A stretch of DNA of 40,562 nt from assembly GCA_905339355.1 (NCBI GenBank), contig CAJPFZ010000281.1:1-40562 (forward strand), given 5' to 3'. Both the position numbers and the translations under genes were made by a program. The stretch is from Burkholderiaceae bacterium (GTDB lineage Bacteria; Pseudomonadota; Gammaproteobacteria; Burkholderiales; Burkholderiaceae_C). Shown here in pieces: positions 1-40,562 of the stretch. Numbering within the stretch: position 1 is the first letter of the stretch; each line of letters starts with the position of its first letter. The notes under the pieces were generated by a model that made no database searches, was not told the DNA's origin, and saw only the letters and a list, made by a program, of their open reading frames with translations.

Positions 1-1
1 G

Positions 2-751
2 CGGCGCAACATGGAACTGTGCTTTCCCGAGATGGCCCGGCCGCGGCGGGACGCACTCGTGCGCGAGCACTTCCAGTGGCTCGGACGCAGCATCGTCGAG
101 CGCGGGCTGCTGTGGTGGGCGCCGACGCAGCGCCTGAAGCGGCTGATCCACGTCGAAGGCGACGTGACGCTCGCCGAGCACAGCGAGCGCGCGGTGATGT
201 GGCTGGTGCCGCACTTCATGGCGCTGGACGTCGCGGGTGCGGCGACGCAGCTGTTCCAGAAGCAGCAGGTGGCGTCGATCTACCAGGAGCAAAGCGACGA
301 GATCATGGACGAGGCGATCCGCCGCGGCCGGCTGCGCTTCAAGCAAGGCGAGGTGTTCCCGCGCAGCGATTCGGCCAAGCCGCTGATCCGCGCGATCCGC
401 AAGGGCTGGGCCTTCTTCAACCTGCCCGACATGGACTTCGGCCGCAAGGATGCCGCCTTCGTGCCGTTCTTCGGCGTGCCGGCCGCCACACTGCTCGCGC
501 CGTCGCGAATGGCGCGCGCGCTGGACATGGTGGTGCAGCCGGTGGTCGCCGAAATGCTGCCGGGCGGACAGGGATACCGCGTGCGCTTCCTCGAGCCGTG
601 GACGCATTTCCCGAGCGACGATGCGCTCGCCGACACCGCGGCGATGAACCGGTGGATCGAAAGCGAGATCCGCCGCAACCCGGCCCAGTATCTCTGGGTG
701 CACAAGCGGTTCAAGACGCGGCCCGTCGGCGAGCCTTCGCTGTACGCGTAG
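2..751 (+). CDS. lpxL: Lipid A biosynthesis acyltransferase (LpxL/HtrB family), 5' end outside window
   Basis: The frame is open to the left edge and reads RRNMELCFPE, a conserved internal block of late lipid A acyltransferases. The gene therefore starts before the window, and the ATG at 11 is not the start. The signature HX4D catalytic pair is visible in PHFMALD, followed further on by a conserved LPDMDFG segment. Family members add a secondary acyl chain (laurate or myristate) to Kdo2-lipid IVA at the inner face of the inner membrane. The visible part is about 249 residues; full proteins are about 290-310, so roughly 40-60 residues are missing, including the N-terminal membrane anchor. Which acyltransferase it is (LpxL, LpxM or LpxP type) cannot be decided from this fragment. 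The next gene, an MlaC homologue, also concerns the outer membrane. Confidence 0.9.
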   Translation, partial: RRNMELCFPEMARPRRDALVREHFQWLGRSIVERGLLWWAPTQRLKRLIHVEGDVTLAEHSERAVMWLVPHFMALDVAGAATQLFQKQQVASIYQEQSDEIMDEAIRRGRLRFKQGEVFPRSDSAKPLIRAIRKGWAFFNLPDMDFGRKDAAFVPFFGVPAATLLAPSRMARALDMVVQPVVAEMLPGGQGYRVRFLEPWTHFPSDDALADTAAMNRWIESEIRRNPAQYLWVHKRFKTRPVGEPSLYA

Positions 752-892
752 GCGTCGCCGCAACGTCGAGCCGGAGGATTTCACGCCGGCGGCCGGGGGT
801 CGGGGCGAAATGCAACAAAACGTTAATTCGTGCCTCGAAGGTCCACGTTCGCCCACCGATAAACGGGGCATCCCGCTTGTTCCGGAGACCCC

Positions 893-1510
893 ATGCTGCA
901 ACCCGCCCCTTGGATTCGCGCCACCCTCGGCGCCTTGATGCTCGCCCTGATGGCTGGCCCGGCCGCCGCCACCGAGGAAGCGGCCGACGCGATGATCAAG
1001 CGGCTCGCCAACGAAGTGATGGAGGCGGCGCGCGCGCCCGGTGAAGCGTCCGATGCCCGCTCGCTCAACGCGCTGGTGGACCGCCAGATCATGCCGAGCG
1101 TGAACTTCTCGCGCATGACGGCCTCGGTGGTCGGGCGCCACTGGCGCCAAGCCACACCGGAGCAGCAGGCGCGGCTGCAGGAGGAATTCAAGCTGATGCT
1201 GGTGCGCACCTACGCTGGCGCGCTCACCCAGCTGAAAGACCGCACGATCACCGTCAAGCCGCTGCGTGCAGGCGCCGACGACGCCGAGGCGACCGTGCGC
1301 ACGCTGGTCAAGGGTCAGGGCGAGCCGGTCGCGATCGACTACCGGCTGGAGAAGACGGCCGCGGGCTGGAAGATCGTCGATCTCAACGTCATGGGCGTGT
1401 GGCTGGTCGAGGCCTACCGCGGGCAATTCTCTGCCGAGATCAACGCGCGCGGGCTCGACGGGCTGATCGCGACGCTTTCCGAGCGCAACCGCCTGGTGGC
1501 GGCGCGCTGA
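893..1510 (+). CDS. mlaC: MlaC/Ttg2D-family periplasmic phospholipid-binding protein
   Basis: A 205-residue protein with an N-terminal signal peptide (hydrophobic LGALMLALMAGPAAA ending in AAA). It matches the MlaC (Tol_Tol_Ttg2) family throughout. The C-terminal block IVDLNVMGVWLVEAYRGQF is the family hallmark. MlaC ferries phospholipids between the MlaA complex in the outer membrane and the MlaFEDB ABC complex in the inner membrane, maintaining lipid asymmetry. Here it stands alone: no mlaF, mlaE, mlaD or mlaB gene lies beside it, so it is either an orphan paralogue or serves a system encoded elsewhere. The start is supported by CCGGAG about 8 bases before the ATG. It follows a lipid A acyltransferase gene by 141 bases, which fits a shared envelope role. 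It ends 11 bases from the convergent pfp gene. Confidence 0.88.
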   Translation: MLQPAPWIRATLGALMLALMAGPAAATEEAADAMIKRLANEVMEAARAPGEASDARSLNALVDRQIMPSVNFSRMTASVVGRHWRQATPEQQARLQEEFKLMLVRTYAGALTQLKDRTITVKPLRAGADDAEATVRTLVKGQGEPVAIDYRLEKTAAGWKIVDLNVMGVWLVEAYRGQFSAEINARGLDGLIATLSERNRLVAAR

Positions 1511-1521
1511 GTCGCAGCCAG

Positions 1522-2736
1522 CTACTTCTTCAACACCTTCTCGACCGCCGGCGCGCGAAGCCGGTGCGTCTCGGGCATGCCGCTGCCGAGCAGCGGTTGC
1601 AGGTAGGCGCGGAAGGCGTCCGTCACGTCGGTGCCGCTGCCGGCGATGAGCTCGTCTTCCATCACGCGCGTCTTGCCAGCGACGCTGTCGAGCGCCACGA
1701 GTTCGTAGTCGACCGCGTAGCGGCCGGTGCGCTTGATCGCTACCGAGCCGTCGCGGCCGCCCCACATCGCGAACTGCACGGCGCGCTCGCCGGCTTCGCG
1801 TGCTTCGCGCTGGTCCACGTCGGACACGCAGCCGAGGAATGAGCGTTGCAGGTAGCCGAAGGTGTCGCCGCGCACGCGCTTGATCTTCAGCTGGTCCTTG
1901 ATCTGGTCGCACAGCAAGTCAGCCAGTGCGCCGGTGCCCGACAGCTGCACGTTGCCGTGGGCGTCGCGCTCCACCGTCTTGGCGAGCTGAGTCGCGATCG
2001 GGGCGCCGGATGCATCGTGGATGCCTTCGGAAACGGCAATGATGCAGCGGCCGAGGCGGTCGTAGGTGGCCTTCACGTCGGCGAGGAAGCGCTCAATGAC
2101 GAAATCGCGCTCGGGGACGTAGATGAGGTGCGGGCCATCGTCGGCGAACTGCCGCGCGAGGGCCGACGCCGCGGTCAGGAAGCCCGCATGCCGGCCCATC
2201 ACCACGCCGACGTAGACGCCCGGCAGCGCCGCATTGTCGAGGTTGGCACCCGCAAAGGCCTGCACCACGAAGCGCGCCGCCGAGGGGAAGCCCGGCGTGT
2301 GGTCGTTGCCGACGAGGTCGTTGTCGATCGTCTTCGGAATGTGCATGCAGCGCAGCGGGTAGCCCGCCTTGCGCGCCTCCTCGCTGACGATGCGCACCGT
2401 GTCGGACGAATCGTTGCCGCCGATGTAGAAGAACTGGCCGATCTCGTGGGCACGCAGCACCTTGAAGATCTCCTGGCAGTAGGCGATGTCGGGCTTGTCC
2501 CGGGTCGAGCCCAGGGCGGATGCCGGGGTGGCGGCCACGCGTTCGAGATTGGCGCTGGTCTCCTGCGTCAGGTCCACGAGGTCTTCGTTGACGATGCCGC
2601 GCACCCCGTGGCGCGCGCCGTAAACCCAGTCAATCTGGCGAAAGCGCCGTGCCTCGAGCACGGCGCCGACCAGCGACTGGTTGATCACCGCCGTCGGGCC
2701 GCCGCCCTGCGCGATCAGGATCTTGTTCATGGCCAT
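1522..2736 (-). CDS. pfp: Pyrophosphate-dependent 6-phosphofructokinase
   Basis: A 404-residue phosphofructokinase. The N-terminal phosphate-binding loop is AQGGGPTAVIN. Two residues set phosphoryl donor choice in this superfamily: ATP enzymes have GGDGS and PGTIDND, whereas this protein has GGNDS (residues 106-110, Asp109) and PKTIDND (134-140, Lys135). Asp plus Lys is the pyrophosphate-using combination. The expected reaction is the reversible PPi + fructose 6-phosphate to fructose 1,6-bisphosphate + Pi, usable in glycolysis or gluconeogenesis. In some autotrophs and methylotrophs related enzymes also act on sedoheptulose phosphates. Asn108 in place of the usual Asp is uncommon. The start is well set: GAGGAG lies 6 bases before the ATG; a second in-frame ATG two codons later is possible. 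The gene is monocistronic by context and convergent with mlaC. Confidence 0.9.
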   Translation of the reverse strand: MAMNKILIAQGGGPTAVINQSLVGAVLEARRFRQIDWVYGARHGVRGIVNEDLVDLTQETSANLERVAATPASALGSTRDKPDIAYCQEIFKVLRAHEIGQFFYIGGNDSSDTVRIVSEEARKAGYPLRCMHIPKTIDNDLVGNDHTPGFPSAARFVVQAFAGANLDNAALPGVYVGVVMGRHAGFLTAASALARQFADDGPHLIYVPERDFVIERFLADVKATYDRLGRCIIAVSEGIHDASGAPIATQLAKTVERDAHGNVQLSGTGALADLLCDQIKDQLKIKRVRGDTFGYLQRSFLGCVSDVDQREAREAGERAVQFAMWGGRDGSVAIKRTGRYAVDYELVALDSVAGKTRVMEDELIAGSGTDVTDAFRAYLQPLLGSGMPETHRLRAPAVEKVLKK

Positions 2737-2800
2737 GGTGTTCTCCTCGTTCGGGTTGCGCGCGGTCGTCGAGTATTCAGCAAATCATTCTGCAAGGCCA

Positions 2801-2816
2801 ATCGCGACAATCGCGA
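2801..2816. repeat. Tandem ATCGCGA repeat upstream of pfp
   Basis: ATCGCGA occurs at 2801-2807 and again at 2810-2816, nine bases apart. Each copy contains the palindrome TCGCGA. It sits about 65-80 bases upstream of the pfp start, where an operator would be plausible. No regulator is known from the sequence. The rest of the 294-base gap at 2737-3030 shows no gene; it must contain the divergent promoters for pfp and for the small gene at 3031. Confidence 0.3.
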
Positions 2817-3030
2817 AATCCTGTCGTCCCGCAGAGCTTGAGCGCGTTGATATAGCGCCGTAACCGCGTTGTTCTTCCCGGGTTGATCCCTAGGATGCAG
2901 GGGACGGTGGCGCCATGCTCCCCCAAGTGGAGGGTGGCGCCGGGGCACCGAGGCGCATAGCCTGCGGTGGTGGAGTCAAGCAGCGTGGGCACGTGGCTTG
3001 CCGATCAGGAGTCAGGACACAAAGAACGCC

Positions 3031-3318
3031 ATGAGCATCGCTCTCTATCAAATGCGCCTGTACTGGGACGGCCGTCAAGGTGCCGCGAGAAACGGCAACG
3101 ACACGCGCATCCTCGTCGAGCCGCCGCGACTGCAAGGCGCGGTCAACGCCGAGCAGTTGGAGGAGATCGACTACGCGCCCGAGGTGCACGTCGCCCAGGT
3201 GCGCGAGCGCGAAGGCGACTGGCGCGAGATGACCCCCGACGAGGTGGCCGCCGCCGAAGCCTTGCTGGCCTCGCTCAACGCGTCGCGGGCGGAGTGGATG
3301 ACCGAGCGCGCCGCGTAG
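3031..3318 (+). CDS. Small conserved hypothetical protein (95 aa)
   Basis: An acidic 95-residue protein of unrecognised family, beginning MSIALYQMRLYWDGRQGAA. The N-terminal half reads like a compact beta-rich domain. The C-terminal half (TPDEVAAAEALLASLNASRA) is predicted helical. There is no signal peptide, membrane segment or cysteine cluster. I chose the ATG at 3031 over an upstream in-frame TTG at 2998 because the protein-like composition begins here; an AGGA at 3014-3017 is somewhat far upstream. It lies divergent to pfp and convergent to the flagellar rod-like gene. Codon usage matches the genome, which supports it being real, but no function can be assigned. Confidence 0.6.
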   Translation: MSIALYQMRLYWDGRQGAARNGNDTRILVEPPRLQGAVNAEQLEEIDYAPEVHVAQVREREGDWREMTPDEVAAAEALLASLNASRAEWMTERAA

Positions 3319-3343
3319 AACCTGACCGTCGACGGGACAGTTC

Positions 3344-3643
3344 TCAGGCGTGCACGTCCAGCAGCGTGCCCATCATCTCGTCGTGCGTCTGGATGACGCG
3401 CAGGTTCGCCTTGAACGAATAGCTCGCCACCATCTGTTGGACGACGTCGCTTGCGAGATCGGCGCCCGGTTGCGCCGCCCGGCCGATCGACGCGGCCACG
3501 CCGCCCTGCGCCATGGGCTCCTGCAACACGACCTGGCGCCGGTACTCCGGCGTCTGCAGGTTCGCGACGTTGTGGGCGGCGGCCCCCAGGCGCAGCATGG
3601 CGGCGCCGAGACCCGACTGGGCGATGGCAGGGATGGAACTCAT
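3344..3643 (-). CDS. Mini flagellar rod/hook-like protein (99 aa)
   Basis: The 99 residues contain only the two ends of a flagellar axial protein. The N-terminal helix, SGLGAAMLRLGAAAHNVANL, matches the FlgB/FlgC/FlgE/FlgG rod motif in which Asn-rich ANNIAN is usual. The C-terminal helix, VVQQMVASYSFKANLRVIQT, followed by DEMMGTLLD, matches the C-terminal helix of FlgC/FlgG-type proteins. In normal family members (about 135-260 residues) these two helices form the D0 coiled coil and flank a globular domain; here that domain is almost absent. No other flagellar gene is in the window, so it is an orphan. It could be a rod accessory or minor filament part, or a degenerate remnant. The absence of frame breaks and the good motif conservation argue for a functional gene. 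Confidence 0.7.
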   Translation of the reverse strand: MSSIPAIAQSGLGAAMLRLGAAAHNVANLQTPEYRRQVVLQEPMAQGGVAASIGRAAQPGADLASDVVQQMVASYSFKANLRVIQTHDEMMGTLLDVHA

Positions 3644-3758
3644 GGCGTGTCGTCTGGGCTATCGGCGCCGACGGCGCCAACTTGAGCGGCTTTTGCGGCG
3701 ATCGCCTGCGTCCGCGCCGTCGCACGAGACAATGTGCCACCTCAGCTGCCGCATCGCC

Positions 3759-4067
3759 ATGAAGACCTCCGAGCGCATCACCCGAGTCGCCGACACGATA
3801 GAAGCCGTGCTCGATGCCCACCGCACGGCCGAGCCCGATGCGGTGGCGATGCAGGCGTTGCGCTCGGCCGCGGCCGAGCTGGGTGGCCGCGATGCGTTCG
3901 CCTCGGGCAAGCTGGTGGAACTGATGGAAAAGGCGCAGGTGTTCTATGGCCGCCAAAGCCTGTTCCGTCTCCCCGGCAGCGCCCAGCGGCTGTGGGCGGC
4001 GATGCGCGGGGATCTGCTGGACCTGTTGCGCATGCGCGCGCGCGTGCTGGCTTCGCAAGGCGATTGA
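3759..4067 (+). CDS. Small helical hypothetical protein (102 aa)
   Basis: A 102-residue, mostly alpha-helical soluble protein starting MKTSERITRVADTIEAVLDA, with no recognised family. It is Ala/Leu/Arg-rich with charged heptad-like spacing and lacks a signal peptide. An in-frame ATG at 3732 would add 9 residues. I prefer 3759 because a -10-like GACAAT (3728-3733) overlaps the upstream ATG, so a transcript from there would begin near 3740. It is divergent from the rod-like gene. Evidence for reality is the genome-typical codon use and a sensible protein composition; function is unknown. Confidence 0.5.
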   Translation: MKTSERITRVADTIEAVLDAHRTAEPDAVAMQALRSAAAELGGRDAFASGKLVELMEKAQVFYGRQSLFRLPGSAQRLWAAMRGDLLDLLRMRARVLASQGD

Positions 4068-4270
4068 GCCGCCGCGCGGCGGGCGGTCCGGCGTGCCGCC
4101 TGTCACGCGCACAGATCGGCCGCGTACTCAACCTGTAAAGGCTTGCAGTTACGAGGACGGCGCTGCGCTGCTCCAATGCATTCACGCGGCGGGTGATGAC
4201 AGATCGCCGCGGTACAAGTTGGAGCCCCGCCAGATCGGAGCCCATGCTCAGGGAATAGGGAACCAAAAAA

Positions 4271-4618
4271 ATGACGCTGTCATCCGGGCGGCGGTGCCAA
4301 TCCAATCGGGTTGGCACCGCTTGTCTCGTCACTGCCCTGACGGCCGGTGGTGCTTGCGCCATGGAGCCACCCGAGGCACCCAAGGCCGCTGGCGAGCAAG
4401 CCTCGCCTTCCGCGCCGATCTCGCCCATCACACCCATCATCCCCGGCAGCCACGTGACCTTCCGCGACGCGGCCGGCCGCGAATGGTGTGCCACGGTGGT
4501 GTACCTGCTCGAAGGCCCTGGCACCGACGTCTGGGCGTGGGTGCGGCTGAATGCCGACCCGCGGCGCACCGACCGCGCGCCGCTGCGCGAACTCAGGCCC
4601 GGCTGCGCACCTGCTTGA
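4271..4618 (+). CDS. Putative exported small protein (115 aa)
   Basis: A 115-residue protein with an apparent signal peptide: a positive start (GRRCQSNR), a hydrophobic stretch (VGTACLVTALTAGGA) and an AxA-type end at ACA before MEPPEAP. A Pro/Ala-rich linker follows (about residues 31-58), then a short domain around VTFRDAAGREWCATVVYLLE. The start is supported by AGGGAA 8-9 bases before the ATG. An internal ATG at codon 31 (4361) would give an 84-residue cytoplasmic version. A strong 13-base-pair hairpin (4291-4320) lies within the signal-peptide codons, which may influence translation. The last 26 bases overlap the convergent gene at 4593. The 203-base stretch upstream (4068-4270) contains nothing else that I recognise. 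Confidence 0.5.
   Translation: MTLSSGRRCQSNRVGTACLVTALTAGGACAMEPPEAPKAAGEQASPSAPISPITPIIPGSHVTFRDAAGREWCATVVYLLEGPGTDVWAWVRLNADPRRTDRAPLRELRPGCAPA
4288..4323. promoter_or_regulatory. Perfect inverted repeat / hairpin near a start codon
   Basis: GCGGTGCCAA (4291-4300) and TTGGCACCGC (4311-4320) are perfect reverse complements. The stem extends inward by TCC/GGG (one G-T wobble plus two pairs), leaving the tetraloop AATC, for about 13 paired bases. No T-tract follows, so it is not a classical terminator. It begins about 20 bases after the ATG of the small exported protein. It could be a DNA palindrome bound by a dimeric regulator or an mRNA hairpin affecting translation. Confidence 0.6.
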
Positions 4619-4892
4619 CCATCGGCCGCGCCATGGCGGCGCGCAGATGCTCCCAGTAGGCCACCGCCTTGCCGACCCAGCTCTGGAAGTGCGGGTCGTG
4701 CAGCGCGTAGTAGGGGATTCCACGCGCGGCGAACTTCGACGCCTCCTGGCTCAGCGTGGCGCGCCCACTGCAGGCGCAGCGCTCGACTTCGATCTCCAGC
4801 GCGTGAAGCGCCATGGCGCGCTGCATCGGATCGGGCGCCATCAGCTGTTCGCGCAGGCGCTGAGCATCGGTGGCGCCGCCGTCTTGGGGCAT
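4593..4892 (-). CDS. Small conserved hypothetical protein (99 aa)
   Basis: A 99-residue soluble protein beginning MPQDGGATDAQRLREQLMAP. It is helix-rich, with two cysteines close together (ERCACSG) and an aromatic C-terminal part (IPYYALHDPHFQSWVGKAVA) followed by a basic tail. I do not recognise a family. The start is supported by GGAGA about 7 bases before the ATG. Its 3' end overlaps that of the gene at 4271-4618 by 26 bases in convergent arrangement. The 152 bases between it and the DUF805 gene hold no other feature I can support. Confidence 0.55.
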   Translation of the reverse strand: MPQDGGATDAQRLREQLMAPDPMQRAMALHALEIEVERCACSGRATLSQEASKFAARGIPYYALHDPHFQSWVGKAVAYWEHLRAAMARPMVKQVRSRA

Positions 4893-5044
4893 GGGGAATC
4901 TCCGAGATGTGCTGGTGTCTCGGTGTGTCGGCCGCCCGCAGCGCGCCTTGAGTCAGGGTTGGCCGCCGATGCGTCGTTTGTCACGCGCTCGGCCGGCGCG
5001 TCGAGTTCCCCAGGTTCGGAAACCCTTGCGCACTTGCACGCACG

Positions 5045-5578
5045 CTATTTCGCGATGCGAGCTGCCTGGGCGCGAACCGTGTAGTCCTGGTAGGCGGGGA
5101 TGGCGACGGCGGCGATGATGCCGATCACGAACACGGCCGGCAGCATCAGCGCGAGCACGCGAACCCCCCAGGTGTTCGGTGGCGGCGGTGCGCCGAAGCG
5201 GTTGGCGCCCCGGGTGCCGCCGTTGAAGATCCACACGAGCGCGACCAGCGGGATCAACAGCAGCAGGATGGTCCAGCCGGACCATCCCATGTCGTGTGCG
5301 CGTTGGATCGCGATCAGGCAGCCGAAAACCAAATAGGCAACGACCGCCAGCACGACCCCGGCACCGGCGACGACCGGATCGACGAGGCCGCCGATGGCCC
5401 CCAGCGCGCCGCCGGCCATCGCGATCAGCAGGTAGCCGGCGAATCCGTAGGCAAGGAAGCGCAGACGGCCGATGCGCCCGCGCGCTGACCAGATCCGGAT
5501 CTCCTGCACTGCGGAGGAGACATCGTCGATGTCGGCCACATGGGCACGGGGCGGCGAGTACGGATTGATCGTCGACAT
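5045..5578 (-). CDS. DUF805-family inner-membrane protein with pilin-like C-terminal segment
   Basis: A 177-residue protein starting MSTINPYSPP, with a very strong GGAGGAAAA 3 bases before the ATG. A longer frame upstream is open but lacks this signal. The core is DUF805: a soluble N-terminus, then GRIGRLRFLAYGFAGYLL and three or four hydrophobic helices with the typical RAHDMGWSGW loop. Its role is unknown in all characterised relatives. The last membrane segment, FVIGIIAAVAIPAYQDYTVR, closely resembles the N-terminal helix of type IV pilins after the prepilin cleavage site (IIGILAAIAIPAYQDYTVRA), but it sits at the C-terminus and has no GFTLIE cleavage motif. It is divergent from the lipoprotein gene at 5800. 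Confidence 0.8.
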   Translation of the reverse strand: MSTINPYSPPRAHVADIDDVSSAVQEIRIWSARGRIGRLRFLAYGFAGYLLIAMAGGALGAIGGLVDPVVAGAGVVLAVVAYLVFGCLIAIQRAHDMGWSGWTILLLLIPLVALVWIFNGGTRGANRFGAPPPPNTWGVRVLALMLPAVFVIGIIAAVAIPAYQDYTVRAQAARIAK

Positions 5579-5611
5579 CGGTTTTCCTCCGGGGTGCTGT
5601 GTGGATGTTGT

Positions 5612-5630
5612 GGGCGCGCGCGACGCGCCC
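5612..5630. other. Hairpin in the DUF805 / lipoprotein intergenic region
   Basis: GGGCGCG (5612-5618) pairs perfectly with CGCGCCC (5624-5630) around a 5-base loop. It would lie in the 5' leader of the DUF805 transcript, about 35 bases before its start, or be an operator in the 221-base divergent region. No T-tract follows on either strand. Confidence 0.35.
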
Positions 5631-5799
5631 GGCATCGTACCGGAGCGTTCACATGCACTGCGCAACACGGGCCGCCGAGACCGCCTGTCGGCCGACCGGC
5701 GCCGCCGATGTAGGAGTTGTCCGTTTTTGGCGACGCCGGCGGCCGTCTGTCGGAGTGCCGCTCTATGCTTGAAGCCGAGCTGCGAAAAGGAGACCCACC

Positions 5800-6438
5800 A
5801 TGACTTCGCTGCATCAAGCGCCTGCGGCCCACCGCGCCGTCCCTGCGGCCTTCGCTGCAGCCGCCGTGTTGCTCGCGGGATGCGCTTCCACCCGCCTCGA
5901 CGCGCAGTGGTCCGATCCTCAGCTTTCCGCGAACCAGCTGCGCGGCGCCCGGATCATGGTGGCTTGCGAGGCCCATGACCTGGTCATCAAGCGCATCTGC
6001 CAGGATCAGCTCGCAGCCGAGGTGGTGGCGCGTGGCGCCACGCCGGTGATCGCGCCCGACACCACCAACCCCGCGCCGGGCCGGCCGCTCGGCGACGATC
6101 AATACCTCAACGCGGCGCGCAGTGAAGGCGCGCGCGCGGTCTGGACGCATTACGTCGCGCCGGCGGCGGCGAGCAGCGGCTCCGGCGTCTCGGTCGGGCT
6201 GGGCGCCTTCGGCATCGGCGGCGGCAGCGTGCGCGGGGGCCTCGGCGTGTCAGTGCCGGTGGGTGGCGGCCACACGAGCTTCGGCTATGCGCTCAACAGC
6301 CGCGTCACCGACGCGCGCAGCGGCCGTCTGCTCTGGACCGCCAAGGCCACCGCGCCGCCGTCGAACGACCTCAACCTGCAGTTGCACGAACTGAGCAAGA
6401 CCGTGTTCGGCGCGGCCGACAAGTCACAGCTGTTCTGA
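5800..6438 (+). CDS. Putative outer-membrane lipoprotein of unknown function
   Basis: A 212-residue protein with a lipoprotein signal peptide: a hydrophobic AAFAAAAVLLAGC stretch with lipobox LAGC, the acylated cysteine being residue 28. The mature part has a domain similar in feel to DUF4136-type lipoproteins (QWSDPQL at the start, SGRLLWTAKA near the end), but I cannot assign a family with certainty. Residues around 130-160 are a Gly/Ser-rich segment (VGLGAFGIGGGSVRGGLGVS), likely a flexible hairpin or loop. The mature protein has two further cysteines. AAGGAGA lies 7 bases before the ATG. It is probably monocistronic; the next gene starts 118 bases later. Confidence 0.75.
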   Translation: MTSLHQAPAAHRAVPAAFAAAAVLLAGCASTRLDAQWSDPQLSANQLRGARIMVACEAHDLVIKRICQDQLAAEVVARGATPVIAPDTTNPAPGRPLGDDQYLNAARSEGARAVWTHYVAPAAASSGSGVSVGLGAFGIGGGSVRGGLGVSVPVGGGHTSFGYALNSRVTDARSGRLLWTAKATAPPSNDLNLQLHELSKTVFGAADKSQLF

Positions 6439-6556
6439 GCCTGTGGGGCGCCGGCAAGGCTGCGTCGCGCGCACCGCATCGCCGGCCACCTGGCGACGCC
6501 CGACTTCGCGGCCCCGCCCTCGGCAGAAGTCTCTCGCCGCGCAGTAATCTCCGCGC

Positions 6557-7777
6557 ATGGATTCACCGATCGCCGCCGCCGCGCGTGCGCTGGCTGCCGG
6601 CGACGCGCTGGCAGCCCTCAAGCGAGTCAGCCTGCGCGACGACCCGCCGGCGCTCGCCCTGCGCGGCATCGCGATGGCTCAGCTCGGCGAGCACCCGCGT
6701 GCGCGCGTGCTCCTGCGGCGCGCCGCCCGCGGCTTCGGAACCCGCGATGAACTCGCCCGCGCCCGCTGTGTCGTCGCCGAGGCCGAAGTGGCACTCGCCA
6801 TGCGCGACCTCGGCGGCTCGCCGCGCATCCTCGCCGCAGCGTCGGCCTCGCTGGAAGCACGTGCCGATCGCGCCAACGCGTTGCACGCGCGCCTGATTGC
6901 AGTGCGCCGGCTGCTTCTGCTCGGCCGCCTCGACGCCGCCGCCGCCGCGCTGGACGACCTCGACACACGCGGCATTCCGCCATCGCTGCTGGCGGTGGCC
7001 GAGCTCGCTGCGGCCGAAGTGGCGCTGCGCTCGCTGCGCACCACACCGGCGCAAACCGCGCTGCTCCGCGCTCACGAGGCGGCCGAACGCGCGCGTGTGC
7101 CTGCGCTGCTGGCCGAGGTGGCCGAGGCGCGCAGCGCGCTGGATCGTCCCGCCGCGCGGCGCCTCCATGCCGGCCACGAGCAGCCCTTGCGCCTCGATGA
7201 GGTCGAAGCGCTGCTCGGCTCTGGCGCGCTGGTGGTCGACGCCTGTCGCCGCGGCTTGCGTGCCGGCACCTGCTGGCTGCCGCTGGCGCGCCGGCCGATC
7301 CTGTTCGAGTTGGCGCGCGCCCTCGCGCAGGCGTGGCCCGCCGACGTCGACCGGAACACCTTGATCGCCCGCGCGTTCCGTACCCGCCATCCCGATGAAA
7401 CCCACCGCGCACGCCTGCGTGTCGAGATCGGGCGCTTGCGCGCGCTTGCCGCGCCGCTGGCACGCATCGACGCCAGCACCCGCGGCTTCGCGATGACTGC
7501 ACTGGACGAGCGTCCGGTTGTCGTGCTGGTGCCGCCCATCGATGGCGACCAGGCCTCGCTGCTGGCGCTGCTGGCGGACGGCGCGGCCTGGTCCACCTCG
7601 GCGCTCGCGCTGGCCCTCGGCGCCAGCCAGCGCACCGTCCAGCGCGCGCTGGTCGAGCTGGAGGCCGCGGAGCGCGTGCGCGCGATCGGGCGCGCGCGTG
7701 CGCGGCGCTGGCTGTCACCGCCGCTGGCCGGATTCACGACGATCTTGTTACTCCCCGCCGCGCTCGCAGTCACGTAG
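6557..7777 (+). CDS. TPR-like / winged-helix transcriptional regulator
   Basis: A 406-residue Ala/Leu/Arg-rich protein. Residues about 1-200 form repeated amphipathic helices resembling a TPR-type solenoid. The middle contains a segment FRTRHPDETHRARLRVEIGRLR that is typical of a regulator with a dimerisation or DNA-reading helix. The C-terminal 60-70 residues contain a helix-turn-helix (ALALALGASQRTVQRALVEL) followed by a basic wing (RAIGRARARRW). It probably controls the three genes downstream on the same strand, starting with the propeller gene 45 bases away. No Shine-Dalgarno is obvious at the ATG. A GTAATC lies 7 bases upstream. The ligand or signal is unknown. Confidence 0.65.
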   Translation: MDSPIAAAARALAAGDALAALKRVSLRDDPPALALRGIAMAQLGEHPRARVLLRRAARGFGTRDELARARCVVAEAEVALAMRDLGGSPRILAAASASLEARADRANALHARLIAVRRLLLLGRLDAAAAALDDLDTRGIPPSLLAVAELAAAEVALRSLRTTPAQTALLRAHEAAERARVPALLAEVAEARSALDRPAARRLHAGHEQPLRLDEVEALLGSGALVVDACRRGLRAGTCWLPLARRPILFELARALAQAWPADVDRNTLIARAFRTRHPDETHRARLRVEIGRLRALAAPLARIDASTRGFAMTALDERPVVVLVPPIDGDQASLLALLADGAAWSTSALALALGASQRTVQRALVELEAAERVRAIGRARARRWLSPPLAGFTTILLLPAALAVT

Positions 7778-7822
7778 ATTGGCTCTCACGGCGCACCGCG
7801 GCGCCGAACGGAGCCAGATCAC

Positions 7823-8509
7823 ATGACCACATCACGAAAAAAGACAGACGAGACGACACCGCAAGCACCGGCCCGCGCGGCTGAGATCGTGCGCGAATAC
7901 GGGCCCTTCGACGGCGCCGCCCGCATCAATGGCGTCACCCACGACGGCGAGCGCGTCTGGGCGGCCACCGGATCGACGCTGCTTGCCTTCGATCCCGACA
8001 GCGGCGAACTGGCGCGCACGCTGGCCCGCGCCGGCGACGCGGGCACCGCCTTCGACGGCACATACCTCTATCAGATCGCCGAAGCGCGCATCGACAGGAT
8101 CGATCCCGCCACCGGCGACGTCCTGGCGTCGATTCCGGCGCCCGGCCACGGCAGCGACTCCGGCCTCGCTTGGGCCGAAGGCAGCCTGTGGGTGGGGCAG
8201 TACCGCGATCGCAAGATCGTCCAGATCGATCCCGCGACCGGCGCCATCCTGCGCACCATCGAGACCAATCGCTTCGTCACCGGCGTGACCTGGGTGGACG
8301 GCGAGTTGTGGCACGGCACCTGGGACGGCGACGAGAGCGACATCCGCCGCATCGACCCCGACACCGGCGCCGTGCTCGATCTGCTCGAGATGCCGCGCGG
8401 CACCGGCGTCAGCGGATTGGAGTCCGACGGGGCGGACCTCTTCTATTGCGGCGGCGGAACGAGCGGAAAAGTCCGCGCCGTGCGGCGGCCCAAAGCGAAG
8501 CGCGCCTGA
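7823..8509 (+). CDS. Cytoplasmic beta-propeller protein (YncE/glutamine-cyclotransferase-like fold)
   Basis: A 228-residue protein made of repeating blades. DP-[ST/AT/DT]-G motifs recur as FDPDSGELARTL, IDPATGDVLASI, IDPATGAILRTI and IDPDTGAVLDLL, each followed by a blade strand such as LWVGQYRDRKIVQI or LWHGTWDGDESDI. This is the pattern of YncE/SMP-30/glutaminyl-peptide cyclotransferase-type propellers. There is no signal peptide; the charged start MTTSRKKTDETT suggests a cytoplasmic location, unlike secreted cyclotransferases. The length suits a five-bladed propeller. Enzymatic activity is not demonstrable; a binding or scaffold role is equally possible. GGAGCC precedes the ATG. It lies between a regulator gene and the DUF899 gene and probably belongs to that unit. 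Confidence 0.75.
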   Translation: MTTSRKKTDETTPQAPARAAEIVREYGPFDGAARINGVTHDGERVWAATGSTLLAFDPDSGELARTLARAGDAGTAFDGTYLYQIAEARIDRIDPATGDVLASIPAPGHGSDSGLAWAEGSLWVGQYRDRKIVQIDPATGAILRTIETNRFVTGVTWVDGELWHGTWDGDESDIRRIDPDTGAVLDLLEMPRGTGVSGLESDGADLFYCGGGTSGKVRAVRRPKAKRA

Positions 8510-8568
8510 ACCATCCCCACCGCGCTTCAGCGACCGCGCCGACTGCGGAACGCCGATTTCCTTTGCCG

Positions 8569-8585
8569 CCCACCGCGGAGGTGGG
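8569..8585. other. Small hairpin between propeller and DUF899 genes
   Basis: CCCACC (8569-8574) pairs with GGTGGG (8580-8585) around the loop GCGGA. It lies in the 126-base gap, the longest within this gene set. It may reduce read-through or stabilise processed mRNA. No T-tract follows, so termination is unlikely to be strong. Confidence 0.3.
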
Positions 8586-8635
8586 GCCGGCGAATCGACC
8601 CACCACGAACGGCCTTCGAGCCAAGGAGAACCACC

Positions 8636-9424
8636 ATGAACACCGCCACTGCCCAAGCAGGCACCATGACCCATCCCGTCGTGTCCAGGGACCGATGGAT
8701 TGCCCAGCGCAAGACGCTGCTGGTGCGGGAGAAGGAACTGACGCGCCTGCGCGACCAGATCGCGCGCGAGCGCCGCGCGCTGCCGTGGGTGCGCATCGAG
8801 AAGGACTACGTCTTCGACGCGCCCGAGGGCCGCCGAACGCTCGCCGAGCTGTTCGAAGGCCGCAGACAGCTGATGGTGCAGCACTTCATGTTTGCGCCCG
8901 GATGGGAGCAAGGCTGCAAGAGCTGCTCCTTCATGGCCGACCACATCGACGGCGCGAACGTGCACCTGACGCAGCGCGACCTCACGCTGCTGGTCGTGTC
9001 GCGCGCGCCGCTGTCCGACATCGAGCGCTTTCGCGAGCGCATGGGCTGGCGGTTCAAGTGGGTGTCCTCGCACGGCAGCGACTTCAACCGCGACTTCGAC
9101 GTGTCCTTCACGCCGGAAGAAGTCGCCCAGGGAGACGTCTACTACAACTACGGCATGCGGCCCTTCGGGGCGGAGGAGGCGCCCGGCATCAGCGTGTTCA
9201 CCAAGGACGCTGCGGGCGACGTCTTCCACACCTACTCGACCTTCGGGCGCGGCGTGGAACTGATGATGGGCGCGTACAGCTTGCTGGACCTCACGCCCAA
9301 GGGCCGCGACGAGGACGGTTTGAGCCATACGATGGAGTGGGTGCGCCACCACGACCGCTACGAGCCGGCACCGCGCGCGAAGACGGCGCCGGCAGTCGGT
9401 TCGTGCTGCGAAGCTCACGCCTGA
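8636..9424 (+). CDS. DUF899 thioredoxin-fold protein
   Basis: A 262-residue DUF899 protein. After a helical N-terminus (about 1-55) comes the thioredoxin-like domain: LPWVRIEKDYVFDAPEGRRT, then VQHFMFAPGW and a CKSC pair at Cys94 and Cys97, with CSFMADHIDG after it. The second half has the family block around FNRDFDVSF and VFHTYSTFGRG, with SLLDLTPKGRDE towards the end. The fold and CxxC suggest a redox role, but no substrate is established for the family. The C-terminus ends GSCCEAHA, an extra vicinal cysteine pair plus histidine outside the domain, capable of binding metal. AAGGAGA lies 7 bases before the ATG. The membrane-protein gene follows after 31 bases, so the two are probably co-transcribed. 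Confidence 0.88.
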   Translation: MNTATAQAGTMTHPVVSRDRWIAQRKTLLVREKELTRLRDQIARERRALPWVRIEKDYVFDAPEGRRTLAELFEGRRQLMVQHFMFAPGWEQGCKSCSFMADHIDGANVHLTQRDLTLLVVSRAPLSDIERFRERMGWRFKWVSSHGSDFNRDFDVSFTPEEVAQGDVYYNYGMRPFGAEEAPGISVFTKDAAGDVFHTYSTFGRGVELMMGAYSLLDLTPKGRDEDGLSHTMEWVRHHDRYEPAPRAKTAPAVGSCCEAHA

Positions 9425-9455
9425 ACCCGGGCTGTTCCGCACGGATGCACGCACC

Positions 9456-10082
9456 ATGGCAGACCTGTGGCCGTGGATCGCCGTCGCCGGCCTCGGCGCC
9501 TTGCACGGGCTGAGCCCGGCGACCGGCTGGATGTTCGCCGCCGCGTGGGGCGTGCGCACGGGCAAAGTGGCACAGGTGCGGCACGCCATGCTGCCGATTG
9601 CCATCGGGCACGCCGCATCGGTCGCGGCCGTGGCATGCGCGTTTGCACAGGGCCTGTCGATCGATCGCGCCTGGGCCCAGGACCTGGCCGGTGCGCTGCT
9701 CCTCGCTGCAGCGGCGTTGCGCTTGCCGCGGGGCGCGGTGCATGGCCAGCCGATCAGCGCGAAGGCCGGCCACGCCGGCATTGCGCTGTGGTCCTTTCTG
9801 ATGGCCACGGCGCACGGCGCCGGCCTGATGCTGATCCCGGCACTCGCGCTGTGCATGGCCGACAGCCCGGCCGGCGGGATCGCCCTGTCGGGCTCGCTGC
9901 TGCTCGCTTTGGCAGCGGTCGGCGTCCACACGGCTGCGATGCTGGCCACGACCGGCGCCGTCGCTGCCGGCGTGTGCCGCGGCGTCGCCATGCACCCGCG
10001 CCTGCTGAGCAGCCCGACGGCGCGCCGGAGCTGCGCAGCGGCACTGGCCGTCATGGGCGTGCTCTTGATGGCCCTTGGCTGA
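9456..10082 (+). CDS. Polytopic inner-membrane protein, possible transporter
   Basis: A 208-residue protein with about five to six hydrophobic helices. Histidines recur next to or within them: GALHGLSPATGW near the N-terminus, AIGHAASVAAV, ATAHGAGLML and GVHTAAML. Repeated membrane histidines with HGxxP and GH motifs resemble small metal or NicO/TauE-type exporters, but the diagnostic HX4DH of NicO/RcnA is absent, so transport is only a suggestion. The ATG at 9456 follows the DUF899 stop by 31 bases, with no strong Shine-Dalgarno sequence. The likely partner is DUF899 with its CC...H tail, which would suit a metal or redox function. Confidence 0.65.
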   Translation: MADLWPWIAVAGLGALHGLSPATGWMFAAAWGVRTGKVAQVRHAMLPIAIGHAASVAAVACAFAQGLSIDRAWAQDLAGALLLAAAALRLPRGAVHGQPISAKAGHAGIALWSFLMATAHGAGLMLIPALALCMADSPAGGIALSGSLLLALAAVGVHTAAMLATTGAVAAGVCRGVAMHPRLLSSPTARRSCAAALAVMGVLLMALG

Positions 10083-10238
10083 CACCGTTGGGCCTCCCGG
10101 CGCGCTCATCGCCGGGACTGGCGCCAACGCCTTTTGCCACGAGCGACCGCTACACGGCCAGCATGGCATGTGACCCGGCGCACACTTCGCACCCGCCTCG
10201 GCCATCAAGCCGCGGCGCTGGCGAGCCGATAAACCTGA

Positions 10239-13043
10239 GTGGTTGTCGTCTCTCTCGTCCCGATCCCCGAGCCGGTCCGACCGACGGCCGGCGGACCGGC
10301 ACGCCTTCGCCGGGCAGTGCGGTGGATCGCCGCGCTGGCCACGACATTCGTGTTGGCCACCGCCACGGCGCATGCCGGACCCATCGGCGAGGCCGTCTTC
10401 GGTATCGAGGCCCGGCACGGTGCCGAGCCGCCTCGGGTGATCGCCCGGCTGCAGCCGCTGGAGGCTCGGGCGCGCGCGAATGGCGGTGACGACCTGCGGA
10501 TCTTCCTCGCGGCCTGGGGCTACGCCCATGCGGCGATCGACAAACCCGCGGTGGCCGAGGCCGCCGTTGACGAGCTGTTCGAGCTGGGCCAGCGCACCGG
10601 CAGTGCGGCGGCGCTCGCCTCGGCCTACGCGCTGAAGGCGTGCACGCTGCAGTTCTCCGGGCAGGTGCGTGCGGCGTACGGGTGGATCGCGAGCGCCATC
10701 CCGCTTGCGGCTCAGGACACGAGCCCGGACCTGCACTACTGGGTCTACATGACCGCCGGCGACCTCGCCACTTCCAACGGGCAGCTCGACGAAGGCATTC
10801 GCATGATGGAGGCCTCGGTCGCCGCCGCGCGCGCCAGCGGCAATCCGCGGCGTGAAGCGCAGGCCTTTCTCGCCATGACGCCGCTGCGCCTGGTCAAGGG
10901 GCAATACGCCGCGGCGCTCAACGAAACGGTGCTGGTCCGCGCGCTGGGCGTGCGTGCCGGTGACCGCTCGCTGGTGGTGTCGGGCTGGGTGATGGAGTCG
11001 CTGGCGTCGGAGGCGGCGGGGGATCCGGCGCGCGCGACGCGCTCACGTCGGGCCGCGGCCGAAGCGATGCGGCAGCTGGCACCAGAGACGCCGGCCGCGG
11101 CCCTGGCCGTCAACTCGCAGGCGGGCGGAAGCACCTGGCTGACCAGCGAGCTGGACGCCTTGCTGGCCCTGTCGGGCCTGCATCTGAACACCCGCGATCA
11201 CGCCGCGGCGCGCAGCTTGGCGCTGCGCGCCCGGACGGTGGCCGAGGAGCGCGGCGACGAGGGACTCGTCGCCCGGGCGGAGATCAATCTCGGCCTGGCC
11301 GACCTCGGTGCCGGCCGCGTTCGGGCCGGCATGCAGCAGGCGAGCGAAGGTCTCGCGCGGCTCGAGCGCCATGCTCGAAGTCCCGAATTGCTGGTCCAGC
11401 TGAACCGCTATGCCGCGGCGCTGGAGCGGCACGGCGAGCCGCACGAGGCGCTGCGGCGCCTGCGCGAAGCGTTGTTGCTCGAAAACGAACTTGCGCGCCG
11501 CGACCGACACAGCACCGTGGTCGCGCTGCAGCGCGAATCGAGTTTCCAGCAGCGCCAGCGCGAATTGGATCAGCTGGCGCACATGAACGCGCTGCAGACC
11601 GTGGAGCTCGCGCGGCGTACCAACGAGCGCACGTTGACGCTGCTGCTCGCCGCGGCGATGGGCATCGGCGGCGTCGTGGCCTGGCGCCTGTACCTGCGCG
11701 CCCGCGAATCGAACCGGCGCTTGGCGCAGAACAACGAAGAGCTGGCGTTCGCGAGCACGCACGACCGCGTCACGGGCTTGCTCAACCGCCGCGCGATGGA
11801 GGCCGACACCGCCGCGCTGGGGGCCGACGAGCCGTACTGCGGCGTGACGATCTCCATCAAGAAGTTCGGTCTCATCGTGGGCAGCGTCGGCCGGGAACTC
11901 GGCGACGCGCTGCTGCGCGAAATCGCGGCCCGCCTCGACGAGACGGCGCGGCGCTGCGGCGGGCGCTTGTATCGCATCGACGGCGTGACTTTCGGTGCGC
12001 TGTTCCGCTTCGGCAACGACGCCGAACGCCTGCGCCGCACGCTCGAGGCGCTGGCGGCGGCGATGGAGCCGGCATTCGAGATCGGCAATCAGGACCTGAT
12101 CGTGTCGATCGGCGCCGGTGCCTCCGAGTATCCGAAGGACGCGAGCACCGCGCAGGAGGTGGCGCGCCTGGCCGAACTCGCCAAGCTGCAGGCGCACGCC
12201 GAGCCCGGCAACAGTTGCGTGATCTACGACGCGCGCATCGGCGAAAGCCAGCGCGACAAGCTGCACCTGGAATCGCGCATGCTCAAGGGGCTGGAGCAGG
12301 GCGATTTCGAGGTCTTCTATCAAGGGCAGCGCGACCTGAGCGACGGCAGCTTGTGCGGCTTCGAGGCGCTGCTGCGCTGGCACGACGAGGGCCGCATGGT
12401 GTCGCCGGCGCAGTTCATTCCGCTGGCAGAGGAGTCGGGGCTGATCGTGCGCATCGGCGCCTGGGTGCTCGAGCAAGCCTGCCTGCAGGTCAAAGCCTGG
12501 GCCGACGCCGGGGCGGGCCGGCCCAAGGTGGCCGTCAACATCTCGCCGCGCCAGTTCAATCACCCGGGCTTCATGGCGATGGTGCAAGACACGCTGCGCC
12601 GCACCGGCGTCGACCCGGCGCAGATCGAACTCGAGATCACCGAGGGCAGCGTGATGGACGACGCCGAGGCGAGCATCGCGCAGCTGCACGCGCTGCGCGC
12701 GCTCGGCCTGCAGCTGGCGATCGACGACTTCGGCACCGGCTATGCGAGCCTGTCCTACCTGCGGCGCTTCCCGCTCAACCGGCTGAAGATCGATCGGTCG
12801 TTCATCAGCCAGATCAATCTCAGCGAGCAGGACGACACCATCGTGCGCACGGTCATCGAGCTGGCACACAGCCTGGGGCTGTCGGTGACCGCCGAAGGCG
12901 TGGAAACGGTGTCGCAGGAGAACACGCTCAAGCGCTGGGGCTGCGACATCGTGCAGGGCTTTCTCCATTCGCGCCCGTCGCCAGCCGCCTCGGCCACCCG
13001 CCTGCTCGACGCCGAGCGCAGGATGATCCAGACGGCGGCCTGA
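10239..13043 (+). CDS. TPR sensor with degenerate GGDEF and intact EAL domain (probable c-di-GMP phosphodiesterase)
   Basis: A 934-residue signalling protein. An N-terminal signal or anchor (IAALATTFVLATATAHA) is followed by a TPR-like helical region (about 40-430), a coiled coil, and a membrane helix (about 465-486, LLLAAAMGIGGVVAWRL). The TPR part is thus probably periplasmic. The GGDEF-type domain begins near residue 505 (THDRVTGLLNRRA), but its active site reads DGVTF at 581-585 and the metal Asp/Asn positions are also replaced, so cyclase activity is not expected. The EAL domain is complete: EALLRW (709-714), NISPRQF, LEITEG, DDFGTGYASL (829-838), KIDRSF and TAEGVET, consistent with c-di-GMP hydrolysis. 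The start is uncertain: GTG at 10239, or GTG at 10317, which gives a cleaner signal peptide. Confidence 0.9.
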   Translation: MVVVSLVPIPEPVRPTAGGPARLRRAVRWIAALATTFVLATATAHAGPIGEAVFGIEARHGAEPPRVIARLQPLEARARANGGDDLRIFLAAWGYAHAAIDKPAVAEAAVDELFELGQRTGSAAALASAYALKACTLQFSGQVRAAYGWIASAIPLAAQDTSPDLHYWVYMTAGDLATSNGQLDEGIRMMEASVAAARASGNPRREAQAFLAMTPLRLVKGQYAAALNETVLVRALGVRAGDRSLVVSGWVMESLASEAAGDPARATRSRRAAAEAMRQLAPETPAAALAVNSQAGGSTWLTSELDALLALSGLHLNTRDHAAARSLALRARTVAEERGDEGLVARAEINLGLADLGAGRVRAGMQQASEGLARLERHARSPELLVQLNRYAAALERHGEPHEALRRLREALLLENELARRDRHSTVVALQRESSFQQRQRELDQLAHMNALQTVELARRTNERTLTLLLAAAMGIGGVVAWRLYLRARESNRRLAQNNEELAFASTHDRVTGLLNRRAMEADTAALGADEPYCGVTISIKKFGLIVGSVGRELGDALLREIAARLDETARRCGGRLYRIDGVTFGALFRFGNDAERLRRTLEALAAAMEPAFEIGNQDLIVSIGAGASEYPKDASTAQEVARLAELAKLQAHAEPGNSCVIYDARIGESQRDKLHLESRMLKGLEQGDFEVFYQGQRDLSDGSLCGFEALLRWHDEGRMVSPAQFIPLAEESGLIVRIGAWVLEQACLQVKAWADAGAGRPKVAVNISPRQFNHPGFMAMVQDTLRRTGVDPAQIELEITEGSVMDDAEASIAQLHALRALGLQLAIDDFGTGYASLSYLRRFPLNRLKIDRSFISQINLSEQDDTIVRTVIELAHSLGLSVTAEGVETVSQENTLKRWGCDIVQGFLHSRPSPAASATRLLDAERRMIQTAA

Positions 13044-13056
13044 ACGTTGGGCCGGC

Positions 13057-13076
13057 CGCGGCGCGCGAGCGCCGCG
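13057..13076. terminator. GC-rich hairpin between convergent genes
   Basis: CGCGGCGC (13057-13064) pairs with GCGCCGCG (13069-13076) around a GCGA tetraloop, in the 42-base gap between the convergent EAL and prolyl oligopeptidase genes. It lacks a T-tract, so it is a weak candidate bidirectional terminator. Confidence 0.45.
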
Positions 13077-13085
13077 CCGCCACAC

Positions 13086-15266
13086 TCAAGGCTGCTTCAG
13101 CTCGTAGCCCGGCACGCCCATCTGCCACAGCGCGAAGGCAAAGACGTCGGCCACCTCGTCGAAGATCTGCGACTTGGTGTTTCCCACGCCGTGGCCGGCG
13201 TCGTAGTTCAGGCGCAGCAGCACCGGCTTGCCCGAGGTGCTTGCAGCCAGCAGGCGCGCACCGGCCTTGGTCGTGTGCCAGACCTCGACCCGCGGGTCGT
13301 TCACGCCGTGCGGCAGCAGCACCGCGGGGTACTTGGTGCCGTCCTTGATCTGGTGGTAGGTGCTCATCGCGAGCAGCGAACGGAAGCCCTCTTCGGTGGT
13401 GCGGGTGCCGAACTCGGGGATGTTGGGCACGCCGTTGGGCGTGGTCTCCATGCGGATCATGTCGAGCGCGCCGACCGAGGGCACGACGGCGGCGAACAGG
13501 TCCGGCCGCTCGGTCATCGCGCGGCCGACCAGGATGCCGCCGGCGCTGCCGCCCCAGATCGACAGGCGCGAGGGCTGCGTCCACTTCTGCGCGACGAGGT
13601 ACTCGGCGCAGGCGATGAAGTCCTTCCAGGTGTTGGGCTTGGTGGCTTGGCGGCCGGCCTCGTGCCACTTGCGCCCGAACACGCCGCTGCCGCGCGGATT
13701 GGCCACCGCGAACACGCCGCCGGCGTCCATCCAGGCGAGCCGGCTGTAGCTGAACCAGGGCTCCTCGGTGATGCCGTAGGAGGCGTAGCCGTACAGCAGC
13801 GTCGGGTTGTTGCCGTCGAGCTTGACGCCTTCCTTGTGGATGATCGACATCGGCACCATCGTGCCGTCGTGGCTCTTGACCATCACCTCGGTCGTCACGA
13901 TGCCGCTTGGCGCGTCATACGGGCCGCTCGGCTGCAGCCCGGTGTTCCTGACCTTGCCGTTGGGGGCCACCGCATAGATCTGGCGCGCCCGGTTCCAGCC
14001 CTGCAGGTCGAGCATTACGCCCGGCAGCTCGGAGCGCGCGCCGACGAACTTGAAGTTGCCCGCCACCGGCAGCGCCACTTCACGCGGCGACTCGGCATCC
14101 GCGTAGGCCGCCTTGAGCAGGCGCTTGACGTTGCCGTCGCGCAGCTCGATGTAGAGCCCGTCGGCGGCTGCGGCGATGTTGGTGAGCACCCTCTGGCTCT
14201 CGGGCAGCAGCACCTGCGCCTTGGCGGCCGAGAAGCCATCGAGCTTGCCGCCCAGCAGCTTGTAGCGCGGCGCGTCGCGGAAGCTCAGCGCGTAGACACG
14301 GTCGCCCTTGACTGCGAGCGCGGTCACGCGGTCCTCGCGCTCGACCAGCGGTTTCCACTCGGCCTTGCCGCTGCGCAGCTCGGCGAGCGTGGTGTGCAGC
14401 GCGCGGAAGTCGGGCGACACGCCGTCGATCACATAGGCGATCACACGCCCGTCCGGCTGCACGTCGAAGGCCGGAAACTCGGTGGCGGGGATGTCGAGGT
14501 CGTCGCCGGCGCGCATCAGCGTGCGCAGGTCCTTCTCGGCCTCGCCGGGCTTCAATGCCACGACGCTGCTGCGCTGGTACTTGTCGGTCGACGGCATGCC
14601 GGGCTTGAGTTCCTGCAGCCGGTTGAAGAAGAGTTCGCTGCCGTCGGGAGCCCAGCTCGGGCCGCCGAACTGGGCGCGCGTGATCTCGCTGCCGATCTGG
14701 CGGCCGCTGCGGGCGTCGAGGATGCGCAGCGACGCGTCTTCGGAGCCGGCCGCCGACACGCCGACCGCGACCAGCTTGCCGTCGGGCGAGGGCGCGAAGT
14801 AGTTGATCGCGTGCGGCTTGCCGGTGGATCGCTTCAGCGTCTCGGGGTCGAACAGCAGCTTCTCCTTGCCGGCAAGGCCCTGGCGCATGTAGAGCTTGAA
14901 CTGGTCGTCCTTGGCGCCACGGCGCTCGTAGAAGTACAGCTCGCCGCGCCGGCGCTCGACGCCGGTCACCCGCGCCGGCGCGCTCGAATCGAGCCGTTCG
15001 ATCTTGGCGCGCAGCGCATCGCGGCCGTTGATTCGGCGCAGCGTCGCCTGGGCATGGTCGCTGTGCGCCTTCATCCAGGCGGCCACGTCGGGCGCCTTCG
15101 GGTCCTCGAAGTGGCGATAGGGATCGTCGACGGTGGTGCCGAAGAAGGTCTCGGGCACGTTCTGCGCCGAGGCCTGGGGCAGCGTCTCCTGGGCGGCCCA
15201 GGAGGCGGTGGCGGCGGCAATCACCGCGAGCGCGGCGGCCGCGCGATGCAGGGTCGAAAGTTTCAT
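13086..15266 (-). CDS. Secreted prolyl oligopeptidase-family serine peptidase (S9)
   Basis: A 726-residue peptidase with a signal peptide (AAAALAVIAAATASWAAQ), so periplasmic or secreted. The N-terminal block FFGTTVDDPYRHFED is the typical start of the S9A seven-bladed propeller. The C-terminal alpha/beta hydrolase domain carries the triad: Ser574 in WGGSAGG, Asp657 in GVNDPR and His692 in DAGHGVG. Length and order match prolyl endopeptidases (about 700 residues plus signal). These enzymes cleave after proline in short peptides admitted through the propeller. GGSAGG instead of the more common GGSNGG is seen in part of the family. The chemoreceptor gene ends 56 bases upstream on the same strand, but the functions are unrelated. 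Confidence 0.93.
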   Translation of the reverse strand: MKLSTLHRAAAALAVIAAATASWAAQETLPQASAQNVPETFFGTTVDDPYRHFEDPKAPDVAAWMKAHSDHAQATLRRINGRDALRAKIERLDSSAPARVTGVERRRGELYFYERRGAKDDQFKLYMRQGLAGKEKLLFDPETLKRSTGKPHAINYFAPSPDGKLVAVGVSAAGSEDASLRILDARSGRQIGSEITRAQFGGPSWAPDGSELFFNRLQELKPGMPSTDKYQRSSVVALKPGEAEKDLRTLMRAGDDLDIPATEFPAFDVQPDGRVIAYVIDGVSPDFRALHTTLAELRSGKAEWKPLVEREDRVTALAVKGDRVYALSFRDAPRYKLLGGKLDGFSAAKAQVLLPESQRVLTNIAAAADGLYIELRDGNVKRLLKAAYADAESPREVALPVAGNFKFVGARSELPGVMLDLQGWNRARQIYAVAPNGKVRNTGLQPSGPYDAPSGIVTTEVMVKSHDGTMVPMSIIHKEGVKLDGNNPTLLYGYASYGITEEPWFSYSRLAWMDAGGVFAVANPRGSGVFGRKWHEAGRQATKPNTWKDFIACAEYLVAQKWTQPSRLSIWGGSAGGILVGRAMTERPDLFAAVVPSVGALDMIRMETTPNGVPNIPEFGTRTTEEGFRSLLAMSTYHQIKDGTKYPAVLLPHGVNDPRVEVWHTTKAGARLLAASTSGKPVLLRLNYDAGHGVGNTKSQIFDEVADVFAFALWQMGVPGYELKQP

Positions 15267-15322
15267 CGGTCCGGTGCTCCGGAAGAACTTGGACCCGCGA
15301 TCGTAGCCGTGTTACTCGATCG

Positions 15323-16867
15323 TCATGCCGCCGCGAGCTTGAACACCGACACGGTGGTCACCAGCCGCTGCGCCTGCTGCCTCAGGCTCTCGGCCGCTGC
15401 GGCGCTTTGTTCGACCAGCGCCGCGTTCTGCTGCGTCGCCTGATCCATCTGCACCACCGCCTCGCCGACCTGCGCGACGCCGGCGCTCTGCTCGCTGCTC
15501 GCGCTGCTGATCTCGCCGATGACGTCGGTCACCCGGCCGATCGCGGCCACGATGTTGCGCATCGTCTCGCCGGCGCGATCGACCTGCCGCGTGCCTTGCT
15601 CCACCCGCTCGACGCTCGCGGTGATCAGCTGCTCGATCTCCTTGGAGGCTTGTGCGCTGCGCTGCGCGAGGCTTCGCACCTCGGACGCGACCACCGCGAA
15701 GCCGCGCCCCTGTTCGCCGGCGCGTGCCGCCTCGACGGCGGCGTTGAGCGCCAGGATGTTGGTCTGGAAGGCGATGTTGTTGATCACGCCGATGATGTCG
15801 GCGATCCTGGCCGAACTCTGGTTGATGCCCTTCATCGTGTCGACCACCTCACCGACGGCGGCACCGCCTTCGGCGGCGACGCTCGATGCGCCCTGCGCAA
15901 GCTGGTTGGCCAGGCGCGCGTTGTCGGCGTTCTGCCTGACGGCCGTGCCAAGCTGCTCCATCGAGGCCGCGGTTTCCTCGAGTGCGCTGGCCTGGGCCTC
16001 GGTGCGGCTGGACAGGTCGTTGTTGCCCATCGCGATCTGCGCGCTCGCGACCACCACGCTCTGCGCATTGCCGCGCACCTCGTCGACCACGCGAGCGAGC
16101 TTGTCGCGCATCGCCACGAGGCTGCGCATCAGCCGGGCCACTTCGTCGCCGCCGTCGGCCGGGATGTGATGAGACAGGTCGCCTTCGGCCACGGCGTCGG
16201 CCGCTGCCATCGCCAGCGCGAGGCGCCGCACGATCGTGCGCGAGACCAGCACGCTGACCGCCGCGGCGGCGCCGAGAACGAGCACCAGCACCGCGCCGAT
16301 GCGCTGCACGTCGGACCAGAACTGCGCGCGCAGGTCGTCGAAGTACAGGCCCGAGCCGACGACCCAGCCCCAGGGAGCAAAGCCCGCAACGTAGGTGAGC
16401 TTCTCCACCGGCTTGTCCCGGCCCGGCTTGGGCCACAGGTAGTCGACGTAGCCCGCCTTCTGCGCGCGCACCTTGTCGACGAAGGCGACGAACAAGGCCT
16501 TGCCGTTCGGATCCTTGAAGCCGCGCAGGTCGGTGCCGTCCATCTCCGGCTTCATGGGGTGCATCACCATCCGCACGTCCATGTCGTTGATGAAGAAGTA
16601 CTCGTCGGCGCCGTAGCGCATGCGGGCGATCGCTGCCTTGGCGAGTGCCTGGGCTTCGGCGCGGCTCGCCTTGCCCGAGGCCTCCAGACCATGGGCCCAC
16701 TGCAAAACGCCGCCGGCCGATTCGACCTGGTGGCGTACCAGCTGCTGCCGGTCGCGCAGGGCCGATTCGTATTTCTGCTGCATCAGCCAACCGAACATGC
16801 ACAGCATCAGCAGCGCCAGCACGCCGATCAGCAGGGCGAGGCGCGTCGAAATCTTCAGGTTGTTCAT
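15323..16867 (-). CDS. Methyl-accepting chemotaxis protein with single Cache domain
   Basis: A 514-residue receptor. TM1 is at about 10-29 and a periplasmic sCache_2-type sensor at about 35-185 ([36 protein letters not shown]). TM2 is at about 189-209, then HAMP (EGDLSHHI), then a long cytoplasmic coiled coil. The hairpin tip [20 protein letters not shown] is intact, so it can dock CheW/Che[21 protein letters not shown] is a methylation region. sCache_2 receptors commonly sense small organic acids, but the ligand cannot be read here. It lacks a C-terminal CheR-binding pentapeptide. The ATG at 16867 is chosen because GAGGGA lies a few bases upstream and the first TM follows directly; the open frame extends 44 codons further but is not protein-like. 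Confidence 0.93.
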
Positions 16868-17047
16868 GGAGGTCCCTCGTTGTGGCGTGGGCCTGACCGT
16901 GCCGCTGCGCGGCCGGTCGGCCTGCGTGCACGCATCGTGCCGATGGCGTGGCAGGCGTCGCTTGCGTCGAGTCAACACGGTGACGGTGCCGCCGGTCACG
17001 CGCTGCGCAATAGATCACGCCGCATCGTCGAGCGAGCCGCGTGTCCC

Positions 17048-17053
17048 GATAAT
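17048..17053 (+). promoter_or_regulatory. -10-like GATAAT directly before dbpA ATG
   Basis: GATAAT ends 5 bases before the dbpA ATG at 17059, and no Shine-Dalgarno sequence is present. Transcription from it would start at or one base from the A of the ATG, giving a leaderless mRNA. The -35 region is weak (TCGTCG at suitable spacing). Confidence 0.45.
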
Positions 17054-17058
17054 CGTGC

Positions 17059-18491
<1,433 letters not shown>

Positions 18492-18495
<4 letters not shown>

Positions 18496-19739
18496 CGACC
18501 TTCGCCGCACTCGGTCTCACGCCGGCGCTCGTTCGCGCCGCGCATGAATGCGGCTATGCCGAGCCGACGCCGGTTCAGGCCGCGGCTGTTCCGGCCGCGC
18601 TTGCGGGCAGCGACGTGCTGGCCACGGCGCAGACGGGTTCCGGCAAGACGGCCGCGTTCGCCCTGCCCATCCTGCAGCGGCTGCATGACGACGCTCGCGA
18701 GGCACCGAAAAGAACTCAGGCGCTGGTGCTGGTGCCCACCCGCGAACTCGCGGCGCAGGTGGGCGAATCGATCCGGGCGCTGGCGCGACATCTGGCCGAA
18801 CCGGTCAAGGTGGCGATCGTATTCGGCGGGGTGTCGATCAACCCGCAGATGATGAAGCTGCGCGGCGGCGCCGAGTTGATGGTCGCCACGCCCGGCCGGC
18901 TGCTCGACCTGGTCGATCAAAACGCCGTGCGCTTGGACCGCGTGGCGCTGCTCGTGCTGGACGAAGCCGATCGCCTGCTGGAGGCGGTTTTTGCCGACGA
19001 GCTGGCGCGGGTGCTGGCGCTGCTGCCGGCGCGTCGACAGAACCTGCTGTTCTCCGCCACCTTCCCGCCGGCGCTGCAGGCGCTGGCAAGCCGCCTGTTG
19101 CACGAGCCCGTGCGCATCGACGTGCCGCAAGAGCCTGCCGCGGCGCGCCCGGTGGTGGAACAGCATGCCGTCGAGGTGGATGCGGCGAAGCGCACCCCGC
19201 TGCTGCGCCACCTCATTCAAACCAGCGGTTGGACGCGCGTGCTCGTGTTCGTTGCCACCCGCTACGCGAGCGATCACCTGGCCGACAAGCTGCGCCGCTC
19301 GGGCATTGCTGCCGCCGCGTTCCATGCGGACGCCAGCCAGGGCGCGCGCACGCGGGCACTGGCCGAGTTCAAGGCCGGCCAGCTGCAGGTGCTCGTGGCC
19401 ACCGACCTCGCCGCGCGCGGCATCGACATCGTGCAGCTCCCGGTGGTGGTGAACTACGACCTGCCGCGCTCGGCGCTCGATCATCTGCACCGCATCGGCC
19501 GCACCGCGCGTGCCGGCGCCGGCGGGCTGGCGGTGAGCTTCATCAGCGCGGACAGCGAGGCGCATTTCCGGCTGATCGAAAAGCGCCAGGGCTTTCGTGT
19601 GGCTCGCGAGCGCATTGCCGGATTCGAGCCGGCCGCGCCACCCGAGTCGTTCGCCCCGGTGCCTGCGAACGGTGGCGTCAAGGGCAAGCGCAAGAGCAAG
19701 AAAGACAAGCTGCGCGAAGCGGCCGCGCGCGGCGGGTAG
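18492..19739 (+). CDS. rhlE: DEAD-box RNA helicase, RhlE-like
   Basis: A 415-residue second DEAD-box helicase. A TTG start at 18492 overlaps the dbpA stop in the sequence TTGA, with AAGGTG about 8 bases upstream; no better start fits the family N-terminus TFAALGLTPALVRAAHECGY. Motifs: AQTGSGKT (46-53), PTREL, FGGVSINPQ, TPGRLLDL, DEAD (157-160), SAT (188-190), ATDLAARGIDI and HRIGRTARAG. The last is motif VI with Ala in place of the usual Gly. The C-terminal tail is short and very basic (KGKRKSKKDKLRE), as in RhlE-type helicases that bind rRNA or mRNA. Coupling to dbpA suggests a shared role in ribosome assembly or cold adaptation. Confidence 0.9.
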
Positions 19740-19749
19740 GGCGCACCGG

Positions 19750-20505
19750 TTACGCGGCCGCCCGTGGCCTGCGCACGAGGTCCAGCAGCGCCAGCTCGCG
19801 CAGCCGCGGCAGCGACAGCACGCACAGCGAACGGCGTTCCAGCCGGAGCACGCCCTCGCGCTCCATCGAGCGCAGCACCAGGTTGACCCGCGAGCGGCTC
19901 GCGACCACCAGGTCGGCCCACTCGTCCTGCGAAAGCCGAAGGTGGCTGGCGCCGTTCTGGCGCTGCATCAGCCAGACGATCTTGCGCGCCAGGCGCGCGG
20001 CCAGCGGCAGCGTCTGCAGCTCTTCCATCACCCGCTCGAGCTCCGCGAGCCGCGCATAGCTCATCCGCAGCAGCGCCTGCAGCAACGTGGGGTGCTGCGA
20101 GACGAGCCGCTTCATCGAGGCGCTGCGGATGACCAGCACCGAGCAGTCGGTCTGGGCCACCGCCTCCACCAAGTTGGGCATGTCATCGGCCGCCGACAGC
20201 TCGCCGAACCACTCGCCCGGCCCCATGAAGGACAGCGTGAACGCCTTGCCACTCACGAACACCGCGCTCAGGCGGACGCTGCCGCGGGTGACCGCGAACC
20301 AGTCGTTGCGCGCGATGCCGTGGCGGCAGAGCGGCTGGCCGGCCGCAACGGCATGCAACGTGGCTTGCGTGAGCATCGCCGCCTGCGCTTGTGCCGGCAG
20401 CGCGCGAAACCAGGGCCCCTGCTGCAGCGCGGCGCGCTCGTGCAGCGCCAGGCCGAACGACAGCGGGTCGTTGGCGGCGTGTGTCTGCAATGGCGTTCGG
20501 TTCAT
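19750..20505 (-). CDS. Crp/Fnr-family transcriptional regulator
   Basis: A 251-residue regulator. An N-terminal cyclic-nucleotide-binding-like beta-roll (about 45-150; FMGPGEWFGELSAADDMPN is the phosphate-binding-cassette-like stretch) is followed by a long dimer helix and a Crp-type helix-turn-helix (LSQDEWADLVVASRSRVNLV, then LRSMEREGVLRLERRSL). The Arg-Ser pair that contacts cyclic nucleotide phosphate in Crp is not evident in the cassette, and the N-terminal cysteines of Fnr are absent, so the effector is unknown. The ATG at 20505 gives the usual family length; the frame stays open further upstream over the divergent gene start. It is divergent from the AraC-type gene, with 88 bases between starts. 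Confidence 0.88.
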   Translation of the reverse strand: MNRTPLQTHAANDPLSFGLALHERAALQQGPWFRALPAQAQAAMLTQATLHAVAAGQPLCRHGIARNDWFAVTRGSVRLSAVFVSGKAFTLSFMGPGEWFGELSAADDMPNLVEAVAQTDCSVLVIRSASMKRLVSQHPTLLQALLRMSYARLAELERVMEELQTLPLAARLARKIVWLMQRQNGASHLRLSQDEWADLVVASRSRVNLVLRSMEREGVLRLERRSLCVLSLPRLRELALLDLVRRPRAAA

Positions 20506-20593
20506 GCTGGCGCGCAGTCTTGGCGCAAATGCCCGCCGCGTCAGTCCCCGATCCGGCCGCCCTACTTGCAAATCGTGCCACCATCGCGTGGCC

Positions 20594-21709
20594 ATGAGAT
20601 CGACCGCCCTGCGGCCTGAAGCCGCCCCCACCGTCTCCACGGCCTACCTGCGGGAGGTCGTGAACGCGATGGAACTCGACGGCGCGCTGGTCGAGGCGGC
20701 GCTGGTGGCGGCGGGCATCGCGCCCGACCTGATCGAGCGTCCCGCCGCGCGCATCACCGAACTGCAGCTCGCCACGCTGTACCGCTGGCTCGCCGTGCGC
20801 TGCGACGACGAGATGCTGCGCCTGTTCTCTCGGCCGCTGCGTCCCGGATCGCTGAAGTTCACCTGCCTCGGGCTGCTCGAGGCGCGCGACCTGCGGACGG
20901 CGCTGCACCGCTGGTCGGTGATTCTTCGCCTGCTGCAGGACGACTTCCGGCTCGACGTGGACAGGGCCGACGCAGAGGCGTGGATCGCCATCGTCGAGGA
21001 GCCGCACCGGCCGCCCTGCAAGCCGGTGGCGCTGGACCTGATGCTGAAGCTGATTCACGGCGTCGCCTCCTGGCTCATCGACCGGCGCATCCCGCTGCTG
21101 GGCGTCGACTTCTCATTTGCAGCGCCTGCGGCCGGCGCCACCGACTTCGCCGCGCTGTACCCTGGCCCGGTCGCCTACGACATGCCGCGCTGCGCGCTCA
21201 GGCTGGCATCCAGCTACCTGGACCAGCCGATTCGCCGCAGCCGCTCCGATATCCCGGCATTTCTGCGCCGAGCGCCGGAAGACTGGCTGTTCGTGCCATT
21301 CAGCGAGCCGCGCCTGGAGCAGCGGCTGCGCGCCCACGTGGCCTCGCGCCTGCCGTTGCCCTCGACCGCGCAGGGCGCGGCCTGCGCGCTGCACCTGTCG
21401 GTGCGAACGCTGCACCGCCGCCTCGCGCAGGAAGGCACCAGCTTGCAGCGCGTGAAGGACCAGCTGCGGCGCGATGTCGCGATCCAGCGGCTGACAGGAT
21501 CGCAGGAGTCGATCGCTGCCATTGCGGCGCAACTGGGGTTCGACGGGCCGGCGTCGTTCCATCGCGCGTTCAAGGGGTGGACCGGCAGCACGCCCGGAGC
21601 CTATCGCAGCGTGTCGGCGCTCGACGGGCGTTCGAAGGCGTCATCCGGCGAAGCGGGCGCGGCGCCGCTCTCCTCCAGCTACGCAAGATCCGCACACCGC
21701 GCACCATGA
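20594..21709 (+). CDS. AraC-family transcriptional regulator
   Basis: A 371-residue regulator of the long AraC subgroup with an Arabinose_bd (PF12625-like) N-terminal domain: ALVEAALVAAGIAPDLIERP at the start, then FTCLGLLEARDLRTALHRWS and VDFSFAAP in the middle. The C-terminal double helix-turn-helix is clear: AACALHLSVRTLHRRLAQEG (first HTH) and SIAAIAAQLGFDGPASFHRA with FKGWTGSTPGAYR (second). Such regulators commonly respond to hydrophobic or lipid-like compounds and activate nearby operons; the target is not evident here. The start ATG at 20594 lacks a clear Shine-Dalgarno sequence. The last 30 residues are a low-complexity Ser/Ala/Arg tail beyond the domain. Confidence 0.9.
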   Translation: MRSTALRPEAAPTVSTAYLREVVNAMELDGALVEAALVAAGIAPDLIERPAARITELQLATLYRWLAVRCDDEMLRLFSRPLRPGSLKFTCLGLLEARDLRTALHRWSVILRLLQDDFRLDVDRADAEAWIAIVEEPHRPPCKPVALDLMLKLIHGVASWLIDRRIPLLGVDFSFAAPAAGATDFAALYPGPVAYDMPRCALRLASSYLDQPIRRSRSDIPAFLRRAPEDWLFVPFSEPRLEQRLRAHVASRLPLPSTAQGAACALHLSVRTLHRRLAQEGTSLQRVKDQLRRDVAIQRLTGSQESIAAIAAQLGFDGPASFHRAFKGWTGSTPGAYRSVSALDGRSKASSGEAGAAPLSSSYARSAHRAP

Positions 21710-21801
21710 CGCGGGTCTGTCCACCGTGGCGCGGTATCCCGCGTTCAATCTGTGGGTACCAGAGGCTGACAATGGCCGTTCAGGGCCCTTAAGGAGTGAC
21801 G

Positions 21802-22143
21802 ATGAAACTGCGCACCACGTCCTTGCTTGCCGCTGCAGCGGCAGCGTTCGCGTTCTCCGTGCCGGCGGCAGCTGCCCCCGACGCCGATGCCGCCCAAGCC
21901 TTCGGCAAGGCCAACGGCTGCACGAAGTGCCACGCGGTGGACAAGTCCAAGAAGGGGCCTTCGTTCCAGAAGACCGCCGCCAAGTACAAGGGCCAGGCCG
22001 ATGCCGAGGCCAAGCTGGTCAAGTTCCTGACCTCCTCGCCGAAGGTCAAGTTCGACGACGGCACCGAGGAAGATCACAAGGCCCTCGACGCCAAGGATCC
22101 GAAGGCCGTGCAGAACCTGGCCGCCTGGATCCTCGCGCAGTAG
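21802..22143 (+). CDS. Small periplasmic c-type cytochrome lacking a methionine ligand
   Basis: A 113-residue cytochrome c. The signal peptide (SLLAAAAAAFAFSVPAAAA) is followed by a heme site CTKCH (Cys40, Cys43, His44) and a class I fold with a C-terminal helix VQNLAAWILAQ. In class I cytochromes c551/c552 a methionine about 40-50 residues after CxxCH is the sixth ligand. No methionine exists anywhere in the mature protein; at that position the sequence is KVKFDDGTEEDHKAL, with His92 as the only obvious alternative ligand. The heme may be bis-His or high-spin. AAGGAG lies 5 bases before the ATG, which is preferred over the GTG at 21796. The partner enzyme is unknown; no oxidase or reductase gene is nearby. 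Confidence 0.88.
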   Translation: MKLRTTSLLAAAAAAFAFSVPAAAAPDADAAQAFGKANGCTKCHAVDKSKKGPSFQKTAAKYKGQADAEAKLVKFLTSSPKVKFDDGTEEDHKALDAKDPKAVQNLAAWILAQ

Positions 22144-22186
22144 CGCCAGGCGCCTCTCGCTTCCTCTCCCTCTGCGAGATCTTTCC

Positions 22187-22207
22187 CCCTCTCCCCCTGG
22201 GAGAGGG
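22187..22207. repeat. Dispersed-type intergenic palindrome
   Basis: CCCTCTCCC (22187-22195) and GGGAGAGGG (22199-22207) form a 9-base-pair stem with a 3-base loop, followed by TTGGGGTGCGGG. The CCCTCTCCC...GGGAGAGGGTTGGGGTG pattern is familiar as a short dispersed intergenic repeat in many proteobacterial genomes. It lies 44 bases after the cytochrome stop and may act as its transcription end. The rest of the 183-base gap contains nothing else clear. Confidence 0.7.
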
Positions 22208-22326
22208 TTGGGGTGCGGGCCGGCTCGCTGAACCCGCGCCTGGCCTCGCCGCGGCTACGGCCAATTGCAATGACAGTCCGTTCGTTGTAAACCTTCGGCC
22301 CGCTTGGTTCTGAGAGGAGGCGCAGC

Positions 22327-22719
22327 ATGGACCGATTCACCGGCGGCTGCCTGTGCGGCAACGTCCGAATCGTCGCGTCGGGACGCCCATACCGGGTCGG
22401 CCTTTGCCACTGTCTCGACTGCCGCAAGCATCATGGCGCGCTCTTTCACGCCTCCGCGGTATTCCCACAGGACGCGGTGATGATCGATGGCGACACAAGC
22501 AACTACAACGGGCGATTCTTCTGTCCCCGCTGCGGCTCCTCCGTTTTCGGACGCACCGCAGACGAAATCGAAGTGAACCTGGGTTCGCTCGACGCCCCCG
22601 ACCAACTGACGCCCACCTACGAAAGCTGGATCATCCGCCGCGAGTCCTGGTTGCCGTCTCTTCCGCTTGCGAGAAGGTACGAGCGCGATCGTGACGCGAC
22701 GAGTCGTCATGAAGGGTAG
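22327..22719 (+). CDS. GFA/CENP-V-family zinc protein
   Basis: A 130-residue protein of the glutathione-dependent formaldehyde-activating (GFA) family. Zinc ligands fall into the family pattern: Cys8 and Cys10 (GGCLCGNV) with Cys66 and Cys69 (FFCPRCGSSVF) as the structural site, and Cys27, Cys29 and Cys32 (LCHCLDCRKHHGA) as the catalytic-type site. Only the founding member (Gfa) has a described role, in S-hydroxymethylglutathione formation. Most relatives of this size have unknown substrates, so no reaction is asserted. GAGGAGG lies 7 bases before the ATG. The last 15 or so residues (ERDRDATSRHEG) are a charged tail. It is convergent with fic. Confidence 0.88.
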   Translation: MDRFTGGCLCGNVRIVASGRPYRVGLCHCLDCRKHHGALFHASAVFPQDAVMIDGDTSNYNGRFFCPRCGSSVFGRTADEIEVNLGSLDAPDQLTPTYESWIIRRESWLPSLPLARRYERDRDATSRHEG

Positions 22720-22737
22720 GTCGCGCGAGAAAGGTCA

Positions 22738-22775
22738 CATCTGCCTCCAACAGATGGAGTCCGTCGGGGGCGACG
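22738..22775. terminator. Two short hairpins between convergent GFA and fic genes
   Basis: CATCTG (22738-22743) pairs with CAGATG (22751-22756), and CGTCG (22762-22766) pairs with CGACG (22771-22775). They fill the 73-base convergent gap. No strong T-tract follows either on the plus strand. They are candidate bidirectional transcription ends with modest support. Confidence 0.35.
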
Positions 22776-22792
22776 GGGGGTCACGTGGTCGG

Positions 22793-23926
22793 CTATTTTG
22801 CGTAGCTCGGCACGTCGTTCGCGTCGCTGGCCAGCAGCTGCAGCAGCCGCGGATGGATGAACAGCTTCTCCTTGCCCACTTTGGCCTCGCGCAGCATGCC
22901 GATGGACACCAGGTCCTGCAGATAGCGCGACGCGGCCTGGCGCTGCGCGACTCCCTTGTCGACCAGATTGCCGATGCGGCAGTACGGCTGCTCGAAGATT
23001 GCGTCGACGAGTTCGCGGCTGTAGATCTTGGGCAGGCGCTCGCGCACGTGCGCTGCGGCGGCGTCCGACAGCGCCCGGATCGCCAGGATCTTGTCGGTGG
23101 TCCAGCGCGCGGTCTCCTCGACCGCCTTCAGCATGAAGAGTAGCCAGGGCTCCCACGCACTCTCGCGCGTCACCTCGAGCAGCAGGCGGTAGTAGTCGAC
23201 CTTGTTCGCGATGATGAAGCGGCTGAGGTACAGGATCGGCAGCGCCAGCAGCTCCTCCTGGATCAGGACCAGGATGTTCAGCACGCGGCCGGTTCGGCCA
23301 TTGCCGTCGGTGAACGGGTGGATGGCCTCGAACTGGTAGTGGGCAACGGCCATGCGCACAAGCGGGTCAAGATCCACCTGCTCGTGGAGGAACCGCTCCC
23401 AGTTGGCCAGCAGGTCGCGCACAAGCGTCTCCCCCTCGGGCGGCGTGTAGATGATCTGACCAGTCGCGGCGTTGACCAACTGTGTACCGGGCACGCGCCG
23501 CACGTCGATCTCGGTCGCCTTGATGGTCCGACAGATCTCGACCGCGGTGGCTGTGCACAGCGGGCGGTGCGCGAGCGACTCGAAGCCAGCGTACAGCGCG
23601 GTGCGATAGCGCAGCGCCTCCTTGGTGGCGGCGTCGGCAGCGCCGTCGTGGGCCTGTGCGAACTGGAACAGCTTGTCGGCTGTCGTGACGATGTTCTCGA
23701 TCTCGGAGCTGTCCTTGGCTTCCAGCAGCGGGATCGTGTTGATGAGCATCGTCTGGTTGGGGATCAGCGCGGCAGCCTGCTTGAGCGCCGCCAGTGCGGC
23801 GCGCGATAGCACGCACTGCTTGAGCACGGCGCGGCTCTCCAATTCGGCGGTCGGCGGCAGCCGCCGGAGTTCGTTGTGCGGGCGATCAGGCGACCACGTG
23901 TTCGTGAAAGGCGCTTCGGGCGACAT
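22793..23926 (-). CDS. Fic-domain AMP transferase (class II) with C-terminal winged helix
   Basis: A 377-residue Fic protein. The catalytic loop HPFTDGNGRTGR begins at His203 and matches HPFx[DE]GNGRxxR exactly, so AMP transfer from ATP to a target hydroxyl is expected. An inhibitory helix lies N-terminal to it: Ser73-Ser-Glu-Ile-Glu77-Asn78 fits (S/T)xxxE(G/N), which places it in class II, self-inhibited by the glutamate finger. The C-terminal third (IGNLVDKGVAQRQAASRYLQ, then DLVSIGMLREAKVG) is a winged-helix DNA-binding-like domain common in this subgroup. No antitoxin-like small gene lies next to it. Start: ATG at 23926, without a clear Shine-Dalgarno; a GTG at 23962 is an alternative. 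The target protein is unknown. Confidence 0.92.
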   Translation of the reverse strand: MSPEAPFTNTWSPDRPHNELRRLPPTAELESRAVLKQCVLSRAALAALKQAAALIPNQTMLINTIPLLEAKDSSEIENIVTTADKLFQFAQAHDGAADAATKEALRYRTALYAGFESLAHRPLCTATAVEICRTIKATEIDVRRVPGTQLVNAATGQIIYTPPEGETLVRDLLANWERFLHEQVDLDPLVRMAVAHYQFEAIHPFTDGNGRTGRVLNILVLIQEELLALPILYLSRFIIANKVDYYRLLLEVTRESAWEPWLLFMLKAVEETARWTTDKILAIRALSDAAAAHVRERLPKIYSRELVDAIFEQPYCRIGNLVDKGVAQRQAASRYLQDLVSIGMLREAKVGKEKLFIHPRLLQLLASDANDVPSYAK

Positions 23927-23998
23927 GTGCCGAGGATATGTCCCAGTCAGCGACACGTCCACCGGAATGTGTCGACAAAACGTCAGAATGACGACACG
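23921..23998. promoter_or_regulatory. Cluster of CGACAC/GTGTCG half-sites upstream of fic
   Basis: The hexamer CGACAC or its complement occurs at 23951-23956, 23969-23974 (as GTGTCG) and 23992-23997, with a related CGACAT at 23921-23926. The copies at 23969 and 23992 are inverted around a smaller dyad, CGTC-AGAAT-GACG (23981-23993). This is a suitable arrangement for a dimeric DNA-binding protein controlling fic. The Fic protein itself has a winged-helix domain and could be the binder, but that is inference. Confidence 0.4.
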
Positions 23999-24057
23999 AT
24001 CACCTGCCTACCCAGCCCCTGCATTTGTCGGCTTTTTATCTGGATCCAACGACCCGC

Positions 24058-25926
<1,869 letters not shown>

Positions 25927-26037
25927 GAGAGTCACCTGGAGGAATTGGGATGTCGGGATGCTAGGCGGGAGGTGGAGAACGATGCTGCCAAATTTTCGTG
26001 ATGAATGAACGAATAGACCGCTTGCCGCGCTTGGCGC

Positions 26038-26043
26038 AATAAT
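26038..26043 (+). promoter_or_regulatory. -10-like AATAAT directly before the Lrp-type gene
   Basis: AATAAT ends 5 bases before the ATG at 26049 and no Shine-Dalgarno sequence is visible, so a transcript would start at about the A of the ATG. The 122-base region is shared with divergent glmS. Confidence 0.4.
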
Positions 26044-26048
26044 GCTTC

Positions 26049-26558
26049 ATGAAGCCAGCTGAATCGCAAGAAAACGCCGACGCTTTTGCACTCGACACGA
26101 CCGACCTGCGCATCCTGGGCGTCCTTCAGCAGGACGCGTCGCTATCGAACCAGGACTTGGCCGCTGCGGCGCATACCTCGCCTGCCACCTGCCTGCGGCG
26201 AGTCAAGCGCCTGGTCGATGCCGGGGTCATCGAACGCCGAGTCGCCATCCTTTCGCCCGACCGGCTGGGCGCGGGGCTCAGCGCCATCGCCGAGGTCACT
26301 CTCGATCGGCAGGGTGCCGAGCACCTGCAGGCTTTCGAACTGCGCGCGTTGGCCGAAACGGCGGTGCAGCAGTGCTATCGCGTGTCCCCGGGCCCCGATT
26401 TCGTGTTGCTGCTCCAGGTGGCGGACATGAGTGCCTGGGCCGCACTCGTCGATCGTCTCTTCACACAAGACGCCAACGTACGAAACGTGAAGAGCTTCTT
26501 CTGCGTGAAGCGCGCGAAGTTCGAGACCAAACTGCCTTTGCCAGCGCCTCGGCAGTGA
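26049..26558 (+). CDS. Lrp/AsnC-family transcriptional regulator
   Basis: A 169-residue Lrp/AsnC protein. The N-terminal HTH begins LDTTDLRILGVLQQDASLSN and continues LAAAAHTSPATCLRRVKRLV, with DAGVIERRVAILSPDRLG as the wing. The C-terminal RAM effector-binding domain runs from about 75 to 160 (VQQCYRVSPGPDFVLLLQV, DANVRNVKSFFCVKRAKFET). Members form octamers and respond to amino acids; the ligand here is not known. It is divergently placed to glmS, but regulation of that gene is not implied by sequence. About 16 residues precede the usual family N-terminus. The end is followed by a GC hairpin. Confidence 0.93.
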   Translation: MKPAESQENADAFALDTTDLRILGVLQQDASLSNQDLAAAAHTSPATCLRRVKRLVDAGVIERRVAILSPDRLGAGLSAIAEVTLDRQGAEHLQAFELRALAETAVQQCYRVSPGPDFVLLLQVADMSAWAALVDRLFTQDANVRNVKSFFCVKRAKFETKLPLPAPRQ

Positions 26559-26614
26559 CTCGGCGGACCGGGATATACCCGCAGTCGATTCAACAGTTCC
26601 CTATGAGGACGCGG

Positions 26615-26637
26615 CACCCCCTCAACCAAGGGGGGTG
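26615..26637 (+). terminator. Hairpin downstream of the Lrp-type gene
   Basis: CACCCCCT (26615-26622) pairs with AGGGGGGTG (26629-26637) with a single extra G and a CAACCA loop, 56 bases after the stop. The stem is strong; no T-tract follows on the plus strand. It probably ends the regulator transcript. Confidence 0.5.
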
Positions 26638-26656
26638 ACGGACGTGAATTCGTCAC
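26635..26656. promoter_or_regulatory. GTGACG/CGTCAC inverted repeat upstream of the PEP-CTERM gene
   Basis: GTGACG (26635-26640) and CGTCAC (26651-26656) flank a 10-base centre containing GTGAATT. The centre-to-centre distance of about 16 bases suits a dimeric regulator. It lies about 150 bases upstream of the PEP-CTERM gene start, within a 243-base gap. I see no good sigma-54 motif (TGGC-N8-TGC) in the gap. Confidence 0.35.
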
Positions 26657-26801
26657 AACAGAATGCCCGCTCGTTGCTCGGGCTCAACTCATGGACCCGG
26701 GCGCTTACTGCAACTTCGTCGGCCTCTTCGCTTTGCCTGCTCACAAGACAGGCCAGCCGGGCAGGTGAAGCCGGATCAACCATTTCCGCAAAGGGAACTC
26801 A

Positions 26802-27473
26802 ATGCGTCGCCAATTCACGCGCCAGGTGCTGTCATGCGCCTTCGGCCTGCTCGGGCTGATGGCCCAGGTTCAGGCCGTTACGGTGGACTTCGAAAGTGTC
26901 GGGCCCGATCTCTATTTCGACTCCGACACCTTCTCCGAGAACGGCTATCAGTTCAGCGTGATCGGCGACCTGGGCACCGTCGACACGGCGGCCGCGTTCG
27001 TGGTGGCGCAAGCGCCCATCGGCAACGACACCCAGTTCTACAGCGGCTTCAACGACAGCATGCTGGGCCTGGCCAGCCTCGACGGCAGGCCGTTTCGGCT
27101 GACGAGCTTTGATGCCGCCTTCGTGGCGCCCGAACCGCAGGCCCCAGGCGTGATGGCCGGACGCATCGTCGTCTCGGGCATCGACCTCCTCGACAACACC
27201 GTGCTCGGCAGCTGGGACTTCGCCGCCAGCGACGCCAGTGGGCTGTTCGCCTTTCAGAGCTACTCCGCCGGGCTTGCGTCGCTGGGCACGCTGAAGTCGG
27301 CGACCTTCGGCGCCTGCCTCTACGTGGGCAACGACTGCGTCAACCCGGCCGACAACCTGGCCCAGTTCTCCCTCGACAACATCAACGTCGTGGCCGTGCC
27401 AGAACCGTCGACCTACGCCTTGCTCGCACTGGGCCTGGCCGCCGTCGCCCTGCGCCGCCGCGCCAGCCGCTGA
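26802..27473 (+). CDS. PEP-CTERM sorting-signal exported protein
   Basis: A 223-residue protein with a signal peptide (SCAFGLLGLMAQVQA) and a canonical C-terminal PEP-CTERM signal: VPEPST followed by a hydrophobic helix (YALLALGLAAVAL) and RRRASR. Exosortase systems recognise this signal, and such proteins are exported with biofilm polysaccharide. The mature part is a beta-rich domain starting VTVDFESVGPDLYF, like other PEP-CTERM proteins with a jelly-roll-type FESV start. Two cysteines (CLYVGNDC) may form a disulfide. AAGGGA lies 7 bases before the ATG. The exosortase (epsH/xrtA) is not in this window. The subtilase gene starts 22 bases downstream, so the two are probably one transcript. Confidence 0.9.
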   Translation: MRRQFTRQVLSCAFGLLGLMAQVQAVTVDFESVGPDLYFDSDTFSENGYQFSVIGDLGTVDTAAAFVVAQAPIGNDTQFYSGFNDSMLGLASLDGRPFRLTSFDAAFVAPEPQAPGVMAGRIVVSGIDLLDNTVLGSWDFAASDASGLFAFQSYSAGLASLGTLKSATFGACLYVGNDCVNPADNLAQFSLDNINVVAVPEPSTYALLALGLAAVALRRRASR

Positions 27474-27494
27474 ACCCGCCCACAGGAACCATCC

Positions 27495-30400
27495 ATGACA
27501 TTCACTCGAATCGCACTGGCCCTCGGGCTCGCAGCGCTGGCTTCGCATGCCGCTGCGCAGCAGCGCCAGACCTACATCGTCCAGCTCGCCGACGCGCCGG
27601 TCGCCGCGTACAACGGCGGCATCGCCGGCTTGCCGGCCACGCAGCCGGCACGCGGCGCGAAGTTGAACGTGAACGCGTCCAACGTCCGCGCGTACATCAA
27701 CTACCTCGAGAGCAAGCGCACGAATGCGGCCGCCACGGTCAACGCCGCGGCCATCGTGCACCGCTACAACATCGCCTTCAACGGCTTCTCGGCCAAGCTC
27801 ACCGCCGACGAAGCGCGCAAGCTCGCACGCACCGCGGGTGTCGTGGCCGTCACGCCCGATGAGGCGCGCGCCGTCGACACGACCCGCACGCCGGCCTTCC
27901 TCGGCCTGAGCGGCCCCGGCGGACTCTGGTCGGCGCTCGATTCGCAATCTCGCAACGTCAAGGGCGAGAACGTCATCATCGGCATCGTCGACGGCGGCAT
28001 CTGGCCGGAGAACCCCTCGTTCTCCGACAAGGTCGACGCCTTGGGCAAGCCGGTGCCGTACTTCCAGGCCGGCACGCAGGTCTACGGGCCGCCGCCCGCC
28101 AAGTGGGCCGGCAGCTGCCAGGCAGGGCAGGGCTTCACCACGGCGATGTGCAACAACAAGCTGATCGGCGCGCAGTTCTTCAACGCCGGCTTCAACGCCT
28201 TCGGCCGCCCGATGTGGCCGACCGATTACGTGGGCCCGCGCGATGAAGACGGCCACGGCTCGCACACCGCGTCCACCGCCGGCGGCAACGAAGGCGCCGA
28301 AGCGTCCATCGGCGGCCTGCCGGCCGGCATCATGTCGGGCGTCGCGCCGCGCGCGCGCATCGCCGCCTACCGCGTGTGCTGGAGCTACGTCGAAGACGGC
28401 ACCGGCGCGCGCAAGAACAGCTGCTTCACCTCCGACAGCGTGGCCGCCATCGACAAGGCGGTGGCCGACGGTGTCGACGTGATCAACTATTCGATCAGCG
28501 GCACGCGCACCAACTATCTCGACCCGGTCGAGGTCGCGTTCTTCAACGCCTCGGCCGCCGGTGTGTTCGTGGCGGCCTCGGCCGGCAACAGCGGCCCGGC
28601 CAACACCGTGGCCCACATGAGCCCGTGGCTGACCACGGTCGCCGCGTCGACACACGACCGCTTCACGGTGGCCACGGTCACGCTTGGGAATGGCGCCACT
28701 GCATCGGGGCCATCGTTCCAGAGCACCGGGCTGTCGGCGACGCCGCTGATCGCCTCCACCGACGCCGGCTTGCCCGGCGCCGACGCGGCCAGCCTTGCAC
28801 GTTGCCTCGGCGCGGCCGACGGCATCGCGGCCCAACTGGACCCGGCCAAGGTCGCCGGCAAGATCGTCGTGTGCTACCGCGGCGCCAACGTGCTGGTGAA
28901 CAAGGCGGCGAACGCCAAGGCCGCCGGCGCCGCCGGCATGATCATCCAGAACATCCCCTCGGGGCCGCTCGCTTCCGCAGACTCCGTGTTCAACATCGCC
29001 TATGAGCTGCCGACCGTGCATCTGGCCGGCGTGCATGCCAACGCGGTGCTATCGCATGCCGCGACGCCGGGCGCGAGTGCCGCGTTCTCGCCTGGCGTGC
29101 AGGTCGCAGGCGTCGTCGCGCCGGTGATGGGCGACTTCTCCTCGCGTGGCCCGAGCCTTGCCGACAAGAACATCCTGAAGCCGGACATCAGCGCGCCCGG
29201 CGTCGACATCATCGCCGCCTACGTCGCCGAGAACTCCGACCAGGTGGCCGTGCGCGACGCCATCATCGCGGGCACCACCGCCAATCCGGGCAGCGCCTCG
29301 CTGCAGGGCACGTCGATGTCCAGCCCGCACGTGGCCGGCGCCGCGGCGCTGATGAAGCAGCTGTACCCGACCTGGTCTCCGGCCGCCATCAAGTCGGCGC
29401 TGATGACCTCGGCCAACGACATCAAGCTCGGCAACGGCAGCGCCGACCTCAACCGCTGGGGCTATGGCGCCGGCCACCTGAACCCGACGCCCGCTGCCAA
29501 TCCGGGCCTCGTGTATGACGCGGGCCCGGTCGACTACCTGCGCTTCCTGTGCGGCATCGGCTCGCTGCCCGCCTCGCACGGCGCCTGCGTGGCCTACGGC
29601 ACGATCACGCCGTGGAACCTGAACCTCGCATCGCTGACGGCGGCCGACGTGCTCGGCAAGATCACGATCAAGCGCACGGTCAAGAACGTCGGCAGCTCGA
29701 CGGCCACCTTCAACGCGAGCACCAGCCTGCCCGGCTGGGACGTGACGGTGGTGCCGTCGAGCCTGACGCTGGCGCCGGGCGCGAGCGGCAGCTTCGACGT
29801 GAACCTGGCACGCAGCTCGGCTGCGGTGAACACCTGGACCTTCGGCCACCTGACTTGGAGCGACGGCGTTCGCCAGGTGCGCAGCCCGCTGAGCGTGCGC
29901 GGCGCCTTGTTCTCCGGCCCGACCGAAGTCAGCGACAACCGGGCTCGCGGCACCAAGGTGTTCACGGTCGGTCTCGGCTACGCCGGCAAGCTCGCCGTCT
30001 CGCCGACCGGCATGGTGGCCGCCACGCGCCACACCGGCCAAGTCGCGACCAACCAGTCGCAGTGCTTCAACGTGACGGTGCCTGCCGGCGCGCACATTGC
30101 GCGCTTCCAGCTGTTCGACAGCGACACGCAGGGTGGCAGCGCGAGCGACCTCGACCTCGAGGTCTATGCAGGTCCGGACGGCAGCGGCGCGCTGGTCGGC
30201 GCGAGCGGCACGGCGACCTCGGAAGAGAAGGTCGATCTGCGTGCACCGGCTGCAGGCACCTATTCAGCCTGCGTGTTCGGCTATGCGCCGCTCAACGGCA
30301 ATGCGACCTTCACGCTGTCGAACTGGGTCGTCGGCCCGGCGGTCGGCGTGCAGACGCTGAAGGCCGGCGTGGGCGCGAAAGCGTTCCTGGGTGGCACCTC

Positions 30401-30518
30401 GACGACGGCGCTGGCCTGGAACGTGCCGCCGGGCAACCGCTACCTCGGCATCGCGCAGTTCACCGACGGTGACGGCACGGCACTGGGCAACACGCTGCTG
30501 TCAGTGGACGTGCACTGA
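27495..30518 (+). CDS. Large secreted subtilase (S8 family, plant cucumisin-like architecture)
   Basis: A 1007-residue secreted serine peptidase. Order: signal peptide (1-21, ending HAAAQ); an I9-type propeptide (about 25-130, TYIVQLADAPVAAYNGG); the catalytic domain with Asp166 (GIVDGGIWPE), His254 (DEDGHGSHTAS), oxyanion Asn365 (ASAGNSGP) and Ser607 (QGTSMSSPHVAG); a PA insert of about 120 residues before the Ser; an Fn3-like domain (about 705-800); and a C-terminal PPC-like beta domain (about 850-955). IWPENPSF, KWAGSCQAG and NNKLIGAQFF are close to plant cucumisin-type subtilases. There is no C-terminal membrane anchor or PEP-CTERM signal. The short 22-base gap suggests co-expression with the PEP-CTERM protein. 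The region ends at a strong terminator 22 bases after the stop. Confidence 0.95.
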   Translation: MTFTRIALALGLAALASHAAAQQRQTYIVQLADAPVAAYNGGIAGLPATQPARGAKLNVNASNVRAYINYLESKRTNAAATVNAAAIVHRYNIAFNGFSAKLTADEARKLARTAGVVAVTPDEARAVDTTRTPAFLGLSGPGGLWSALDSQSRNVKGENVIIGIVDGGIWPENPSFSDKVDALGKPVPYFQAGTQVYGPPPAKWAGSCQAGQGFTTAMCNNKLIGAQFFNAGFNAFGRPMWPTDYVGPRDEDGHGSHTASTAGGNEGAEASIGGLPAGIMSGVAPRARIAAYRVCWSYVEDGTGARKNSCFTSDSVAAIDKAVADGVDVINYSISGTRTNYLDPVEVAFFNASAAGVFVAASAGNSGPANTVAHMSPWLTTVAASTHDRFTVATVTLGNGATASGPSFQSTGLSATPLIASTDAGLPGADAASLARCLGAADGIAAQLDPAKVAGKIVVCYRGANVLVNKAANAKAAGAAGMIIQNIPSGPLASADSVFNIAYELPTVHLAGVHANAVLSHAATPGASAAFSPGVQVAGVVAPVMGDFSSRGPSLADKNILKPDISAPGVDIIAAYVAENSDQVAVRDAIIAGTTANPGSASLQGTSMSSPHVAGAAALMKQLYPTWSPAAIKSALMTSANDIKLGNGSADLNRWGYGAGHLNPTPAANPGLVYDAGPVDYLRFLCGIGSLPASHGACVAYGTITPWNLNLASLTAADVLGKITIKRTVKNVGSSTATFNASTSLPGWDVTVVPSSLTLAPGASGSFDVNLARSSAAVNTWTFGHLTWSDGVRQVRSPLSVRGALFSGPTEVSDNRARGTKVFTVGLGYAGKLAVSPTGMVAATRHTGQVATNQSQCFNVTVPAGAHIARFQLFDSDTQGGSASDLDLEVYAGPDGSGALVGASGTATSEEKVDLRAPAAGTYSACVFGYAPLNGNATFTLSNWVVGPAVGVQTLKAGVGAKAFLGGTSTTALAWNVPPGNRYLGIAQFTDGDGTALGNTLLSVDVH

Positions 30519-30540
30519 TCCGGCAGACGCCACATGCAAC

Positions 30541-30572
30541 AAGAAGGGCCGCGTAAGCGGCCCTTCTTTCTT
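30541..30572 (+). terminator. Strong intrinsic terminator
   Basis: A perfect 12-base-pair stem, AAGAAGGGCCGC (30541-30552) with GCGGCCCTTCTT (30557-30568), a GTAA tetraloop and a T-rich tail (TCTT). It lies 22 bases after the subtilase stop, just before the end of the convergent lipoprotein gene, and may work in both directions because its complement is also followed by T-rich bases. Confidence 0.9.
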
Positions 30573-31014
30573 AACTGATCGCGCGGGCACCGTCTCTCAG
30601 CCGGCACACGCCGCGCGCGCCGGCGGCCGCGCCCGCAGGGCGGGCGCAGTAGGCGCCGGGATCCGGCACCACGCTGCACGTCGACATCTCTCCGCGTTTC
30701 TCGCCCTCCGCCCTGCGGCGCTCGGCTTCTCGGTCGGCTTGCCGGCGCAGCGCCTCGGCGTCGGTGGTGCTCAGCGTCGACCAGGCGAGGTAGGCCTCGG
30801 GTCCGCCGCAGGCCTTGGCGCCCACGCCGATCGTGCGGCACTGCGAATCGTCGTCGCAGGCCGCATCGCCGATGAGCGAGTGCACGGAGGGCGTCGGCGC
30901 GGCAGCTGCGGGGGAACTGCTGTTGGCCGTGCAGGCGGCGCTCAGCAGCACGGTGCTCGCGAGAGTGGCGGTCAGTCCGGTCAATCGCAGTGGCGGCATG
31001 GAATGCTTGTTCAT
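30571..31014 (-). CDS. Cysteine-rich putative lipoprotein (147 aa)
   Basis: A 147-residue protein with a signal peptide ending in LLSAAC (Cys28), a plausible though imperfect lipobox. The mature part holds several cysteines: AACDDDSQCRTIG, AKACGGPEAYLAW, STCSVVPDPGAYCARP and GVCRLRD. This regular spacing suggests a small disulfide-stabilised domain, possibly of three disulfides. A helical Arg/Glu-rich stretch (RRQADREAERRRAEGEKRG) lies between them. The pattern CxxxxxC, CGGP, YxxW is shared by small proteobacterial lipoproteins, but I do not know a function. The ATG at 31014 is chosen because the signal peptide begins there. It lies convergent to the subtilase, with its stop just inside the terminator tail. 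Confidence 0.65.
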   Translation of the reverse strand: MNKHSMPPLRLTGLTATLASTVLLSAACTANSSSPAAAAPTPSVHSLIGDAACDDDSQCRTIGVGAKACGGPEAYLAWSTLSTTDAEALRRQADREAERRRAEGEKRGEMSTCSVVPDPGAYCARPAGAAAGARGVCRLRDGARAIS

Positions 31015-31087
31015 GCGGCGATGGTCGCCGCAGCGCGCTTGCGACACAAGCAAGGGGCCTCTCAGCTCGCGGGGCCTCCGATGCCCC

Positions 31088-32269
31088 TTAACGCTTGATG
31101 ATCATCAGCCCCTTGAGGTACTCGCCTTCCGGAAACGTCACCGTCATCGCATGGTCGGGCGCCGCGCCGGTGCGCGCATAGATCAGCCCGTCGACACCGG
31201 CATCCAGCCCCGCGCCGGCGACGATCTTGTGGAACAGGTCGGCACTGATGCCGCCTGAGCACGAGAACGTGAACAGCACCCCACCCGGTTCGAGCAGCTT
31301 GAAGGCGAGCCGGTTGATGTCCTTGTAGGCTCGCGCCGCGCGATCCGCATGGGCGGCGGTGGGGGCGAACTTGGGCGGGTCGAGCACGATGGCGTCGAAG
31401 CGGCGGCCTTGGTCGATGCACTGGCGCAGCGTCTGGTTGACGTCGGCATCGATTGCCTCATGCCGCGCCGCATCGAAGCCGTTGCGCACCACGTGGTCGG
31501 CCGCGCGTGCGAGGGCCGGCGCCGACGAGTCCACGCTGGTAACCATCGCCGCGCCACCCGCCAGGGCGGCCACGCTGAACCCGCCGGTGTAGGAATAGCA
31601 GTTGAGCACCCGCTGGCAGCCGAAGTGCCGCACCGTGTCGGCGAACAGCTTGCGGCTGTCGCGCTGGTCGAGATAGAAGCCGGTCTTGTGGCCCTCGGCC
31701 ACGTCCAGCGTGAGCTGCCATTCATGCTCGCGAATGGTCGTTTCGGTGGACCCGCCGCCGCGCAGCCAGCCGCTCACGCTCGCAAGGCCCTCGAGTTCGC
31801 GCACGCTCGCATCGCTGCGTTCGTACAGGCGCGTGAGGCCGGTGGCTTTGAGCAGCAGGTCGGCGATCGTGGCTTTCCAGCGCTCCACGCCGGCCGACAG
31901 GAACTGCGCGCTGAGGATGTCGGCATAGCGGTCGACGATGAGCCCGGGCAGGCCGTCGGCTTCGCCGTGGATCAGGCGCACGCCGTCGCTCGCGATCGGC
32001 AGCCGCTGCCGCAGCGCCACGGCCTGCGCGATGCGCCGCTCGAAGAAGCCGGCGTCGATGCGTTCGGCGGCGTCGAAGCTCCATGCGCGCACGCGGATCA
32101 TCGAATGCGGGCTGTACGCTGCCCAGGCGAGGAAGTCGCCGGCGGCAGACTCGACCCGCACGGTTTCGCCGCTGTCGGCCTTGCCGCTGCCGATGCTGCC
32201 CTGGAACACCCACGGGTGGCGACGAAGCAGCGAGCGCTCCTTGCCGTCGCGCAGTTTGATGACTTTCAT
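31088..32269 (-). CDS. rlmI: 23S rRNA m5C methyltransferase, RlmI family
   Basis: A 393-residue class I methyltransferase of the RlmI (m5C1962) family. An N-terminal PUA-like RNA-binding domain (about 1-75, KLRDGKERSLLRRHPWVFQG) is followed by a linker and the Rossmann methyltransferase. SAM-binding GGFSVAALAGGA lies at 229-240. Catalytic marks are DPPKFAP (297-303) and a Cys in FSCSGG (Cys337), the nucleophile type of m5C RNA enzymes. HKTGFYLDQRDSR at 194-206 is the family signature. The start lacks a Shine-Dalgarno; a -10-like GACAAT lies 6 bases before the ATG. The lysine rather than aspartate after DPP is normal in RlmI. Confidence 0.94.
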   Translation of the reverse strand: MKVIKLRDGKERSLLRRHPWVFQGSIGSGKADSGETVRVESAAGDFLAWAAYSPHSMIRVRAWSFDAAERIDAGFFERRIAQAVALRQRLPIASDGVRLIHGEADGLPGLIVDRYADILSAQFLSAGVERWKATIADLLLKATGLTRLYERSDASVRELEGLASVSGWLRGGGSTETTIREHEWQLTLDVAEGHKTGFYLDQRDSRKLFADTVRHFGCQRVLNCYSYTGGFSVAALAGGAAMVTSVDSSAPALARAADHVVRNGFDAARHEAIDADVNQTLRQCIDQGRRFDAIVLDPPKFAPTAAHADRAARAYKDINRLAFKLLEPGGVLFTFSCSGGISADLFHKIVAGAGLDAGVDGLIYARTGAAPDHAMTVTFPEGEYLKGLMIIKR

Positions 32270-32275
32270 GGCGCG

Positions 32276-32281
32276 ATTGTC
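32276..32281 (-). promoter_or_regulatory. -10-like GACAAT directly before rlmI ATG
   Basis: On the minus strand GACAAT ends 6 bases before the rlmI ATG, without a Shine-Dalgarno. A TTGACG is found upstream (32101 bases are coding, but 32296-32301 is in the gap to xerC), although its 14-base spacing is shorter than normal. This is consistent with a leaderless transcript, but weaker than the dbpA case. Confidence 0.3.
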
Positions 32282-32308
32282 CGGCAGGCCGGTTGCGTCA
32301 ATCCGGCG

Positions 32309-33262
32309 TCACTTCTTGCGGGCGCGTGGATGGGCCGCGTCGTAGACCTTGGACAGGTGGCCGAAGTCGAGCTGCGTGTAGACCTGGGTGGTCGTGATGT
32401 TGGCGTGCCCCAGCAGCTCCTGCACCGCACGCAGGTCGCCGCTGGACTGCAGCAGGTGCGACGCGAACGAATGGCGCAGCATGTGTGGATGCACATGCGT
32501 CGGCAGGCCCGCGATCAGCGCGCGGCGTTTCAGGCGCGAGCGGATCTGGCTGGCGGTCAGGCGCGTGCCGCGCTGGCTCACCAGCAGCGCCGGTTCGCCC
32601 GGCGCGGCCAGCGTGTCGCGCAGTGCCAGCCAGGTGTGCAGCGCCTTCAGTGCCGGTGCGCCCACCGGCACGCTGCGGCGCTTGCTGCCCTTGCCGAACA
32701 CATGCGCGGTGGCATCGGCCGCATCGACCCAGCCACCGGCCTGCGCGCCGGCCCGCACATCGAGGCCGGCGAGTTCGCCGACGCGCAGGCCGCAGCCGTA
32801 CAGCAGCTCGACCATGCAGTGGTCGCGCGCCGCCAGCGCGGGCGAGGTGGTGTCGTCGTCGCCGGGCTCGGCCAGCGCCACCGCCTGGTCCACCGACAAG
32901 GCCTTGGGCAGCGGCTTGGCGCGCTTGGGCGCGCGCACGCCGTCCACTGGGTTGGCGGCAATGCGGCCTTCGCGGCCCAGCCAGCGGTAGAAGCCGCGCC
33001 AGGCCGACAGCACCAGCGCGACGCTGCGCGGCGCGAGCCCCTGCGCGTGCAACTGGCCGGCCCAGCGCCGGATGTGGTGTGCCTGCGCGTCACGCAGCAC
33101 CATCGCCGCACTCGTGGCCTGGCGCTGCAGGCGGGTCAGCGCGTCCGTGTAGAGCGCCAGCGTGCGTGGCGCGAGCCGCCGCTCGACCGCCAGATGCGTC
33201 AGGTGCTCGCGAATGTCGTCGTGCAGCTCCAGCGGCGCAAGCGGAGGCTGGGCCGCGGCCAT
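32309..33262 (-). CDS. xerC: Tyrosine recombinase XerC
   Basis: A 317-residue tyrosine recombinase with a SAM-like core-binding domain (about 10-105) and a catalytic domain. The residues are in place: Arg160 (GCGLRVGEL), Lys191 (FGKGSKRR), His260 and Arg263 (HPHMLRHSFASHLL), His286 (LLGHANI) and Tyr295 (TTTQVYTQLD). XerC with XerD resolves chromosome dimers at dif. The gene order dapF-DUF484-xerC is conserved in many proteobacteria (dapF-yigA-xerC in E. coli), which identifies it as the housekeeping XerC rather than an integrase. An acidic loop (PGDDDTTSPALAARD) interrupts the N-terminal part of the catalytic domain. It follows DUF484 by 5 bases. The frame upstream of this ATG runs over the DUF484 gene and is a shadow. 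Confidence 0.95.
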   Translation of the reverse strand: MAAAQPPLAPLELHDDIREHLTHLAVERRLAPRTLALYTDALTRLQRQATSAAMVLRDAQAHHIRRWAGQLHAQGLAPRSVALVLSAWRGFYRWLGREGRIAANPVDGVRAPKRAKPLPKALSVDQAVALAEPGDDDTTSPALAARDHCMVELLYGCGLRVGELAGLDVRAGAQAGGWVDAADATAHVFGKGSKRRSVPVGAPALKALHTWLALRDTLAAPGEPALLVSQRGTRLTASQIRSRLKRRALIAGLPTHVHPHMLRHSFASHLLQSSGDLRAVQELLGHANITTTQVYTQLDFGHLSKVYDAAHPRARKK

Positions 33263-33267
33263 TGCGT

Positions 33268-33948
33268 TCAGGCCGCGGGCAGCAGCCTCGACAGCCCGGC
33301 GCTGGCGATCTCGCCGATGCGCACGAGGAACTCTGTGCCCATGTCGGACGAATAGCGTGTCGCGTCGGACGAGGCGAGCACGAGCAGGCCGAAGGCGTTG
33401 GTCGTCGGGCCGTGGCGCAGCGGGATCATCGCGAGCGACATCACCGCGGAGGGCTCTTCGAGCCACTGCGCGGCTTCGAAGCCCGAGTTGAGGCCGCAGT
33501 ACGGCAGCGAGAGGCTCGACGCGAAGCTCTTGACGTCCTCGCTGACCGGCTTGGCGAAGGACAGCGCGGCAAAAGCCGGCGCGCCGCCCCAGACCCTGAT
33601 GCCGGCCTGCGGAATCATGAACTGGTGCATCAGCTCGTTGACCAGCACGTCGGGCAGATCGGCGGCGTTGGTGGTGAGCATGATGGCGCGTGTGAAGCGG
33701 TGCAGGCGATCGGCGATGGCCACGTTCTCCTGGCCGTGGCGGATCATCTCCATCACCTTCAGCTCCATGCCCTTGAGCTTGTCGCGCAGCATCTCCATTT
33801 GCCGCTCCTGCAGCGAGACGGCGCGCTGCCCGTGCGGGCTCGTGAGCTGGATGCTGCCCAGCAGCTCGGCATGGCGTTCGAAGAAGCCGGGGGTGTTCGC
33901 CAGGTAGTTGGCGATGTCGTTTTCGGTGATGCCCTGGATGGTGCTCAC
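33268..33948 (-). CDS. DUF484 (GAF-like) protein
   Basis: A 226-residue DUF484 protein, start GTG at 33948 overlapping the dapF stop as GTGA, which indicates coupling. It begins with a helical region ([20 protein letters not shown], a family hallmark), then a coiled coil (about 45-85) and a GAF-like domain (ANDLP-type region to about 215). The function is unknown in all bacteria, although it co-occurs with dapF and xerC (YigA in E. coli). It lies 5 bases before xerC. Confidence 0.9.
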
Positions 33949-34796
33949 AGTTCGATGACTCCTTCAAAAACAGTTTCTGCGGGCCCGGTCATGAAGACAT
34001 GAGCGTCGCCGCCTTGCCATTCGATGCTCAGCCCGCCGCCGCGCGCCTGCACGTCTACCCGCGAATCGAGCAGGCCGAGACGGATGCCGGCGACGACCGC
34101 CGCGCAGGCGCCCGTGCCGCAGGCGAGCGTTTCGCCGGCATCGCGCTCATGCACGCGCAGTCGGATGTGTTTGCGGTCGACGATCTGCATGAAGCCCGCG
34201 TTGACCCGTTTCGGAAAGCGTGGATGCGCTTCGATCGCCGGCCCCTGCAGGCCGACGGCCGCGCTGTCGACGTCGGCCACGATCTGCACCGCATGCGGGT
34301 TGCCCATCGACAGCACGGCGGTCTTGACCGCGTAGTCGCCGAGATCGAGCGGCCACTGTTCGAAATCCCCGCGGCGTTCGGGCTGCAGGCCGGTGGCATC
34401 GAACGGGATGCGGGCGTGATCGAAGACCGGCGCGCCCATGTCGACCGTCACGCGGCCGTCGCTTTGCAGGCTCAGCTCGAGCAGGCTGTTGACCGTTTCG
34501 ACGCGGATCGTGTCCTTGTTCGTCAAGCCCTTGTCGCGCACGAAGCGCACGAAGCAGCGCGCGCCGTTGCCGCACTGCTCGACCTCGTCGCCGCTGTTGT
34601 TGAAGATGCGGTAGCGGAAGTCCACGCCGGGCGTGTCGCTGCGCTCGACGACCAGGATCTGATCGGCGCCGACACCGTAGCGCCGGTCGCCGAGCATGCG
34701 TACCTGCGCTTCGCTCAGCTCGATCGGCGAGCGGGTCGCATCGAGCACGACGAAGTCGTTGCCGGCGCCCTGCATTTTGGTGAACTGAAGTCGCAT
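33945..34796 (-). CDS. dapF: Diaminopimelate epimerase
   Basis: A 283-residue DapF, full length. It interconverts LL- and meso-diaminopimelate in lysine and peptidoglycan synthesis without a cofactor, using two cysteines: Cys75 in [10 protein letters not shown] and Cys226 in LACGTGACA. Other family marks are [13 protein letters not shown] at the start, RIFNNSGDE before the first cysteine and MGNPHAV in the middle. The start ATG at 34796 lacks a Shine-Dalgarno; GATAAT lies 6 bases upstream, overlapping the last codon of the upstream FAD-oxidoreductase gene. It may be independently transcribed from there. The stop overlaps the start of DUF484 by 4 bases. Confidence 0.97.
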
Positions 34797-34802
34797 GCGG
34801 CG

Positions 34803-34808
34803 ATTATC
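34803..34808 (-). promoter_or_regulatory. -10-like GATAAT directly before dapF ATG
   Basis: On the minus strand GATAAT ends 6 bases before the dapF ATG. It covers the stop codon region of the upstream oxidoreductase gene. No Shine-Dalgarno is present. It is a candidate promoter for a leaderless dapF-DUF484-xerC transcript; the -35 region is not clear. Confidence 0.4.
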
Positions 34809-36081
34809 GGCGCTCGCGCCACCAGTCCTTGGTTTGAAACCAGGCGTACGTCGCCTGCGCCGCCATGAGGCCAGCGGGCCGCCAGGTGCGCTGCAGGCCG
34901 TAGCGTTCGAAACCGGCGGGCAGCGGCTCGCCGTGGGCGATCGCCGCGGCCAGCAGTTCGCCGGCGGCGGTGGTCGGCGCCACACCATGGCCACCGAAGG
35001 CGAGCCCGTACCACAGGCCGTTGGGCAGGCGGCCGATCTGCGGCATCTTGTGACGCGCGTAGCTCATCATGCCGCCCCAGGCGTGGTCGATCTTCGCGTC
35101 GCACAGGCTGGGGAACACACGCAGCATGTCGCGCTTGAGGAACCGTGCGATCTCATCGGGCTGCCGATCGCGCACCGAGATGCGCCCGCCCCACAGCAGC
35201 CGCGTGTCGTTGAGCTTGCGGTAATAGTCGAAGGCGAAACGCGTGTCGTAGATGGCGGCACGCGAGGGGATCAGCGCATGCAGCGCCTCGCCGAGCGGCT
35301 CGGTGGTCATCACGTAGGTGGCGATCGGCAGGATCGCGCGTTCGAGTGCCGGCACGAGTTGCGCGAGGTAGCCGCCGCCGGCGATGACGACGTGCCGGGC
35401 TTGCACCGTGCCTGCCGCGGTGTGCACCCGCATGCCGCCGTGCCGCTGTTCGATCCTGATGGCGCGCGAAGACTCGAAGATGCGGCCGCCCAGCGACTCG
35501 ATGGCCGCCGCTTCGCCGAGTGCGTACTTCAGAGGATGGAAGTGGAATGCGTCGGGCTCCAGCAGGGCCGCGCCGTAGCGGGTGGAGTCGACCCACTCGC
35601 GCAGTTCCTGTTTCGGCACGAAGCGCCAGTGCACGTCGAAGTGCTCCTGCATCAGGCGCTGCTGGCGCCGCAGGATGGCCTCGTCGTCGAACCAGTTGGC
35701 GAGCAGCGCGCCGCCTTCGACCAGTTCGCACTCGATCGCATGGCGGGCGACACGCTCACGGATCAACTGCACGGCCTCGCGTGTCAGCGCATACGCCGCC
35801 TTGGCGCGTTCGGGGCCGAGCTGGGCCAGCAGGTCGGCGCAGTCGAGGCTGTAGCCGCCGAAGACGAAGCCGCCGTTGCGGCCCGAGGCACCGAAGGCGA
35901 CGTGCTGCGCTTCGACGACCACCACGTCTTTCATGCCGCGCTCGAGCAGGCCGAGCGCGGTGGCGAGGCCTGCGAAGCCGGCGCCGACGATGCACACCTC
36001 GGCCTCGACCGCGCCGGCCAGGGCCGGGCGCGGCGGGCGAACGCCCGCCGTGGCGTCGTAGTAGTTGGCGAGCGCCTGCAT
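34804..36081 (-). CDS. FAD-dependent amine/amino-acid oxidoreductase (DAO family, PuuB-like)
   Basis: A 425-residue flavoprotein of the D-amino-acid oxidase fold. The FAD dinucleotide-binding motif is [20 protein letters not shown], near the N-terminus. It is followed by [13 protein letters not shown], the typical GRNGG stretch of gamma-glutamylputrescine oxidase (PuuB) and related amine oxidases, and near the C-terminus by [12 protein letters not shown]. Substrate specificity is not decided by sequence; no polyamine catabolism genes lie beside it. I start it at 36081 because GGAG lies 9 bases upstream; an ATG at 36120 would add 13 residues but has no Shine-Dalgarno. The dapF start lies 7 bases beyond its stop. 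Confidence 0.9.
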
Positions 36082-36172
36082 GCCGCCGGTCTCCTGGGGT
36101 TCGATGGACACGGAGCGCATCGTCTCACGGCCGATTGCCGCAGAATCGAGCGCCTCGAGTGACGGGAGAACC

Positions 36173-37126
36173 GTGTTGACGATCCGCCGAATTGCCTGGT
36201 CCGCCGTGGCCGCCGTGCTGCTTGCCGTGGCCTTCTACAGGCTGGTGCCTGAGTGGTTCGTCACGCCGCTGACGGCGCTGAACCGCAGCCTGTCGAATCT
36301 GTCCGAACACGCCGTGACCATCGACGGCCACGAGGTCCGCTACCTCGAGGGCGGCAGCGGCGAGACTATTGTTCTGCTGCACGGCATCTTTGCCGAGAAG
36401 GACCACTGGGTCGAGTTCGCACGGCCGCTGACGAAGCACTACCGCGTGATCGCGCCTGACCTGCCGGGCTTCGGCGACAGCTCGCGGCTGGACGGGCACG
36501 GTTACGGTTACCCGGAGCAGGTTCGCCGTCTGCACGAGTTCCTGCAGCGCCTCGGGCCGGCGCGGGTGCATCTCGCGGGCAACTCGATGGGCGGTGCGAT
36601 CGCGGCCTTGTACGCGATCGATCATCCGCAGCGTGTCGCGAGCGTGGCTTTCATCGGCGCGCCGCACGGCATTCGTTCGCCTGAACCGAGCGAGATGCAG
36701 CGGCGCATCGCGGCCGGCGAGCGCCCGCTGATCGCGCGCACCCATGAGGAGTTCGAGCGCATGCTGGACCTGGTGTTCGTCGAGCGGCCCTTCATGCCGC
36801 GACCGATCCTGCTCGACGCGTCGGCGAAGGCAGTGCGCAGCGCGGACTCGAACGTGCGCATCTGGGATGCGCAGCTCGCGGACCCCTACCCGCTGCACGA
36901 CAGGCTGGCGGCGCTGAAGGCCCGCACGCTCGCGCTGTGGGGCGAGCAGGAACTCGTGTTCCATGTTTCGGGGGCGCGGGCGCTGCAGGCGCTGCTGCCC
37001 GCGGCCGACGTGCAGGTGATGCCGCGCACCGGGCACCTGCCGATGATGGAGCGGCCGGCAGAGACGGCGGCGCGCTACCTGGCGTTTCTCGGGCGGGCGA
37101 CGGGCGCGGCCACTGCCGCGCCATAG
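36173..37126 (+). CDS. Membrane-anchored alpha/beta hydrolase
   Basis: A 317-residue hydrolase with an N-terminal membrane anchor (IAWSAVAAVLLAVAFYRLVP). The fold has VLLHGIFAEKDHW (oxyanion), the nucleophile elbow GNSMGG with Ser138, and His288 in RTGHLPMM. The usual acid position (WGExD) reads WGEQE, so the third member would be Glu260 unless another acid serves. Substrate unknown; such proteins are typically esterases or lipases. GGGAG precedes the start by 4 bases (GTG at 36173) or 7 bases (TTG at 36176); either may be used. The 3' end lies 2 bases from the convergent dioxygenase gene. Confidence 0.85.
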   Translation: MLTIRRIAWSAVAAVLLAVAFYRLVPEWFVTPLTALNRSLSNLSEHAVTIDGHEVRYLEGGSGETIVLLHGIFAEKDHWVEFARPLTKHYRVIAPDLPGFGDSSRLDGHGYGYPEQVRRLHEFLQRLGPARVHLAGNSMGGAIAALYAIDHPQRVASVAFIGAPHGIRSPEPSEMQRRIAAGERPLIARTHEEFERMLDLVFVERPFMPRPILLDASAKAVRSADSNVRIWDAQLADPYPLHDRLAALKARTLALWGEQELVFHVSGARALQALLPAADVQVMPRTGHLPMMERPAETAARYLAFLGRATGAATAAP

Positions 37127-37128
37127 CG

Positions 37129-37773
37129 TCAGGCGGTCTTCAGCACCACGTCGAAGGTGCCGGCCGCCGTTCCTTGTTCGTCCTTGAAGGCCACCCAGCG
37201 ACAGTCCTCCGCGCCGAGGTCGGTGCGGTCGGCCTTCTCGATCGCGGTGCCGCGCTCCTCGACCCAGTACGACTGCGTCGTGACCGGCACGTGCCCGGGC
37301 GCCGAGATCCGCCAGTGGATGTGCCGCCGGCGGCTGCCGTACTGCCCGGGCACGATGCTCGTGAACGCAAAGCGGCCGGCGACATCGGTGCGGGTTGCGC
37401 CGCGCAGGTTGATGTCGCCGCGGCGGTACCTGGAGATGTCGCCGCTGCCGTGCGGGTGGTAGGCGCCGGCGGCGTCGGCATGCCAGATCTCGACGCGGGC
37501 GCCGGGCACCGGCGTGACGCCGTCTTCGCGGTAGACCGTGCCGCCGATGCGCATCGGCTTGCCCGCCGCCTTGGCGGTGTTGATGTCCACCGTCTCCGGC
37601 GCGTTCGTCACGTAGAACGGTCCGGCGGTGGCGCTGCCGGTCGGCCCGCAGGCCAGGCGGCACTGCGGCGCCGGCGCGCATGCCGACGGCAATTGCGACC
37701 ACGCCTGCGTGACGGGGGCCAGCACGCCGAGCGCGCCGGCCTGGCGAAGGAGTCGACGACGTGCGGTCTTCAT
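37129..37773 (-). CDS. Exported intradiol ring-cleavage dioxygenase-like protein
   Basis: A 214-residue protein with a twin-arginine-type signal (ARRRLLRQAG, then LGVLAPVTQAWS), and a beta-sandwich of the intradiol dioxygenase family. The four non-heme Fe(III) ligands are visible: Tyr105 (AAGAYHPH), Tyr145 (PGQYG), His151 and His153 (RRHIHWRI). Classical catechol or protocatechuate dioxygenases are cytoplasmic; exported small versions of this type exist in many bacteria, with substrates unknown. No catechol-pathway genes surround it. AGAGAGG lies 7 bases before the ATG. It follows panE by 56 bases. Confidence 0.85.
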   Translation of the reverse strand: MKTARRRLLRQAGALGVLAPVTQAWSQLPSACAPAPQCRLACGPTGSATAGPFYVTNAPETVDINTAKAAGKPMRIGGTVYREDGVTPVPGARVEIWHADAAGAYHPHGSGDISRYRRGDINLRGATRTDVAGRFAFTSIVPGQYGSRRRHIHWRISAPGHVPVTTQSYWVEERGTAIEKADRTDLGAEDCRWVAFKDEQGTAAGTFDVVLKTA

Positions 37774-37829
37774 GGCAGCCTCTCTTTCGTGTGGCGACTG
37801 CGCTGTGAGTGCGCCGCAAGTCCGAAGGT

Positions 37830-38816
37830 TCACGCCAGGCCGCGCACGCGGGCCATGAGCCGCACGAGGCCCAGCAGGGCATCGACGTTCGGCGTCGCGA
37901 GGCCCAGGTGCTGCCCGATCTCGCGCACCGCGCCCACCAGCGCGTCGATCTCCAGCGGCCGGCCGGCTTCCAGGTCTTGCAGCATCGAGGTCTTGAAGGC
38001 GCCGAGCCGGCGCGTGACCTCGTGGCGCTGCGCGGGCGTCTGGTCGATGTCGCAGCCGATGCGCTCGCCGATTTCCTTCGCCTCCAGCATCACGGCCTGG
38101 CAGAAGCCACGCACCAGCGGATCGTCGAGCACCAGGTCGGCAGTGGCGCCGGTCAGCGCCGAGACCGGGTTCATCGTCATGTTGCCCCACAGCTTGAACC
38201 AGATGTCGCGCTGGATGCGGCCGCTGCAGGTCACCGCGAAGCCGGCACGCTGCAGCAGCGCGGCGATCTGTTCCGCCCGCGGCGACACGCCGCCGCGCGG
38301 CTCGCCGATGATGAGCCCGTTGCCCATCACGTGCCGCACCACGCCGGGCGCTTCGGTCGCGCTGCTGGCGTGCACGACGCAGCCCATCACCTGCTCGAGC
38401 GCGATCGCCTCGGCGATGCGGCCGCCGGGGTCGACCGATTGCAGCCGCAGACCTTCGCAGGGGCCGCCGAGGCCGTCGAAGAACCACCAGGGCACGCCGT
38501 TCATCGCCACCAGCACCACGCTGCGCGGGCCGGTCAACTGGCGCACGGCAGGTGCCACGGCGGCGAGCGCCGGCCCCTTGACCGCCACGATCACCAGGTC
38601 TTGCGCGCCGAGCTCGGCGGGGTCGTCGCTCGCCCGCAGCGCGATCGCATGCGTCTCGCCGGCGTCCTTCAGCTGCAGGCCACGCGAGCGCAACGCGGCG
38701 AGCGTCTCGCCGCGGGCCAATGCGCTGAGCGTCAACTCGCCCGCGGGGATGCGGCTGCCCAGCCAGCCGGCGAACAATCCGCCGATCGCGCCGGCGCCCA
38801 CGATGCACACCTTCAT
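37830..38816 (-). CDS. panE: 2-dehydropantoate 2-reductase family (PanE/ApbA)
   Basis: A 328-residue ketopantoate reductase-type protein. The NADP-binding Rossmann motif is VGAGAIGGLFAGW at the N-terminus; VIVAVKGP carries the conserved catalytic-site lysine region, and FKLWGNMTMNPVSALTGA is the conserved second-domain block with the Asn. C-terminal helices (LGLATPNVDALLGLVR) are typical. The reaction would be ketopantoate to pantoate for pantothenate and CoA, although paralogues with other 2-ketoacid substrates are common. GAGGA lies 6 bases before the ATG. It lies 37 bases downstream of the ligase gene on the same strand, so it could be the last or a middle gene of that operon. Confidence 0.88.
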   Translation of the reverse strand: MKVCIVGAGAIGGLFAGWLGSRIPAGELTLSALARGETLAALRSRGLQLKDAGETHAIALRASDDPAELGAQDLVIVAVKGPALAAVAPAVRQLTGPRSVVLVAMNGVPWWFFDGLGGPCEGLRLQSVDPGGRIAEAIALEQVMGCVVHASSATEAPGVVRHVMGNGLIIGEPRGGVSPRAEQIAALLQRAGFAVTCSGRIQRDIWFKLWGNMTMNPVSALTGATADLVLDDPLVRGFCQAVMLEAKEIGERIGCDIDQTPAQRHEVTRRLGAFKTSMLQDLEAGRPLEIDALVGAVREIGQHLGLATPNVDALLGLVRLMARVRGLA

Positions 38817-38853
38817 GACACGTCCTCGTTCCGGCGGCCCGATGCCGCGTCGT

Positions 38854-39966
38854 TCAGCCCATCCAGCGCTTGGCCGACCACTCGACGACGGCCGGCAGCG
38901 GCCACCCGCTGCGCCGGTGCTGCCGCAGCGCGCCCGCGTCGTTGCCGTCGAACAGGCTGTCGCGCAGCAGGTTGCTCGCGTCCAGCGCGCGCAAGTCCAG
39001 CGCATGTTCGTCGATGCGCGCCAGCGTGCGCAAGATGTCGTCGCGGATCTTGGTGCGCTGCTTGGTCTTGGGATCGACGATGTCGCCGTCGAGCCCGAAG
39101 CGGCAGGCCTGGAAGCGGTTGAAGGTGTAGACGAGGTAGTCGTCCTCGGCCGGTTCGAAGGGTTTGTCCTCGCGCAGGTAGCGGCACAGGCACTGCAGGT
39201 AGCAGGCGAGCGCGGCCGCCTTGTCCACCGTGAGCGGCGTGTCGCACACCCGCAGCTCGATGGTGCCGAACTCCGGCTTGGGCCGGATGTCCCAGTAGAA
39301 GTCCTTCATCGACTCGACGACGCCGGTGCTGGTCATCTTGTCGAAGTAGTGGCCGAATTCGTCCCAGCCGAGCGCGAAGGGCGCGCGGCCCGACAGCGGG
39401 AAGGCGAACACGGAGTTCAGCCGTGCGGAGTCGAAGCCGGTGTCCACACCCTGCACGAACGGCGACGAGGCCGACAGCGCGATGAAGTGCGGCACGTAGC
39501 GCGACAACGCATGCAGCAGCCACAAGGCGGTGTCACCGTTCTCGCAACCGACGTGCACGTGCTGGCCGAACACGGTGAACTGCTTGGCGAGGTAGCCGTA
39601 GAGCTCGCTGATGTAGTGGAAGCGCTCGGTCGGGTAGATCTGCTGCGCGCTCCAGTGCTGGTAGGGGTGCGTGCCGCCGCCGGCGATGCCGATGTTGAGC
39701 TTGCGCGCGCCGTCCGCGAGCTGCCGGCGCAGGTCGTGCAGCTCGGCCACCAGGGGCCCGTGCTCGCGCTGGATCGAGGTGCCGATCTCGATCATGCTGC
39801 GCGTGATCTCGGGCTTCACGTCCCAGTCGCCGGTGTGCTTGCGCAGCACGCGCAGCAGGTCTTCGGCCTGTGGCGCGAGGTCGAAATCGTGGGTGCTGAC
39901 GAGCTGCAGCTCGAGTTCGACGCCGAGCGTCAAGGGCTCCGAGGGCGTGAAGGCAGCGAGGCTCAT
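38854..39966 (-). CDS. ybdK: GCS2-family carboxylate-amine ligase (YbdK type)
   Basis: A 370-residue member of the YbdK glutamate-cysteine ligase 2 family. It starts [20 protein letters not shown], the family's ATP-grasp-like N-terminal block (GVE-E). Further conserved parts are [34 protein letters not shown], and [20 protein letters not shown] with Glu/Arg metal and substrate ligands. YbdK proteins show weak gamma-glutamyl-cysteine ligase activity; the physiological product is uncertain. The ATG at 39966 overlaps the stop of the 38-codon ORF as ATGA, and GAGGGG lies 5 bases upstream inside that ORF, so translation is coupled. Confidence 0.93.
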
Positions 39967-40079
39967 GACAGCCCCTCGTCTGCGGAATACCGCAGCCGAT
40001 CCCCCCGGGGGATGCGGGCCGGCTTGGGAGCGGCCCGGCGCTCGGCCCGCGAAAGACAGGTTGACACTGGGTGTCTCAT
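39963..40079 (-). CDS. 38-codon ORF coupled to antiporter and ligase genes
   Basis: A 38-residue, Arg/Ala/Pro-rich open frame starting [20 protein letters not shown] and ending DEGLS. Its ATG overlaps the antiporter stop as ATGA (40076-40079), and its stop overlaps the ligase ATG as ATGA (39963-39966). A good GGGAG (40087-40091) lies 7 bases before its ATG. These three features together favour translation. It contains two hairpins and the ligase ribosome-binding site. Whether the peptide has a function, or only couples translation between the neighbours, is unknown. It has no membrane segment or signal. I am fairly sure of the coupling geometry and unsure of the role. Confidence 0.6.
39980..39995. 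other. Hairpin inside the 38-codon ORF
   Basis: CTGCGG (39980-39985) pairs with CCGCAG (39990-39995) around AATA, 14 bases upstream of the ligase start on the minus strand. Confidence 0.5.
39999..40013. other. Palindrome inside the 38-codon ORF
   Basis: ATCCCCC and GGGGGAT form a 15-base palindrome with one central base (39999-40013). With the 39980-39995 hairpin it could make alternative mRNA structures around the ligase ribosome-binding site. Confidence 0.5.
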
Positions 40080-40561
40080 GTCGGTTCTCCCTGCGTTTCG
40101 CACGCCACGTGCTGCAGCGCGACCTGCGTCCACAAGGGGCCCGTCAACTGCATCAGTGTCGTGGCAAGCAGCAGCGACTGCAGCACCATCGCGTCCATGC
40201 CCGTGAGCTGCGAGGTCCAGTCGAAGGTGTCGGCGGCCAGCAGAACGGCGAGGCTGCTCATCGGCTGCAGCGCCATCGTCAGCGCTGCGGCCTGGCGCCA
40301 GCCGAGTCCGCTGGGCCGTGCCAGCAGCGCGACCGCGAGACCCTTGCCGGCGGCGCGCGCGACGATGATGGCGAGCACCCACGGCCACAGCGTCGCGAGG
40401 TGATCAAGCGTCAGCAGCAGCCCGAGGCAGACGAACAGCACGACGACGAGGATGGCGCCGGCCGAGCCGAGCTGCGGCTCCACCGTGAGGCCGTGCCGCA
40501 TGCGCGCACGCGCCACCACGCCGGCCACCAGCAGCGCGAGCAGCGGCGACAGCGTCCATTG
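40076..40561 (-). CDS. Cation/proton antiporter, CPA2 type, 5' end outside window
   Basis: The frame is open to the right edge (its first visible residues are [14 protein letters not shown]), so the gene begins beyond the window. The visible 161 residues contain hydrophobic helices ([79 protein letters not shown]), ending in a short tail [22 protein letters not shown] and TGPL resemble the later helices of KefB/NhaS-type CPA2 exchangers. There is no C-terminal TrkA-N domain as in Kef systems. The stop overlaps the 38-codon ORF start as ATGA. Ion specificity cannot be told from this part. Confidence 0.8.
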
Positions 40562-40562
40562 C

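Follow-up and report, generated by a model that had tools for sequence, protein, structure and literature searches.

The mini-ORF that links an antiporter gene to a GCS2 ligase gene in a Burkholderiaceae bacterium belongs, as comparison with its matches shows, to a family of hairpin-forming repeats dispersed in Burkholderiales genomes. We propose that the repeat is a tolerated, apparently mobile element whose mini-ORF would preserve translational coupling between the genes it separates, working much as the MIRUs of mycobacteria do, and we give this reading a probability of about 0.78. Judging from the sites compared here, what is conserved is a frame rule that holds across insertion sites, and not the 38-codon ORF itself.

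The antiporter–GCS2 junction

The original prediction, made for a window of 40,562 nucleotides (the whole stretch of DNA that was analyzed), described a 38-codon ORF with ATGA at both ends and a GGGAG at a spacing of 7 nt. The sequence and the list of ORFs confirm this layout exactly: the ORF spans 117 nt of the minus strand (40079->39963), from ATG to TGA. A second ribosome-binding-like sequence, GAGGGG, which that prediction did not include, is located 5 nt 5′ of the ligase ATG. Pfam assigns the upstream neighbor to Na_H_Exchanger (PF00999, E 3.2e-9) and the downstream one to GCS2 (PF04107, E 9.7e-53), and a Pfam search up to E 0.1 with the 38-aa peptide, which contains 8 Arg, returned zero matches. 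The distance from ATGA to ATGA is 113, that is 2 mod 3, and the frame between them is free of stops. The features, all on the minus strand, are the following:

40076–40561, minus: upstream gene, sodium/hydrogen-exchanger-like antiporter, running off the window (Pfam PF00999)
40087–40091, minus: GGGAG, ribosome-binding-like, 7 nt 5′ of the mini-ORF ATG, most likely the earlier site of GCS2 (in relative G001, GGAGG stands 7 nt ahead of the lone ATGA)
40076–40079, minus: left ATGA, shared by the antiporter stop and the mini-ORF start (sequence; single ATGA in the empty site)
39963–40079, minus: 38-codon mini-ORF, predicted to couple its neighbors and overlapping each of them by 4 nt (sequence, ORF list)
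39967–40075, minus: repeat copy of type II layout, the part enclosed by the two ATGA (own-genome and relative matches; empty site in G001)
40014–40050, minus: head hairpin with the conserved 17-nt loop at 40023–40039 (fold, arm pairing, loop pattern)
39999–40013, minus: middle hairpin, ATCCCCC...GGGGGAT (fold)
39980–39995, minus: tail hairpin, with compensatory changes among copies (pair retention across distinct sequences)
39972–39977, minus: GAGGGG, ribosome-binding-like, within the repeat (sequence; CGAGGGG in 84/249 distinct copies)
39963–39966, minus: right ATGA, shared by the mini-ORF stop and the GCS2 start (sequence)
38854–39966, minus: downstream gene, GCS2-family ligase (Pfam PF04107)

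Two overlaps plus a ribosome-binding site had been considered improbable by chance. The single case is indeed unusual but not decisive, as 20 of 261 co-directional control gene pairs (gaps of 40–230 nt) also have a bridging ORF, and some of these ORFs are other repeats. It is the pattern over many copies, not the single junction, that carries weight against chance.

Copies and distribution of the repeat

When the entire region was compared with the bacterium's own genome, the small-ORF stretch came up at several other places. Using a 132-nt query, we obtained seven matches with E<=0.001, which correspond to six places including the window, two of the matches being pieces of one copy on contig C598. 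The same query matched 18 of 60 genomes (own included), every one from the same family, but none of 24 genomes that represent the order's other families. The conserved 17-nt loop was present in 65 of 150 family genomes, again counting our own, with a maximum of 51 copies in one of them (G034); the loop pattern read backwards was found in 0 of the 150. A scan of named genomes yielded at least 119 stretches with the repeat, and among the 80 titles listed from those matches, 69 were Burkholderiales organisms or bins (some genera being ones that we take, from general knowledge, to belong to the order) and 11 were labelled otherwise or unplaced. Among the papers listed by our searches of the open-licence literature, no such repeat is named for Burkholderiales. 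Two layouts can be distinguished: type I, with units of ~60 nt, and type II, of ~80–125 nt, to which the window copy belongs. Junctions of length 59, 62, and 113 recur often.

Among 134 copies in the at least 119 stretches, a home-made gene finder, checked only against the window's genes, placed 71 in sense orientation between co-directional genes, 22 in antisense, 11 between convergent and 3 between divergent genes, and 11 inside genes, with 16 unplaced at contig edges. A larger and less even sample of 285 copies, which over-represents the genomes we fetched from and the copies resembling the window's and which excludes loci L201–L230 (chosen by gene), gave 152 sense, 43 antisense, 22 convergent, 9 divergent, 39 inside called genes, and 20 unplaced. 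One own-genome copy (L002, C150:11661-11780), 91% identical, has ATGA at both ends and a divergent neighbor. It adjoins the 5′ side of a dehydrogenase/epimerase-like gene that is preceded by no gene of the same direction, so this copy seems to have inserted at a start codon and not at a gene overlap. The idea that the peptide might act as a leader finds leader-like placement in this one copy of the genome only.

Hairpin structure

On the window strand the repeat folds better than its shuffles (z −2.4), only 1 in 200 of which did equally well. The head hairpin has variable complementary arms, and a copy's own arms out-pair swapped arms in 199 of 249 copies. Of 70 distinct sequences, 48 keep all six pairs of the tail hairpin, and none does once the pairing is slid by 1 or 2. 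The distance from the left ATGA to the core varies from ~4 to 60 nt, the left ends of the copies are variable, which counts against the proposed reading, and no more than a weak GACA../..TGTC likeness to terminal inverted repeats was noted by eye in the window copy. In another own-genome copy (L005/L007, C598:15624-15747), the middle hairpin contains an extra nested hairpin of ~30 nt.

Hairpins kept by compensatory change, together with a CCCCTCG that lies upstream of CGAGGGG in many copies and is complementary to it, would also suit a regulatory RNA structure that tunes downstream expression through stability, processing, or masking of GAGGGG, with the open frame secondary. We consider this unlikely, given that it leaves the frame rule described below unexplained, that many copies are antisense, convergent, or within genes, and that the window copy has CCCCCGG in place of CCCCTCG. 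Moreover, an Rfam search of window positions 39800–40250 gave no match above the gathering score, the sole match being AS1890 (20.6 bits vs 39).

Filled and empty sites

For the GCS2 junction, 100 genomes were searched, 55 of them matched, and we examined the best 30 loci. In a member of the same genus whose ligase is 90% identical (G001), the two genes share a single ATGA with no insert, and GGAGG is located 7 nt before it. Because of this position, we take the GGGAG of the window most readily as the site from which the ligase was once translated, and because the G001 junction is insert-free with one ATGA only, the extra ATGA arrived with the insert. At the same junction, G106 has a diverged repeat of length 80 that bridges; against the proposed reading, G119 has a related repeat in antisense that does not.

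We also fetched and aligned 19 korA-korB loci. In the own genome (G000), two ATGA enclose a copy of type I. A single ATGA overlap is present in two members of the same genus, G001 and G003, and in several outgroups; the insert is a type II copy in G009 and another hairpin, preceded by GTGA, in G002. These three different inserts (G000, G009, and G002) all bridge, with lengths of 59, 95, and 71, respectively. At tolR-tolA, the own copy bridges (113), as do inserts of other sequence in G009 (119) and G081 (62), and insert-free forms are a 4-nt ATGA overlap in G134 and a 10-nt gap in G001. At fkpB-ispH, the Variovorax sites are filled (L109, L117), and in several of 30 relatives fkpB ends in ...CTATGA; since the ispH starts are uncertain, we left this junction out as proof. 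ATGA at both ends of the insert and one ATGA in the empty site is the pattern of a target-site duplication; a repeat that carries its own ATGA explains the two ATGA equally well. Hairpin repeats of other sequence were also seen at NTGA junctions with a bridging frame at L366 (the korA-korB junction of G002), L160, L198, L280, and L307.

ATGA association and bridging frame

Of 121 sense junctions, we used the 119 with gaps >=20 nt and dropped the 2 with gaps under 20 nt. ATGA is found at the upstream stop in 83 of the 119, compared with 37 of 261 control pairs (38/57 vs 22/179 in a smaller sample). Where NTGA is present on both sides, 70 of 89 sense junctions are 2 mod 3 in length and have the bridging frame, and lengths from 59 to 224 remain 2 mod 3 in most cases. 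In the 74 junctions with a single core (multi-core and one-sided junctions left out), 61 bridge; the core occurs in all three phases and the right-hand phases compensate the left (39% expected). The peptides encoded by the repeat consequently differ by phase, the core being read in three frames, so these comparisons indicate that the frame is kept and the peptide is not.

Not every junction uses one ORF. Among the 103 left-NTGA junctions, the next gene is reached by a single ORF in 69 and by a chain of one to three mini-ORFs in 77, and the 26 chains that miss the next start comprise 10 in-frame fusions, 3 that end near it, 8 that run past, and 5 that are broken. Shuffled interiors reach the next gene in 20% (random length) or 44% (length kept), as against the observed 77/103. 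In 16 tandem arrays with 19 periods, 11 periods are 0 mod 3, 8 are 2 mod 3, and none is 1; over all contexts (n=38) the figures are 23, 10, and 5 for 0, 2, and 1 mod 3, respectively. Tandem arrays are found, for instance, in G002 (C1:579509-580042 and C1:2070485-2070913) and in G003 (C153:18231-18435), one with six units of ~89 nt and the others with units of ~80–90 nt, and they are possible variable-number loci.

Copies in other orientations served as controls. With L201–L230 and L305 onward excluded, ATGA is found at the upstream stop in 7 of 38 antisense and 1 of 22 convergent copies. At left-NTGA junctions the length is 2 mod 3 in 6/21 antisense vs 76/103 sense copies (Fisher 1.9e-4), and with NTGA on both sides in 4/10 vs 70/89 (p 0.015). 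Against our reading, core-free control pairs with NTGA on both sides are also 2 mod 3 in 26 of 43 cases (difference from core junctions, p 0.037). This control is not clean: by eye, ~10 of those 26, and ~5 of the 17 that are not 2 mod 3, contain a diverged relative or some other repeat. The lean may indicate that the rule is wider than the core repeat family, applying to several repeat families, or that something else makes short bridging ORFs common.

As subfamilies share lengths, repeat copies are not independent, and the bridging counts with one member per cluster are 46/59 at 90% identity, 22/31 at 80%, 11/16 at 70%, and, under the strictest clustering, 4/7 at 60%, which is not significant. 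This fading of significance, and the fact that lengths of 59, 62, and 113 are common to many junctions, could reflect an inherited bias in which a few source elements of bridging length multiplied without selection for coupling. Such a bias would hardly account for lengths from 59 to 224 being mostly 2 mod 3, for left and right phases that compensate, for the same frame in a hairpin of other sequence at korA-korB, or for antisense copies without a frame effect, and we regard it as quite improbable. A functional microprotein partnering a neighbor, for which the open frame, the ribosome-binding-like site, and the Arg-rich peptide might argue, is very improbable, and a unique one is ruled out, since the ORF belongs to a dispersed repeat whose copies adjoin unrelated genes and are read in three frames, has no Pfam match, and is missing in G001 despite the same flanking genes.

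The original prediction had offered both this partner role and that of a translational coupler, with conservation of frame and start in relatives as a check. At the window locus such conservation fails, G001 having no ORF, and the partner role is not supported. The coupler is favored indirectly by the 70/89 bridging junctions, the 77/103 chains, and the antisense copies without bias, from which we infer coupling itself.

Proposed mechanism of coupling

As set out in one account, termination–reinitiation requires overlaps or very short gaps, and in E. coli a 38-nt gap cut reinitiation by 80–90% in two gene pairs and wholly in a third (PMC10666635). An insert of 60–120 nt would thus be expected to end the coupling of the two genes, except where ribosomes translate it all the way from stop to start, and a frame bias is predicted from this requirement. 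At the antiporter–GCS2 junction, a GC-rich hairpin-forming repeat would have entered the 4-nt ATGA overlap of the two genes, so that an ATGA now stands on either side of it, and would have brought its own ribosome-binding-like GAGGGG ahead of the second ATGA as well as a stop-free bridging frame. After the antiporter stop, ribosomes would reinitiate at the mini-ORF with the help of GGGAG, the earlier site of the ligase. As they translate the mini-ORF they would open the hairpins, and on terminating at the second ATGA they would begin the ligase. The frame would be kept because an untranslated gap of the insert's size would break termination–reinitiation, and the peptide is probably irrelevant. 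Translation of the mini-ORF and an effect on fitness are, like coupling, what we infer from the patterns among copies.

More tentatively, and with somewhat less than even odds, the rule may extend across Burkholderiales, with several sequence-unrelated hairpin repeat families independently colonizing stop-start overlaps, ending with NTGA on both sides, and persisting mainly when a mini-ORF or chain bridges them. They would then be natural mobile coupling cassettes, with a route that favors NTGA start sites.

Relation to known elements

The Burkholderiales repeat appears, by analogy, to work as MIRUs do, which were reportedly described by Supply et al. in 1997 and which also form tandem arrays, as this repeat does. 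MIRUs are presented in a review as apparently mobile repeats of mycobacteria that insert at start codons and have an internal ORF coupled at −4 nt (PMC12548453), a likeness that concerns this description and not the sequence. Each trait has its counterpart here: a short repeat dispersed in operons (the 71 of 134 sense copies), an ORF or chain whose layout joins it to the downstream gene at −4 nt (69/103 and 77/103), with coupling the putative outcome, and stop-start overlaps that are an empty ATGA in G001 (GCS2) and in G001 and G003 (korA-korB). The Burkholderiales repeat differs in its compensatory hairpins, its three-frame core, and its many antisense and convergent copies.

Other systems are less similar. 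Rickettsia palindromic elements, as reviewed in PMC10969869, are palindromic repeats of ~100–150 bp that keep host reading frames; they share with our repeat a palindromic structure that preserves the frame, but insert inside ORFs as in-frame fusions with a conserved peptide, whereas ours usually forms a separate bridging ORF with no conserved peptide, only 39 of 285 copies being inside called genes, in three frames. REP sequences with RAYT transposases, as outlined in PMC3733652, are likewise many-copy palindromic repeats near gene ends, with a GTAG/CGTC tag by the palindrome. Our repeat is longer; RAYT-type genes (PF01797) occur in 8 of 13 genomes searched and are absent in 5, own genome included, and the core was in none of 12 fetched RAYT loci. 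A RAYT-driven REP is thus not supported, and this search of 13 genomes and 12 loci found no mobilizing enzyme, a point against the proposed reading of the repeat as apparently mobile. Finally, in bicistronic designs, as these are introduced in PMC12548453 and PMC5995908, ribosomes are brought to a gene by a short leader ORF placed before it, and the effects of RNA structure are thereby removed. Those are engineered, and the Burkholderiales repeat would be a natural and repeated case of a short ORF before the next gene.

The coupling reading would account for small ORFs flanked by two ATGA, a class open to being mistaken for genes, and suggests how operons with overlapping genes may take up repeats while keeping coupling. 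It would carry the MIRU principle into another phylum, with a structured element, and the filled and empty sites, in right and wrong frames, offer many natural experiments on how much coupling matters.

Plasmids carry the repeat as well, with matches in 1 record for the window copy and in 2 for the L130 copy. In one of these records, the Variovorax plasmid NZ_LR594669.1, the annotation has phnJ and phnK overlap by 4 nt and makes a diverged copy (L231, 1513 onward) the N-terminus of PhnK. A likely GTG start follows 60 nt further on, and the annotated start of PhnK on this plasmid may be wrong.
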